NCBI RefSeq assembly: GCF_028618575.1
Contig: NZ_JAQITA010000004.1
Coordinates: 62,001-126,000 of the forward strand
Source: Bartonella sp. ML70XJBT.G
GTDB lineage: Bacteria; Pseudomonadota; Alphaproteobacteria; Rhizobiales; Rhizobiaceae
Length of the DNA: 64,000 nt
Reading direction: 5' to 3'
Every line of letters begins with the position of its first letter. Position 1 is the first letter of the stretch. The notes under the pieces are model-generated. The model was given only the letters and a program-made list of their open reading frames with translations, ran no database searches and had not been told where the DNA came from. This document shows positions 1 to 64,000 of the stretch, in pieces. Position numbers and translations under genes: made by a program.

Positions 1-1
1 G

Positions 2-760
2 CGCCAACTTGGGGGAGATACAATCATGTTAACGGGTTCAGAGATGCAGCTTGGTTATTGTGAAACCATTGCTGATACAGCTCGGGTCTTATCGCGTTTT
101 GTGGATATTGTTATATTACGAACAACAACACATAATCGAATGCTTGAATTGGCACAATACGCACAGATTCCTGTCATTAATGCCCTTACAGATGACACTC
201 ATCCTTGCCAAATTCTAGCAGATATCATGACCTATGAAGAACATCGTGGACCCATTGCAAAAAAAATATTTGCATGGATGGGGGATGGCAATAATGTGCT
301 TCATTCCTTGATCGAAGCTGCTGCCCTTTTTAACTTTCACTTACGTATTGCCACTCCAAAAGGCAGCGAACCACAAGAAAAATTTGTTCACTGGGCACGT
401 GAACGAGGTGCTCATATTGCCTTAACGCATAATCCTCAAAAGGCTGCTAAGGATGCCGATTGTATTATTACCGATACATGGTTTTCCATGGGACAAGAGT
501 TTCGTGCCCGCGATCATTCTATTTTTCAACCTTATCAAGTCAATGAAGCTTTAATGAAATTAGCCAAACCCAATGCTCTTTTCATGCATTGCCTTCCTGC
601 GCATCGTGGTGAAGAAGTTGTTGATGCTGTGATAGATGGAGCGCATTCCGTTGTTTTTGACGAAGCTGAAAATCGCCTTCATACCCAAAAAGCAATTCTT
701 GCATGGTGTTTACAAGATGGATTTTTCACTTCACAATATCTTACAAAACAGATTATATAA
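2..760 (+). CDS. argF: Ornithine carbamoyltransferase, 5'-truncated by window edge
   Basis: Transfers the carbamoyl group from carbamoyl phosphate to ornithine to give citrulline, in cytosolic arginine synthesis. The reading frame is already open at base 2, so the gene begins upstream. About 252 residues are visible, and the N-terminal carbamoyl-phosphate site (STRTR type) lies outside the window. Visible family hallmarks are the DDTHPCQ segment and, near the C-terminus, the [13 protein letters not shown] motif that carries the catalytic Cys of the HCLP loop. The stop is followed within 12 bp by hslO, an order known from other Hyphomicrobiales (argD-argF-hslO), so the two genes are probably co-transcribed. 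The sequence looks intact. Catabolic OTCases share these motifs, but the neighbours favour the biosynthetic enzyme. Confidence 0.93.
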
Positions 761-771
761 AAGGCAAAAAT

Positions 772-1773
772 ATGCGCGAAAAATCCACAGATGAAGCTTC
801 TCTCAAAAATATCTACTTGAGTGAAGATGATACTGTTATTCCCTTTCAAGTCGAAGAACTGGATATTCGTGGGCGTTCTGTACAATTTGGTGACGCTTTA
901 AATTCTATTCTTACAAGACATCAATATCCTGAACCAGTTTCTTACCTTCTCGCAGAAGCTTTAGTTGTGACTGTTTTGCTTGGAACTTCCCTAAAACTCA
1001 AGGAAAAATTTATTTTACAAACCCATTCCAATGGGCCGGTTAATATGTTGGTATGCGATTTCTCTCCTCCCTCTCATCTGCGTGGTTATGCGCGTTTTGA
1101 TAAAGAACAGTTAAAAAAAGCAATTGCCAATGAGCAAATATCTTCAGAAACCCTTCTGGGAAAAGGCACTTTAGCCTTCACCATCTACCAAGGCTCCCAT
1201 ACACAGCCCTATCAGGGAATCGTTGCATTAGACGGAACAAACTTGCAAGAAGCTGCTCGTATTTATTTTGATCAATCAGAGCAAACTCCTACCGATATCC
1301 GTTTGGCAGTTGCTATATTGGTCAATCGAGACCAACAAGGAAAAACACAGAAAAACTGGCGAGCAGGAGGAATTTTGACCCAATTCTTGCCCAAAGCATC
1401 ATCTCATCATGAAATAGATGATCTAGGTCAAAAACAAGAAAAAGCAAAAATCGATGGACAACTTGAAGACCATTGGCAAGAGGCTAAAGCGCTAACCGCA
1501 ACCATTGAAAGTGCCGAATTGACAGATCCCCAAGTCGGCAGTAAGCGGCTCTTATTCCGTCTTTTCCATGAATATGGTGTCAGAGTTTTTAATCCGTTTT
1601 CTCTTGTGGATCAATGCTCTTGTTCGCGTGAAAAGATTAAAGGTATGCTTGAAGGCTTCCCCCCTGATGAACGAAATGAAATGGTTAAAAATCAATATAT
1701 TTCCGTCACATGTGAGTTTTGCTCAACAACTTATCGTTTTAAACTGCAAGAATTTTCTGAAGAAAAAAGCTAA
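772..1773 (+). CDS. hslO: Hsp33 redox-regulated chaperone
   Basis: A cytosolic holdase chaperone that is activated when oxidants release its zinc and unfold the C-terminal switch. The predicted protein has 333 residues, slightly longer than the approximately 290 of the E. coli protein. The N-terminal HSP33 domain is recognisable (VSYLLAEALVVTVLLGTSLK and a GPVNMLVCDF stretch). The zinc-switch cysteines are all present near the C-terminus as CSC and CEFC. An in-frame extension to an earlier start would run back into argF. The ATG at 772 begins just after the argF stop and gives a normal N-terminus, so I chose it. An acidic/lysine-rich insertion sits between the chaperone domain and the switch. 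Confidence 0.95.
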   Translation: MREKSTDEASLKNIYLSEDDTVIPFQVEELDIRGRSVQFGDALNSILTRHQYPEPVSYLLAEALVVTVLLGTSLKLKEKFILQTHSNGPVNMLVCDFSPPSHLRGYARFDKEQLKKAIANEQISSETLLGKGTLAFTIYQGSHTQPYQGIVALDGTNLQEAARIYFDQSEQTPTDIRLAVAILVNRDQQGKTQKNWRAGGILTQFLPKASSHHEIDDLGQKQEKAKIDGQLEDHWQEAKALTATIESAELTDPQVGSKRLLFRLFHEYGVRVFNPFSLVDQCSCSREKIKGMLEGFPPDERNEMVKNQYISVTCEFCSTTYRFKLQEFSEEKS

Positions 1774-2721
1774 CAAATATTTCTTACAAACAAGGAAATG
1801 CTTTCTGTCACTAAAGTTATTTTCATGATACAGCTGCACCTAAAGACAGCTTCGTATCAACTTTTAAAATCTTTTGTGTATTTTGTTCTCTGCAACACAC
1901 CCTGTTTTTTCCTTGCCTAAACGATTATACGTTTTTTCAAATCCTATGTATGCGTTCCCTATGTTCTTTTATAGAAACAACTTATAGTTTCACATATGCT
2001 TTATTCTTTTTAAATACAGTTCTCTTTTACATTTGCACATCATAAGTGAGTTTTTTATACTGAAGAACTCTTTCTTTTTTAATGATCAACATATTGATTA
2101 TTAATGGTAAATTATCTTTGTCAGATGCAATAAACTTGCTCAATATCATTGTATTTTCTTATTCAAATCCTCTGATTATGAATCAGAAAAAATAAAAATG
2201 AGGAAAATAATCCTTATGAATCAGTTGACTACAAGAAAACTTACAGCATGAGTTATCAATATAATGATTTTTCTGCTTATATTTATTGATAAACATAAGC
2301 ATGATAAAACTTTATTACCGTGTCTGTCTTAAATAAAAAGTGAAGGTAGAATATTTTATGCTCTTTTATATATCAACTCATCGATAGTATCTGCCCATCT
2401 CAATATGCTACTATGCTAGCCCAAAGTATCAAAAATAAAGACAGCAAACAAATATTTCATTCTTGAGGAAAATGAAAAGTTTTTAAAACTTTTTTAGAGC
2501 TTTGGATATTCTTTCTACAGACTTGTGATTCCACGAATATTTTTTGAACTGAGGATGTCTCTTTCCTTATAGTTTGGCTTAAACAGAATGACTCTTTATA
2601 AAAATCAAACACAATAGCATAAAACTCATGATTAAGTTTTGCGCTCCCCCCTATTCCTGCCAAGAAAATATAACTTGTAAAATACTATAACGAGCCAAAG
2701 AAAGATTGAACCTACAATAAC
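1774..2721. other. Gene-free AT-rich spacer
   Basis: About 950 bp between convergently arranged hslO and the Smr-domain gene. Stop codons are dense in every frame. The only longer frame (minus strand, 2457-2663) would need a TTG start without a ribosome-binding site and resembles nothing I know. Other Hyphomicrobiales often carry apaG after hslO, and I find no trace of it here. A short stretch near 2080-2130 is faintly like the leader of the dispersed integrase-derived unit found elsewhere in the window, but too weakly to call. Confidence 0.6.
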
Positions 2722-3321
2722 TCAAATGACATCATGCCCTTTATCTCGTGCAAAACGGCGCAACCAGATATAAAGCGCACCTCCACCACCATGTTGGCGG
2801 GCCGCCTGCTCAAAGGCATGCACATAATATCGAAAAGTTGGTGTTGATAACCAATGAGGAACCAACTTATACAAAGCACCATCACTTCCAAGCGATCGTC
2901 CTTTTCCTGTGATCACAAGGACATAACGCAATCCATTCTGCTGAGACGATTGTAGAAACTTTTTTAAGAAAAAATAAGCTTCTTCCTGCATACAACCATG
3001 AAGATCAAGACGTGCCTCTATAGGATAATGCCCTTTGGCAACCTTGCGATATGCAGCACGATCAAAAAAATGGATTTTATGCGCTCGTGCAAGTATTTCC
3101 TTTTCTGTTTTAACAACTGTTTGTTTCAGTTGTTTTTTTTGAGATAATGAACCGATTGGTGCTAGGCGCTGTTTTTCGTTATCAATATTTGCTGCATCTT
3201 TTGTAAGAGAAGAAAGGAGAGTATCATGAAGCGGTCTTATTGTACGACACACCCTCTCCCATAAAAGACGATCTTGTGGAGTCAAGAATTCCTTTTTGCA
3301 TCTCCATTCACCCATAGACAT
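2722..3321 (-). CDS. Smr-domain protein (MutS2 C-terminal-like)
   Basis: A roughly 199-residue protein with a C-terminal Smr domain. This fold is linked to nucleic-acid binding or nicking in MutS2 and in stand-alone Smr proteins. Visible landmarks are the LDLHG motif around residue 105, the VITGKGRS segment with its conserved TGKG turn, and the terminal HGGGGALYIWLRR stretch. The N-terminal half is charged and poorly conserved. The ATG at 3321 is preferred over an in-frame TTG 12 bp upstream. It lies 45 bp downstream of the Tim44-like gene on the same strand, probably in one transcript. In several rhizobia I recall a lytic transglycosylase gene (mltA) between these two, and none is present here. 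The precise substrate is unknown. Confidence 0.85.
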   Translation of the reverse strand: MSMGEWRCKKEFLTPQDRLLWERVCRTIRPLHDTLLSSLTKDAANIDNEKQRLAPIGSLSQKKQLKQTVVKTEKEILARAHKIHFFDRAAYRKVAKGHYPIEARLDLHGCMQEEAYFFLKKFLQSSQQNGLRYVLVITGKGRSLGSDGALYKLVPHWLSTPTFRYYVHAFEQAARQHGGGGALYIWLRRFARDKGHDVI

Positions 3322-3377
3322 TTCAATCGTCAATCTCTTATAAAGCTTATTTATTATAATCTTATAGAAAAAAGATC

Positions 3378-4070
3378 TTAATTTTCATCTTCTGTTGCAA
3401 AAAGCTTCCAATTTGGGTCTGATGATAAACTGTTGCGAACAAAAGTCCAAACATCTCTAATTTCTACGATAGCATCAGGATCACCATCTATACGCTCTCC
3501 TTGCCCATTATAGGTTACAGAAATCATCTCACTGATAATCCGCACAGTTATAAATTCGTCCTTATCTTGTATTGCTGCTGAAACGAACTCTATCTTATTA
3601 ATTCCAACGAAAGTAAACTGAACCTTTTCATTGTTGTTTTCACGTTTTTCAATAGCAGCACAAAAGCTTTCAAAAACATTTTGAGAAAGCAATCTTTTAA
3701 GTTGATCTCGATCACCTCTAGCAAAAGCTGTGACAATCATTTCATAAGCAACCCGTGCACCTTTTATAAAAAATTGAGGAGAAAAATGGGAATCAATTTT
3801 GCGAAGTGCCCGTAACCCTTCATTCAGTACAGTCCCTTCTGGTGAAATCGCATCAATCTCGCTAAAATCATTCTTTTGCGAATTGTCTTGATGAGGGAAC
3901 GAAACAATACTGTCTGTCGTTTCTACCTCAGTTTGCTTTTTAGAACAACGTGAATAAGGATCAAAGGGAGGTTTTTCAAAACCAATCCGTTTTCCTAATA
4001 CATTACGCAGTTGCACAAAAACGATAACCATAATGATAAGAGCTACGACAAGTATAACGTCAAATTCCAT
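3378..4070 (-). CDS. Tim44/TimA-like domain membrane-anchored protein
   Basis: A 230-residue protein with one N-terminal membrane segment (about residues 4-22, hydrophobic VILVVALIIMVIVFVQL). A linker follows, and then a C-terminal Tim44-like domain of about 140 residues, the fold used by mitochondrial Tim44 to contact membranes and the import motor. In alphaproteobacteria these single-pass proteins are conserved next to fxsA and secB, as here. They are often annotated as putative translocase adaptors, although their role is not well defined. The ATG at 4070 is chosen because a ggag motif lies 13 bases upstream. The in-frame TTG at 4082 sits directly on that motif. The gene is divergent from fxsA. 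Confidence 0.83.
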   Translation of the reverse strand: MEFDVILVVALIIMVIVFVQLRNVLGKRIGFEKPPFDPYSRCSKKQTEVETTDSIVSFPHQDNSQKNDFSEIDAISPEGTVLNEGLRALRKIDSHFSPQFFIKGARVAYEMIVTAFARGDRDQLKRLLSQNVFESFCAAIEKRENNNEKVQFTFVGINKIEFVSAAIQDKDEFITVRIISEMISVTYNGQGERIDGDPDAIVEIRDVWTFVRNSLSSDPNWKLFATEDEN

Positions 4071-4277
4071 GGGTGCTGTCAATCTCCAAACCTAAGATGA
4101 TCTGTAATAAACATTGCAGTCAATATCATTTATCAATAAATATGTAAAATAAGGAATCTACGATTCAAATATTTTTATAGCCTTTCATGTATTTTTATAA
4201 ACTTTATTCATGTATGTTTAAAAGAATGGCTCTTATAATCTTCTATTATCCTAAACTATCTAGAAGGGAGTTTTTAT

Positions 4278-4784
4278 GTGATAAAGTCTTACCCTATCAA
4301 TCCTCGCTTTTTTATCATTATCTTCCTTAGCACTCTTTTAATCGAAATTGCTGGTTTTATTTTTGTTGGAAAAGAAATTGGCATTCTAGCAACTTTGAGT
4401 CTTGTTGTTCTCACAACAATAGTTGGAGCTGTTTTATTGCGAATTCAAGGCATTAGCCTTTTAAAAAATATACAACATGAACTTATCCAAGGACGCAGAC
4501 TGGAAAACAATATTACCGATGATGCCTTTATCATTGTGGGAGCGATTTTGCTTATTCTTCCTGGATTTGTCAGCGATATTTTTGGAATACTACTCCTTAT
4601 TAAGCCAATCCGTTTTCTTATCTGGCACTTCTTTTTATCATTTCAAAATAGAATGAACAAACATACTAAAAATAAAACCAATACTCACAATGATTCTGAA
4701 AAAATCATTGATCTTAAAGCTGAAGACTACGAAGTCTATAATACTACAGAATCTCCATGGCGTAAAAATGATGATAATCATTGA
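4278..4784 (+). CDS. fxsA: FxsA family membrane protein
   Basis: A 168-residue inner-membrane protein of the FxsA family, named for its effect on F-plasmid exclusion of phage T7 in E. coli. Three to four hydrophobic segments occupy residues 10-120, including the family's GFIFVGKEIG opening and the LILPGFVSDIFGILLLI segment. The C-terminal 45 residues are hydrophilic. Translation appears to use GTG at 4278, behind an aagggag ribosome-binding site. The overlapping ATG two bases upstream is followed immediately by TGA, so it can only make a one-codon reading. Upstream is the divergent Tim44-like gene, and secB follows on the same strand after 145 bp. Confidence 0.88.
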   Translation: MIKSYPINPRFFIIIFLSTLLIEIAGFIFVGKEIGILATLSLVVLTTIVGAVLLRIQGISLLKNIQHELIQGRRLENNITDDAFIIVGAILLILPGFVSDIFGILLLIKPIRFLIWHFFLSFQNRMNKHTKNKTNTHNDSEKIIDLKAEDYEVYNTTESPWRKNDDNH

Positions 4785-4929
4785 AAGAGAAAAAAATCTG
4801 TCACCAACTTAAAAAATAATCAAGACAAGAGGAGCGTTTCTTGCAACCTTTTGCAAGGCGTGATAACCAGCTTAATCTGTAGCTCTAAAATAGAAATATA
4901 TAATAATAGAAATTGAGAAAGTTTATACT

Positions 4930-5412
4930 ATGGCCGAAGGTGAAATGAACAACAGTGGTGGAGAGCCCGTTTTTGCTGTATTAACGCAGTATTTAAAAGA
5001 TTTCTCATTCGAGAACCCAGCTGCTCCTCATTCACTGCGTCCGCGTGAAAAATCACCACAAATAGATATCAATATCAATGTCAACGCAAACCCAATCGGT
5101 GATGATAATTATGATGTTGTCTTATCCCTCTCTGTTAAAGCCAGTGATGATACGGAAATATTGTTTCATGTAGAACTCATTTATGGTGGTGTTTTTCATA
5201 TTAAAAATATTCCACAAGAGCATGTTATGCCTCTTGTTTTTATTGAATGTCCTCGTCTTTTATTTCCATTTGCGCGGCAAATTATATCTGATGCTACCCA
5301 AAATGGAGGATTTCCACCTCTTTGGATTGATCCAATTGACTTTGCAGCATTATTTCAAAAACGTCTTGCTGAAGAACAAAACGACAATCAGAGTCAGGTA
5401 CAACCATCGTAA
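4930..5412 (+). CDS. secB: Protein-export chaperone SecB
   Basis: A tetrameric cytosolic chaperone that keeps precursor proteins unfolded and hands them to SecA at the translocon. The protein has 160 residues, the usual alphaproteobacterial length. Its SecB core includes the [10 protein letters not shown] motif, the alternating-residue strand IDININVNA, the VVLSLSVKA strand and the [18 protein letters not shown] segment that forms part of the peptide groove. The C-terminus ends in a glutamine-rich tail. A strong hairpin with a T run closes the gene. The neighbouring fxsA and Tim44-like genes match the rhizobial arrangement. Confidence 0.96.
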
Positions 5413-5432
5413 AAATTTATTTTTTTATTATC

Positions 5433-5465
5433 AAAAAGGCCCTGATACTTCAGGGCCTTTTTTTT
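5433..5465. terminator. Bidirectional intrinsic terminator between secB and maeB
   Basis: A perfect stem of about 10 bp (aaggccctga / tcagggcctt, loop tact) with an A run on the left and a T run of eight on the right. It works on paper in both directions, for the convergent secB and maeB. Its right-hand T run abuts the maeB stop codon. Confidence 0.9.
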
Positions 5466-7755
5466 ACAATTTTTTTGCATGATACGCTGCTAACATTGCG
5501 ATATTAACAACATCTGTATCATTTCCACTAAAAGGTACAATTTGGACAGATTTTTCCAATCCAATCAGAATAGGTCCAATAAGGGTTGCTTCACCAAGCT
5601 CTTGCAACATTTTGCTCGCAATAGAAGAGCTATGATAGCCAGGCATTATTAAAATGTTGGCTGGTTCTGTTAATCCCATAAAGGGATATTGTTGCATCAA
5701 TTTCAAATTGAGCGCAACATCTGCACTCATTTCTCCATCAAATTCAAAGTCAACCCCGCGTTCATGCAAAATACGAACAGCATCCTGGATATTTTGTGTA
5801 ACTTTTCCTTTCATATAGCCAAAAGTAGAAAATGCTAAAAACGCGACCCGTGGTTGATATCCAAATCCATGGACAAAAGAAGCTGTTTGTTCCGCTATAT
5901 CAGCAAGTTCTTCAGCGTTAGGATCCTCATAAACAGCTGTATCTGCAATAAACACCGTTCGTCCACGGCAAATAGCCATTGAGATACCAATCAACCGTTC
6001 TTGTGGTTTTTCATTAATCACACGACGTATATCGATCAATGCTGTTTCATAATTGCGTGTTACTCCTGTAACCATTGCATCAGCATCCCCTAATGCCACC
6101 ATACAAGCAGCAAAATAATTGCGATCATTATTGATACGATGGTGACAATCACGCAATAACCAGCCTTGACGCTGCATCTTTTTATAAAGGTAATTCGCAT
6201 AAGCATCCGTACGACAGGAGAGCTTTGCATTCATAAGTGAAATACCTTCACGCTCAAGATCAATACCAGCAATAGCTGCAGTTTCTCTCACTTGTTCTTC
6301 ATGGCCAATCAAAATTGCTTGTCCTAGTTTTTGATGAACATAGGAAACAGCGGCTCTGATGACTTGCTCTTCTTCACCTTCTGCGAAAACAATCTGTTTT
6401 GGCGCTTGGCGAATATGATTATAAACTCCACGCATCACAGAGGAAATGGGATCACGTCTTGCACTTAAATCACGCTCATAAGCCTCTAAATCATCAATAT
6501 GCTTTCGCGCAACACCACTCTCCATTGCCGCTTTTGCCACCGCTTTTGAAACAACCGTAAACAAACGTGGATCAAAAGGAACAGGAATGATATAATTAGG
6601 TCCGAATTTCAATCGCTTGCCACGATAAGCTTCTGCTACACTGTCAGGAACCTCTTCATGGGCCAACTGCGCCAAAGCTTTTGCAGCAGCAATTTTCATG
6701 TCCTCATTGATAACCGTCGCACGTACATCAAGTGCACCACGAAAGATATAAGGAAAACAAAGAACATTGTTAATTTGGTTTGGATAATCTGAACGACCTG
6801 TTGCCACAATGGCATCATTACGCACTTTCATAACCTCTTCTGGTGTAATTTCTGGATCGGGATTGGCCATAGCAAAAATAATCGGCTGTGGTGCCATCGA
6901 TTTGACCATCTCAGGGGTAATTGCACCTTTCGCCGAAACCCCAAAAAACATATCAGCGCCTTCCATTGCTTCGGCTAGCGTGCGTTTATCGGTTCGAAGA
7001 GCATGGGCAGCTTTCCACTTATTCATTCCCTCTTTGCGCCCTTCATAGACCACACCCTTCGTATCACAGAGTATAATATTTTCAGGTCGAAACCCCATTG
7101 CTTTAATCAATTCAATACAAGCAATTCCAGCAGAGCCAGCACCATTACAGACTAACTTCGTATTTTGCATGTCACGCCCTGTTAAATACAGAGCATTCAG
7201 TACGCCAGCGGCAACAATAATTGCTGTACCATGTTGATCATCATGAAAAACAGGAATATTCATAACTTCGCGTAAGCGACTCTCAATCATAAAACACTCT
7301 GGTGCTTTAATGTCTTCAAGATTGATACCGCCAAAAGACGGTTCCAAATGACGTACTAAATTGATAAAATCTTCTGGATCGTTTGTATCAATTTCCAAAT
7401 CAATGGAATCAATATCCGCAAAGCGCTTAAAAAGCACTGCTTTGCCTTCCATTACAGGTTTCGATGCAAGCGCACCTAAATTGCCCAAACCTAAAATAGC
7501 TGTTCCATTTGATATCACAGCCACAAGATTTCCTTTTGTCGTATAATCATAAGCCAATGCTGGATTTTGAGCAATTGCTTTCACTGGAACAGCAACACCT
7601 GGTGAATAAGCAAGTGCTAAATCATGCTGTGTTGCCATAGACTTTGTTGCAATAATTTCAAGCTTTCCAGGTCGACCACAACTATGAAAATCAAGAGCTT
7701 CTTGCTCACTAACACCATAAATCATTTGAGGTAGTTTCTGATTTTGCTTTTTCAT
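5464..7755 (-). CDS. maeB: NADP-dependent malic enzyme with C-terminal phosphotransacetylase-like domain
   Basis: Oxidatively decarboxylates malate to pyruvate with NADP+. About 763 residues form the two-part MaeB architecture. The malic-enzyme module covers residues 1-430 (YSPGVAVPV, the catalytic-region segment FHDDQHGTAI and the Rossmann motif GAGSAGIA). A phosphotransacetylase-like module covers about 440-763. In this family the second module is regulatory rather than catalytic. The ATG at 7755 follows a ggagag ribosome-binding site. The frame could extend 30 bp to a TTG but has no support there. The gene is divergent from mutS, as in many rhizobia, and ends at the shared terminator with secB. 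Confidence 0.95.
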   Translation of the reverse strand: MKKQNQKLPQMIYGVSEQEALDFHSCGRPGKLEIIATKSMATQHDLALAYSPGVAVPVKAIAQNPALAYDYTTKGNLVAVISNGTAILGLGNLGALASKPVMEGKAVLFKRFADIDSIDLEIDTNDPEDFINLVRHLEPSFGGINLEDIKAPECFMIESRLREVMNIPVFHDDQHGTAIIVAAGVLNALYLTGRDMQNTKLVCNGAGSAGIACIELIKAMGFRPENIILCDTKGVVYEGRKEGMNKWKAAHALRTDKRTLAEAMEGADMFFGVSAKGAITPEMVKSMAPQPIIFAMANPDPEITPEEVMKVRNDAIVATGRSDYPNQINNVLCFPYIFRGALDVRATVINEDMKIAAAKALAQLAHEEVPDSVAEAYRGKRLKFGPNYIIPVPFDPRLFTVVSKAVAKAAMESGVARKHIDDLEAYERDLSARRDPISSVMRGVYNHIRQAPKQIVFAEGEEEQVIRAAVSYVHQKLGQAILIGHEEQVRETAAIAGIDLEREGISLMNAKLSCRTDAYANYLYKKMQRQGWLLRDCHHRINNDRNYFAACMVALGDADAMVTGVTRNYETALIDIRRVINEKPQERLIGISMAICRGRTVFIADTAVYEDPNAEELADIAEQTASFVHGFGYQPRVAFLAFSTFGYMKGKVTQNIQDAVRILHERGVDFEFDGEMSADVALNLKLMQQYPFMGLTEPANILIMPGYHSSSIASKMLQELGEATLIGPILIGLEKSVQIVPFSGNDTDVVNIAMLAAYHAKKL

Positions 7756-7968
7756 TTCACTCAATTCTCTCCAAAACAGTGTCAATTATGCTCTATGATA
7801 CGTGTAATTACCCGATTTTAAAATTTGATTCATATATGAGAAATCGCTATGCTTGCTTTAACAAACCTGATTACACGTTTCAATTTTTAGAGATAATGAA
7901 GATAAGTATTACTGAAGTAAACAAAAAAGGGTATTAAAACTTCACTTGAAGGAGACAGGCGCGTAAAC

Positions 7969-10704
7969 ATGGATAAAAAAAACAACTCTAAAAATAATTT
8001 AATTCCTCAGCCTGCCCTCTCATCTGCTCCTCATCAACAACGCCTCACACCTATGATGGAGCAATATATAGAAATCAAAGCAGTCAATAATGATTCCCTG
8101 CTCTTTTACCGGATGGGTGATTTTTATGAATTGTTTTTTAATGATGCTGTTGAAGCTGCTCAAGCTTTAGGAATCACCCTCACAACACGCGGCAAACATT
8201 TGGGTGAAGATATTCCTATGTGCGGGGTTCCCGTTCATGCTGCTGATGATTATTTGCAAAAACTTATTGCTTGTGGATATCGCGTTGCTGTTTGTGAACA
8301 AACAGAAGATCCTGCCGAAGCCAAAAAGCGTGGATCAAAATCGGTTGTTCGACGCGATGTCGTGCGCCTTGTCACACCTGGAACTCTTACCGAAGAAAAA
8401 CTTCTTGATCCAACGCGTGCAAATTATCTGATGACACTTGCGCGCATCAAAACCAGCGATGGAGAGGATTTTGCCCTTTCTTGGATTGATATCTCAACAG
8501 GCATATTTCGTGTAACAGAAAGCCGTCCTGAAAAACTTCTGGCAGACATTATGCGCGTAGATCCTCAAGAAATTATTGTCGCTGACTCTTTCTTTCATGA
8601 CAAATCCCACAAATCACTTTTTCATGTTCTCGATCGCATTGTTTTACCTCAACCTGCTAATCTCTTCGACACAGTTACTGCCGAACGCGATATTTGCGGT
8701 TATTTTAAACTTTCAACCCTTGAAGGTGTTGCCGATTATTCTCGCCCTGAACTCTCTGCAATCGCTGCTGCCATCCGTTACATCGAAAAAACACAAATCA
8801 CGCATCGCCCTCTTCTTATGCATCCTGAACGTCAAAATGAAAGTGCTACCCTTTTCATTGATGCTGCAACCAGACTTAGTCTTGAGCTTGTCCGAACCAC
8901 TTCAGGACAACGTGATGGAAGCTTATTAAAAGCTATTGATCGCACGGTAACAGGAGGGGGATCACGTCTTCTTGTCGATCGTCTCATTGCACCCCTCACC
9001 ACACCCTCGGCTATTGATCATAGACTCGATTCGGTTGCCTTTTTTTTACAAAATACCTCCCTTGCAGAAGCCATAAAACTTATTTTAAAGGGGGGCCCAG
9101 ATATGCCCCGTGCAGTGTCACGTTTGGTGCTTGGACGAGGTGGTCCCCGTGATATGGCTGCAATCCAGCGTGGTTTTGAAATTATTCGTGAAATCAAGCA
9201 GCTTTTTAATGATCAATTGCTTCCTCAAGAAATCAGTGACGTACAACAGGTTTTCTCACATTTGCCCACTGCTTTACATGATCATTTAGAACGGGCATTA
9301 GCGGATGACCTTCCTCTGCTGAAACGTGATGGTGGTTTTATTCGCTCTCAATATCATAAAGAGCTTGATGAAATGCGTGCTCTACGTGATGAATCGCGCC
9401 GTGTCATTGCCGAACTTCAAGCACAATATGCCCAAGAAACAGATATTAAAACGCTTAAAATCAAGCATAATAATATTCTAGGCTACTTCATTGAAGTCAC
9501 CAATGTACAAGCATCTGCACTCACAAATAACCCTCAAGCCAAAGAACGTTTTATTCATCGGCAAACAATGGCAAATGCTATGCGCTTTACCACAACAGAG
9601 CTTGCTGATCTTGAAAGCCGTATTGCCCATGCCGCTCACCACGCACTGACACTTGAACTGGAAATCTTTGAAACCCTTGTGCATGAAATTACTGAGCAGA
9701 TTGATTTCATTCGTAAAGCAGCCGAAGCACTTGCTGTCTTGGATATATCCGTCGCATTAGCACATCTGGCTGAAGAACAAGGATATTGTCGCCCCAAAAT
9801 CGATCATTCTCTTACCTTTCGTATCACTGCTGGGCGCCATCCTGTCGTGGAGCAAGCACTTCGCAAACAAGCTGCAGAACCCTTTGTTGCCAATAATTGT
9901 GATCTCTCTGTACAAGAAAATCATCAATATGCAGCCATCTGGCTTTTGACAGGTCCCAATATGGGAGGAAAATCCACTTTCTTACGGCAAAATGCGCTGA
10001 TTGCTATTATGGCGCAAATGGGATCCTTTGTTCCAGCAACTTGCGCACATATTGGCGTCGTTGATCGCCTCTTTAGTCGTGTTGGTGCTTCCGATGACCT
10101 TGCAAGGGGGCGCTCAACCTTCATGATGGAAATGGTGGAAACAGCAACAATTCTTAATCACGCTAGTCACAAATCCCTTGTTATTCTTGATGAAATTGGA
10201 CGAGGAACATCAACCTTTGATGGACTTTCCATTGCTTGGGCAGCTGTAGAATATCTGCATGAAGTGAATCGCTGTCGTGCTATTCTTGCTACCCATTTTC
10301 ATGAAATGACAGCACTGACAGAAAAGCTTAACCGCCTTTATAATGTAACAATGAAAGTTAAAAATTGGGATGGTGATGTGGTTTTTCTTCATGAAGTCAC
10401 ACCAGGAGCTGCAGATCGATCCTACGGCGTACAAGTTGCAAAACTTGCTGGACTTCCCCCAGCAGTTATTGCCCGCGCTACAGATGTTCTCCACCAATTA
10501 GAACAAGGTGAAATGGCTGGAAAAGGACATAAACTTATTGATGATTTACCACTTTTTTCCCTTAAAGCAGTATCTCCTGTAAATGAAAAAACACAAGAGC
10601 ATTGCGCACTTCATGAGGCGTTAGCAAATATTCACCCTGATGAACTTTCCCCTAAGCAAGCTTTAGAAGAACTTTATCGCCTCAAAAAACTAGAAAAAAG
10701 CTAA
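7969..10704 (+). CDS. mutS: DNA mismatch repair protein MutS
   Basis: Recognises mismatches and small loops and recruits MutL. The 911-residue protein has all standard parts. The mismatch-contacting N-terminal domain carries the conserved Phe and Glu in MGDFYELF (about residue 49). The connector, lever and clamp follow. The ATPase has Walker [10 protein letters not shown] at 662-670, Walker [12 protein letters not shown] and the signature region GRSTFMMEM. The start has an excellent aaggag site. In other Hyphomicrobiales glnD commonly follows mutS. Here the next gene is far away and the spacer holds an integrase remnant. Confidence 0.97.
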
Positions 10705-11047
10705 ATCCTTTATAAAAAAATCAAAGAAAACATTCTTTCTTGATCATTCTAACGCATATCGACTCTTCATTACCTTATCATTTTGCTTTTACATAATGTC
10801 TCTTAACAACCGTAAAGTAGAGACCGGGAAAGAAATTATACCATACTTTTTAAAGCCAATTGTTTTATACAAACAAGCAATTTATAGCGCCATATTCATC
10901 AGCGCGATACTTGTCATTCTGATGCACTCTGACTTTCAATATTCTTCTAAAAAATGTAAAATAATCAGTTTGAAACTCTGCTTTCCGACTTTCAAAAGTA
11001 TCTCAAACAATATCCTTTAAATAATGGCAATTGGCATTGCTTCACGC
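10705..11047. other. AT-rich spacer after mutS, no gene seen
   Basis: Short frames are open here, but none has a ribosome-binding site, a recognisable product or protein-like composition. A weak bulged hairpin (atcaaagaaa / tttcttgat) follows the mutS stop without a proper T run. Confidence 0.5.
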
Positions 11048-11312
11048 TTTTATTTCTCTCGTTTTTTCATGAAGTCACGACCTTCATGTAAAACAGAACG
11101 CCACCCAATTACACATTCACGTGCTTTTTTAAAGAAACATTTCTTAAGACACAAAAGCCTATTTCACGAAACCAACCATGAAGGGTATAACGATCAAGCT
11201 ATTAGTACCACCATCTTTATACTTGTGGAGAAGCAAACCGGCACCATCCTTATATTTGCCAATTCCCAATGTTGCGACAACCCTTGCCTTTGAGAGCATT
11301 CATAAGAGGCAT
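11048..11312 (-). pseudogene. Decayed N-terminal fragment of a P4-type tyrosine integrase (copy A)
   Basis: Read on the minus strand from an ATG at 11312 behind a good aaaggag site. The pieces fit the Arm-DNA-binding (DUF4102) start of P4-type integrases in changing frames: MPLMNALK, VVATLGIGKYKDGAG, LLLHKYKDGGT, then after frameshifts EIGFCVLRNVSLKKAREC and WRSVLHEGRDF. The order and spacing match the family pattern 'GKYxDGxGLxLxxxxxGxxxWxxRYxxxGxxREMGLGxxxxVSLxxAR'. Homology stops after about 85 codons, and no catalytic domain follows. At least two frameshifts and several stops make it non-functional. It is flanked upstream by the same leader seen at four other places. Confidence 0.72.
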
Positions 11313-11480
11313 TTTTACTCCTTTCTTGTGTAGTTTTACCCACACGCCAGCCCCGTTTGTGACGTGCAAGCAAGTGATATTAATCGACTAAGAGGATTTG
11401 TGATGAGAAAATTTCTCTCGATTCGGAGTTGTGATCCACGTTGAAAAATGATACTTTATCATTATAAATCAATGTGTTGT
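11048..11480 (-). repeat. Dispersed integrase-derived unit, copy A (leader plus fragment)
   Basis: The fragment together with about 170 bp of upstream leader. The leader shares the tracts ttataaatcaat, gatgagaaaattt and agccccgtttgt with copy C near 49.65-49.82 kb in the same order and at similar spacing. It lies in the gap between mutS and ilvD. Confidence 0.65.
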
Positions 11481-11540
11481 CATCTTACGAAAAAGAGTTA
11501 TAATTCTCTTCATTTTCCATAAATAAGGTTTTTCACACAA

Positions 11541-13379
11541 TCATATGCTACGAACCGCACCCTTAGCAGCAGAAGTTGTCATTGCTGCATAAGCTTTGAG
11601 AGCCTTTGAGACTTTACGCTCACGCTTCTCAATGGGTTGCCAAGCTGCTTTTCCTTTCGCTTCCATTTTAGCACGACGATGCTTTATCTCAGCGTCATCG
11701 ACCAACATATGAATGGTACGATTAGGAATATCAATTTCTATGATATCGCCCTCTTCTACCAAAGCAATTTCTCCTCCCTCTGCAGCCTCTGGTGAGATAT
11801 GTCCTATTGAGAGTCCTGAAGTTCCTCCTGAAAAACGTCCATCCGTTATAAGTGCACAGGCCTTGCCTAATCCTTTCGATTTGAGATAACTTGTTGGATA
11901 GAGCATTTCTTGCATTCCCGGTCCACCGCGTGGCCCTTCATAACGAATTAAAACAATATCACCTGATTGAATTTTATTATTTAAGATTGCTGAAACAGCG
12001 GAATCTTGGCTTTCAAAAATTCTTGCTGAACCTTTAAAAGTTAAAATTGATTGATCCACACCTGCTGTTTTCACAATACAACCATCTCTGGCAATATTCC
12101 CATAAAGAACCGCTAATCCTCCATCTTGCGAATAGGCATGTTCTCTATTACGAATCACACCTTTTTCACGATCAAGATCAAGAGTTTCGTAGCGACAAAA
12201 TTGACTAAACGCTGTTTGTGTTGGAATCCCCCCTGGCGCTGCACGATAAAATTCATGAACGGTTGTTTCAGCTGTCTGTTTTATATCCCAGTGACAAAGA
12301 GCTTCCTTCATCGTTTTTGCATGAACCGTATAAGTAGACGTATCAATCAGTCCGGCAGCATCCAATTCTCCTAAAAGGGCCATAATTCCACCTGCGCGGT
12401 GGACATCTTCCATATGCACATTTGCAACAGAAGGAGCAACCTTACACAAAACAGGAATACGACGTGAAAGTCGATCAATATCCGTCATGGTAAAATCTAC
12501 TTCACCTTCTTGCGCAGCCGCTAAAAGATGTAAAACAGTATTGGTTGATCCTCCCATAGCAATATCTACAGCCATGGCATTTTCAAAAGCCTTGCGTGAG
12601 GCAATCGAACGCGGTAAAATTGTCTCATCTTCTTGTTCATAATAACGTTTGACCAATGTAACAATTTGTCTTCCTGCTTCTTCAAAAAGCATTTGGCGAT
12701 CTCTATGCGTTGCTAATATTGACCCGTTGCCAGGAAGAGAAAGCCCTAATGCTTCGGTTAAACAATTCATAGAATTAGCCGTAAACATTCCTGAACAAGA
12801 ACCACATGTTGGACAAGCAGCACGCTCCATTTCCGCAATTTCTTGTTCTGAATTATGCTCTGAAGCCGCAGCAACCATGGCATCCACCAAATCAACAGTA
12901 AGATTTTGACCTTTCCATTTAATCTTACCTGCTTCCATAGGACCGCCTGAAACAAAAATTGTTGGAATATTCAAGCGTAAAGCAGCCATTAACATACCTG
13001 GCGTTATTTTGTCACAATTGGAAATACAGACAAGTGCATCAGCACAATGGGCGTTGACCATATATTCAACAGAATCAGCAATAATTTCACGTGAAGGCAA
13101 AGAATAGAGCATTCCATCATGCCCCATCGCAATTCCATCATCTACAGCAATAGTATTAAACTCTTTCGCAACACCGCCAGAAATTGCTATCTGTTGTGCT
13201 ACCAACTGTCCAAGATCTTTTAAATGGACATGTCCTGGTACAAATTGTGTAAAAGAATTGGCAATAGCAATGATAGGTTTGCCGAAATCAGTCTCTTTCA
13301 TCCCTGTCGCACGCCAAAGACCGCGAGCCCCTGCCATATTGCGTCCATGAGTCGATATTCTTGAACGGTAAGAAGGCAT
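11541..13379 (-). CDS. ilvD: Dihydroxy-acid dehydratase
   Basis: Dehydrates 2,3-dihydroxy acids to the 2-keto acid precursors of valine, isoleucine and, through ketoisovalerate, leucine and pantothenate. The 612-residue cytosolic Fe-S enzyme carries the cluster cysteines in [12 protein letters not shown] and [17 protein letters not shown]. It also has the IilvD/EDD signature region [15 protein letters not shown] near residue 520. Length and motifs are normal. It stands alone, with gene-free flanks of about 0.2 and 0.5 kb, so it probably has its own promoter. The related Edd enzyme of the Entner-Doudoroff pathway is excluded by the overall IlvD-like N-terminus. Confidence 0.96.
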
Positions 13380-13857
13380 TATTTTTTCCCCTCAAATAAT
13401 TCCATTTTCTTTGTTTTGCTGCAATCTCCCCTTAAAAACAAGAGCTCGCCTGCGAAAAATAAAAAAAGCCCGTTATTGAGACAATTAAATCACAAAATTG
13501 AAAGCTGCAGCTATTGTTTGTTATCCAAAACATTTTCTGCAAAAATGATCGCTAAAGCTTTTGAAAATCATAAAAGCTATCTTATAAAGAGCTATTGATT
13601 TAAGAAATCATATGAGAACAGACTTTCATTTTCGGTATAGAGATATTTGCGCAAACTATAAAATATCACTCATCTGCTCTTGCGCTTTCATAACAATAAA
13701 TTTCATGAGTATTATCAAAGAAAAGGCATAGAGCGAACTCTTGGAAAGAAGCACTTTATGCAATCATTGAAAATGCTATAGATAAAAATGCGCCCTTCAC
13801 AGCAGATAAATTCTTTTTATAAATATTGATAGCTTATTGAAAAAACTTTTGATCTTT
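13380..13857. other. Spacer between ilvD and tRNA-Ala, no gene seen
   Basis: AT-rich and stop-rich in all frames. It should contain the ilvD promoter on the minus strand, but I cannot pick a convincing -35/-10 pair. No repeat copy is clear here. Confidence 0.5.
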
Positions 13858-13933
<76 letters not shown>

Positions 13934-14061
13934 ATATTAAAGACAGTTATCCCTTAAAAGAAAGGCAAATAACCTGACTGAAATTTTCTAGAACGATAAA
14001 AATCGAAGATCAAGAAAAATTTGTATTCAATGAAAAGAATAACCTTCGTTTCTCTTAACTT

Positions 14062-14442
14062 TTAAGAATCGTCGTCGTTAGAAACACCGCCTCCGAGAAT
14101 ATCGGCAACATCATCATCCTCATCGTCCTCATCGTGGGATAAAAAGGCGTCATCGTCATCACCAAGATCAACATCACCATCCTCCAAATCAGGAAGATCA
14201 TCATCTTTAGAATCGTCACCATCCTCTTCAAGAAGCATAAAAGCAGATTTCTCAAGTGCTGTATCAAGCTCTTCAGTATCAACATCTTCTTCACTATTTG
14301 CTTCAGCTGCTGCAACCTCAAAATAAGAACGTGGATAAGAAATCCCTGTATAAGGTGATACAATAGGGTCGCGATTAAGATCATAAAACTTCTTTCCCGT
14401 TTCTGGATCAACACGCTTAGTTCCAAGATCCTGTTTTGCCAT
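14062..14442 (-). CDS. TIGR02300 / FYDLN-acid family protein
   Basis: A 126-residue protein of unknown function that is conserved in alphaproteobacteria. The N-terminal third is the family signature: MAKQDLGTKR, then the FYDLNRDPIVSPYTG block that gives the family its name. The rest is strikingly acidic, with long Asp/Glu runs between residues 50 and 125. It is transcribed divergently from aroA and lies beside tRNA-Ala, the usual rhizobial position. The ordered basic head plus acidic disordered tail would suit binding a basic partner or metal, but this is only a guess. Confidence 0.9.
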   Translation of the reverse strand: MAKQDLGTKRVDPETGKKFYDLNRDPIVSPYTGISYPRSYFEVAAAEANSEEDVDTEELDTALEKSAFMLLEEDGDDSKDDDLPDLEDGDVDLGDDDDAFLSHDEDDEDDDVADILGGGVSNDDDS

Positions 14443-14611
14443 GAACCGTGCCTCTTTTGCTTAACTATCATTCCATTAAAAAATAAATTTCATGGTGCTT
14501 AATCAAAAAATAATGTCTTTGTCAAAAGATAAATACATCATTCTTCATGGATTTCCTCATGACGCCTCTCAAAGCTTGTGCTAAGGAGGGGATTAATTTC
14601 GTAAAATTTAG

Positions 14612-16605
<1,994 letters not shown>

Positions 16606-16738
16606 AGTTGTAAAGGTGATTTCCGGCCGAGCGCTAATTTTTTTCCTGCATTCAAGGAAAAAGGCGGGAACTTGCCCCATGTTAACACTAACCTAGCGCT
16701 TATACCTTTTACAATGAAGGTATGTATCAGGAGTTCTT

Positions 16739-18439
16739 ATGTCACAATACAATCCCACAACAGCGGATTTCGAAGCCCTTCTTATGGAATCCTTTCAAAC
16801 CAATGATCTTAATGAAGGATCCGTTGTTAAAGGTCGCATTATTGCAATCGAAAAAGACATGGCCATTATTGATGCTGGACTTAAAGTCGAAGGACGTATT
16901 CCACTCAAAGAATTTGGAGCTAAAGGAAAAGACGGTTCCTTACAAGTTGGCGATGAAGTTGAAGTTTACATTGAACGCATCGAAAATGCGATGGGTGAAG
17001 CTGTTCTGTCACGTGAAAAAGCACGGCGTGAAGAAAGCTGGATTCGGTTGGAAGAAAAATTCAATGCTGGTGTACGCGTTGATGGGGTTATCTTTAGCCA
17101 AGTAAAAGGGGGCTTTACGGTCGATCTCGATGGTGCTGTTGCTTTCTTACCCCGCAGCCAAGTTGATATTCGCCCTATCCGTGATGTTTCACCTCTTATG
17201 CACAATTCACAATCCTTTGAAATTTTAAAAATGGATCGTCGTCGTGGTAATATTGTTGTTTCACGCCGTACTGTCTTAGAAGAAAGTCGTGCTGAACAAC
17301 GTTCAGAAATTGTACAAAATCTTGAAGAAAACCAAATTGTTGAAGGTGTGGTTAAAAATATCACTGATTATGGTGCTTTCGTTGATCTTGGTGGAATTGA
17401 TGGGCTCTTACACGTCACAGATATGGCTTGGCGACGCGTTAATCATCCATCAGAAGTTCTCACCATTGGGCAAACAATTAAAGTCCAGATTATTCGCATA
17501 AATCAAGATACACACCGTATCTCTCTTGGCATGAAGCAGCTTGAAAGTGATCCTTGGGAAAGCATCAGTGCGAGATATCCTGTGGGCAAAAAAATTACCG
17601 GTGCTGTTACCAACATTACTGATTATGGTGGTTTCGTTGAAATAGAGCCAGGAATCGAAGGATTGATCCACGTCTCTGAAATGAGTTGGACAAAGAAAAA
17701 TGTTCATCCTGGAAAAATTCTCTCTACATCACAAGAAGTAGAAGTGGTTGTGCTTGAAATTGATCCTTCTAAACGGCGTATTTCTCTTGGCTTAAAACAA
17801 ACATTTGAAAATCCATGGGTCGCTTTTGCCAATAAATTTCCTGTCAATTCACAAATTGAAGGAGAGGTTAAAAATAAAACAGAATTTGGTCTCTTCATTG
17901 GTCTTGAAGGCGATGTTGATGGTATGGTTCATCTCTCTGATCTTGATTGGAATCGCCCTGGTGAACAAGTCATTGATACCTACAATAAAGGAGATATCGT
18001 TAAAGCTGTGGTCCTTGATGTTGACGTTGAAAAAGAACGTATCTCTCTTGGAATTAAGCAACTTTCTAGTGATAAAGTTGGAGAAGCAGCAGCAGCAGGT
18101 GAACTTCGCAAAGGGGCTGTTGTGACATGTGAAGTGATCGCCGTTAATGATAATGATATTGATGTTAAATTAATTGATCATAACCTTGAAACAACTATTC
18201 GCCGTGCTGATCTCGCCCGTGATCGTGATGAACAGCGTCCTGAACGTTTTTCTATTGGTCAAAGAGTTGATGCCCGCATCACCGCATTTGATAAGAAAAC
18301 ACGCAAACTTTCAGTGTCTATCAAAGCTTTAGAAATCGCAGAAGAAAAAGAAGCTGTTGCACAGTACGGTTCTACAGACTCAGGTGCTTCTCTTGGTGAT
18401 ATTCTCGGTGCTGCTTTGAAAAAGCAAGAACAAGATTAA
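16739..18439 (+). CDS. rpsA: 30S ribosomal protein S1
   Basis: Brings mRNA to the 30S subunit through repeated S1 (OB-fold) domains. The 566-residue protein shows six S1 repeats, roughly at residues 32-100, 115-185, 200-270, 285-360, 370-450 and 458-535. The central ones carry the typical NITDYGAFVDLGGIDGLLHVTD pattern (repeats 3 and 4). The start has an aggag site, and an intrinsic terminator follows the stop. The gene follows cmk after 133 bp, a spacer long enough for its own promoter. Confidence 0.97.
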   Translation: MSQYNPTTADFEALLMESFQTNDLNEGSVVKGRIIAIEKDMAIIDAGLKVEGRIPLKEFGAKGKDGSLQVGDEVEVYIERIENAMGEAVLSREKARREESWIRLEEKFNAGVRVDGVIFSQVKGGFTVDLDGAVAFLPRSQVDIRPIRDVSPLMHNSQSFEILKMDRRRGNIVVSRRTVLEESRAEQRSEIVQNLEENQIVEGVVKNITDYGAFVDLGGIDGLLHVTDMAWRRVNHPSEVLTIGQTIKVQIIRINQDTHRISLGMKQLESDPWESISARYPVGKKITGAVTNITDYGGFVEIEPGIEGLIHVSEMSWTKKNVHPGKILSTSQEVEVVVLEIDPSKRRISLGLKQTFENPWVAFANKFPVNSQIEGEVKNKTEFGLFIGLEGDVDGMVHLSDLDWNRPGEQVIDTYNKGDIVKAVVLDVDVEKERISLGIKQLSSDKVGEAAAAGELRKGAVVTCEVIAVNDNDIDVKLIDHNLETTIRRADLARDRDEQRPERFSIGQRVDARITAFDKKTRKLSVSIKALEIAEEKEAVAQYGSTDSGASLGDILGAALKKQEQD

Positions 18440-18473
18440 TGTTCCATTGTTAAAAGAAATTATCTATAATGTG

Positions 18474-18505
18474 AGGTCGCTCATTTTTCGGGCGGCCTTT
18501 TTTAT
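18474..18505 (+). terminator. Intrinsic terminator of rpsA
   Basis: A 9-bp stem (aggtcgctc / gggcggcct, with G-U pairs) with loop atttttc, directly followed by a T run. It ends about 20 bp before the earliest possible start of the next gene. Confidence 0.8.
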
Positions 18506-18666
18506 TTGTTTTAAAAAATTGTTTGCTTATTTCTTCAATTGTATTGTTAAAAATTACAACTATTCTTAAAGAAACAATTTATTTTTTCTTTGAACTGTTC
18601 AGTATTAAAATAAAATGCTTACAGCCTATTAAATATGAAGAAACCACATCATTGAATCGAAATAAT

Positions 18667-21600
18667 ATGGTATTCACAATATCCTGCATAAAGTATCTTT
18701 TTTCTCAACAAACTAAGATTCATCATCTGACTCAAACCAGTGCTCCTCTTCGTTCAACTTATAAATCGCAGGATGAACTTTATAAATTAGGCTATGACAT
18801 AGCTTCTAAAAAAGAAATCCTCCTTCCTGAATATAAGGGAGAAAATAATTTTCACAAAAGGTTGAATGAAAATGCTAAACTTATTCTCCGTGCCTTTCAC
18901 ACCTGTTATATTGCTGCTCGAAACGATGAAACCATGGCGCCATCTGCTCAATGGCTGCTTGATAATCATTATACCATTGACAAAACGATACAACAACTCC
19001 GTCGTAACTTATCTAAGTCTTTCATTAAGCAACTTCCTCTTTATGAACAAAGGGAAGACATACCACGCATTTTTGCGTTAGCTTGGCTTTATATTGCCCA
19101 TACGGACAGTATATTTTCACAAAAAACACTCACGGCTATGATCAATGGGTTTCAAGAAGTTTGTGCTCTCAAAATTGGTGAATTATGGGCTCTTCCTTCT
19201 GTTATACAGATGTTGCTCATCGAAAATGTCCGTCGTCTTGCACTGCGTATTGAACAAACACGCACTATGCGCCAGCTTGCCCATAAAGTTGCTGATAAAA
19301 TTTCCCTCACTGATAATGAAACAAAATTACATACTCTTTTTACTCGTTATACACCATTCACTGTTTATCCAAGCTTTTCAGCCCATTTATTCTATCGTCT
19401 GCGCAGTGCATCTGTGGATTCAACAACCGCATTAAATTGGCTTGAACAGCAATTACAAAACCAAGGCAGTAACCTCGAAATTGCCACAACTGATGAACAT
19501 ATACGCCAAGCAGCAGATGGTGTCACCATGGGCAATATTATCCGTGCACTTAAAGCACTTGGTGATGTTGATTGGGCAGTATGGTTTGAAACTGTTAGTT
19601 CTGTAGACTCTATTTTGCATAAAAATAGTGATTTTTCTAAAATTGATGCTCATTCACGCAATATTTATCGACAAGTGATCGAAAAAATCGCTCGCTTTTC
19701 ACCTCTTAGTGAACAGGAAGTTGCACGAAAAGCGATAGAAATAGCACGTTCTCCTTCTGAAAATACACCTCTGCACTCCTCTGTTGGGTGGTACCTTATT
19801 GGTGATGGACGGCATAGTTTTGAAAAAGCATGTGGCTATACTTCACCTTTGCTTATAAAATGGGCACGGTTTTTCTGCTGTTCAAAGATAAGCATTATTA
19901 CTATTCCTGTTTCTTTTCTCACGCTTATCCTTTTGCTTGCAATCTACGCTCTTTTACAGACATCTGAAACACTCTGGATAACGCTTCTTTTCACTGCTTT
20001 AGCGCTGTTTCCTGCTATGGATGCTGCTTTTGCTTTTTTCAACACTGTTGTTTCATGGATTATTCCCTCAAAACAACTCATTGGTTATGAATATAAAAAG
20101 GGGATTCCGGAACATGCACGCACAATGGTTGCTGTGCCTACTTTAATCACCTCACGCGACTCTATTGATGAGCAAGTGCGCAATCTTGAAGTGCACTACC
20201 TTTCCAATCCCAAAGGCGCCATCCATTTTGCAATCCTCACAGATTGGGTAGATTCTCCCTTAGAGCAAACGCAAGATGATCTTGACTTGCTGTATTACGC
20301 GCAAAAGAGTATCGATAAACTTAATTGTCGTTATCATCGTGATGATATCCCTCTTTTTTTCCTTTTACACCGTCGGCGTCTTTATAATCCCAGCGAAAAA
20401 TGCTGGATGGGATGGGAGCGAAAGCGTGGTAAACTTCATGAACTTAATCTGTTATTAAGAGGTGATAAAAACACCAGCTTTTATCCTCCTAACCCACATC
20501 TTCCCATGGATTGCCGTTTTGTTATGACGTTGGATGCAGATACGCGCCTGCCCCCTGAATGTGTCACAAAACTTGTTGGAAAACTGAACCATCCGCTCAA
20601 CCACCCCACTTTTGATCCTCTCCATGAAAAAATTGTAAAAGGCTATAGCATTTTACAACCCCGTATTACGCCTTCTCTTACCACAGGAAAAGAAACATCC
20701 ATTTTGCAACGGGTTTTTTCTACCAATCGCGGTATTGATCCTTATGTCTTTGCTGTTTCCGATACCTATCAAGATCTTTTAGGAGAAGGAACTTTTATCG
20801 GCAAAGGTCTTTATCATATTGATGCATTTCAGCAAGCACTTAACGGCAAAATCAAAGAAAATACTGTTCTTAGTCATGACCTTTTAGAAGGAGGATATGC
20901 ACGTACCGCATTGGTGAGTGATGTAGAAGTCATTGAGGATTATCCAATAGCTTATAATGTTGATGTTGCGCGTTATCACCGTTGGGTTCGCGGAGATTGG
21001 CAACTCTTGCCTTATCTCTTTTGTCCTCGTCAAATTAGTTCTACGACACGTTGGAAAATACAGGATAATCTGCGCCGTTCTCTCACACCACTGATGTGGC
21101 TCATTGCTGCCTTTGCTGGATGGTCTCTTTTGCCATTAAAGAGTGCAATTATTTGGCAAACATTCTTGTTCTTTAGTCTCTTCATTGCACCAATTTTAAG
21201 TATCTTACAAACGCTTGTTCCATCCAATATTGGTGATTCTTTACGTGGATATTTTCAATTAATTTTCAATAAAACGACCCTAACTGGCGCAAATATATTT
21301 CTTAAAATGACATTTCTTGCTCATTCAGCTTATTTTATGACTGATGCAATTATCCGCACACTTTATCGCATGACGATTTCAAAACAGCACTTGCTTGAAT
21401 GGAAAACCTCTGCTGCAACAAAATCTATTCCCAATAGCCTTCGCTTCTCTATCTTTACAATGTGGCCAGCAACACTTATGGGTATTCTTGCTATAGCACT
21501 TCCTTTCTTTTCCCATAATTTTGCAAGCTTTATTGCCTTACCGTTTGGTCTGACATGGTTTTTTTCACCCTTCATTGCATGGATTGTGAGTCAACCTTCA

Positions 21601-24600
21601 ACATTTCAAGATACTCTTCATAGTTCTTTTGAAGATAAAAAAACACTACGCTCTATTGCACGACAGACATGGCTTTATTATGCAAGTTTTGTCAATGCGC
21701 AAAGCAATTATTTGCCCCCCGATAATTTTCAAGAAGACCCTGAACCTCTGATTGCACAACGCACATCTCCGACCAATATTGGGCTTTATCTTCTTTCTGT
21801 TATTGCTGCGCGTGACTTTGGCTGGATTAGTTGTCAAGAAACCATTACCCGCATTGAATGTACACTACGTTCTCTTGCTAAAATGAAAAAATTTCGTGGA
21901 CATCTTTATAACTGGTATGAAACAGATACACTCAAACCTCTTCTACCAACTTATGTATCAACCGTTGATTCAGGAAATCTTGCTGGCCATTTACTGACCC
22001 TTGCTTCAGCTTTAAGAGAATGGGCGGAAAAACCTCATGTTTTTATTCAAAGTGATCTGGACGGCTTGCGTGATGTTTATGCTCTTTTGGAAGAAACTGT
22101 CAAAGAAATTCCGGATAATCAACCTATTTTACATCCCTTACGTCAACAAATCGAAAAGTACATCAGCAATTTTGATCATTGTATGAGTACTGTCGTAGAA
22201 ACACCAAACACCATCATTTCTCAGCTTACAGACCTATCCTTTATCGCGCATGATCTTATACACTTAATAGATGAACTTCATCAAAAAGTTCAAACGAAAA
22301 AATCTTCTCAAACACTCTCTTGGGCTCAATGTCTTTTAGAAACCTGTAACGCTCACCATCATGATGCTACTGCTGGCTATGACAGTGAAAAATTACGTAA
22401 AACATTGAATAGTTTAGCTGTAGAAGCGCGGCAAATTGCCTTGGATATGAAATTTGACTTTTTAGAACAACCTGAACGTCATCTTTTGTCTATTGGGTAT
22501 CGTGTGCAAGAAAATAAACTCGATGAAAATTGTTATGATTTACTCGCCTCAGAAGCGCGCCTTGCAAGTCTTTTTGCCATCGCAAAAGGCGATATAAAAG
22601 TAAAACATTGGTTTCATCTTGGTCGACTCCTCGTCCCCATTGGTTGGAAAGGTGCATTGTTATCATGGTCTGGCTCCATGTTCGAATATCTCATGCCTTC
22701 CCTTGTTATGCACGAACCTTTGGGATCTCTCCTCGATCAAACCAATCGACTGATTATTCATGATCAAATACAATACGCCTATAAACGTGGAGTCCCTTGG
22801 GGAATTTCAGAAGCAGCATTTAACGCTCGTGATCAGTTAATGAATTACCAATATGCTCATTTTGGTGTTCCAAGCCTCGGACTCCAACGTGGTCTCTCAC
22901 GCAATACCGTTATTGCTCCCTATGCTAGTCTTTTAGCAGCACAATATGTTCCTGACCAAACCGTGACCAATTTAAAACATCTCCGTGATCTTGGAGCTTT
23001 AGGAACATATGGTTATTACGATTCTCTTGATTTCACCCCCTCACGCGTGAAAACAGGAGAAAAATACGCTGTAGTACGCAATTATTATGCGCATCATCAT
23101 GGCATGTCCATTCTTGCTATCGATAATGTTATTTTTCAAGGGCGGATGCGTGATCGCTTTCATAGTGACCCAATCATTGAAGCAATCCAATTTTTATTAC
23201 AGGAAAGAGCACCACATCAAATTCCTATCATTCATAGCAAAGTTATTCATCGCATGCGTAACAATTATCAAGAATTCAACGATGCTCCTTTGCGTATTAT
23301 CAAAAACCCGCTGCTTAAACCACGTGAAACTTTGCTCTTGTCCAATGGTTCCTATTCTACAATGTTGACAGCCAACGGTTCTGGTTACAGTCGTTGGCAT
23401 GATTATGCGATTACACGCTTTATTCCCGATGCAACAGAAGATCAACAAGGAACTTTGTTCTTTCTCCGTGATATAGAGAATGGTCGTTGGTGGTCTGTGA
23501 CTGGTGAGCCAACACGCGTTGTCGGAGAAGATGCAGTCTGCATTTTTACAGATGAAAAAGCTGAATATACAAAAATGGTTGATGGTATCAAATCAACACT
23601 TGAATGTCTTATTACCTCTGAAGGATGTGGTGAAGGCAGACGTCTTCAACTTATTAATACAACAAACAAAGACCGTATCATTGAAGTGACCTCTTATGGT
23701 GAACTCGCCCTCGCAACAATGGATGCAGATCAAGCACATCCTGCTTTCTCGCGGATGTTTATAGAAACAGAAATTGCTAACGGGAGAAGGACAATTTTTG
23801 CTAAGAGGCGCAAACGCTCTCCCCATGATCCTGAAATCCACATTGCCCATTTTGTGACTGGTGATAATATCCAAGAAACAGAAGCTGAAACGGATCGCTT
23901 GCAGTTTATTGGTCGAGGACGATCTATTCATCGACCTGCTGCATTTGACCACAATGCGCATTTTCGCAATAGTCAAGGTTGTGTGCTTGATCCCATTATC
24001 TCACTGCGATGCCGTGTAAAAATTCCAGCACATGAAAAAGTTGAACTGATTTTTTGGACTTTTGCTGCTCATGCAAAAGAAACACTGCACAATTATATTA
24101 AACATTATCGGCAGCCCAATATATTCCAGCAAGAATTTTCAATGGCATGGACACGCTCGCAAGTCTCGCTCTATCAAAGTGGTATCAGCCTTAAAGAAGC
24201 TATTACCTATCAAAAATATGCAACACCACTTATTTATCTTGATCGAACATGGCGTCTTTCTTCAAAAAACTTAGCAAAAAATCTTGGTAAACAATCTGAT
24301 CTTTGGCCAATGTCACTTTCAGGAGACATTCCGCTCTGTCTTCTCAGATTAGATAATGAGGGAGATATCACTGTTCTACGTGAACTTCTCAAAGCACATG
24401 AATATTGGCGTATGCGTGGACTTATTGTTGATCTTGTCATTCTTAATGAACAAGCATTTTCCTACATACAAAATACACAACATGCTATTGAATGGGTATG
24501 CGAATCCTATCGCCATCACATTCATGATACAGATGAACGCCAACATATTTTCACTCTTCGGCGTGATCAAATGAATGAACAGAGTTTTCAAACTCTTCTT

Positions 24601-27243
24601 GCTTCAGCACGCATTATTCTTGATGCTCAAAATGGATCTTTGTCTGAACAACTCAAACAACTTGACAATAATGACTTTGATCTCACCATCCATAAAGAAC
24701 ATCAAGAATCCTATTATCAATTAAACGAGCAAAAACATCATCAAGAACGACAAAGTATCATATCAAAGGAGCAAAGCCTCTTTGCTTCTCTTGGTCTTAT
24801 CGGTCAACAAAAAATTTCACCTCTCCCCATTGATGGAAATGACCTAAAATATTGGAATGGTTATGGTGGATTTAATCATCATAATCATTATGTGGTACGT
24901 CTTCATGGGCATACCACCACACCACAACCATGGATTAACATCATTGCTCATAAAAACTTTGGCTTCCATGTCTCTGCTGAAGGAGCGCTCTTTACTTGGG
25001 CAAATAATAGCCGTGATTATCAACTAACCCCTTGGAGTAATGATCCCATTTCTAACCGTCCAGGAGAAGCACTTTATCTTGTAGACCGCCTTTCTTTAAA
25101 ACGGTTCTCACCCGTTTCTGCCGTTGAATGTGATGAAAATGTTGTCTATGAGGCTTGCCATGGTTTTGGATTTTCAACCTTTAAATCTACACATACAGAG
25201 ATCGCCTTAGAGCTCACCCATATACTCGATCCAGAAAAACCAGTACGTCTTTCACGACTCACCCTTAAAAATAACGGGAAAAAATCACGCAGTTTACGCC
25301 TTTATAATTATGTTGAATGGGTTTTGGGCAATGTCCGTACAAAATATGCACCTTTCATACTCCCCTATTATGATCCTATACGTGGTGCACATTTTATCCA
25401 AAATCCCTACCACATCGACAAATCTCAACAAGTGGCATTTTTATCTGCTTCCCAATTACCAACAAGTACGACTACTGATCGCACTGAATTTATCGGTGTA
25501 ACGGGAACAGTGATACATCCTCACGCGATCCGTAAAGCCAATGCTCTTTCAAATACAGTTGAAGCAGGATGTGATCCTTGTTCAGCATTTTCCTATGATA
25601 TTGATCTTCTCCCAGGACAAACAAAAGAAATCGTTTTCTATCTTGGCAATGCTGAAAATAGGCAAGAAGCGGAAAATTTACTAGACAAGGTGCGTGCAAG
25701 CGATTTTGAAATTTTGCTCACACAACAAAAACAGCAATGGGATGATTTTGTTTCTCCATTCCAAGTTAAAACACCTGACCCCTCTTTTGATCTTATGGTC
25801 AATCATTGGCTTCCTTATCAAATTTACGCTTGCCGTATGATGGCACGCGCTGCCTTTTATCAAGCAAGTGGTGCATTTGGCTTTCGCGACCAGTTACAAG
25901 ACAGCTTGTCCTTATTATTATTGAACCCGAAACTGGCGCGTGAACAATTGTTAAACGCCGCAGCACATCAATTTCTCGAAGGCGATGTACAACATTGGTG
26001 GTTGCCTGATACAAACGCCGGTGTTCGCACGCGTATTTCTGATGATATTGTTTGGCTTGCTTATGGCACAGCACTTTATGTCAACACCACTGGTGATAGC
26101 ATATTTCTTGATACCCCTATTGCTTTTATTGAAGGAGATTCTCTTAACAATGAACAACAAGACGCTTATTTTAAGCCCATACAATCCTTAAAGGTTGCAA
26201 CAATTTATGAACATTGTGCTTTGGCTTTAGATCTTGCTATCAAACGCTGTGGACCACACGGACTTCCTCTTATTTTAGGCGGCGATTGGAATGATGGCAT
26301 GAATTTGGTAGGTATTAAAGGAAAAGGGGAAAGCACGTGGTTGGGATGGTTTCTTGGTACTACACTCCAAGCATTTATCCCCCTTGCCCAAAAACGGAGT
26401 GACAACACCCGTGTTGAGACATGGCGTGCATATCTTGAACGTTTAACCAAATCCTTAGAAGAAAACGGTTGGGATGGTGCTTGGTATCGGCGTGGTTATT
26501 TTGATGATGGTACACCTCTTGGCTCTCAAATCAATGATGAATGCAAAATTGATACCATTGCTCAATCTTGGGCTGTTATTTCGCAAATGGCATCGCTTGA
26601 GCGCCAAAAACAAGCAATGGCATCAATGCTTGAACAGCTGTATGACGAAAAATGCGGTCTTATACGTCTTTTCTGGCCACCTTTTGATAAATCTCCTCTC
26701 GAACCCGGTTATATAAAAGGTTATCCTCCAGGTATTCGAGAAAATGGTGGTCAATATACGCATGGTGCCATTTGGAGTATTTTGGCGCTTGCCCAAATGG
26801 GTGAAAGCGATAAAGCTTATGCTTTATTTTCTGCCATTAACCCGATTACCCACGGGCAAAATCCTGAAATTTATCGTGTGGAACCTTATGTTATGGCCGC
26901 AGATATTTACGCCGTTGAACCATATCGTGGACAAGGAGGTTGGACATGGTATACAGGCTCAGCAGGCTGGTTCTACCGCGCCGCAACACAAGCCATTCTT
27001 GGGATTAATCGTCAAGATGATCAATTATTCTTAGAGCCACATTTACCTTCTTCATGGTCTGAATATGAAGCAAAAATGAAATTTTATGATGCCATTTATA
27101 CCATCACCGTAAAATGGGGAGTTGAAAATATGCTTCATGTTGATGATAAAAAATATGCTCATACTCAAGCAAGAATAAAATTGGAAAAAACAGGAAAACA
27201 TGAAATCATATGCGTTCTTCAATCCTCAAAACAGAAAAGATAA
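18667..27243 (+). CDS. ndvB: Cyclic beta-1,2-glucan synthase (NdvB/ChvB type)
   Basis: A giant inner-membrane enzyme that builds, cyclises and trims periplasmic beta-1,2-glucan from UDP-glucose. From the chosen ATG it has 2858 residues, close to the roughly 2830 of rhizobial NdvB. The frame stays open to 18523, but those 48 extra codons run up to the rpsA terminator. Counting from 18523: a paired hydrophobic region lies at about 455-515. The GT84 domain has DAD at 671-673 and an HRWVRGDWQ (QxxRW-like) motif near 820. Further membrane segments occupy about 857-1010. The long C-terminal half carries GH94 phosphorylase modules with GGDWNDGMN at 2586-2594, whose second Asp is the expected catalytic acid for chain-length control. 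No frameshift is seen, so it is probably functional in osmotic adaptation and host interaction. Confidence 0.93.
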   Translation: MVFTISCIKYLFSQQTKIHHLTQTSAPLRSTYKSQDELYKLGYDIASKKEILLPEYKGENNFHKRLNENAKLILRAFHTCYIAARNDETMAPSAQWLLDNHYTIDKTIQQLRRNLSKSFIKQLPLYEQREDIPRIFALAWLYIAHTDSIFSQKTLTAMINGFQEVCALKIGELWALPSVIQMLLIENVRRLALRIEQTRTMRQLAHKVADKISLTDNETKLHTLFTRYTPFTVYPSFSAHLFYRLRSASVDSTTALNWLEQQLQNQGSNLEIATTDEHIRQAADGVTMGNIIRALKALGDVDWAVWFETVSSVDSILHKNSDFSKIDAHSRNIYRQVIEKIARFSPLSEQEVARKAIEIARSPSENTPLHSSVGWYLIGDGRHSFEKACGYTSPLLIKWARFFCCSKISIITIPVSFLTLILLLAIYALLQTSETLWITLLFTALALFPAMDAAFAFFNTVVSWIIPSKQLIGYEYKKGIPEHARTMVAVPTLITSRDSIDEQVRNLEVHYLSNPKGAIHFAILTDWVDSPLEQTQDDLDLLYYAQKSIDKLNCRYHRDDIPLFFLLHRRRLYNPSEKCWMGWERKRGKLHELNLLLRGDKNTSFYPPNPHLPMDCRFVMTLDADTRLPPECVTKLVGKLNHPLNHPTFDPLHEKIVKGYSILQPRITPSLTTGKETSILQRVFSTNRGIDPYVFAVSDTYQDLLGEGTFIGKGLYHIDAFQQALNGKIKENTVLSHDLLEGGYARTALVSDVEVIEDYPIAYNVDVARYHRWVRGDWQLLPYLFCPRQISSTTRWKIQDNLRRSLTPLMWLIAAFAGWSLLPLKSAIIWQTFLFFSLFIAPILSILQTLVPSNIGDSLRGYFQLIFNKTTLTGANIFLKMTFLAHSAYFMTDAIIRTLYRMTISKQHLLEWKTSAATKSIPNSLRFSIFTMWPATLMGILAIALPFFSHNFASFIALPFGLTWFFSPFIAWIVSQPSTFQDTLHSSFEDKKTLRSIARQTWLYYASFVNAQSNYLPPDNFQEDPEPLIAQRTSPTNIGLYLLSVIAARDFGWISCQETITRIECTLRSLAKMKKFRGHLYNWYETDTLKPLLPTYVSTVDSGNLAGHLLTLASALREWAEKPHVFIQSDLDGLRDVYALLEETVKEIPDNQPILHPLRQQIEKYISNFDHCMSTVVETPNTIISQLTDLSFIAHDLIHLIDELHQKVQTKKSSQTLSWAQCLLETCNAHHHDATAGYDSEKLRKTLNSLAVEARQIALDMKFDFLEQPERHLLSIGYRVQENKLDENCYDLLASEARLASLFAIAKGDIKVKHWFHLGRLLVPIGWKGALLSWSGSMFEYLMPSLVMHEPLGSLLDQTNRLIIHDQIQYAYKRGVPWGISEAAFNARDQLMNYQYAHFGVPSLGLQRGLSRNTVIAPYASLLAAQYVPDQTVTNLKHLRDLGALGTYGYYDSLDFTPSRVKTGEKYAVVRNYYAHHHGMSILAIDNVIFQGRMRDRFHSDPIIEAIQFLLQERAPHQIPIIHSKVIHRMRNNYQEFNDAPLRIIKNPLLKPRETLLLSNGSYSTMLTANGSGYSRWHDYAITRFIPDATEDQQGTLFFLRDIENGRWWSVTGEPTRVVGEDAVCIFTDEKAEYTKMVDGIKSTLECLITSEGCGEGRRLQLINTTNKDRIIEVTSYGELALATMDADQAHPAFSRMFIETEIANGRRTIFAKRRKRSPHDPEIHIAHFVTGDNIQETEAETDRLQFIGRGRSIHRPAAFDHNAHFRNSQGCVLDPIISLRCRVKIPAHEKVELIFWTFAAHAKETLHNYIKHYRQPNIFQQEFSMAWTRSQVSLYQSGISLKEAITYQKYATPLIYLDRTWRLSSKNLAKNLGKQSDLWPMSLSGDIPLCLLRLDNEGDITVLRELLKAHEYWRMRGLIVDLVILNEQAFSYIQNTQHAIEWVCESYRHHIHDTDERQHIFTLRRDQMNEQSFQTLLASARIILDAQNGSLSEQLKQLDNNDFDLTIHKEHQESYYQLNEQKHHQERQSIISKEQSLFASLGLIGQQKISPLPIDGNDLKYWNGYGGFNHHNHYVVRLHGHTTTPQPWINIIAHKNFGFHVSAEGALFTWANNSRDYQLTPWSNDPISNRPGEALYLVDRLSLKRFSPVSAVECDENVVYEACHGFGFSTFKSTHTEIALELTHILDPEKPVRLSRLTLKNNGKKSRSLRLYNYVEWVLGNVRTKYAPFILPYYDPIRGAHFIQNPYHIDKSQQVAFLSASQLPTSTTTDRTEFIGVTGTVIHPHAIRKANALSNTVEAGCDPCSAFSYDIDLLPGQTKEIVFYLGNAENRQEAENLLDKVRASDFEILLTQQKQQWDDFVSPFQVKTPDPSFDLMVNHWLPYQIYACRMMARAAFYQASGAFGFRDQLQDSLSLLLLNPKLAREQLLNAAAHQFLEGDVQHWWLPDTNAGVRTRISDDIVWLAYGTALYVNTTGDSIFLDTPIAFIEGDSLNNEQQDAYFKPIQSLKVATIYEHCALALDLAIKRCGPHGLPLILGGDWNDGMNLVGIKGKGESTWLGWFLGTTLQAFIPLAQKRSDNTRVETWRAYLERLTKSLEENGWDGAWYRRGYFDDGTPLGSQINDECKIDTIAQSWAVISQMASLERQKQAMASMLEQLYDEKCGLIRLFWPPFDKSPLEPGYIKGYPPGIRENGGQYTHGAIWSILALAQMGESDKAYALFSAINPITHGQNPEIYRVEPYVMAADIYAVEPYRGQGGWTWYTGSAGWFYRAATQAILGINRQDDQLFLEPHLPSSWSEYEAKMKFYDAIYTITVKWGVENMLHVDDKKYAHTQARIKLEKTGKHEIICVLQSSKQKR

Positions 27244-27380
27244 AAGGCTTTTTTTTATTCTTGCTCAAGACCTTAGAGTTGTTATAGTTTTTCTCATTCC
27301 TATATGTATTTTGTTGGCCTATGTGGATTTTGTTGGAGCACAATAATTTTATATTCTGTAAGACTGAAAGAACGAGGGTT

Positions 27381-28685
27381 ATGAATCATCCAGATATTGC
27401 GAGGCGTGTATACAATCACACTTGGAAACTTGATCCTATTATTCGTTCATTGCTCGATACGGATTTTTATAAACTTCTTATGGTACAGATGATCTGGGGG
27501 CTTTATCCTCATGTCAATGTTACTTTCTCCCTTATAAACCGCAGCAAAACAATACGTCTTGCCGATGATATTGATGAAAGTGAACTGCGTGCTCAACTTG
27601 ATCACGCCTTGAGCTTGCGCTTTACAAAAAAAGAAATGATTTGGCTTGCTGGTAATACATTTTATGGGCGTAAACAAATTTTCGAACCAGATTTTCTTCA
27701 TTGGCTTGAGAACTTTCAACTCCCAGAATATGAACTTACCCGCAAAGATGGTCAATATATCCTTCATTTTCATGGTCCGTGGGCTCATAGTTCCATGTGG
27801 GAAATCCCCGCTCTTGCTATTATCAGTGAATTACGTTCACGTGCCGCTATGAAAAACCTCGATCGTTTTGCTCTCGATGTGCTTTATGCACGCGCTAAAG
27901 CAAAAATGTGGAGTAAAGTTGAACGCCTTAAAAAATTACCTGATATTAAAATATCTGATTTTGGTACAAGGCGTCGTCATTCCTTTTTATGGCAACGCTG
28001 GTGTGTTGAAGCATTAAAAGAAGGTATTGGCAATTCTTTTACCGGAACTTCTAATGTTCTTTTAGCCATGGATACAGATTTAGAAGCTCTTGGAACCAAT
28101 GCCCATGAATTGCCCATGGTTATTGCTGCTCTTGCAGAAAATGATGATGATCTACACAGAGCACCCTATAAAGTCTTGCAAGATTGGAATCGCTATTACG
28201 GTGGAAATCTCCTCATTGTTTTGCCCGATACCTTTGGCACAGAAGCATTTTTGCGCAATGCACCAGATTGGGTCTCTGACTGGACAGGGTTTAGGCCTGA
28301 CAGTGCTCCTCCCATCGAGGGAGGTGAACGCATTCTTCAATGGTGGAAGGAAAAGGGAAAAGATCCACAGGAAAAATTATTGATTTTTTCTGATGCACTT
28401 GACGTCGATACAATCGAAAAAACCTATCACCACTTCCATGGAAGAGTACGCATGAGTTTTGGCTGGGGAACAGACTTGACGAATGATTTTGCAGGATGTT
28501 CCCCCCAAGAAATTGCAACTTTTGATGCCCTGTCCCTTGTTTGTAAAGTCACCCATGCTAATGGTCGACCAGCCGTAAAACTTTCAGATAATCCTGAAAA
28601 AACCATTGGTGATCCACAAGAAGTACAGCGTTACCTCAATTTTTTTGGCAATGAAAAACGTATTGCGAGATCTATAAAAACTTAG
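27381..28685 (+). CDS. pncB: Nicotinate phosphoribosyltransferase
   Basis: Converts nicotinate and PRPP to nicotinate mononucleotide, with ATP hydrolysis, in the Preiss-Handler NAD salvage route. The 434-residue cytosolic enzyme opens with a typical [11 protein letters not shown] segment. It carries the histidine that is phosphorylated in this family in FGTRRRHSF and has the TGTSNVLLA loop. The ATG at 27381 follows a gaacgaggg ribosome-binding site. The frame extends 60 bp further upstream without support. It stands alone between the glucan synthase gene and a decayed spacer. Confidence 0.95.
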
Positions 28686-29361
28686 CTGCTTGCTAATTTA
28701 AAAAATGAATATATTGATACCGTGATCATTTACCATTCCCTATTTGGAATGAGAATACAACGTAAAACAATTTCTTATTTCAAGTGTTTTCCATTATATA
28801 AAAAAAATCTGTTACTTGTTTGTCATAAAAAGAATGAATCTATGCATAAAAACTTTTTGAAAAGAGACTTGATTACTTTCTCTCAACTCTCTGTAAGGCA
28901 AAAATACTTATAACATGAGAACAGGCTTCAGATAATCGCTGGTCTGTTACTTTATAAATAAAAAAATGATGACGTTTAAAAGAGCTCTCATTATTCATAC
29001 TATTCATAGAAAATATTGAAAACTAAAAGAGGATAAAGTACATCACTGATGGATAGGGCCAAGGTAGATTTTAGTCATCATTTACTTGCAAAAATACCCC
29101 CTCTGAAAGCTGCTCTCATTTCTTATCAATGTATTTTACGCATATTGAGTTATAAGGTATTTGCAGATAATCTTTTTTTTATAAAATTATTTCACCCACA
29201 TGTTATCTTATCATAAATTATCCTAAAAGCATTCTCTTATAGATATCTTTGTTATGTAAGCATCTCCCTCAAATTTTGGAGTTAAAAAACTATCACATAA
29301 CTCTCACAAATCTGCGAAAATCAAAAAACTGCTCGGTTTATAACTCCTTTACTTTCTATCA
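28686..29361. other. Gene-free spacer with repeat copy E
   Basis: About 680 bp, AT-rich and stop-rich. Its middle (28893-29019) contains a heavily decayed integrase fragment, annotated separately. The flanks hold nothing I can name. Confidence 0.55.
28893..29019 (+). pseudogene. Heavily decayed integrase N-terminal fragment (copy E)
   Basis: On the plus strand the reading AGLLLYK, stop, KNDDV is followed about 33 bp later by HTIHRKY. This matches the AGLLLYKRKDSG...RYTIHxxRRE order of copies A-D. A tract resembling the start region (aaggcaaaaatacttat) precedes it, with a deletion of part of the first 20 codons. This is the most degenerate copy, and I would not have called it without the better ones. 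Confidence 0.45.
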
Positions 29362-29748
29362 CTACGAAGATGGACGCGTTAAGATATAAAGAACAATAAA
29401 CAGTAAAAGTGCAGCAACCAATAAAGCAAGCCACAAAGCAGGATGCGTTATCACTAAAAAAGATAAAAAACCACCTGCTATACTCACCAATGCCAAAATT
29501 TTAACAAATGTGGAAATAGCTCTCTTTTCCTCCCATTGCTTAATGGGTGGGCCAAAAACGCGATGATTATTCAGCCAACGATGAAAACGTGGCGATGAAC
29601 GAGCAAAACACCATGAAGCAATTAATAAAAACGGCACAGTTGGCATAATAGGTAATACTATACCGATAATTGCCAATATAATCATTGCCCAACCTGCTAC
29701 ATAATAGCAAATACGCAAGGGGTGAGATATTTTAAAATCTTTTTTCAT
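29362..29748 (-). CDS. ybaN: DUF454 (YbaN-like) inner-membrane protein
   Basis: A 128-residue protein of the YbaN/DUF454 family, whose function is not established. Two to three hydrophobic segments are visible (about residues 16-45 and 85-125). Between them is the family core: GIVLPIMPTVPFLLIASWCF followed by RSSPRFHRWLNNHRVFGPPI. It lies downstream of the metal-importer operon on the same strand but beyond that operon's terminator, so it is probably transcribed separately. Confidence 0.87.
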   Translation of the reverse strand: MKKDFKISHPLRICYYVAGWAMIILAIIGIVLPIMPTVPFLLIASWCFARSSPRFHRWLNNHRVFGPPIKQWEEKRAISTFVKILALVSIAGGFLSFLVITHPALWLALLVAALLLFIVLYILTRPSS

Positions 29749-29930
29749 CCTCTCGTACTATTTCTCTCCATATTTTCCTGCTTTTGCATGCTCTAGAGCA
29801 CAATCATTTATACGACTTTATACGCAAGTGTATTTTCTTCGATAACTTCTTTTAAAGCAAAAACAGCTTACGCAATATGATGATCATTTTTAAATTTTCA
29901 AGAAATATGAATAAATTTTTAGAAAAAGAA

Positions 29931-29966
29931 AAAATAAAAAGGCTGCAGAATAAATCAATGCAGCCT
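29931..29966 (-). terminator. Intrinsic terminator downstream of the metal importer operon
   Basis: An 8-bp perfect stem (aggctgca / tgcagcct), loop of 11, then a T-rich tract on the minus strand. It lies about 160 bp after the last permease stop codon and closes the operon and the candidate sRNA. Confidence 0.85.
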
Positions 29967-30060
29967 CTTAGTTACGAATGCAGTGTTGGGAGGAGAATAC
30001 ATACTGCATTCATTTGCCAGATGTTAGGAGGAAAATAATCTAGCGAGGTGCTTTCTAGTT
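29931..30060 (-). ncRNA. Candidate small RNA with two anti-Shine-Dalgarno loops, in the 3' UTR of the metal importer operon
   Basis: Read on the minus strand. Hairpin 1 is CTAGAT / ATCTGG with loop tattttcctcctaac. Hairpin 2 is a perfect 9-bp stem, GAATGCAGT / ACTGCATTC, with an 18-base loop containing ctcctccc. A third hairpin, aggctgca / tgcagcct with a following T-rich tract, is an intrinsic terminator. Loops carrying CCUCC/CUCCUCCC (anti-SD) in tandem hairpins ahead of a terminator are the defining layout of the alphaproteobacterial cuckoo (ar14-like) and CcsR-type sRNAs. The 5' end is unknown. With no obvious promoter close by, processing from the importer mRNA is likely. Confidence 0.6.
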
Positions 30061-30122
30061 AAAACAAACATGAGAGACAATACACAAAAATGCATGGCTG
30101 ATATGCATGAACTTTAGAAATC

Positions 30123-31028
30123 TCAAATTTCCTGAACCGTAGCGCGACGAAAAAAAACTGACATGAAAATCGCAATAAAAATCAATGTCAAAATCAATAC
30201 GATCGTAGAAGCGGAATCAGAACCAATAAACAAACTGAGATAAATTCCTAAAAAACCAGAAAAAGCTGCAACAAGTATAGCAATCACCAACATAAAAGAA
30301 AATCGCTTCGTAATAAGATAAGCGATTGCTCCTGGTGCTATAAGTAAAGAAATAACCAGAACAATACCCACAGCTTTCAAAGCTGCAACAATTGTGAGAG
30401 AAATCATTGTTAAGAGAGTATAGTGAAGTAATGATATTCGCAATCCCATAGCACGACCTTGAACGGAATCAAAAATATACAGCATAAAATCGCGCCATTT
30501 TGCTCCTAAAATAAAGGTAACAACAGCAGAAATAATTGCCGTCTGTGTAATATCAAGCCAGTTAACACCCAACAAATTACCAAATAGAATATGATTCAAA
30601 TCTAAACTGCTATAAATAGATGTGGCCAAAACAAGCCCTAAACCAAACATCGATGAGAAAACAACGCCCATCACCGTATCCTGTTTGATCCGACTATTGC
30701 TTCCTAAAAAACCTGTTGCAAGCGCACAAATCATACCTGCGACAAAAGCTCCGCAAGTAATCAAAGTCATGGTAATATTTTCTGAACGCATATGCTGAAG
30801 CCAAGCAAACGGTAAAGAAGTCAAAAATGCTATCACCCACGGCGTCGTCATATAACCCACAACAACACCAGGAAAAACAGCATGAGAAATGGCGTCGCCT
30901 AACAGTGCCCATCCTTTCAAAATCAGAAAACAAGAAAGCATCGCCATAGGAATAGAAAGGATCATGACAATAAGCATGCCTTTCAACATAAAAGAAAATT
31001 GAAAAGGAAGTAGTAATTGATCAATCAT
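30123..31028 (-). CDS. sitD: Mn/Fe ABC transporter permease (second permease)
   Basis: A 301-residue integral-membrane permease of the ABC-3 (zinc/manganese/iron chelate) family, with about eight hydrophobic segments. It has the family features of a cytoplasmic loop with GDAISHAVFPGVVVGY near residue 40 and a C-terminal LLIAPGAIAYLITKRF motif. It pairs with the upstream permease, which is related to it. Its start overlaps the previous gene by 4 bp. In Bartonella this system is usually named yfeABCD and elsewhere sitABCD. The operon's mRNA continues into an unusual structured 3' UTR. Confidence 0.93.
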   Translation of the reverse strand: MIDQLLLPFQFSFMLKGMLIVMILSIPMAMLSCFLILKGWALLGDAISHAVFPGVVVGYMTTPWVIAFLTSLPFAWLQHMRSENITMTLITCGAFVAGMICALATGFLGSNSRIKQDTVMGVVFSSMFGLGLVLATSIYSSLDLNHILFGNLLGVNWLDITQTAIISAVVTFILGAKWRDFMLYIFDSVQGRAMGLRISLLHYTLLTMISLTIVAALKAVGIVLVISLLIAPGAIAYLITKRFSFMLVIAILVAAFSGFLGIYLSLFIGSDSASTIVLILTLIFIAIFMSVFFRRATVQEI

Positions 31029-31891
31029 GACAATATCACACCTTTTTTGGCCGCATTTATACGCAAACGTGCAGCAATAAACCCGTGTTTAGGAGCAAAA
31101 ACAAAAGCTAACATAAATAAAAATGCTTGAAAAAGCACAACAACACCACCTGTTTGCGCATTTAAAAAGTAACTCACATAAACACCTAATACACTTGTGA
31201 CGGTCCCGATTATAACTGCAATGATCAAAACATTTACAAAGCGATCACTTAAAAGATAAGCCGTTGCCCCAGGCGTCACCACAAGGCAAATGACCAAAAA
31301 TGCTCCAACTGTTTGCATAGCAGCAACAGTACAAGCAGCAAGCAAGGTGAAAAAGAGAATCTTTAAAAACTTTACATTCAGTCCAATGGCACGCGCATGT
31401 GTCTCGTCAAATAAAGAAACAAGAAGATCTTTCCATTTTAACAGCAATATAAGTAAAGAGAAAAAACCAATAAAAGCCAATTGGATAATATCTGATGAAC
31501 TCACTGCTAAAATATTTCCTAAAACAATTGTATCAATATTCACAGCCATTGGCTTTAATGATTTAAGAAACAACCCAAAAGCAAAAAAAGAAGAAAAAAT
31601 AAGACCAATAATCGTATCTTCTTTGAGTTTTGTCCGTTGATTAAAAAACAGCATCGCTGCTGCTGCAAGCCCACCAGAAAAAAAAGCTCCAAGCGCAAAA
31701 GGTAAACCTAAAAGGTAAGCCCCTGCTACACCAGGAACAATCGAATGGGAAAGCGCATCACCAATAAGCGACCAACCTTTTAACATCAAAAACGCAGAAA
31801 GAAAGGCACAAACACACCCAACTAATCCAGAAACCCACATCGCATTAACCATGTACTGATAGCTCAGTGGCTCAAGCAACCAAGAAATCAT
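31025..31891 (-). CDS. sitC: Mn/Fe ABC transporter permease (first permease)
   Basis: A 288-residue ABC-3 family membrane permease with about eight predicted membrane spans. The hallmark [17 protein letters not shown] lies near residue 42 and the [14 protein letters not shown] segment near 225, parallel to those in the partner permease. This suggests an old gene duplication. Both ends overlap neighbouring genes by 4 bp, indicating translational coupling in a four-gene operon. Confidence 0.93.
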
Positions 31892-32718
31892 GCAACGTGC
31901 TCCATTCTTTGAATATTCTCATGAAGAGCAGAGCGGTTTGCCCCCGTGAAACCATCATTTTTGTTCACAGCTTGAAGATCAAAAATATGATGATGCAAAG
32001 CACCACCAAAAGTTTTTTCCAGATTTTCCTTTGTAAAGACGGTTTCAGTTAACCCAGAAGCCAAAACTGTTCCCTTGATTAAAACTGTATGGTCACAAAA
32101 CTCACGAATAGAACCTAAATTATGCGTAGAAACTAATATCACTGCCCCCTCTTTACGAAGATCCTGTAATAAAGCAATGATTTTATCTTCTGTTGTGACA
32201 TCAACCCCTGTAAATGGCTCATCTAATAAAATTGCTTTTGCCTGCTGGGCAAGAGCGCGTGCTAGAAAAACACGCTTCTTTTGCCCACCAGAAAGTTCGC
32301 CAATTTGGCGCTTGGCAAATGCCAACATATCAACCCGTTCTAAGGCAACACGAACTGCTTCATAATCTCGTGAGCGTGCATAACGAAAGAAATTCATATG
32401 ACCATACCGCCCCATCAAGACAACATCTTCAACGAGAACAGGAAAATTCCAATCAACATCTTCACTTTGGGGAACATAAGCAATAAGGTTTTTTTTCAAA
32501 GCTGTATCAACAGGCAAACCAAGCATGCGAATTTTCCCTTTTGAGGGGCGGACAAACCCCATAATAGCTTTAAATAACGTTGACTTCCCTGATCCATTCA
32601 CGCCAACCAATGCCGTAATAGAACCTGTTGGACTTTCAAAATTCACTTCACGTAAAGCCGTATGTCCATTACGATAAGTTACTGTTACCCCTTGGGCAAA
32701 TATTCCAGATCCCGTCAT
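31888..32718 (-). CDS. sitB: Mn/Fe ABC transporter ATP-binding protein
   Basis: The 276-residue nucleotide-binding subunit that drives the importer. Visible motifs in order are Walker [10 protein letters not shown] (about residues 39-47), the Q-loop in VPQSEDVDW, the ABC signature LSGGQKKRV, Walker [13 protein letters not shown], and the switch histidine in STHN. All key residues are intact. It overlaps the substrate-binding gene and the first permease gene by 4 bp each. Confidence 0.95.
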
Positions 32719-33623
32719 TGGCTTTTTACTCCCTCTAATAAGGCACTGCTAATACGCCCACTTGTGACGCGTAATAAATCAATATAGGTTGGTACTTCAC
32801 CATTTTTCTCACTCAGAGAGTCAACATAAAGCACACCACCGTATTTAGCCCCTGTTTCTCTGGCAACTTGCTTAGCAGGCGCTGGAGAAATAGTGCTTTC
32901 AGAAAAAACGGCATGGATATTGTATTTACGAACCATATCAATAACATGCTTAACCTGCTGTGGTGTTCCTTGCTGATCCGCATTAATGGGCCATAAATAA
33001 AGTTCTTTTAGATCAAAATCACGCGCTAAATAGCTAAATGCACCCTCACTGGTGACAAGCCAACGCTTATCTTGCGGTACTGCTTCTAATGCAGTCCTGA
33101 TTGGGTCAATCGTTGCGCGAATCTTCTGCTTATAAATTTCAGCATTTTCTTTATAAATAGCAGCATGCTCAGGATCATACTTTACAAAAGCATCGCGAAT
33201 ATTATCAACGTAGATCAAAGCAGAAGTGGGTGACATCCAAGCATGAGGATTGGGCTTGCCGCTAAAGGGACCTTCACCAATTTTAATGGGTACAACACCT
33301 TTGGAAACAACCACACTTGGAACATCCTTGATATTTTGAAAAAACTTTTCAAACCAAAGCTCCAAATCTAATCCATTCCACAAAACAAGATTGGCTCCTT
33401 GTGCGCGCATAAGATCGCGAGGAGTGGGTTGATATTCATGAATTTCAGCACCTGGTTTCGTGATCGATTCAACATCAGCAGCATCACCCGCTACATTGCG
33501 CGCCATATCAGCAATGATAGTGAATGTCGTAACAGCTTTAAATTTACCTGCACATAAGGCAAAATTGGGAGCAAAAAAAACAAGACTCCCAAAAACTATC
33601 GTGAAAAACGTCCTTACCTTCAT
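32715..33623 (-). CDS. sitA: Periplasmic Mn/Fe-binding protein of ABC importer
   Basis: A 302-residue cluster A-I (ZnuA/PsaA/SitA class) solute-binding protein. A signal peptide covers roughly residues 1-24 and ends near FALCAGK. Metal ligands typical of the family are visible: His in [13 protein letters not shown], His in NPHAWMSP, a Glu in SEGAFSY/FSEST and an Asp near YVDSLS. The lack of a His-rich loop argues against zinc specificity and for Mn2+ or Fe2+. It is the first gene of the operon, and a Fur-family-like palindrome lies about 38 bp upstream of its start. Confidence 0.93.
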
Positions 33624-33660
33624 TGCTTCTCTCTTTCCTTCATATGCCCTCTCTCCTTAT

Positions 33661-33675
33661 TGCGAATAATTTGCA
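33661..33675 (-). promoter_or_regulatory. Fur-family (Mur-like) operator upstream of sitA
   Basis: The 15-base sequence tgcgaataatttgca is a near-perfect inverted repeat (7-1-7, six of seven pairs). It resembles the A/T-rich boxes with TGCAAAT half-sites bound by the manganese-responsive Fur homologue Mur in rhizobia. A loose half-site (atttgcaatg) lies about 30 bp further upstream. The position ahead of an Mn/Fe importer operon fits repression by metal. Binding is inferred. Confidence 0.6.
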
Positions 33676-33850
33676 TTATCATTTAGCAATAACAGTTATA
33701 TTTTATATTTGCAATGAAAGATTATCAGAAATCATAACTTTTCAAGATGTTTAAAAATCGTCTTTTTCATCTTGAAAAACTTAATGACTTCAAGTGAGCC
33801 TGCTTTAATAAGAAAATCACCTTTCAAGAAACTCTATAACTCTTGAATGC

Positions 33851-33884
33851 AAAAAGGGAGCATTCAAAAATGCTCCCTTTTTAT
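33851..33884. terminator. Bidirectional terminator after pheT
   Basis: A stem of about 12 bp, aaaaagggagca / tgctcccttttt, flanked by A and T runs. It closes pheT on the minus strand and is symmetrical enough to work in both directions. Confidence 0.85.
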
Positions 33885-33918
33885 AAAGGGTCCAAGAACC
33901 AAGAGAAGATAAGAATAC

Positions 33919-36333
33919 TCAACAGCGCAAATATGCGCCTGTCATCTTCGTGACATTTTCCACTACTTTCAAGGCAAGACCTTCTAGATCTTCATCTGTT
34001 AGAGTCCGTTCCATGGGTTGAAGAGTTACTTCAATGGCAACAGATTTTTTATCTTCACCAAGGCTTGAATCTTCAAAAATATCAAAAACCTGTACAGAAT
34101 GAATAAGCTTTTTGTCCGCTCCACTCGCCGCACGCACGATAAGAGAAGAAGCAACCGTTTTATCGACGACAAAAGCAAAATCACGCCGCACCATTTGGAA
34201 AGGCGATAATTTCAACGGAGAACGACTTTTTGTCATTTTTTTCTTTGACTCTGGAATTTGATCAAGAAAAATTTCAAAACCACAAACAGGACCACTAACA
34301 TCTAGTTTTTCCAATGTAGCAGGATGAAAAACACCAAAAAAACCAAGGATAATCTTTGATCCAAGTTTTATGACCCCTGAACGACCAGGATGATACCAAT
34401 CCGGTGCTCCAACTTCAATTTGTAGCTTGCCACTCTCTATACCACATGCTTCTAAAACAGCCAATGCATCAGCTTTTGCATCAAAAACATCAATGGCTTT
34501 TGCATTCCCATGCCAAAAGCGTCCTGCCCCTTCAAATCGTTCTGTTCCACGACGTATACCACCGGCAACACGTTGTTGCGTATCTGGAGTATCACCCTCA
34601 TAGATATTGGAAACTTCAAACAAAGCAAGATCTGAGAAGCCTCGATCAGCATTGCGCTGTGCCGCCACCAACAAACCAGGCAAAAGAGAAGGACGCATAA
34701 TGGACATATCAGCAGAAATAGGATTTATTAATTTAAGCTGTGCCTGACCACCTCCAAAAGCCAATGCTTGTTTTTCAGAAATAAAAGACCAAGTCACGGC
34801 CTCCTTCATACCACGATGCGCTAAAACCAAACGTGCAACACGTGCACGAAGTTGCGAAACTGTTAAAATCGGACCTTCGCTTTCTATAAAATTTTCCAAT
34901 GGAATAGGCTTAATTTTATCTAGCCCATAAATCCTCATTACCTCTTCCACTAAATCAGCTTTACCAGTAATATCAGGGCGCCATGTGGGCACTTTAACCG
35001 TAACCACATCTCCTTTTCCTTCAACACAAAAGCCAAGTTTTGTTAAAATGGTTACAGCTTGTTCACGCTCTATTGACAAATTTGTTAAACGTTTAATTTC
35101 AGAAAAAGGAAAAGCAATCTGTTTGACTTCTGGTTTTTGATAACCAACAATCCTCTTCTCAGATACTTCACCACCACAAAAGCGTAAGGTAAGTTCTGTG
35201 GCAATTTCAAGCCCTGTTTCCATAAAAGCTGGATCAACACCCCGTTCAAACCGATAACGGGCATCACTGATAAGACCTATTGTGCGACCAGTCCGTGCAA
35301 TACTCTGTGCATCCCAAAGCGCTGACTCAATAATAACGCGCCGCGTCGTCTCATCACAACTTGTTCGCTCACCACCCATGATCCCAGCAATGGAAACAAC
35401 CCCCTCTTCATCGGCAATGACACAATCTTTAACACTCAAATGATAAATTTTTCCATTAAGCGCTTGAAGCTGTTCACCTTCACGCGCACAACGTACATGC
35501 AAATTGCCTTTAATCTTGTCGGCATCAAAAACATGAAGCGGACGACCAAGATCAAAACTGATGTAATTGGTCATATCCACCAGCGCATTAATCGGTCTTA
35601 AACCTATGGCATTTAAACGTTTTTGCATCCATTGCGGCGATGCACCATTTTGAACATCACACACTTCACGCCAAGCAAAACCTAAACATAATGGCGCGCT
35701 TTGCGAAAAATCTAAAGAAACATCAAGCAATGTCTCAAAGCTCACGTCGAATTGTGGCAAAGATAATTCTTTTAATTTTCCAATTCCAGCAGCAGCAAGA
35801 TCACGGGCAATACCGCGAACACCTGTGCAATCAGAACGATTGGGTGTCAAACCAATATCAATAATTGGATCATCTAAACCGGCGTAAACCGCAAAAGATT
35901 CCCCAATCGGTGCATCTTCTGGCAGCTCAATAATCCCGTTCTGTTCCCCTGATAATTCAAGCTCGGCCCCCGAACACATCATCCCAAAACTTTCAACACC
36001 GCGAATTTTACCCACCGATAATGTCACATCAAGTCCTGGTACATAAGTGCCTGGTAAAGCAAGAACACCCACAAGTCCAGCACGTACATTTGGTGCCCCA
36101 CAGATAACTTGTAGAGGTGTAGCAGACCCTGTATCTACCGATAAAATCTGAAGTTTATCTGCATCAGGATGTTTTACTGCCGTTAAAACTTTCGCAATGA
36201 CAAACGCTTTTAAAGAAGAACGGTCATCAACATGATCAACCTCAAGACCTATAGCCGTTAGCTTCTCACAAATTTCATCCAAAGATGCATCTGTTTCTAA
36301 GTGATCTTTTATCCACGACAATGTAAATTTCAT
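33919..36333 (-). CDS. pheT: Phenylalanine-tRNA ligase beta subunit
   Basis: The large subunit of the alpha2-beta2 enzyme that charges tRNA-Phe. The 804-residue protein has the N-terminal tRNA-binding EMAP-like domain (about 40-150), the B3/B4 editing region (about 215-390), B5 (about 400-475), the inactive synthetase-like core and the C-terminal anticodon-binding FDX-ACB domain with [18 protein letters not shown] near residue 710. Length and domain order are normal. It lies 32 bp after pheS in the conserved rpmI-rplT-pheS-pheT string. Confidence 0.96.
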
Positions 36334-36365
36334 TTTAAAACCTCACATTAAAGCTTCTGATAAGA

Positions 36366-37451
36366 TCACACATTTCTCAAACTAGGAAAAAAAGCTGGCA
36401 TATCAAAACAGCGAAAACCATAATGATCTAACCAACGCAGATCCGCATCAAAAAACGCCCGTAAATCAGGCATACCGTATTTTAACATGGCAATGCGGTC
36501 AATGCCCATGCCCCAAGCAAAACCTTGATATTCATCAGGGTCTAAACCAACATTTTTTAAGACATGGGGATGCACCATTCCGCATCCTAAGATTTCTAAC
36601 CAATCCTGCCCTTCCCCAAATTTTACTTCTGAACCAGAGCGATCACATTGAATATCAACTTCCATAGACGGTTCGGTAAAAGGAAAAAAAGAGGGGCGAA
36701 AACGCATCTTTACAGAGGGAACTTCAAAAAAAATTTTACAAAAAGTCTCATGAAGCCCCATCATATGGGCAATGGTCGAGGTTTTATCAATAACAAGACC
36801 CTCTACCTGATGAAACATAGGAGAATGCGTTGCATCTGAATCCATACGATAGGTTTTCCCAGGAATAATAATACGTATCGGAGCCTTCTGCTTTTCCATG
36901 GTACGAATTTGGACAGGGGATGTATGGGTGCGTAATAATTTCCGCTCTCCTGTTTTATCAACATCAAAAAAGAAAGTATCATGCATTTCACGCGCTGGAT
37001 GACCTTCCGGAAAATTCAATGCCGTAAAATTATAATAGTCTGTTTCAATATCTGGACCCTCTGCAAGAGAAAAACCCATTTTCGTATAAATAGCGATAAT
37101 TTCCTCAATGACCTGTGAGATCGGATGAATACGCCCCCGTTCCATAGGCGAAGAACGCACGGGCAAAGTGATATCCACCTTTTCACGAGACAGGCGTGCA
37201 TCCATTGCTTGACGTCTTAAAAGATCACGTCTTTGTGTCCATAATTCTAAAATGCGATTTTTCGACCCATTAAGAGCTGGACCAACTTTTTGGCGCTCTT
37301 CAGCATCCATCTTCCCTAGTGCTTTTAGTCTTTCAGAAATACTGCCTTTTTTGCCTAACGCCGCAATACGCACTGCTTCTAGCGCTTGTTCATCGCAAGC
37401 CCCCTCTAAAGCTAAACAAATTTCTTGTTCCAGACGCTCAATATCGCTCAT
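36366..37451 (-). CDS. pheS: Phenylalanine-tRNA ligase alpha subunit
   Basis: The catalytic alpha subunit of phenylalanyl-tRNA synthetase (class II). The 361-residue protein has an N-terminal coiled coil (about 1-90), then motif 2 around [12 protein letters not shown], and the motif 3-like [18 protein letters not shown] near the end. The start at 37451 ([10 protein letters not shown]) is the usual N-terminus, and the frame continues 13 codons upstream into a terminator-like hairpin. The hairpin with six Ts just upstream suggests that part of the transcription from rplT stops there. Confidence 0.95.
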
Positions 37452-37475
37452 ATTTTTGCCTATTGTTTTTGAATA

Positions 37476-37510
37476 GAAAAAACCCCGCACCAGAAATAAC
37501 CAGTACGGGA
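37476..37510 (-). terminator. Terminator or attenuator between rplT and pheS
   Basis: Minus-strand RNA can form CCCGUAC / GUGCGGG (7 bp with one U-G pair), followed by a run of six U. It lies about 30-60 bp upstream of pheS and may set the ratio of ribosomal protein to synthetase. No Phe-rich leader peptide of the E. coli pheM type is evident. Confidence 0.65.
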
Positions 37511-37548
37511 TCCCAAATAAATGTATGCTTTAAGAGAACACGACTGGC

Positions 37549-37950
37549 TTATTTGACAGCGCCTTCAAAAGCATTAGGCGTTGTGTTTTTCAAATATTCT
37601 AAAGCCTTCTTTGCAGAAGCAACCAAAGCAGAAAATGCTGCCTTTTCATGAATTGCTATATCTGAAAGAACTTTACGATCAACCTCAATACCCGCTTTTG
37701 ACAAACCATCAATAAAGCGCCCATAAGTTAGACCTTCTGCACGAACCGCCGCATTAATTCTCTGAATCCATAAAGCACGGAAATTACGTTTCCTATTTTT
37801 ACGATCACGATAAGCGTACTGCTTTGAACGATCAACTGCTGCCTTAGCTGCACGAATGGTATTTTTACGACGACCATAAAAACCTTCCGCCTGTTTCAAA
37901 ACTTTTTTGTGTTTAGCGTGCGCTGTTACACCTCTTTTTACACGTGCCAT
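37549..37950 (-). CDS. rplT: 50S ribosomal protein L20
   Basis: Binds 23S rRNA early in 50S assembly and in other bacteria represses its own operon. The 133-residue protein opens [21 protein letters not shown], the universal L20 N-terminus, and continues with [24 protein letters not shown] 15-residue C-terminal extension beyond the E. coli length is common in alphaproteobacteria. It lies 33 bp after rpmI. Confidence 0.97.
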
Positions 37951-37983
37951 GTAATACTCTCCTAAAAATCAAAAGCGTAAGGT

Positions 37984-38187
37984 TTAAAAACCATTTGGCA
38001 AATAATACTGAATCACTTTTTTAGCATCTGGTTCACTCAAAACCATTGTGCCACGTGCATCGCGAATGAACTTATTCGAACGTTTAATCATGCCATGGCG
38101 TTTACCTGCAGCTGCTACTTTAACTTTGCCTGACGCAGTGATTTTAAACCGCTTCTTAGCGGATGATTTGGTCTTCATCTTGGGCAT
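37984..38187 (-). CDS. rpmI: 50S ribosomal protein L35
   Basis: A small basic 67-residue ribosomal protein with the family opening [15 protein letters not shown] and the [10 protein letters not shown] core. It is first in the rpmI-rplT cluster; infC is not adjacent here. The upstream leader (38188-38373) carries perfect hairpins that could be an autoregulatory site for L20 or L35. Confidence 0.97.
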
Positions 38188-38265
38188 TTTGCTACTCCAT
38201 ACAATATTTATTCATTTATATAATTTCATTTTATTTCACATAATTCATTAAAGTGAACTTCTTTA

Positions 38266-38287
38266 TTCAAGCGGACCAACGCTTGAA
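38266..38287 (-). promoter_or_regulatory. Structured leader hairpin upstream of rpmI
   Basis: A perfect 8-bp inverted repeat, ttcaagcg / cgcttgaa with a 6-base loop, 80-100 bp upstream of the rpmI start. A second GC-rich hairpin (cggca / tgccg) lies just beyond it at about 38305-38320. There is no T run, so neither is a terminator. L20 autoregulation through structured rpmI leaders is known in other bacteria, and a similar role here is inferred from position only. Confidence 0.4.
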
Positions 38288-38373
38288 CAAGCATTTAAAC
38301 AGCCACGGCATGCCCTGCCGGACAGTTCCAACGGCATTTCATAAGCTAGTCTACACAAAATAGCAAGAGTGTA

Positions 38374-39114
38374 TCAAAAAAAAACGGGAGCTCCATTGCC
38401 TTGAACTTCAACCAAAGGTGCTGGAATTGCATTCGTTTTTATTGCTGCTTTACAGAGATCAGCAATAATGCATCGCATACATTGTGCTTTGCGCGCTTGG
38501 CAAACATAACGCCCATGTAAAATAAGCCAATGATGCGCATGATGCAGATAATGAACCGGTATAATCTTGAGCAACTTTTCTTCAACAATCTCTGGTGTTT
38601 TACCAGGCGCCAAACCAAGACGGTTGCTAAGGCGTAAAATATGTGTATCTACCGCCAATGTAGGCTGACCAAAAGCGATATTTAAAACAACATTCGCTGT
38701 TTTACGCCCCACTCCAGGAAGGGACATAAGTGCTTCACGTGTATCAGGAACTTGACCGCCATAGTGATCAATTAAAAAGCGACAAAGTGTATAAACATTA
38801 CGCGCTTTTGCACGCCAAAGACCAATGGTGCGAATATGGCGTGCAATTTCTTCTTCTCCTAAAGCAATCATTTTTTCCGGACGATCAGCGAGACGAAATA
38901 ATTCTTTTGTTGCTTTGTTAACACTCATATCTGTCGCTTGAGCCGAAAGAACAACAGAAATTAAGAGCGTAAAAACATCTGTATAGATAAGATCACTCTG
39001 AGGAGCCGGACGTTGGACAGAAAAACGCCGAAATATTTCTTCAATTTCATCTTCCCTGTACAATGTTCCAGAGGATTTTTGCGTCTTCGACACTTTTTTC
39101 GTCCTTTGAGCCAT
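38374..39114 (-). CDS. nth: Endonuclease III (DNA glycosylase/AP lyase)
   Basis: Removes oxidised pyrimidines and nicks the abasic site in base-excision repair. The 246-residue protein has the helix-hairpin-helix LPGVGRKTANVVL with the catalytic Lys in the hairpin, the catalytic Asp in VDTHI about 20 residues later, and a C-terminal 4Fe-4S motif C-x6-C-x2-C-x5-C. A Lys/Arg-rich N-terminal extension of about 30 residues precedes the domain. All key residues are intact. Confidence 0.95.
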   Translation of the reverse strand: MAQRTKKVSKTQKSSGTLYREDEIEEIFRRFSVQRPAPQSDLIYTDVFTLLISVVLSAQATDMSVNKATKELFRLADRPEKMIALGEEEIARHIRTIGLWRAKARNVYTLCRFLIDHYGGQVPDTREALMSLPGVGRKTANVVLNIAFGQPTLAVDTHILRLSNRLGLAPGKTPEIVEEKLLKIIPVHYLHHAHHWLILHGRYVCQARKAQCMRCIIADLCKAAIKTNAIPAPLVEVQGNGAPVFF

Positions 39115-39135
39115 TGAACTCTCTCAATCTTCTCT

Positions 39136-39164
39136 CTTGAAGTTATCATTCATACTTGCCATAT
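39136..39164 (+). promoter_or_regulatory. RpoH (sigma-32) type promoter of the Hsp20 gene
   Basis: CTTGAA at 39136-39141 and CCATAT at 39159-39164 with a 17-base spacer match the heat-shock sigma factor consensus of alphaproteobacteria. Initiation would fall near 39172, leaving a 5' leader of about 60 bases before the hsp20 start. Confidence 0.75.
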
Positions 39165-39233
39165 GAGAAACATGTAGAAAACACTTTTTATAGAGCTTGG
39201 TCAAGAAAAGCCGCTTTGAAGAGGACATTCACA

Positions 39234-39659
39234 ATGACACATGTGACGCCTTTCTCCAATCCCTTTCTTTTAGGATTTGAAACGGTAGAAAAAACATTGC
39301 GACGTATTAGCAAAGCTGATGAGACTTATCCAGCTTATAATATTGAGCGTTTACACAAAAACGATGACACAAACTATATACGGATAACTCTGGCTGTTGC
39401 TGGATTTAAAGTCAATAATCTCAATATCTTGCTCGATGATAATCAACTGATCATTCATGGTAAACAAACAGACAATCAAAATCATCAATATTTGTATCAT
39501 GGTATAGCAGCGCGCCAATTTCAACGGACCTTTGTTCTCGCCGAGGGAATGGAGGTTACAAATGCGGAGTTGAAAAATGGTCTTTTATCAATTAATCTAC
39601 ATCAACCAAAAGCAAAAAAACAAATAAAACAAATTCCGATTAAAGTGAGCAGTGCTTAA
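39234..39659 (+). CDS. Small heat-shock protein, Hsp20 family
   Basis: An ATP-independent holdase. The 141-residue protein has an alpha-crystallin domain at about residues 38-130, with the strand NYIRITLAVAGFKVNNLNILLDDNQLIIHGKQ split by normal loops. The conserved late A-x-L-x-N-G-L-L motif appears as AELKNGLLSINL. A short hydrophobic N-terminal arm precedes it. The ATG at 39234 follows gaggac. A heat-shock promoter lies 70 bp upstream, and DUF1150 follows 33 bp downstream, a pairing recurrent in rhizobia. Confidence 0.93.
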   Translation: MTHVTPFSNPFLLGFETVEKTLRRISKADETYPAYNIERLHKNDDTNYIRITLAVAGFKVNNLNILLDDNQLIIHGKQTDNQNHQYLYHGIAARQFQRTFVLAEGMEVTNAELKNGLLSINLHQPKAKKQIKQIPIKVSSA

Positions 39660-39692
39660 ATCATAAAAGCCAAAGCATAAAGGAATAGAGAA

Positions 39693-39944
39693 ATGGGAGA
39701 ACATAAACAAAGCTTTTCGTTGCAGAATATGTCCTACTCTGAAGTAGGGCAAATTGCTTATTTAAAAAAAGTTTGTACTGATGACCTCGCTAAAAATTTT
39801 CCAGATCTTCCACCAATGACTCCAGGTATTACAATATGGGCTCTTTTTGGTGAAACAGGTTATCCAATTATTTTGTCTGATGAGCGCTCTATTGCTCTTG
39901 CCGGAGCCAATGAACATGAGCTACAAATTGTAACTCTACACTAA
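39693..39944 (+). CDS. DUF1150 family protein
   Basis: A small 83-residue protein of unknown function from the DUF1150 family of alphaproteobacteria. Family-like features are YLKKV near residue 23, the WALFGETGYPIILSDERSIALAGANE core and the short tail. It sits just behind hsp20, with an aggaat ribosome-binding site, presumably on the same heat-inducible mRNA. This suggests a link to proteostasis, although no activity is known. A 7-bp hairpin (cgctctt / aagagcg) follows the stop by about 40 bp. Confidence 0.85.
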   Translation: MGEHKQSFSLQNMSYSEVGQIAYLKKVCTDDLAKNFPDLPPMTPGITIWALFGETGYPIILSDERSIALAGANEHELQIVTLH

Positions 39945-40376
39945 ACTGTTTAGAAAAATAATTTAAGATTTTTATAAGCTTTGTCGCTCTTTCTTAAGAG
40001 CGAGGAGCGATAAGTCTTTTTATAGAAAAGCTGGAAGAAAATCATTTGAGTTTCAGGAATGGCGTAACTGTTTTGATAAAGAAGTTTAGCTGCGCTTAAT
40101 TTCCTGATATCTTTTTAGACTATCAATTTAAATGGCGCCCGTTCTTTCTTTTATACTCTGTTGTTTGACTTTTATAAAAGATGAGAGCTTTTCTGATTCA
40201 TGCTGTTTATTATATTCTGTTAGCAATCTTTTACATTGGCTTTTTATCTTTTATTATTTGCATTTTCTTTTTAATAAAGATTTTTATAAAAATTCTCCCT
40301 CTTATGTTCTCAAACACACTGAAGAATTGCTTGGTCATAGGGAGAAATTAATGCATGTAAATTTAAAAAATGCATT
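39945..40376. other. Spacer without recognisable gene
   Basis: AT-rich region after DUF1150. An 83-codon frame at 40132-40383 starts without a ribosome-binding site and is dominated by Leu/Phe/Cys from AT-rich sequence, so I do not call it. A weak terminator-like hairpin lies at 39985-40002. Confidence 0.5.
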
Positions 40377-40730
40377 TGATTGATAATCATAATTCATTGT
40401 TTGCATATCGAATGAGAGATCTGAATACCATAAGATTCTTTCATTTTAAATCTCTCCTATGTTGAATCAATCAAAGTATTTTCTGGCATGTTACACGCAA
40501 GATCAGCAAATGGATAAGAACCATTTTAAAAAGGCGTAAAATGCCTCTTATGAATTGTCTTGATGTAAAAGCTGTCGCAACATGGGGGCTGTAAAGAGAA
40601 TGATAGTGACCAATGGCCCCTGCATAAGCGTAAAAATTGTGGTGCCCAATGGATTTTATTCTTTCACTCTCCACGAGCACTCTCGTGAAATTGATTTGAA
40701 ATCATGAGGAGATATCCCTCTAAAACCAAA
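40377..40730 (+). repeat. Dispersed integrase-derived unit, copy B (leader plus fragment)
   Basis: The leader shares with the copy at 52.3 kb the tracts ataattcatt (40389-40398 and 52314-52323) and aatgagag (40411-40418 and 52336-52343), each pair 22 bases apart. With copy C it shares the later tract atggataagaa just before the reading frame. The unit continues into the integrase fragment. Confidence 0.65.
40541..40730 (+). pseudogene. Decayed N-terminal integrase fragment (copy B)
   Basis: Begins with an ATG in the same context (MPLMNCLDVKAVATWGL) as copy A (MPLMNALK...VVATLGIG). It then shows, in shifting frames, GAQWI, then REIDL and, after a stop, GDIPLKPNL in the positions of REMGLGxxxDVSLKKAR. 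There are several stops and frame changes, and no catalytic domain follows. It lies in the gap between DUF1150 and the SLT lipoprotein gene. Confidence 0.62.
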
Positions 40731-40815
40731 CCTGATCGTTTTACTGATGAGAAGTTCTATACTGAAACCAATTGCAAAACCATCTCAATTCTTGTTGATA
40801 TTTTTATAATCCTCC

Positions 40816-41403
40816 CTAGCGCCGCCCACATGTTTTTAATTGCTGCTCATATTGTTTAGACATTCTTGCCATACGCTGCGCTGCCTGTATAAGTGCACCA
40901 TTTGCATATCCTCGGCTACGCGCATAAGCACCATGCCCCATATGATAATTTAAATAAAGGCTATAGGCATCATCAAATCTCACACCATTGCGCTCCACAC
41001 TTTGGCGATGATACCAAGCCACAAAATCAGCGGCATCGGCAAAATTTGTACGCCATGCTAAAGACCTCCCCGTAGAGCGAAGATACATTGCCCATGTACT
41101 GTCAAGCGCTTGAGAGTAACCATAAGCTGTCGACCGACGCTTCCATGGAATAAAACCAAGCAATTTTGTGCGTGGTGGACGTGCATTGTGGCGGAAGTTT
41201 GATTCCAACTTAATGGTTGCAAGAATAATAGGCATCGGAATTCCATAACGCATTTCTGCTCTTTTGGAAGCCTTTCCCCAATTATCAAAAAAACCATCTT
41301 TTTGTGCTAAAATAGCACAAGCATTATTTGTATGGATCGGGGAAGTTGTTGCACACCCTTCCAGCAGAAACACCAATGCCCCTAAAAACAAAAGGTGTCG
41401 CAT
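40816..41403 (-). CDS. SLT-domain lipoprotein, probable lytic transglycosylase-like
   Basis: A 195-residue predicted lipoprotein with N-terminus MRHLLFLGALVFLLEGCATT and lipobox Cys at about residue 17. A domain resembling the SLT lytic transglycosylase fold follows: the IPMPIILATIKLESNF segment holds the candidate catalytic Glu, then AYGYSQALDSTWAMY and YLNYHMGHGAYAR. Such proteins cleave peptidoglycan glycan strands in the periplasm. The ATG at 41403 follows an agaaagagaa tract. An in-frame ATG 18 bp upstream lacks a site. It is a single gene, and nearby virulence secretion genes are absent, so general wall turnover is the safer guess. Confidence 0.8.
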   Translation of the reverse strand: MRHLLFLGALVFLLEGCATTSPIHTNNACAILAQKDGFFDNWGKASKRAEMRYGIPMPIILATIKLESNFRHNARPPRTKLLGFIPWKRRSTAYGYSQALDSTWAMYLRSTGRSLAWRTNFADAADFVAWYHRQSVERNGVRFDDAYSLYLNYHMGHGAYARSRGYANGALIQAAQRMARMSKQYEQQLKTCGRR

Positions 41404-41508
41404 ATTTTCTCTTTCTTTCATGAGGAAATCATGAAAGATGAATACTAAAAAATGATTACCAATCCATAAAAGAGCATAACAATAGTTGTGATTACTGAAA
41501 AGCTGGTT

Positions 41509-42693
41509 TTATTCCTCATCAACCAAACGTAATGTTTGTGATTGAACAGATGTTGTCATGTCCGTTGGTTCAGCATGATTATCTTTTAATTGAAAATTTT
41601 CAATGCGGTTAGCACGTTTCATAATTTTGGAGGATGATATTAAAATTCCCTCTATATCTTCACCCGCTTTGTAAAAATGCTTCTGTAATGCGCGAACACG
41701 GGTATCCATTCTTCCAAAATCTTCCATCAATTTTGCTACTTCCGACTGAATTAAATGCGCTTGTTCACGCATCCGCGCATCTTTCATAATGGTTTGTACA
41801 ACCTGAACGGATAACATCAACAAAGAGGGAGATACAATGATCACATGTGCTTTATTGGCTTTTTGTACCAATGGCTCAAAATCCTCATAGATTGTGGCAA
41901 AAATCGATTCCGATGGAACAAAGAGAAAAGCCGTATCATGTGTTTCTCCAGGGATGAGATATTTTTGGGCAATATCACGAATATGAACTTCCATATCGGT
42001 ACGAAATTGGCGTTCTGCCTCTTGACGTTCTTGTGCAGATGCTGCTTTACGCATGGCATTCCAAGCCTCTAGAGGAAATTTAGCATCAACAACCAAGGAG
42101 GGTGATTTATTCGGCATATGAATAAGACAATCTGGTCGCTTTCCATTGGAGAGAACTGCTTGAAAAACATAAGCATTGACTGGTAGAGCATCGGCAATAA
42201 TTGCTTCCATCCGTCCTTGACCAAAAGTACCACGCGTTTGCTTATTGCTTAAAATGGCTTGTAGTTGAACGACTTGCCCCGTAAGTGACTGAATATTATT
42301 TTGCGCTGCATCAATAACCGCTAAACGTTCTTGCAAACGATTTAAATTTTCATAAGTTGATTTGGTCTGTACCTGAAGGGTTTGACCTAAATTAACTGTC
42401 ATGCCATTGAGTTGCTCACTGAGTGACTTATTCAATTCAGCCTGCCTTTGACCAAAAATTTCTGCCATTGTTTGCATTCGTCCTTGCATTTCAGCTTGTG
42501 TTTTGAGCAATGTGGCCATCTGTATTTGTGCTTCACGGGCACACTTAGCAGCTTCGCTTTCCAAAAATGCCTTTTTTCGGTGAGAATAAATCAATATAAA
42601 AAATGCCAAACATACAAGCAGCAATAAAAGCAGAGCACTCAGTCTTGTAAAAGACTCATCAGAGAGCATAAAAGAAAAAAACGAATCAAGCAT
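41509..42693 (-). CDS. rmuC: DNA recombination protein RmuC
   Basis: A 394-residue RmuC-family protein that in E. coli limits inversions at short inverted repeats. There is one N-terminal membrane segment (about 17-37), then a long predicted coiled coil (about 45-150). The RmuC nuclease-like domain follows, with [12 protein letters not shown], the core [14 protein letters not shown] and the [18 protein letters not shown] segment. The start at 42693 (ATG) is preferred over a TTG three codons upstream. It is divergent from def. The protein is intact and somewhat shorter than the E. coli protein. Confidence 0.92.
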
Positions 42694-42783
42694 AAGGTAC
42701 AATATAACGTGCTTATCGTAAAAAGTGCGAAAATCCGTTATTCAATATTGACCCACAACAATGGATTGATTAATCTGTGCCCC

Positions 42784-43314
42784 ATGCCAATGAGATCTTT
42801 AGTTATTTTACCTGATCCGATTTTACGGGAAGTATCGAAACCTGTTGAGCATTTTGATGAAGCTCTCCAAACGCTTGCTGATGATATGCTGGAAACGATG
42901 TATCATGCTCAAGGCGTTGGTCTTGCTGCTATTCAGATTGGTATACCACTGCGCATGTTGGTCATAGATGTTTCGCAAAATGATGAACAGAAAAATCCGC
43001 AGGTTATTATCAATCCAGAAATCTTGTGGCTTTCAGAAGAACGTAATGTTCACAAAGAGGGATGTCTTTCTATTCCGGAATATTTTGCAAAGGTTGAACG
43101 CCCTAAACGCCTTCGTGTTCGCTATCAGAATCGTGAAGGAAAACAAACAGAAATGGAAGCGGATAATCTCTTAGCAACTTGTTTACAGCATGAAATTGAT
43201 CATTTAAATGGTCGCCTCTTTATTGATCACATTTCAAAAATCAGACGTGATATGGTGATACGAAAATTTAAAAAACGCGCAAAAGAAAACAATACACAGG
43301 ATGCAGTATTGTAA
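42784..43314 (+). CDS. def: Peptide deformylase
   Basis: Removes the N-formyl group from new proteins and uses Fe2+ or Zn2+. The 176-residue protein has all three motifs: [10 protein letters not shown] (with Ile instead of the common Pro, as in several alphaproteobacteria), EGCLSIP with the metal Cys, and QHEIDHLNG with the two metal His and catalytic Glu. The start [12 protein letters not shown] is chosen by homology, since the frame opens 75 bp earlier. The stop codon overlaps the fmt start by one base (TAATG), indicating coupled translation. Confidence 0.95.
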
Positions 43315-44243
43315 TGGCATTACGATTAAGTTTTATGGGAACGCCGCATTTTGCTGTTCCTATTTTACAGGCTTTGTTAGAGGCAGGTCATGATGTTGTC
43401 GCTGTTTACAGTCAACCTCCTCGCCCAGCGGGGCGTCGTGGTCTTAAACTGATCCCGTCTCCTGTACAAATTGCAGCAGAAGAAAAATCTATTCCCGTAT
43501 TCACTCCTCAAACACTCAAAACAACCGAACAGCAGGCGCAATTTGCAGAACTTGCTGTTGATGTTGCTGTTGTTGTTGCCTATGGGCTTCTCTTACCTAA
43601 AACCATTCTTGAAATACCGCGTTTTGGTTGTTTTAATGCCCACGCTTCACTCTTGCCACGTTGGCGTGGTGCTGCACCTCTTCAGCGTGCCATTATGGCT
43701 GGTGATAAGGAAACGGGAATGATGATTATGAAAATGGATGAAGGACTTGATACAGGGCCTATTGCTCTTTCGCGCTCCATCCCTCTCACTGATAACATGA
43801 CGACCGATAAACTCGCAAACAAGCTTTCACATATCGGCGCAGAACTTATGGTAGAAGCTCTATCAGCTCTGGAAAAAGGACAACTTCAACTTACACCACA
43901 ATCAGAAGAAGGCATCACCTATGCCGCTAAAATTGACAAGGAAGAAACCCGCATTGATTGGACAATGCCCGCAGAACATATTCACAGATATATTCGTGCC
44001 CTCTCTCCCTCTCCTGGGTGCTGGTGTAACATGAATATCAGTGGACGAGAAGAACGTGTAAAAATTCTTGGAAGCCGCATAATAACAGACCCTTCTCTTG
44101 AAATCGGTCGAATAGAGCCAGATTCTTTAATTATCCATTGTGGACAAGAGCGCCTTGAAATAACCGATTTGCAAAGATCTGGCGGTAAAGTCCTTGAGGG
44201 CGCAACATTTTTGCGAGGCGCTCATATTTCTGCTGTTTGTTGA
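43314..44243 (+). CDS. fmt: Methionyl-tRNA formyltransferase
   Basis: Formylates initiator Met-tRNA using 10-formyl-THF. The 309-residue protein has an N-terminal Rossmann-like catalytic domain with NAHASLLPRWRGAAPLQ (catalytic His and the SLLP loop) and MDEGLDTGP. The C-terminal OB-type domain starts at about residue 205. It is coupled to def upstream, and its stop is followed one base later by a decayed copy of the truA start. The def-fmt-truA order is normal for the group. Confidence 0.96.
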   Translation: MALRLSFMGTPHFAVPILQALLEAGHDVVAVYSQPPRPAGRRGLKLIPSPVQIAAEEKSIPVFTPQTLKTTEQQAQFAELAVDVAVVVAYGLLLPKTILEIPRFGCFNAHASLLPRWRGAAPLQRAIMAGDKETGMMIMKMDEGLDTGPIALSRSIPLTDNMTTDKLANKLSHIGAELMVEALSALEKGQLQLTPQSEEGITYAAKIDKEETRIDWTMPAEHIHRYIRALSPSPGCWCNMNISGREERVKILGSRIITDPSLEIGRIEPDSLIIHCGQERLEITDLQRSGGKVLEGATFLRGAHISAVC

Positions 44244-44244
44244 T

Positions 44245-44433
44245 ATGCCACGTTTTAAACTCACCCTTGAATATGATGGCTCAAATTATGTTAGCTGGCA
44301 GCGTCAAGCGATCTGCACACCATACAAAGAGCTCTTGAACAAGCCATTTTTCTCTTTTGTGGACAACAATTGACCAACACAATAGCAAGTCGAACGGATA
44401 ATGGTGTATACGCTATGGAGAAAATTGCACATT
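44245..44433 (+). pseudogene. Partial tandem duplicate of the 5' end of truA
   Basis: Matches the first 189 bases of the intact truA that starts at 44434, with about 25 substitutions and one deleted base (gcgat for gcagat), which shifts the frame after codon 22. The reading from its ATG ends at a TGA after 42 codons. In its third frame the region of the catalytic motif reads RTDNGVYAM instead of RTDAGVHAM, so that part is degenerate too. The ATG is retained right behind fmt, while the intact gene begins exactly where the copy ends. Confidence 0.92.
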
Positions 44434-45177
44434 ATGCCACGTTTTAAACTCACCCTCGAATATGATGGTTCAAATTATGCTGGTTGGCAACGTCAAGCAG
44501 ATCTGCACACCATACAAGGAGCTCTTGAACAAGCCATTTTTCTCTTTTGCGGACAACAATTGACCATTACAACAGCGGGTCGAACAGATGCTGGTGTACA
44601 CGCTATGGGGCAAGTTGCACATGTTGATTTTGAAAAAAACTGGCAGACGCACACTGTACGCGATGCTCTGAATGCGCATTTGCAAAAACGGGGGGAAAAT
44701 ATTTCAATCTTAAATGTCGAAAATGTCTCTGATGATTTTGATGCACGATTTTCTGCAACCAAACGTCATTATCTTTTTAAAATTCTCAATCGCCGCTCTC
44801 CACCAGCCCTAAACGCTAAACGCGTATGGTGGGTACCAAAACCCCTTAATGCGGAAATCATGCATGAAGCTGCCCAAAAACTTGTAGGCAAACATGATTT
44901 TACCACCTTTCGTTCAGCACATTGCCAAGCTAAAAGCCCTATTCGCACCCTTGAACGCCTTGATGTGAAAAGAGAGGGGGAAGAAATCTTCCTCTATGCA
45001 CAAGCACGCTCTTTTCTGCATCATCAAATCCGTTCCTTTGCAGGAAGCCTGATGGAAGTTGGTGTTGGGCGCTGGAGAGCACAAGATCTTGAAGCAGCTC
45101 TTCATGCTAAAGATCGCACACGGTGTGGTGTTGTTGCACCGCCTTCAGGGCTTTATTTGACTAAAGTGGAATATTAA
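44434..45177 (+). CDS. truA: tRNA pseudouridine(38-40) synthase
   Basis: Converts uridines 38-40 of the tRNA anticodon arm to pseudouridine. The 247-residue protein opens [21 protein letters not shown] and has the catalytic Asp52 in [10 protein letters not shown], followed by [14 protein letters not shown] and [17 protein letters not shown]. It is intact and of normal length. The start is fixed by the duplicated copy and by homology. Because of the inserted duplicate, its ATG is now 190 bp from fmt instead of nearly touching it, so translational coupling to fmt may be lost. Confidence 0.96.
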
Positions 45178-45209
45178 CTGTCCCATTAAAATTAATTCTT
45201 CAAAAGCAA

Positions 45210-46073
45210 TTACGGAAGCTTATAAAAGCAACGAATTTCTTCAAAAGCTTCTGCCGCGGTATTAACAAATTTTACCAAATCAACATCGGAGGGAGAAATT
45301 GTGCCTTGTTCTGATAAATAGCTAAAATTGATCACATTGTGCCAAAATTCTTTGCCAAACAATAAAATTGGAACCTGTTTCATCCGTCCTGTCTGTATTA
45401 AAGTTAATGTCTCAAACAGCTCATCTAGAGTCCCAAACCCTCCAGGAAAAATCGCTAATGCCTTTGCCCGCATGAGAAAATGCATTTTACGCATTCCTAA
45501 ATAATGAAAATTAAAACATAAATGTGGAGTTATGTAAGAATTAGGCGCCTGTTCATGGGGTAAAACAACATTCAAACCAACCGTTGGTGCACCAACATCA
45601 ACTGCACCACGATTTCCTGCTTCCATTATCCCTGGTCCTCCCCCCGTGACAACTACAAATTCACGATATTGAGTGGTAGCAGAATAGCGTGAGCACAAAC
45701 GCGCAAACTCCCTTGCCTCATCATAATAATGTGACATAGCACGCAAATTTTTCTTTTGCGTGTCATTTTTTGCTGCCCACGCTGCTTGCCCAGATTCAGG
45801 AATACGCGCACCACCAAATAAAACAACTGTTGATTGGATATCACATTCTTGAAGCGTTATTTCTGGCTTTAAAAACTCAAGACCAATACGTTGTGAGCGT
45901 AGTTCTGGACGCATCATAAATTCTTGATCGATATAAGCCAAACGATAAGTAGGCGAATGCATTTGTGCTGAATCAGAAACTTTTTTTATTTGTTGTAAGG
46001 CATCCTTCGCATGAAGCAGTGGTGTCCAATGGTTTTGTTCTTCTCTTCGTTTTTCTTTATAGCCTTTTTTCAT
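45210..46073 (-). CDS. LOG family (TIGR00730) Rossmann-fold protein
   Basis: A 287-residue protein of the 'lysine decarboxylase-like' LOG family, whose characterised members release free bases from nucleoside 5'-monophosphates (cytokinin-type phosphoribohydrolases). The core has VVTGGGPGIMEAGNRGA and the signature PGGFGTLDELFE (PGGxGTxxE). An N-terminal extension of about 90 residues is longer than in small LOG proteins. It is divergent from dapD. Its substrate here is unknown, and nucleotide turnover is more plausible than hormone synthesis in an animal-associated bacterium. Confidence 0.87.
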   Translation of the reverse strand: MKKGYKEKRREEQNHWTPLLHAKDALQQIKKVSDSAQMHSPTYRLAYIDQEFMMRPELRSQRIGLEFLKPEITLQECDIQSTVVLFGGARIPESGQAAWAAKNDTQKKNLRAMSHYYDEAREFARLCSRYSATTQYREFVVVTGGGPGIMEAGNRGAVDVGAPTVGLNVVLPHEQAPNSYITPHLCFNFHYLGMRKMHFLMRAKALAIFPGGFGTLDELFETLTLIQTGRMKQVPILLFGKEFWHNVINFSYLSEQGTISPSDVDLVKFVNTAAEAFEEIRCFYKLP

Positions 46074-46184
46074 GCCTCTATCCTATTTCCTTCCACATCG
46101 TTTTATTGACTGCACAGATTTCTTCGCGTAGTCCATAGAGTCATAAATATTGAAACTTTCAACTTGTTTAACGGAACTCTGGCC

Positions 46185-47033
46185 ATGGCTCATCTCACGC
46201 AACTGGAAATGATTATTGAAAAAGCATTTGACGACCGCAATTCTATCAATACCACCACAAAGGGGGAAATTCGTGAGAGTGTCGAACATGCACTAGATCT
46301 CCTTGATAAAGGAGAAATGCGTGTTGCACAACGCCAAAAAGATGGACAATGGCATGTTCATCAATGGTTGAAAAAAGCTGTTCTTTTGTCTTTTCGCCTT
46401 AATCCTATGCGCATCTTTTCTGGCGGTGTTCATGAATCCTATTGGTGGGATAAAGTCCCTTCGAAATTTTCTGGTTGGCAAGAAGTTGACTTTCAAAAAG
46501 CAGGTTTCCGCTCCGTTCCTGGAGCAATTGTACGCCATTCTGCCTATATTGCACCAAACGTCATACTCATGCCATCCTTTGTCAATCTAGGGGCTTTTGT
46601 TGATGAAGGCACAATGGTTGACACATGGACTACCGTTGGATCTTGCGCACAAATTGGCAAACATGTTCATCTTTCTGGTGGTGTTGGAATCGGCGGCGTT
46701 TTAGAACCACTGCAAGCAAACCCAACGATTATTGAAGATCATTGTTTTATCGGTGCCAGATCTGAAGTTGTTGAAGGTTGCATTATCCGTGAAGGTTCTG
46801 TTTTAGGGATGGGAGTCTTTATTGGGAAATCCACAAAAATTATTGACCGGACAACAGGCGAAATTTTTGTGGGCGAAGTTCCTCCCTATTCTGTTGTTGT
46901 TCCAGGTTCTCTCCCCGCTAAACCACTGCCAAATGGTGAAGCAGGTCCAAGCCTTTATTGTGCTGTTATAGTGAAACGTGTTGATCAAAAAACACGAGAG
47001 AAAACATCCATTAATGACCTTTTACGTGACTAA
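46185..47033 (+). CDS. dapD: 2,3,4,5-tetrahydropyridine-2,6-dicarboxylate N-succinyltransferase
   Basis: Succinylates tetrahydrodipicolinate in the diaminopimelate/lysine pathway. The 282-residue protein has an N-terminal helical region and a left-handed beta-helix (about 110-240) with hexapeptide repeats such as [31 protein letters not shown] and [12 protein letters not shown]. The start [15 protein letters not shown] is chosen by homology. It ends at a hairpin shared with convergent lepA. dapE is not next to it. Confidence 0.95.
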
Positions 47034-47092
47034 AGTGTACTCTTTAAGAACTCCGTAAAGAACTGTAGCCAATCAACAAAATCAAAGCAGTC

Positions 47093-47116
47093 AATAAGGG
47101 AGAATACTCCCTTATT
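47093..47116. terminator. Bidirectional terminator between dapD and lepA
   Basis: A perfect 9-bp stem, aataaggga / tcccttatt, between two convergent genes, with short A/T tracts outside. T runs are weak. Confidence 0.65.
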
Positions 47117-47119
47117 TCG

Positions 47120-48925
47120 TTATTTATTCATTTTGAGCGCCTGAATAAAAGCTGATTGTGGAATTTCTACTTTTCCAAATTGGCGCATGCGCTTTTTGCC
47201 TTCTTTTTGCTTTTCTAACAACTTGCGCTTACGCGTAACATCGCCTCCATAACATTTCGCTGTTACATCTTTGCGTAAAGCACGAATTGTTTCGCGCGCA
47301 ATGATTTTACCACCAATGGCTGCTTGAATCGGAATCTGAAACATATGCTGAGGAATAAGATCCTTCAATTTTTCGCACAGTGAACGCCCACGCTTTTCTG
47401 CAATCGTGCGGTGTACAAGCATTGATAATGCATCTATCGATTCTCCATTCACCAAAATGGACATTTTAACCAAATCGCCCTCTGTATAATCCGTCATCTG
47501 ATAATCGAAAGAAGCATAACCTTTTGAGATTGATTTTAAACGATCATAAAAATCAAAAACAACTTCATTGAGTGGCAAGTCATATGTCACCATGGCACGC
47601 GTTCCGACATAGGACAAACTCACTTGTATTCCACGTCGTTCTTGGCAAAGCTCTAAAACGGATCCAAGATAATTATCAGGAGTCATGATGGTCGCGCGAA
47701 TCCATGGTTCTTCAATAGAAGAAATTTTAACAATATCTGGCATATCTGCTGGATTATGGAGTTCTTTGACAGAACCATCATGCATATTCATACGGTAAAC
47801 AACCGAAGGTGCTGTGGCAATTAAATCCAAATTAAATTCGCGCTCTAACCGCTCTTGAATAATTTCAAGATGAAGAAGCCCTAAAAAACCACAACGAAAA
47901 CCAAATCCCAAAGCCGCTGATGTTTCAACTTCAAAAGAAAAACTTGCATCATTTAAGCGTAATTTTCCCATGGCTGCACGCAAATCATCAAAATCAGCAG
48001 CATCAATGGGAAAAAGTCCACAAAAAACAACTGGTTGTGCTGGTTTAAAACCAGGTAATGCCTCTTCACAAGGGCGGCGCTCTTCCGTAATGGTATCGCC
48101 AACCCGAGTATCTGCAACTTCTTTGATAGAGGCCGTTATAAAACCAATCTCGCCTGGGCCTAATTCATCCACCTGAATCATTTTTGGAGTAAAAACCCCA
48201 ACCCGTTCCACTGGATATTTCGCCCCAGTCCCCATCATGCGAATGATCTGACCCTTTTTTAATACGCCATCAATAACGCGTACCAAAACGATAACACCAA
48301 GATATGCATCATACCAGCTATCAACCAACATCGCTTTTAAAGGCTTGTGTACATCACCCGTAGGTGGTGGGGGCAATTGTGTAACGATTGCTTCTAAAAC
48401 ATCAGGAACACCTAAACCTGTTTTTGCTGATATTTCTACGGCTTCAGAGGTATCTATGCCTATCACATCTTCAATTTGTTCTTTTACACGCTCAGGTTCT
48501 GCCGCTGGAAGATCAACCTTATTAAGCACCACAACCAATTCATGAGAATTATCAATAGCTTGATAAACATTTGCCAACGTTTGCGCCTCTACACCTTGGC
48601 TCGCATCTACTACCAACAGCGAACCTTCACAAGCAGCAAGAGATCGCGAAACTTCATAAGCAAAGTCCACATGACCAGGTGTATCAATAAGATTTAAAAT
48701 ATAGGTTTCACCACTGTGCGCTTTATAGTGCAAACGTACTGTTTGTGCTTTAATGGTAATCCCACGTTCGCGTTCAATATCCATGGAATCGAGCACTTGC
48801 TCTTTCATCTCGCGACTCTCAAGCCCTCCTGTCATTTGAATCAAACGATCAGCTAAAGTTGACTTTCCATGGTCAATGTGTGCCACGATGGAAAAATTAC
48901 GAATATAATTACGATCTACTGTCAT
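47120..48925 (-). CDS. lepA: Elongation factor 4 (LepA)
   Basis: A ribosome-associated GTPase that affects initiation and back-translocation. The 601-residue protein is complete. G1 is [14 protein letters not shown] at about 16-29, followed by switch I with [15 protein letters not shown]3 DTPGHVDF, G4 NKVD and G5 SAKTG. EF-G-like domains follow, and then the LepA-specific C-terminal domain with [18 protein letters not shown]. In some rhizobia it is near dapD-type genes, and convergence with dapD here is clean. Confidence 0.97.
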
Positions 48926-49364
48926 AGGGGCGATTTAGCAAAGAATAGCACAAAAGGCAAAGACCAATTATGCCTCTTCAAAAGCCTTGCAAAAAATATA
49001 AATGAAAAGGCTTTTTAAAAACAGAGCTCTTCATAACATAAAAAGTGAGGATTTTGTTTGCTAAACTCTCTGTAAACAATTCAAAATACCCAAATGCTGC
49101 CAACTTTTTTATATTCGTTGCCCTTTTTCCACTCATAGGCTGTATATTGTTAGAAATTCTTCTACAGCTTGAGACTTGCGTAAGATTGACAAGATTTGCA
49201 AAGGATCTTGTCTTTTTCTTTGTACATGCTAACTTATTTTTTATCAGCCTTACACAAAACAGCCTTATATCGAAGCAGATAATCTTTGCAACTGTAAAAC
49301 TTTAGAAATAGACTCTTTCTTGCAGCATGTCTTTTGAAAAATGTGTACTTTTTAAAAAATTTTA
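48926..49364. other. Spacer upstream of lepA, no gene seen
   Basis: An 86-codon frame at 49045-49305 lacks a ribosome-binding site and a recognisable product. The lepA promoter on the minus strand should lie here, but I cannot define it. Confidence 0.5.
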
Positions 49365-49647
49365 TTCTTCTTTCTTTTGATAGGATCATACCCCTCACAA
49401 AGTACAGAACGCCGCAAAAGAGAATGCCATTGTCTTGCGCATTCATACCCTGTTTTAAAGAAACTTTTCTTCATGCTCATCATACTCATTTCATGAAAGC
49501 AACCATGAATAGTATATAGTATAATGTCGAATGCATTGAATACCTCCATTTTTATACTTCTAAAAACGCAAGAAGGCGTCATCATCTCTTATCAATCTTC
49601 AATATTGCGATAACACTTGCATTTGAGAGCGTTCACATAAGAAACAT
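49365..49647 (-). pseudogene. Decayed N-terminal integrase fragment (copy C)
   Basis: Read on the minus strand from an ATG at 49647 in the same setting as copies A and B. The remains LSNASVIAILKIDKR, LEV/KWRYS, YTIHGCFHEM, then ECARQWHS and RSVLCEGYDPIKRKK follow the integrase Arm-domain order with several stops and frameshifts. This copy shows best that the source continued to 'RxxLxxGxDPIxxRK' before the homology ends. Confidence 0.68.
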
Positions 49648-49819
49648 TTTTACGCTTTTAAAAACGCTTCTTATCCATACTACTAGCCCCACTTGTAGCA
49701 TGCAAACCAATCATTTGGGGTGATTTAGTAATAGGATTTAAATGAGAAAATTTTACTGTTTTCGTCTCTCTTCTTCAACATCCGAATAAATAGATTATTC
49801 TTATAAATCAATATATTGA
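49365..49819 (-). repeat. Dispersed integrase-derived unit, copy C (leader plus fragment)
   Basis: The fragment plus about 170 bp of leader matching that of copy A (ttataaatcaat, aatgagaaaatttt, tagccccacttgt in order). It lies between lepA and the DMT transporter gene. Confidence 0.65.
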
Positions 49820-49915
49820 CTTAAAAATTAAAACATCAAAAACTGGCTTACTTTCGTTAAAGAAAGAGAAATATGAAATCTTTTTAGATGGAAATAGCAT
49901 GACAAAAATGCACAA

Positions 49916-50830
49916 TTAATCAAATTTTTCAGTCATTTTCGTTTTTTTACGCCATTGTGAAGGTTGGAGTTCAGCCACAACAATCCCAATCAAAATAAAT
50001 CCCCCCCCCAATAAAGCTAAAGGGGACAAAAGCTCACCAGCCAAACGCCCAACGATACCAGCCCATACTGGCTCTCCTGCGTAAATGAGTGTTGCACGTG
50101 TGGGCGAAATAGATTTTTGTGCCCAATTCATCGCCAATTGAATGATCGCACTCATCAATGCCAAACCTATACCAATATTCAACCATACCCATGAAAATTC
50201 AGGAATGCTTTCACCCATCAAAGGCATACAAAAAAATGAAAAAATACCACTAAAAAATAACTGTATAACTGTTACACGCCGGCTATCAACATTGCTGGCA
50301 AAAATACTGATGAGGATCACTTCCCCAGCAATTGCTAAAGCGCCTAACAAAGTCAAAATTTCGCCTTTCGAAAAATCAAACTGTCCTGGCTTTTGTCCAG
50401 AAATCAGGATAAGACCAATAAAGGCGAAAATAATACCAAGCCAAGAAGCTAAATGAGGTGGCTTTCTAAAAACAATCCATTGTAATATTGGAACTGTCGG
50501 AACATAAAGTGCTGTGATAAAAGCTGATTGACTACTAATAATGGTTTGAAGCCCCGCTGCTTGTAAAGCGTAACCTAAAAACATTCCTACACCAATTGCC
50601 ATCCCAGCAAAAATCTCATAAATAGTTATATCTTGCATCGAGCGCCAAAAAATTGCCCCGCATATCAGCGATGCAACAACAAAACGAAATCCAACAAAGA
50701 ACAGAGGACCACTATAGCGTACCGCAATGTGAACGACTAAAAATGTAATACCCCACAATATTGTCGCAGCGAATAATATGAATTCTGGTTTGCTTAACAA
50801 AGAATGTTTCAACTGTTTTATATTCATCAT
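49916..50830 (-). CDS. DMT superfamily (EamA) inner-membrane transporter
   Basis: A 304-residue integral-membrane protein with ten predicted segments in two EamA repeats (about residues 15-145 and 155-290). It has the repeat-start pattern FILFAATILWGITFLVVHIAV and the second-repeat AEPVWAGIVGRL-like segment (YAGEPVWAGIV). These proteins usually export amino acids or other metabolites, but the substrate cannot be told from sequence. It lies 33 bp downstream of argB on the same strand, probably co-transcribed. Confidence 0.88.
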   Translation of the reverse strand: MMNIKQLKHSLLSKPEFILFAATILWGITFLVVHIAVRYSGPLFFVGFRFVVASLICGAIFWRSMQDITIYEIFAGMAIGVGMFLGYALQAAGLQTIISSQSAFITALYVPTVPILQWIVFRKPPHLASWLGIIFAFIGLILISGQKPGQFDFSKGEILTLLGALAIAGEVILISIFASNVDSRRVTVIQLFFSGIFSFFCMPLMGESIPEFSWVWLNIGIGLALMSAIIQLAMNWAQKSISPTRATLIYAGEPVWAGIVGRLAGELLSPLALLGGGFILIGIVVAELQPSQWRKKTKMTEKFD

Positions 50831-50863
50831 GAAAGGTGGTTTTCTCCAATTCTTCTCTATATC

Positions 50864-51769
50864 TTATGAAACAATAAGTGTTCCAACGCCCTGTTCCGTA
50901 AACAGTTCTAGCAAAACAGAATGCGGGGTTTTGCCGTTTAAAATGACAACACCTTCCACACCATTTTGGAGGGCTTTTATACACGTCTCTACTTTCGGAA
51001 TCATACCACCTGAAATCGTTCCATTTTTAATGAGGCTTTCCGCTTCAGAAATTGTTAACTCCTTTACAAGGTTGCCCTGTTTGTCTAAAACACCAGGAAC
51101 ATCTGTTAAAAATAAAAGACGCTTAGCCTCTAATGCACCAGCAATGGCTCCAGCAAAAATATCAGCATTAATATTATAGGTCTTTCCATCGCGTCCTGGA
51201 GCCACAGGCGCAAGAATTGGAATCATTTCAGAACATGCTAAAAGATCTAACAATGTGCGGTCAACTTCAACCGGTTCTCCCACAAAGCCCAAATCTAAAA
51301 CACGTTCAATATGCGAATCGGGATCAATAACAGTTTTATAAGCCTTTTCAGCAAAAACCATATTGCCATCCTTGCCACACAACCCTATTGCCCATTCCCC
51401 CTCTGCGTTGATAAGAGCAACAATTTCTTTGTTTATGGAACCCGCCAAAACCATTTCAACGACTTCAACAATCCGCTCATCAGTTACGCGTAAACCGTTT
51501 TCAAACCGTGATTCAATCCCCATTTTCATCAAAATTTCAGCAATCTGCGGGCCTCCACCATGAACAACAACAGGATTGATTCCTGATTGCTTCAACAAAG
51601 CAATATCACGTGCAAATGCCCGCCCCAAAGCAGGATCACCCATAGCATGACCGCCGTATTTTACAACGACTGTTTCATTCTCATACTTTTGCATATAAGG
51701 TAAAGCAGATGATAAAAATGCTGCTTGTTTTTCAAAAACATCTTCAATATCATTTTCAACTTTATCCAT
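50864..51769 (-). CDS. argB: Acetylglutamate kinase
   Basis: Phosphorylates N-acetylglutamate in arginine synthesis. The 301-residue protein has the [10 protein letters not shown] nucleotide-binding loop near residue 35, VVHGGGPQI near 70, and a C-terminal [24 protein letters not shown] segment with the conserved Lys. It matches the longer, arginine-sensitive type with an N-terminal helix, which would make it the feedback-regulated step. The start at 51769 follows ggagg at normal spacing. The EamA gene follows. Confidence 0.95.
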
Positions 51770-52296
51770 CAAAAGAGCCTCCTCATCACTTTTTACCCTC
51801 TCTTAAGCAATTGAGAAAAAGTGAAAAAAATTAAAACAAGTTTACTCTATCCATCCCCCCCTTAAAAAACGCCCATTGGTTACATCACACAAAAGTAATA
51901 AAAAGACCTAATAAAGGCTGCCCTTTAAAAGAATTGATATCTAAAAATGAAACAAAATAGATGTACAAAATATCATTGTCTTTATGACCTTGTATATACA
52001 TGAAAGCAGAACTTAGAAGGACTTTGAAGCCACACCGTACACTTAACTTACGGATGTTACCTTACGGATCTTTAACAATGAATACGGATATATACAACCA
52101 TTGATTTTATAAGATGACAATAAAAATCACGATGTCGTGAATCATCATATCGCCAATATAGAAAATGCCTCAGTTGCACATATGTCCTCCTTCAAATAAT
52201 TTAAAATTTTAACCTCAAAATTTGCCTTCTTTCCCATAATTGAACATCAGAAAAATGAACTGAACAGTCTCCATCTCCCAAACTACAGATAATTAA

Positions 52297-52405
52297 TACA
52301 TTGATTTATAATTATAATTCATTATTGTTCTGTTAAATGAGAGCTCTCAATAGGGAAATATTTTCTTTATTTCCATCTCTTTTTTATAATGAATGAACAA
52401 AACCG
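52297..52405 (+). repeat. Dispersed integrase-derived unit, copy F (leader only)
   Basis: Starts with acattgatttata as in copies A and C and shares ataattcatt and aatgagag with copy B at identical 22-base spacing, followed by a similar atttccatctc tract. No integrase reading follows. The sequence instead passes into the IS605-like end. Confidence 0.55.
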
Positions 52406-52419
52406 TTGGTTTACAGATG

Positions 52420-52570
52420 ACAACTGACCTCCTCCATGTCCTAAAGGACAAAGATTCCTACCACTGCTGGTTTGTCAATAACCCGCTCCCTCTCTGGTTG
52501 GTTCCTACTGCTGACTATTGGTATAATTCAATTCATAGACTCTACGGACAAGTCCTGCTCTGAATACTCA
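52420..52570 (-). mobile_element. Possible right-end relic of an IS200/IS605-family (tnpB) element
   Basis: The stretch cctcctccatgtcctaaagg followed by acaaagattcctacc, with hairpin tgtcc-taaa-ggaca at 52437-52450, resembles the conserved end region found after tnpB genes in this family. On the minus strand the frame fragments ERVIDKPAVVGIFVL and GRNLCPLGHGGGQL are reminiscent of degenerate TnpB C-termini. No transposase body and no second end are visible. This recognition is from memory of family ends and is uncertain. Confidence 0.35.
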
Positions 52571-53074
52571 CATATTATCTAAAAAGACTTCATCTACACA
52601 GTTTTTCATACCTTATATCACTATCCTAAACAACAGTGTTTTACGGTATACTAAATAATACCAGTATTTGAATAAAACCGTTTTAAAAGAACTAACAATG
52701 TTTTTTACGGACCATGGAAAAGAAATAGTCACAATAATAGAAGAGGACAAATGAATAACAGAACCAGCTTGATAACAGCACATCAGAAAACCTGTAGCTC
52801 TGTCATGCTTTGTCCTTTTTAATAGAATATACGACTTTCTCTGATAGAAAACCGTAAAATTATTCCATTCTTTCTTCTCTTCGTTCTACGCCATAATTTA
52901 AGACATCCACAGATAGCCATAAAACCGTATCCTAAAACATCTCCCTCTTTTCTTTTTAAATAACTTCATGAGAGAAAAAAGAGCAATCTTTTCAAAGATT
53001 ATGATGCAATAGAAAATGCATGACAATAACCTTGCAAGCGCACTCTTCCCTTCATGAATTTTGCTGCATATTCC

Positions 53075-54223
53075 TTAATTTTGTTTCGAGATATTTTCAA
53101 AAAATTCTTTCATACGTGAAAAAAAACCGTGTGATTGTGGTGAATTCTCATGATTTGAAAGCTTTTCAAATTTTTGCAATAATTCGCGTTGTTCTTGAGT
53201 TAGCTTCTGCGGTGTTTCAATAGTGATATGAATATAAAGATCACCCCTTTCTTGCTGATGGCGCAACATGGGCATACCTTTTCCTTTAAGACGGAATTGA
53301 CGTCCATTTTGTGTACCCTCTGGAACCTTCACACGTGCTTTGACACCATCAAGGTCAGAAACCTCAAATTCACCTCCTAAAGCAGCTGTCACCATCGAAA
53401 TTGGAACACGACAATGAATATCTGCCCCTTCTCGCTGAAAAAACTCATGCGGTTTAACGGAAAGAAAAATATAAAGATCACCGCTTGGACCACCACGAAT
53501 ACCAGCATCTCCTTCACCAGAAAGACGAATACGCGTACCATCTTCAATACCAGCTGGAATATTCACGCTCAATGAACGCTGTTTTTCCACTCGTCTCGTC
53601 CCCTGACATTTTGGACAGGGATCTGTAATGGTTTCACCACGTCCATGACATGCAGGACATGACCGTTCAATCGAAAAGAAACCTTGTGCAGCACGTACAC
53701 GACCAGCTCCATGACAAGTTCCACAAACTTGTGGCTTAGAACCCTTTTTCGCACCCGATCCCTCACACGTATCACAAGTAACGGAACTTGGAATATGAAT
53801 TTGCGCAGTTTTTCCTGAAAATGCCTCTTCCAAGGTCACTTCCATATTATAACTCAAGTCAGCACCACGCTCGCGCCCATCACCTCGCTTCCGCTGCATT
53901 CCCCCCATAATTTCGCCAAAAAAGTCTTCGAAAATGTCAGCAAATCCACCACCAGCAGCAAAACCACTAAAGGGATTTGCTCCTTCGCGTCCACCATTTT
54001 CAAAAGCTGCATGACCAAAACGATCATAAGCAGCACGCTTTTGAGGGTCTTTGAGGACTTCATAAGCTTCGCCAATTTCCTTAAATTTCCGCTCTGCCTC
54101 TTTATCTCCTGCGTTGCGATCAGGATGATATTGCATTGCCAACTTCCGAAAGGCAGATTTCAACTTTTTATCATCACATTCGCGAGTCACGCCAAGAATT
54201 TCATAATAATCAACCTTCATCAT
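53075..54223 (-). CDS. dnaJ: Chaperone DnaJ
   Basis: The Hsp40 co-chaperone that delivers substrates to DnaK and stimulates its ATPase. The 382-residue type I protein has a J domain at 1-70 with the HPD motif in YHPDRNAGD, a Gly/Phe-rich region (about 75-125), and four CxxCxGxG zinc repeats ([32 protein letters not shown]; the last is slightly changed). Two beta domains and a C-terminal dimer region complete it. It follows dnaK on the same strand after a terminator-like hairpin. Confidence 0.96.
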
Positions 54224-54317
54224 GTATTCCTGATAATTTTTTCATCCATCTTTATGGATAAGATTTGCTTTCAATTTATATTTTTAGCAAAAAAGTTGCA
54301 ACTCATCTCAAATAACA

Positions 54318-54349
54318 AAGCCCAGCCTTATCTTTCAAAGGCTGGGTTC
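54318..54349 (-). terminator. Hairpin between dnaK and dnaJ
   Basis: A 7-bp GC-rich stem, cccagcc / ggctggg, loop of 12. On the minus strand it is followed by a modest T-containing tract. It lies 30 bp after dnaK and likely lowers readthrough into dnaJ. Confidence 0.6.
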
Positions 54350-54376
54350 CTTCATTCATCAACACATTTTCTTGCA

Positions 54377-56269
54377 CTATTTCTTTTTATCATTAACTTC
54401 TTCAAAATCAGCATCAACAACATCATCATCCTTTGTGTCTGTTTCAGTGTTAGAGGCTGCTGCTTGTGAAGCTTCATACATCGCCTGTCCAAGTTTCATA
54501 CTGACTTCTGCTAATTTCTGCATTTTGGTTGTCACTTCTTCAGTATCGGTGCCATCAAGTGCAGACTTCAAATCAGATATTGCTGTTTCAATTTGTTCTT
54601 TATCTTCAGAAGAGACCTTATCACCGTACTCTTTCAGCGACTTCTCTGTTGAATGGATAAGAGCTTCCGCCTGATTTCTTGCTTCAACACCTTCACGACG
54701 CTTCTTATCCTCAGCAGCATGTTCTTCTGCATCCTTGACCATTTTTTCAATATCAGCATCACTTAAACCACCTGATGCTTGAATACGAATTTGATGCTCT
54801 TTACCCGTTCCTTTATCTTTCGCCGAAACATTAACAATACCATTCGCATCAATATCAAAAGTAACCTCAATCTGAGGCATACCACGCGGTGCTGGCGGAA
54901 TACCAACAAGATCAAACTGAGCCAACAACTTGTTATCATTAGCCATTTCGCGTTCACCTTGAAACACACGAATAGTCACAGCACTCTGATTATCATCAGC
55001 CGTTGAAAAAACTTGCGATTTCTTTGTCGGAATAGTGGTATTGCGTTCAATAAGACGTGTAAAAACTCCACCCAACGTTTCAATACCCAAGGATAAGGGC
55101 GTTACATCCAACAGCAATACATCTTTCACATCGCCTTGTAATACACCACCTTGAATGGCTGCACCCATTGCAACAACTTCATCAGGATTAACGCCTTTGT
55201 GTGGATCTTTGCCAAAGAAGCTTTGCACAACTTCTTGAATCTTGGGCATACGTGTCATACCACCCACTAAAACAACTTCGTCAATCTCACCAGCTTTTAG
55301 CCCTGCATCTTTCAATGCAGCTTTACAAGGCTCGATAGTGCGCTGAACCAAATCATCAACGAGAGATTCAAATTTTGCCCGAGTCAATTTCATTGTTAAA
55401 TGCTTGGGACCAGATTGATCGGCCGTAATAAATGGCAAATTGATTTCCGTTTGTTGTGACGAGGAGAGCTCAATCTTTGCTTTTTCTGCTGCTTCTTTTA
55501 GACGTTGCAACGCTAGCTTATCATTTTTCAGATCAATTCCTTGTTCTTTCTTGAATTCATCAGCAAAATAACCGACCAAGCGCATGTCAAAATCTTCACC
55601 GCCTAAAAAAGTATCGCCATTGGTCGACTTAACTTCAAAAACACCATCTCCAATTTCAAGCACCGAAATATCAAATGTACCACCACCAAGATCGTACACT
55701 GCAATGGTTTTTCCGTCTTTTTTATCTAAACCATAGGCTAAAGCAGCAGCTGTAGGCTCATTGATAATCCGTAAAACCTCTAATCCAGCAATTTTACCCG
55801 CATCTTTGGTAGCTTGGCGCTGTGCATCATTGAAATACGCAGGAACAGTTATAACCGCTTGCTCAACTTTCTCACCAAGATAAGATTCTGCCGTTTCTTT
55901 CATCTTTTGCAAAATCATTGCTGAAATTTGGGAGGGAGAATATTTCTTACCCGCTTCTTCAACCCACGCATCACCATTATCGCCTTTAACAATTTTATAA
56001 GGCACAAGCGCTTTATCTTTTTCAACCATGGGGTCATCAAAACGGCGACCAATCAAGCGTTTAACCGCAAAAACCGTTCCTTCAGGGTTTGTTACCGCTT
56101 GCCGTTTAGCAGGTTGTCCAACAAGCCGTTCTCCCCCATCCGTAAAAGCAACAACCGAAGGCGTTGTGCGCGCTCCTTCTGAATTTTCAATAACCTTTGC
56201 GTTTTTACCATCCATGACAGCAACACAAGAGTTTGTTGTCCCCAAATCAATACCAATTACTTTTGCCAT
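54377..56269 (-). CDS. dnaK: Chaperone DnaK (Hsp70)
   Basis: The ATP-driven chaperone central to protein folding and to control of the heat-shock sigma factor. The 630-residue protein starts [21 protein letters not shown], with the phosphate-1 loop. It has [20 protein letters not shown], the [16 protein letters not shown] phosphate-2 loop and the [14 protein letters not shown] adenosine motif. The substrate domain begins after the [16 protein letters not shown] linker, and an acidic tail EEVNDKKK ends the protein. A CTTGAA hexamer lies about 90 bp upstream of the start, but no matching -10 is seen. Confidence 0.98.
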
Positions 56270-57132
56270 ATTATAATCTCCATTTCAGCAAGCTACCTCA
56301 ATCTTCATTAAGCATTTTCTAAGACAGCTCCTCATAACACTCAAAGCCTGTACTTCACTTCAAGTTACACAAACAATAAATTGTAAGTCACAACAAGCCT
56401 TTCTGCCTCGTATATAAGAACAGGCTCTTATCGCTACAAGAGAGTCATGAGAGAAACATTCTTAAAATAAAATTTTTCTTCTAAAACTAGGTCTTCTACC
56501 TACCCGCAAGCGCCCTCTATACTGATAATGCGGATATCATAGCAACCCTTTTTTACAATGTTCATTAACATATTAACCTATAAAAATTGGAAAAATAAAA
56601 AATAATCATTTGCATATTTTGGGGATCCTTCGCAATGAAACGATATTTAAGTCAAAATTTTTGCCATATCACTTAAAAACTCAATGATTATACCAAAAAT
56701 AGCATAATCCTATTTAAGACATACCTCTATAATGACGATCGTATCTTGATACACTCAATAAATACGATGCTCTTTCCATCACTGATGGCTGTAGCGTTCA
56801 ACCTCATCTTTCTCAATATGCTCTTTGTAAGAATATCTCTGTCAATCTTTTCTTAATCGTTCCATTTCTAAACACCTTATTGTTCATTGCCTTTTACAAA
56901 CTACGCTGTGAAGATGCTCGACTTCATTTTCTCTTTAATCTGTATATTAAATCGAGGCATAAAGTTCAAAATACTCTTTTGCCTTTAAGTATAACGTTAA
57001 AACTCTAGAGAACTATGCAACTTATACTTGTTCCTATAACTCTGGCAATTCTTTCTTTTATTTTAAACAAAAACTCTGCTAAATAATAAAAAGGAGCATT
57101 CAAAAGTGAATCAAACAAAGGAGGGTGAATTA
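56270..57132. other. Gene-free spacer between dnaK and the PCu(A)C gene
   Basis: About 860 bp, AT-rich, with stops in all frames. It must contain the dnaK and copper-chaperone promoters, but none can be defined with confidence. It shares only a short string (catcactgatgg) with the spacer at 29.04 kb, which may be chance. Confidence 0.5.
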
Positions 57133-57687
57133 ATGATAAAACTCATCATCGAGAAAACGAACAAGCTCGTATCTCAATATACAACTTACAGACAATATCC
57201 ATGCAAAAAGGTTGTTACAAATATCGTGTGCGCGCTTCTTTTTGCTTGTATAGCCCACTCCGCAACCGCTCAACAATATAAAATTGGAGATATAGAAATC
57301 CTTCATCCTTGGACGCGAGAAACGGCTATAGGTATAAAAGTTGGTAGCGGTTATCTCTACATCATTAATCACGGCAATATCCCAGATCGTTTGATTTCTG
57401 TTTCAACAAAAGGAGTACAGACAACGGAAATTCACTCCATGGCAGTTGTTAACGATATTATGAAAATGGAAAAAATGCACCATGGCATTGAAATTCCAGG
57501 CAATGGCGAAGTCACCCTTAAGCCCGGTGGTGATCATATTATGTTCATGGGGCTTTCTCAACCATTCAAACGAGGTGATAAAATCAGCGCAAAACTGACG
57601 TTTGAGAAAGCAGGAACAATTGATGTTGAATTCTCTGTAAACGCTATGGGAGGAAAATCACCTGCCAAATCAGTCCCTCATCACTAA
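57133..57687 (+). CDS. PCu(A)C-family periplasmic copper chaperone
   Basis: A 184-residue periplasmic protein that binds Cu(I) and helps metallate the CuA/CuB centres of cytochrome oxidase in related bacteria. A basic n-region precedes a hydrophobic signal segment (about 34-46, VVTNIVCALLFACIA) ending at SATAQQ. The domain follows with the HxM-type copper ligands in TEIHSMAVVNDIMKMEKMHHG and in HIMFMGL. The ATG at 57133 sits behind ggaggg. A GTG nine codons upstream has its own aaggag, so two starts are possible. A strong terminator follows. Confidence 0.88.
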   Translation: MIKLIIEKTNKLVSQYTTYRQYPCKKVVTNIVCALLFACIAHSATAQQYKIGDIEILHPWTRETAIGIKVGSGYLYIINHGNIPDRLISVSTKGVQTTEIHSMAVVNDIMKMEKMHHGIEIPGNGEVTLKPGGDHIMFMGLSQPFKRGDKISAKLTFEKAGTIDVEFSVNAMGGKSPAKSVPHH

Positions 57688-57709
57688 ATTTTTCATCATT
57701 ATTTAAAGC

Positions 57710-57747
57710 AAATAAGGAGCGTGAAAGTTTTTCCATGCTCCTTATTT
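57710..57747. terminator. Bidirectional terminator after the copper-chaperone gene
   Basis: An 11-bp stem, aaataaggagc / gctccttattt, with a 15-16-base loop and A/T flanks, between two convergent genes. Confidence 0.8.
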
Positions 57748-57797
57748 GTTTTAGTGCCATAAAACATACTGTAAAAAATAGAAATTTATTTTCTCTT

Positions 57798-58259
57798 TCA
57801 TCCATTAAGATTAATTTCAGGAATGCGCAAAACTTGCCCAGGATAAATTTTATCGGGAGATTTGAGCATCGGCTTATTCGCTTCAAAAATAAAAGTGTTT
57901 TTATTTCCTTGTCCTTTTCCATAAACCTCTTCAGCAATTTTCCAAAGCGTATCACCAGATTTAACCTCATAAAAGCGAGAAGCTTTCACAGGTATAGTGT
58001 TGTCTGTAATCTTTAATTGATCAATATCAACAGAAGAAATCCCTTGCGAATTACCAACAACTAATAGTGCTTTTTCAAGTGTTTCTCTATCTGGAACCTC
58101 ACCACTCAAAACAGCTTTACCATTTTCCACCTTAATCTTCACTTTTTCTGTATCAAGTTGAAAATTATTCAATGCCGCCTTAAAATCCTTTTCTTCTGGC
58201 TCATGATCGCCAATACCAAGCTTCTCTCCAACTGTTTTTATAAAATTAAAAATTCCCAT
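57798..58259 (-). CDS. BON and LysM domain protein (Kbp/YgaU-like)
   Basis: A 153-residue protein with a BON domain at about 25-90 (FKAALNNFQ...VKIKVENGKAVLSGEVPD) and a LysM domain at about 98-148 (YEVKSGDTLWKIAEEVYG...IYPGQVLRI). This is the architecture of E. coli Kbp (YgaU), a cytoplasmic potassium-binding protein. No signal peptide is evident, in line with that. In many rhizobia pckA lies in this position opposite chvI; here this gene does. Confidence 0.87.
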   Translation of the reverse strand: MGIFNFIKTVGEKLGIGDHEPEEKDFKAALNNFQLDTEKVKIKVENGKAVLSGEVPDRETLEKALLVVGNSQGISSVDIDQLKITDNTIPVKASRFYEVKSGDTLWKIAEEVYGKGQGNKNTFIFEANKPMLKSPDKIYPGQVLRIPEINLNG

Positions 58260-58635
58260 TTATGGTCTCCTTTCGTGCAGTGGAAGAAAAATTTTTGCAT
58301 ATATGTCACTACACTCTTTTCTTTGCTCTTAAAAACAGATAGGCGGTTTTTCTAAACTTCAACAATCACAAACAAATCTGTTCAATTCTGGGACAAAAAA
58401 TAATACACTTTGATAAAAAACATATTTTTTTTAAATTTTCTCTCGAACGAAGGGATCTTTACGCACGCAATAGCATTATTAAATTACAAAGATAAAACAA
58501 GCTTTTACCGTCAGAATGAAAAGGAGTTTACTATGCTACAATTTGTACCACATTTGTTTTGCAAAAAAAATGTGAACTCCCATATAAATAATGTGGATAG
58601 TTTGCTACCACAGCAATAGAAAGGTCTAAGAAGCC
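58260..58635. other. Regulatory spacer upstream of chvI
   Basis: Holds the divergent promoters for the BON-LysM gene and chvI. Its last part contains a 28-codon open frame (58533-58619) behind a strong aaaaggag site, annotated separately. Confidence 0.5.
58533..58619 (+). CDS. Possible 28-codon leader ORF before chvI
   Basis: ATG at 58533, preceded at ideal spacing by aaaaggag, begins a 28-residue frame (MLQFVPHLFCKKNVN...SLLPQQ) that stops 16 bp before the chvI start. The ribosome-binding site is stronger than that of chvI itself. The peptide resembles nothing I know. It could be a translated leader that couples to chvI, or a chance frame. Confidence 0.35.
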   Translation: MLQFVPHLFCKKNVNSHINNVDSLLPQQ

Positions 58636-59358
58636 ATGAAAGATACACCAACAATCACGCAAACGATCGTACTTGTTGATGATGATCGCAATATTTTGAC
58701 ATCTTTATCTTTTGCGCTTGAGACAGAAGGCTATCGGGTTGAAAGCTATACAGATGGAGCATCTGCACTCAAAGGTCTAACACTCCATCCTCCACATTTA
58801 GCTATCTTTGATATTAAAATGCCCCGAATGGATGGGATGGAACTTTTACGTCGATTGCGTCAAAAATCTGATATTCCTGTTATTTTTCTTACCTCTAAGG
58901 ATGACGAAATTGATGAATTATTTGGTCTTAAAATGGGAGCAGACGATTTTATTACCAAACCTTTCTCTCAACGTCTTCTTATTGAACGCGTAAAAGCTAT
59001 TTTGCGTCGTGCCAATGCGCGTAACCAACCACTTACAACTGGAACTTCTCCTACCTCTTCTCTCAAACGTGGGGATTTGGTGATGGATCAAGAGCGTCAT
59101 ACCTGTACATGGAAAGATAAACCTGTTATCTTGACCGTCACAGAATTTTTGATTCTACAAACCTTAGCGCAAAGACCTGGAGTCGTAAAAAGTCGTGATG
59201 CTTTAATGGATGCTGCTTATAGTGATCAAGTCTATGTAGATGACCGCACTATTGATAGTCACATTAAACGTCTGCGTAAAAAGTTTAAACAAGTGGATGA
59301 TGATTTTGCAATGATTGAAACACTGTATGGTGTAGGTTATCGTTTTCACGAAGTGTAA
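58636..59358 (+). CDS. chvI: Response regulator ChvI/BatR
   Basis: An OmpR-type transcription factor. In Bartonella its orthologue BatR activates the VirB/D4 secretion genes and their effectors at host-like pH, and in rhizobia ChvI controls envelope and acid responses. The 240-residue protein has a receiver domain with acidic pocket D15-D17, phosphorylatable Asp59 in [14 protein letters not shown] and Lys in FITKPF. The C-terminal winged helix (about 140-238) has [12 protein letters not shown]. The kinase gene follows after 39 bp. Confidence 0.95.
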
Positions 59359-59397
59359 AACTATTTTGTCGCAAAAGTTTGAACGGCGATCAAATCG

Positions 59398-61182
59398 ATG
59401 ACAAAAGATACTCAACTGGAAACTCTGCAAAAAACGACGCCAAATGGTATTCTATCAACGCCATTTCCTATGTTTGCTTATTTGCACCGTAAGGTGCGAC
59501 GTCTTCTGAGACAATTGCTTTTTTCCAGCCTTACACGCCGTATTGTCATCTTAAATATTGCTGCTCTTGCCGTTCTTGTTACAGGTATTTTGTATCTCAA
59601 TCAATTTCGCGATGGTTTAATTGAAGCGAAAATCAAGAGTTTGTGTATCCAAGGAAAAATTATCGCTGGAGCTATTGCCGCCTCTGCAACAGTAGATCCC
59701 AATTCTATTCTTATTGATCCTCAAAAACTTTTAGAATTACAGACCGGAGAAAGTATTACGCCCGCACCTCAATCAACAGATTCTTGGGACTTTCCCATTA
59801 ATCCTGAACAAGTTGCCCCTCTCTTACGACGCCTTATCACACCCAAAACAACAAGAGCACGGATCTATGATCGCGATGCGACTTTACTGCTTGACTCGCG
59901 CGTTCTTTATTCGAGTGGTGAAGTCTTTAGCTATAATTTACCCCCACTTAAAACTGAACAAAACATGTGGGAACGTTTTATTTCATGGTTTTCAAACACA
60001 TTTTACGGTAATACTATTACTCTTGATAGAGAGCAGGTAAGAAACAGTGGGATTGCTTATCCAGAAGTATACCGAGCATTAAACGGATCTCTTGCTACTA
60101 CTAAACGACGTAACAGACAAGGTCAACTCATTGTTTCTGTTGCTGTTCCTGTGCAACGCTATCGTGCAGTGGTGGGAGCACTCCTTCTTTCAACAACCGG
60201 TTCAGATATTGATAACATTGTAAAAGGCGAGAGATTGGTTATTTTTAAAGTCTTTGCTGTGGTAGGCAGTGTGCTTTTGGTCCTTTCTCTTTTTTTAGCC
60301 CATACGATTGCACATCCCTTAAGCAAATTATCCGCTTCTGCTAATCGTGTGCGCAATGGTAATAATAAGCGCGTAGAAATTCCTGATTTTTCAATGCGTG
60401 AAGATGAAATTGGTCACCTTTCAACCTCTATTCGTGATATGACCAATGCTCTTTACATGCGTATTGAAGCCATTGAACGCTTTGCGGCTGATGTAAGTCA
60501 CGAATTAAAAAATCCTCTTACCTCTCTACGCAGTGCTGTTGAAACACTCCCTTTGGCTAAAAATGAAGAAGCACAGGAACAATTATTCGAAATTATTCAA
60601 CATGATGTACGTCGTCTTGATCGTTTGATTACTGATATTTCTGATGCCTCTAGGCTCGATGCAGAACTTGCTCGTGAAACTGCACAGATCGTTGATATGA
60701 CGCCACTTTTGGAAAGTCTTGTTCATGCTGTTCAAGAAGTATACCGTAATAGGCAAACCATTGATATAAGCCTTAATATTATCCCACGTCCTCATGGAAA
60801 AGCCTATCTTGTGCTGGGACATGAACTGCGTTTGGGACAAGTTATTTCTAATCTTATTGAAAATGCGCGTTCCTTTATTCCCCATGATAGCGGTAAAATT
60901 TCTATAACTATGAAAAGTCATGCTTCAACTCTTATTTTAACTATTGAAGATAATGGGCCTGGTATTCGTTCAGAAAATATTGAACGCATTTTTGAACGTT
61001 TCTATACCGATCGACCAAACGAAGATAGTTTTGGTCAAAATTCAGGCCTTGGCCTTTCTATTAGTCGACAAATCATCGAAGTTCATAATGGAACAATTAC
61101 AGCCGAAAATATTGTTGACCCCAAACTTGAAAATAGTAAAACTGGTGCACGTTTTATTATTATGCTCCCCCTCGCTAAATAA
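59398..61182 (+). CDS. chvG: Sensor histidine kinase ChvG/BatS
   Basis: The 594-residue membrane kinase partner of ChvI. The first membrane segment is at about 48-68 and the second at about 280-302, enclosing a periplasmic sensor of some 210 residues. A HAMP linker follows, then the H box SHELKNPLTSLRSA with phospho-His368, the N box NLIENARSF and G boxes EDNGPGI and GLGLSIS. All are intact. In rhizobia ExoR represses this kinase from the periplasm; exoR is not in this window. hprK follows after 21 bp. Confidence 0.95.
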   Translation: MTKDTQLETLQKTTPNGILSTPFPMFAYLHRKVRRLLRQLLFSSLTRRIVILNIAALAVLVTGILYLNQFRDGLIEAKIKSLCIQGKIIAGAIAASATVDPNSILIDPQKLLELQTGESITPAPQSTDSWDFPINPEQVAPLLRRLITPKTTRARIYDRDATLLLDSRVLYSSGEVFSYNLPPLKTEQNMWERFISWFSNTFYGNTITLDREQVRNSGIAYPEVYRALNGSLATTKRRNRQGQLIVSVAVPVQRYRAVVGALLLSTTGSDIDNIVKGERLVIFKVFAVVGSVLLVLSLFLAHTIAHPLSKLSASANRVRNGNNKRVEIPDFSMREDEIGHLSTSIRDMTNALYMRIEAIERFAADVSHELKNPLTSLRSAVETLPLAKNEEAQEQLFEIIQHDVRRLDRLITDISDASRLDAELARETAQIVDMTPLLESLVHAVQEVYRNRQTIDISLNIIPRPHGKAYLVLGHELRLGQVISNLIENARSFIPHDSGKISITMKSHASTLILTIEDNGPGIRSENIERIFERFYTDRPNEDSFGQNSGLGLSISRQIIEVHNGTITAENIVDPKLENSKTGARFIIMLPLAK

Positions 61183-61203
61183 TCTTTATCCAAAGAAAAA
61201 GGT

Positions 61204-61668
61204 ATGACCACAAAAAGTGAAATACTCCACGCAAATTGCCTTCAACTAGGAGGGAAAGGGCTGTTGATTATAGGACCATCGGGATCAGGAAAATCAACCC
61301 TTACCCTCTCTCTGCTTGACCGTGCTGAATGGTCAAAACGTGAAGCAAAACTCATCAGCGATGATTATACCATGCTGCGTGTAGAAAATGGAAAACTTCA
61401 TGGCTACACGCCAGAAGGTTTGCAGGGTGGTATTGAGATTCGCGGCGTTGGCCTTTATACGATAGAGTTTGAAAAACAAACAGCGATTGATTGCGTTATT
61501 CTTCTTGGTCCTGAATATGAACGCTTTTCCACAAATCAAACGTTTCAATTTGCAGATCTACATATTCCTCTTTTAAAGCTCCCTAGCCTTCATGAAGCCG
61601 ATTGTACGGCCATTTGTCAGGCTATTGAGGCGTTCTTTTTTAGAAAAATGTGGCATAAATTGGTCTAA
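61204..61668 (+). CDS. hprK: HPr kinase/phosphorylase, short alphaproteobacterial type
   Basis: Phosphorylates HPr on a serine and so links PTS state to regulation. The 154-residue protein contains only the C-terminal catalytic half found in Firmicutes HprK, as is normal in rhizobia. Walker A GPSGSGKSTL is at 24-33, the general-base region ISDDYTMLRV is near 57, and the EIRGVGLY signature is near 81. It follows chvG closely, so the two-component system and PTS regulator are likely co-expressed. Confidence 0.93.
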   Translation: MTTKSEILHANCLQLGGKGLLIIGPSGSGKSTLTLSLLDRAEWSKREAKLISDDYTMLRVENGKLHGYTPEGLQGGIEIRGVGLYTIEFEKQTAIDCVILLGPEYERFSTNQTFQFADLHIPLLKLPSLHEADCTAICQAIEAFFFRKMWHKLV

Positions 61669-61723
61669 TTTTTTTCTAAATATAAAAAAATCACATTTTT
61701 TGCCTTTTTTTTGCAAATTTTTC

Positions 61724-61751
61724 TTGGCAGCAGAATAAAGCTTTGTAAAAT
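61724..61751 (+). promoter_or_regulatory. Probable sigma-70 promoter of manX-ptsH
   Basis: TTGGCA and TAAAAT separated by 16 bases, about 50 bp upstream of the manX start and after a T-rich stretch that follows hprK. Confidence 0.5.
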
Positions 61752-61801
61752 ATACTTTCCGCCAATATGGTTGGATCTTTAGTTAACAGGAGTTTGCGTA
61801 A

Positions 61802-62191
61802 ATGATTGGACTCGTGCTTGTAACGCACGGTGAGCTGGCTATTGAATTTCTACATGCTGTAGAACATGTTGTTGGAACACAAGAAAAATTCGCAACAATA
61901 TGTGTCTATCCCGATGATGATATCGATCAGCGCCGAGGTGATATTATCGCCGCTGTTTCCTCTACAGATACAAACCATGGCGTAATCATATTAACAGATG
62001 TGTTCGGTGGAACACCATCAAATATGGCTATTTCTGCTATTGAAAAAGGACGCGTTGAAATGATTGCAGGTGTTAATCTACCTATGCTCATTAAACTCAT
62101 TTCTATTCGTCAATGCCCTAATATTTCATTATCAGAAGCTTTAAGAATAGCACAAGAAGCAGGACGTAAATATATTAATGTACCAGTATAA
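61802..62191 (+). CDS. manX: PTS EIIA component, mannose family
   Basis: A 129-residue stand-alone EIIA-Man domain with phosphorylatable His9 in VLVTHGELAIEF and the core VIILTDVFGGTPSNMA. In alphaproteobacteria such proteins have no sugar permease partner and act in a regulatory phosphorelay with EI-Ntr, NPr/HPr and EIIA-Ntr. The start has an aggag site. It is followed closely by ptsH. Confidence 0.93.
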   Translation: MIGLVLVTHGELAIEFLHAVEHVVGTQEKFATICVYPDDDIDQRRGDIIAAVSSTDTNHGVIILTDVFGGTPSNMAISAIEKGRVEMIAGVNLPMLIKLISIRQCPNISLSEALRIAQEAGRKYINVPV

Positions 62192-62216
62192 TTTTATAGC
62201 GGATAATTAAAAACTT

Positions 62217-62513
62217 ATGCTTTCCAAAGACCCTCTACCCTCTAAACTCAGCCGTCATTTCAATATCTGTAACAAACGTGGACTGCATGCACGTGCTTCT
62301 GCAAAGTTCGTTCAAACTGTTGACAATTTTAATGCTAGCGTTGAAGTTGAAAAAGATGGCAAAATTGTTGGTGGTTCATCGATTATGGGGCTTATGATGC
62401 TAGCTGCTTCCTCTGGTTGTAACCTTACCATTCGTGTTTGGGGACCAGAAGCAACTGATGCTCTCGATGCGCTTGAAAGACTCATTAATAATAAATTTGG
62501 AGAAGAGAATTAG
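62217..62513 (+). CDS. ptsH: Phosphocarrier protein HPr
   Basis: A 98-residue HPr with phospho-His24 in RGLHARASAKFV and the HprK target serine, Ser55, in GGSSIMGLMML. A 13-residue N-terminal extension precedes the fold. Both sites being intact supports a working HprK-HPr switch next to ChvG/ChvI. No PTS permease is in the window. In other Hyphomicrobiales ahcY usually follows, but here an integrase-fragment spacer does. Confidence 0.94.
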   Translation: MLSKDPLPSKLSRHFNICNKRGLHARASAKFVQTVDNFNASVEVEKDGKIVGGSSIMGLMMLAASSGCNLTIRVWGPEATDALDALERLINNKFGEEN

Positions 62514-62910
62514 AAATTTATTATCCCCCAAGAATATATGATCATCCCTGAAACAAGGACAAAAGCTGCCATTATTCTTTTGATTGGCTTTCTTATTTTT
62601 TCTGAAAAGAATCTGTCTTCATACCTGTTATCTATGAGTATTATGATTATCGTAGGCGTAAATATTTGCTAACAGTTGGTTGTGTACAATAACAATATTC
62701 GTGTCTGCTTTCGTTCCAAATTCTTTTCAACCAATTTAACTATTTGTTTTTTATAACTATTCTCATACTGCGTGTGTATGATAAAATATTCACCCTTTAC
62801 TGGATATGCTAACCTTTAAAGCGACTTAAAATGTACCAATGATCGTCAAAGTTGAAATTGACTAACCTTCCTTATCTGGCTCAATTTATAGTGTTTTCAA
62901 AGGATAACAG
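62514..62910. other. Spacer after ptsH, no gene seen
   Basis: AT-rich, stop-rich sequence before the repeat unit. Neither a terminator nor a gene is clear. Confidence 0.5.
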
Positions 62911-63235
62911 ATTGATTATAATGATAACTTCACAGTTTTTATATTGAATGAAAACCCTGAAAATCGTAAGATTTTCCTTATCTACAATCCTTTCATATTA
63001 ATCAATTAAAATCATTTCCTTGACACCACAAGTGGATCCGTGTGTCGATATAACTCTTCTAAAAAGGAAAAAAACGCCTCTTACGAAAGCTTTCAGATGC
63101 CAAGAGCTGTCATAATATTGGAGATTGTAAAATACAATGATGTGCTGGTTTACTCCTTTATAAGCGTAAAGATAGTGGTGTATAATAGATATAACGTTAT
63201 ACCATTCACGAACACCGGCGTGAAATGAAAATAGA
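62911..63235 (+). repeat. Dispersed integrase-derived unit, copy D (leader plus fragment)
   Basis: The leader begins attgattataatgata, as in copy A (attgatttataatgata). It then shares the order of a gattttcct..atc tract, tattaatc and a tract like acaagtggatccgtgtg before the reading frame. It lies between ptsH and the thpR gene. Confidence 0.65.
63074..63235 (+). pseudogene. Decayed N-terminal integrase fragment (copy D)
   Basis: The start codon has become ACG. In nearly one frame it reads KLSDAKSCHNIGD, a shifted GKYND region, AGLLLYKRKDSG, two stops, then RYTIHEHRREM. This is the clearest match of all copies to the P4-type integrase Arm-DNA-binding domain. Homology stops right after REM, short of the catalytic domain. 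Confidence 0.72.
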
Positions 63236-63462
63236 GAGAATTCTTCTACTGCATATTTTTGCCGTGAGACATATGTAAACATAGTTTTTATTATTATAAT
63301 CACTCTTTAAAAGAAATAAGTCTTATGAATTCAACTTATCATTATGCAAATATCTTTTAGATATTCTTTTTCGGCAGAATTGTTTTATCCTTCGTGGTAC
63401 ACTCCACCTTTGTTATCCGCTATCGCTTTTGCGGCAGTGCTTTTTTACTATAAGGAGATCCC

Positions 63463-64000
63463 ATGTCCCGTCTCTTTAGTGCTCTTAAAATTCCTCAGCA
63501 AACAACACAAGCACTCATATCGCTGCAAAATGGTTTACCGAACGCACAGTGGATCAGTCCAAAAAATTTTCATATCACCTTATCGTTTTTTGGTGAAGTA
63601 GAAAGCGCTGTAGCCGATGAACTTATGCGCGCCTTTAATACAATAAAACTCCCTCCTTTTATGTCACAAATAAAGGGTTTTGATGTTTTTGGTCCGGAAA
63701 AAGCTTCCCATACTCTTGTTGTTCGTATTGAACCTTGTGAAACGCTCAACCTCTTACACGAAAAGATGCAAGCTATTCGAAATAGCTTGAGCTTAACGCC
63801 TGATGAAAAACAATTTATTCCGCATATTACTGTTGCGCGATTGCTCGATATAAAACCTGAAGATCTTCCTTCTTATCTGTCTTCTCGAGGTAATTTTTCA
63901 TTTCCTCCTTTTGAGGTTAATCATTTTGTTTTATTATTATCGTTATCGCCCTCAAGCGATGCCCCATATATTGTAAAAGGAAGTTGGTCACTTCAAAAGT
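63463..64000 (+). CDS. thpR: RNA 2',3'-cyclic phosphodiesterase (2'-5' RNA ligase family), 3'-truncated by window edge
   Basis: A 2H phosphoesterase superfamily enzyme that opens 2',3'-cyclic phosphates. The first 179 codons are visible, starting MSRLFSALKIP behind an aaggag site. Both hallmark motifs are present: HITL at about residue 42 and HITV at about 126, each giving the catalytic His and Thr. No stop is reached, so the last few codons lie beyond the window. An upstream frame that overlaps this start in another phase (63344-63601) is not a gene. Confidence 0.9.
   Translation, partial: MSRLFSALKIPQQTTQALISLQNGLPNAQWISPKNFHITLSFFGEVESAVADELMRAFNTIKLPPFMSQIKGFDVFGPEKASHTLVVRIEPCETLNLLHEKMQAIRNSLSLTPDEKQFIPHITVARLLDIKPEDLPSYLSSRGNFSFPPFEVNHFVLLLSLSPSSDAPYIVKGSWSLQK

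Follow-up and report, generated by a model that had tools for sequence, protein, structure and literature searches.

An ar14-kind anti-Shine-Dalgarno small RNA behind sitD in Bartonella, probably an autonomous gene switched by LsrB

NfeR1 (SmelC397/Smr14C2) of Sinorhizobium meliloti is the founding member of the ar14 family of small RNAs (sRNAs). It is encoded by a stand-alone gene, comprises 123 nt and consists of hairpins with C/U-rich anti-Shine-Dalgarno (aSD) loops and a terminator. Its redundant aSD loops are described as silencing mRNAs including ntrB, with tested targets and with Hfq-independent repression at ribosome-binding sites. According to the published account, the regulator LsrB binds the NfeR1 promoter at -72 to -57, where the site is written TGCA-N6-GCAT, and NfeR1 is undetectable without LsrB (PMC10746234). 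The CcsR1-4 RNAs of Rhodobacter sphaeroides (RSs0680a, with the DUF1127 protein CcaF1) are aSD hairpin RNAs acting in stress as well, and are reported to derive by processing from the ccaF1 3' UTR (PMC8625941, PMC10253847). A different family is represented by AbcR1/2 (ar15), also sRNAs of the aSD type, of which AbcR1 is LsrB-controlled and encoded beside lsrB.

From Bartonella bacilliformis, an RNA named BbsR14 has been detected by RNA-seq and is described as two stem-loops of nearly identical TTCCTCCTAA, with higher levels at pH 8 than at pH 6; the authors speculate on indiscriminate repression by this RNA (PMC7717549). The terms 'ar14', 'Rfam' and 'LsrB' are absent from the main text of that paper. 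In the open-licence literature, among the matches listed, this was the sole report of a matching RNA, and no prior link of a Bartonella RNA to ar14, cuckoo, LsrB or NfeR1 was found. Two further reports touch on the genus: the Bartonellaceae are listed as one of the families represented in a group of seven models, the two aSD models among them (PMC3927594), and the sRNA MH_s11 is stated to have Bartonella homologues (PMC5596092).

Here, we present an analysis of a 64,000-nt stretch of a Bartonella contig (the window), in which an sRNA of the aSD type had been predicted behind an operon for metal import. The locus joins three subjects that we found nowhere connected, namely BbsR14, the ar14/NfeR1 family and LsrB/VtlR, which matters for host association in the Rhizobiales.

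Hairpins behind sitD and their relation to ar14

The locus and its neighbours are arranged as follows (window coordinates).

29362-29748, minus strand: DUF454 protein, the next gene downstream on the same strand
29936-30046, minus strand: small RNA of the ar14/NfeR1 anti-SD type with estimated ends, about 111 nt (Rfam RF02344, fold, covariation)
29969-29936, minus strand: intrinsic terminator, hairpin and T tract; stem AGGCTGCA/TGCAGCCT at 29966-29940
30013-29974, minus strand: hairpin 2, 11 bp including a perfect 9-bp GAATGCAGT/ACTGCATTC; aSD CTCCTCCC in the loop (29995-29988)
30044-30016, minus strand: hairpin 1, 7 bp GCTAGAT/ATCTGGC; TTTTCCTCCTAAC in the loop, which reads TATTTTCCTCCTAAC; CCTCCT at 30031-30026
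30123-31028, minus strand: sitD-like metal ABC permease, directly upstream (NCBIfam, below curated cut-offs)
31025-31891, minus strand: sitC-like metal ABC permease (NCBIfam, below curated cut-offs)
31888-32718, minus strand: sitB-like Mn/Fe ABC ATPase (NF011630 above cut-off, the only sit gene passing)
32715-33623, minus strand: sitA-like metal-binding protein (NCBIfam, below curated cut-offs)

Inspection of the sequence confirmed two consecutive hairpins with aSD loops, followed by a terminator with T tract, exactly where the original prediction had placed them; hairpin 1 starts 78 nt past the sitD stop codon (30125-30123). The region 29920-30070 (151 nt) folds with -37.8 kcal/mol as compared with -21.4 +/- 2.9 for shuffled sequences (z -5.65; 0/200 shuffles as stable), and a z-score of -5.85 was obtained for 29932-30046. 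Hairpin 2 is strong on its own (z -4.62, 0/200 shuffles equally stable) and hairpin 1 modest (z -2.06, 10/200). Because CTCCTCCC occurs four times in the 64-kb window against 0.53 expected, the octamer by itself is not diagnostic; what is diagnostic is the combination of two aSD loops and a terminator with a full-length match to the Rfam ar14 model.

This model (RF02344) gave the best match within 29800-30200 at permissive settings. The match spans 30051-29934, including all three hairpins, and covers model positions 1-123, the whole model, with E 4.5e-5 for 401 bases, but its score of 35.2 bits lies below the gathering score of 58.8 bits. With Rfam at curated thresholds, tRNA alone was reported for the window and no ar14; the search of the window's whole genome with the ar14 model returned E 6.1e-5. 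The family plan, with a terminator as the last of three hairpins, is present in the window RNA. Of the CCUCCUCCC aSD motifs characteristic of all three ar14 loops, the window RNA carries CCUCCU in loop 1, CUCCUCCC in loop 2 and none in loop 3. In nine homologues from a gut clade, which we take to consist of honeybee-gut bacteria (B. apis, B. apihabitans, B. choladocola and relatives), CCTCC is found in all three loops, the terminator loop included, and homologues of this clade exceed the gathering score. Judged by synteny, the window copy is thus a divergent ar14 homologue and not a curated-threshold member. The ar14/'cuckoo' type assigned beforehand is right in kind, with the sub-threshold score and the missing third aSD loop as caveats.

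At E 0.01, ar14 matched 36 of the 61 genomes searched, nine of them above the cut-off. Among these 61, the 37 genomes of the genus contributed 26 matches, eight of which exceeded the cut-off (72.7-87 bits, every time at the sitD locus), and the 11 genus genomes with no match at this E value were all recovered by DNA similarity; none of 14 control genomes matched. Across the order, 78 of 249 genomes matched at E 0.001 and 41 did so above the cut-off. Searching by DNA similarity with the locus itself gave matches in 63 of 71 genus genomes, some of them only short (52-54 bases in G003 and G008; 38 bases in G084 and G085, perhaps another locus). All eight genomes without such a match possess several LysR genes; the ar14 model did match four of them (G006, G007, G018, G021).

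The B. bacilliformis homologue is very probably BbsR14, a published and expressed but unclassified RNA: two copies of TTCCTCCTAA at a spacing of 35 nt are confined to this locus both in G009 (the contig of B. bacilliformis Ver097, as in L087) and in G063. By this sequence-based identification, the discrete short RNA expected from the locus would have an RNA-seq counterpart in B. bacilliformis, as reported in PMC7717549. Unlike the window, B. bacilliformis has a tandem second copy (palindrome and sRNA) about 260 nt behind the first, in which the aSD of loop 2 is broken.

A second ar14-like RNA was seen in seven gut-clade-type genomes among the 37 searched. One such copy (L221, G021:C1:2503885-2503991) is located directly behind a DUF1127-like frame and close to a purH-like gene (visual assignments in both cases), with no LsrB consensus within 140 nt upstream.

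Conservation of stems and loops in Bartonella

Forty-seven named Bartonella loci found via sitD (L055-L101, nine of them gut-clade) were aligned with the window, giving 48 rows of which 43 are distinct. The other lineages are presumably 'blood-borne', as we call them here, and the order in which the lineages branched is likewise our assumption. The structure derived from the window is paired in 98.0% of cells, against 20-47% when partners are slid by 1 to 3 columns. Two-sided changes affect 7 of 25 pairs in 19 cells, counts that are inflated and not independent events since the rows share ancestry; neither number was reached in any of 500 shuffles. Further pair types are not special, as 55 of 500 shuffles reach their count, and 16 of the 43 distinct rows lack one and the same pair of hairpin 2. 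For the window-derived structure, paired cells amount to 99.7% in hairpin 1, 95.6% in hairpin 2 and 100% in the 7-pair core of the terminator. The consensus fold of the alignment recovers the identical three helices. The stems predicted from the window are therefore conserved across Bartonella with compensatory changes in seven pairs.

The loops differ in how well the aSD motif is kept. CCTCC is present in loop 1 of 47 of the 48 rows, in loop 2 of 20 and in the terminator loop of nine, all gut-clade. The sole row with a broken loop 1 is L068 (B. vinsonii berkhoffii), in which loop 2 is intact. Among the non-gut rows, 39 with the window, CCTCC is found in loop 2 of 11, and the remaining 28 show a C tract of variable length instead. 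Although absent from many similar loci, CCTCC occurs in loop 2 of the window, L058 and L068, and therefore the loss was repeated or is not strictly one-way. On the simplest reading of the alignment, the number of aSD loops would have decreased from three through two to one, a direction taken from the three-loop family plan and not from a tree; such a series would amount to a natural test of the number of modules that an RNA of this type needs. The C tract, at 30002-29985 in window coordinates and at the homologous positions elsewhere, is a possible slippage locus; in the window itself, CTCCTCCC was kept or regained.

A palindrome, LsrB and the origin of the transcript

Two further elements lie between sitD and hairpin 1.

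30052-30081, minus strand: putative core promoter, TTGT-type -35 and AT-rich -10; weak, placement inferred, start estimated near 30045
30091-30107, minus strand: palindromic element TGCATATCAGCCATGCA, between the sitD stop and hairpin 1

This likely promoter and regulator site (30107-30052) lies mostly outside the region of the original prediction, 29931-30060. Read on the plus strand, the palindrome is GCATGGCTGATAT (30092-30104), a full match to the LsrB/VtlR consensus, given for LsrB binding as GCAT-N3-TG-N3-T (PMC8844928). The VtlR motif published for Brucella, CAATGCAGCCATGCA (PMC12595884), has 12 of 15 bases in common with CATATCAGCCATGCA, as counted by eye. The TGCA/GCAT half-sites are spaced N10 here as opposed to N6 in the published NfeR1 site, and the element would be located at about -62 to -46 from the estimated start, compared with -72 to -57 for NfeR1. 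A sigma-70 consensus scan indicated no promoter at 30052-30081, and the consensus scan, with a loop limit of 8 bases, no terminator either. Column identity is 0.89 at 30081-30074 and 0.75 at 30060-30052.

Across the 39 non-gut rows, mean column identity amounts to 0.93 within the palindrome and to 0.68 in the stretch separating it from the sitD stop, and the palindrome is followed by five invariant T. A relaxed form occurs in 46 of the 47 named loci; L068 fails, L079 has an extra match, and L087 (B. bacilliformis) has a second one preceding its tandem sRNA copy. The LsrB consensus is found in 45 of the 47, located 71-74 nt ahead of the first aSD, with L079 and L087, the latter from the species with expression data, one base off. 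The consensus is short, with 19 matches within the 64-kb window, and 81 other matches were counted in 324 kb of Bartonella loci (about 0.025 per 100 nt). The 17-mer TGCATANCAGNYATGCA has no other match in the window's genome at 0 or 1 mismatch except in an identical contig copy.

The gut clade reveals which neighbour the palindrome belongs to. In its nine loci, and in G003, a glycosyltransferase-25 gene (Pfam PF01755 in L090) is situated between sitD and the palindrome; the 38 named loci outside this clade lack it behind sitD. In all nine, about 940 nt separate the sitD stop codon from the first aSD, and the spacing of the palindrome is preserved relative to the sRNA and not to sitD; G003 looks alike.

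The genome of the window contains one LysR-substrate gene (L188), whose protein is similar over its full length to PDB 9HH1, the best PDB match (E 7.6e-136). This entry is LsrB of A. tumefaciens, and lsrB is described as lying beside trxB in Rhizobiales (PMC11975290). L188 adjoins trxB and its product keeps both conserved cysteines (C144 and C273 of LsrB), and by these sequence features the sole LysR-type regulator of the genome is an LsrB orthologue. Exactly one LysR-substrate gene is present in 57 of 71 genus genomes and 4-15 in the other 14; in the two single-LysR genomes checked (G000 and G065), the gene is an LsrB orthologue beside trxB. A 78%-identical LsrB orthologue of the gut-clade genome G062 is located between trxB and an ar15/AbcR match. 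AbcR (ar15) scores above the cut-off in the same 14 multi-LysR genomes and below it in 12 others; in the window's genome it has no match at E 0.01, nor beside lsrB.

We therefore consider the RNA to be probably the product of an autonomous, LsrB-switched gene for an aSD sRNA of the ar14 (NfeR1/'cuckoo') kind. This reading draws on the structure, the family relationship, the conservation, the palindrome with its fixed spacing and the single LsrB orthologue, all established at the sequence level. Inferring from NfeR1 of S. meliloti and from the published work on LsrB, LsrB (VtlR), a probable thiol redox sensor, would bind the palindrome at 30107-30091 and activate the promoter just downstream of it. 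The resulting RNA of about 111 nt would end at its own terminator, probably shared with read-through from sitD, and its C/U-rich loops would base-pair with target mRNAs at their Shine-Dalgarno regions and so prevent initiation, as reported for NfeR1. In comparison with NfeR1, the window RNA has the same plan of aSD hairpins and terminator with an LsrB-type site upstream, and differs in its two aSD loops, with none in the terminator, in its score below the gathering threshold and in its position behind sitD. An sRNA directly under LsrB would, if true, constitute a small redox-to-translation circuit.

The strongest alternative overlaps with this reading and holds that the RNA has both inputs, a primary LsrB-dependent transcript together with sit read-through and processing. 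We regard it as a possible though clearly less probable account. Promoter-like conservation is combined here with the lack of a strong sit terminator: the palindrome was considered as one and is not convincing, forming a six-pair stem of -4.2 kcal/mol (z -0.73, 41/200 shuffles as stable). As no strong terminator separates the two, read-through from sitD into the sRNA is likely, and a metal-linked secondary supply by this 3'-UTR route is possible. The arrangement in the gut clade, however, indicates that adjacency to sit is not required.

According to the mechanism originally proposed, the sRNA is 3'-UTR-derived: the sitABCD mRNA would be cut behind sitD, and the 3' end would act in trans at a level set by metal status. 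This we regard as unlikely, in spite of the missing strong terminator, of the position of the first-loop aSD (in a broken form in L068), which in each of the 38 named loci outside the gut clade follows the sitD stop codon by 84-94 nt on the sit strand, and of the precedent of CcsR1-4, which are reported to arise from the ccaF1 3' UTR in Rhodobacter. Against it stand the conserved palindrome, which tracks the sRNA rather than sitD, and NfeR1 with its own LsrB-dependent promoter, and we replaced the release mechanism by a probable LsrB-driven gene, retaining only the likely read-through. The Mn/Fe signal itself is not supported, given an LsrB-type palindrome conserved genus-wide and the indispensability of LsrB for NfeR1 in S. 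meliloti. Unlike in the CcsR type, the gene directly upstream of the window sRNA is sitD and not a DUF1127 gene, which is missing from the locus. Outside Bartonella, none of 33 sitD loci carries the aSD octamer CCTCCTCC on the strand of the sit genes (about 3 kb on each side; about 1.5 kb downstream in L113), which also argues against an origin from the sit mRNA. On the opposite strand it occurs in eight of the 33, including five Rhizobium loci (L105, L106, L107, L110, L113) about 700-800 nt behind sitD; an older sit linkage by way of these was rejected, as Rfam gives no ar14 in the eight loci at E 0.1.

A region serving merely as a strong sit-operon terminator, with loops conserved by descent and no function in trans, is very improbable: the terminator is indeed the best-conserved helix (column identity of its segment 0.97), but loop 1 is conserved as well as the stems (0.95), at least one CCTCC loop is kept in 48 of 48 rows, and NfeR1, which has the same plan, is described with tested targets.

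Among 33 ar14 loci outside Bartonella (L169, incomplete, omitted), an LsrB consensus lies at most 120 nt upstream in only six (L158, L159, L172, L173, L174, L176), a point against LsrB control, and a DUF1127-like frame, recognised by a loose text pattern, precedes 20; L174 alone has both. This distribution suggests two classes of ar14 loci, LsrB-type and DUF1127-linked.

Candidate targets and further observations

Duplexes of the loops with the start regions of sitA-D have energies of -3.1 to -10.2 kcal/mol (without shuffle control), and feedback on the sit genes was rejected since these values are unremarkable. AGGAGGAA is found 2-9 bases before an ATG at 13 places in the genome, two of which are the same place on duplicate contigs, as compared with eight for a reversed-pattern control. 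The only long frame opened among the 13 is virB10 (type IV secretion; L222:325-1503), whose AGGAGGAA Shine-Dalgarno sequence is fully complementary to part of loop 1. Of 25 virB10 loci, counting that of the window's genome, 17 retain this sequence (27 were fetched; L257, partial, and L261 were excluded). virB10 may be a target, as a lead only, because a strong Shine-Dalgarno sequence explains AGGAGGAA equally well.

More speculatively, in blood-borne Bartonella the RNA could be the remaining sRNA arm of a redox-to-translation switch, given a single LysR regulator, LsrB where checked, and an AbcR that is at best eroded. Its aSD modules would have been stripped stepwise, with three in the gut symbionts, two in some lineages and one in most of the radiation, and the lost module would have turned into a variable poly-C tract that could slip and tune loop 2 like a contingency locus. 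We put this forward tentatively, as an idea that is clearly less likely than not to apply.

In the ar14 search, the sole second hit in the remaining genus genomes was a contig duplicate of the window's genome (G000). At least 18.4 kb around the locus are present twice with 100% identity, on G000:C55 and on G000:C33, the window contig; this is probably an assembly duplicate and not a true second copy, and the listed contamination of this genome is 9.29%. Elsewhere in the window, a 2906-aa open frame on the plus strand (18523-27243) presumably resembles cyclic beta-glucan synthase.
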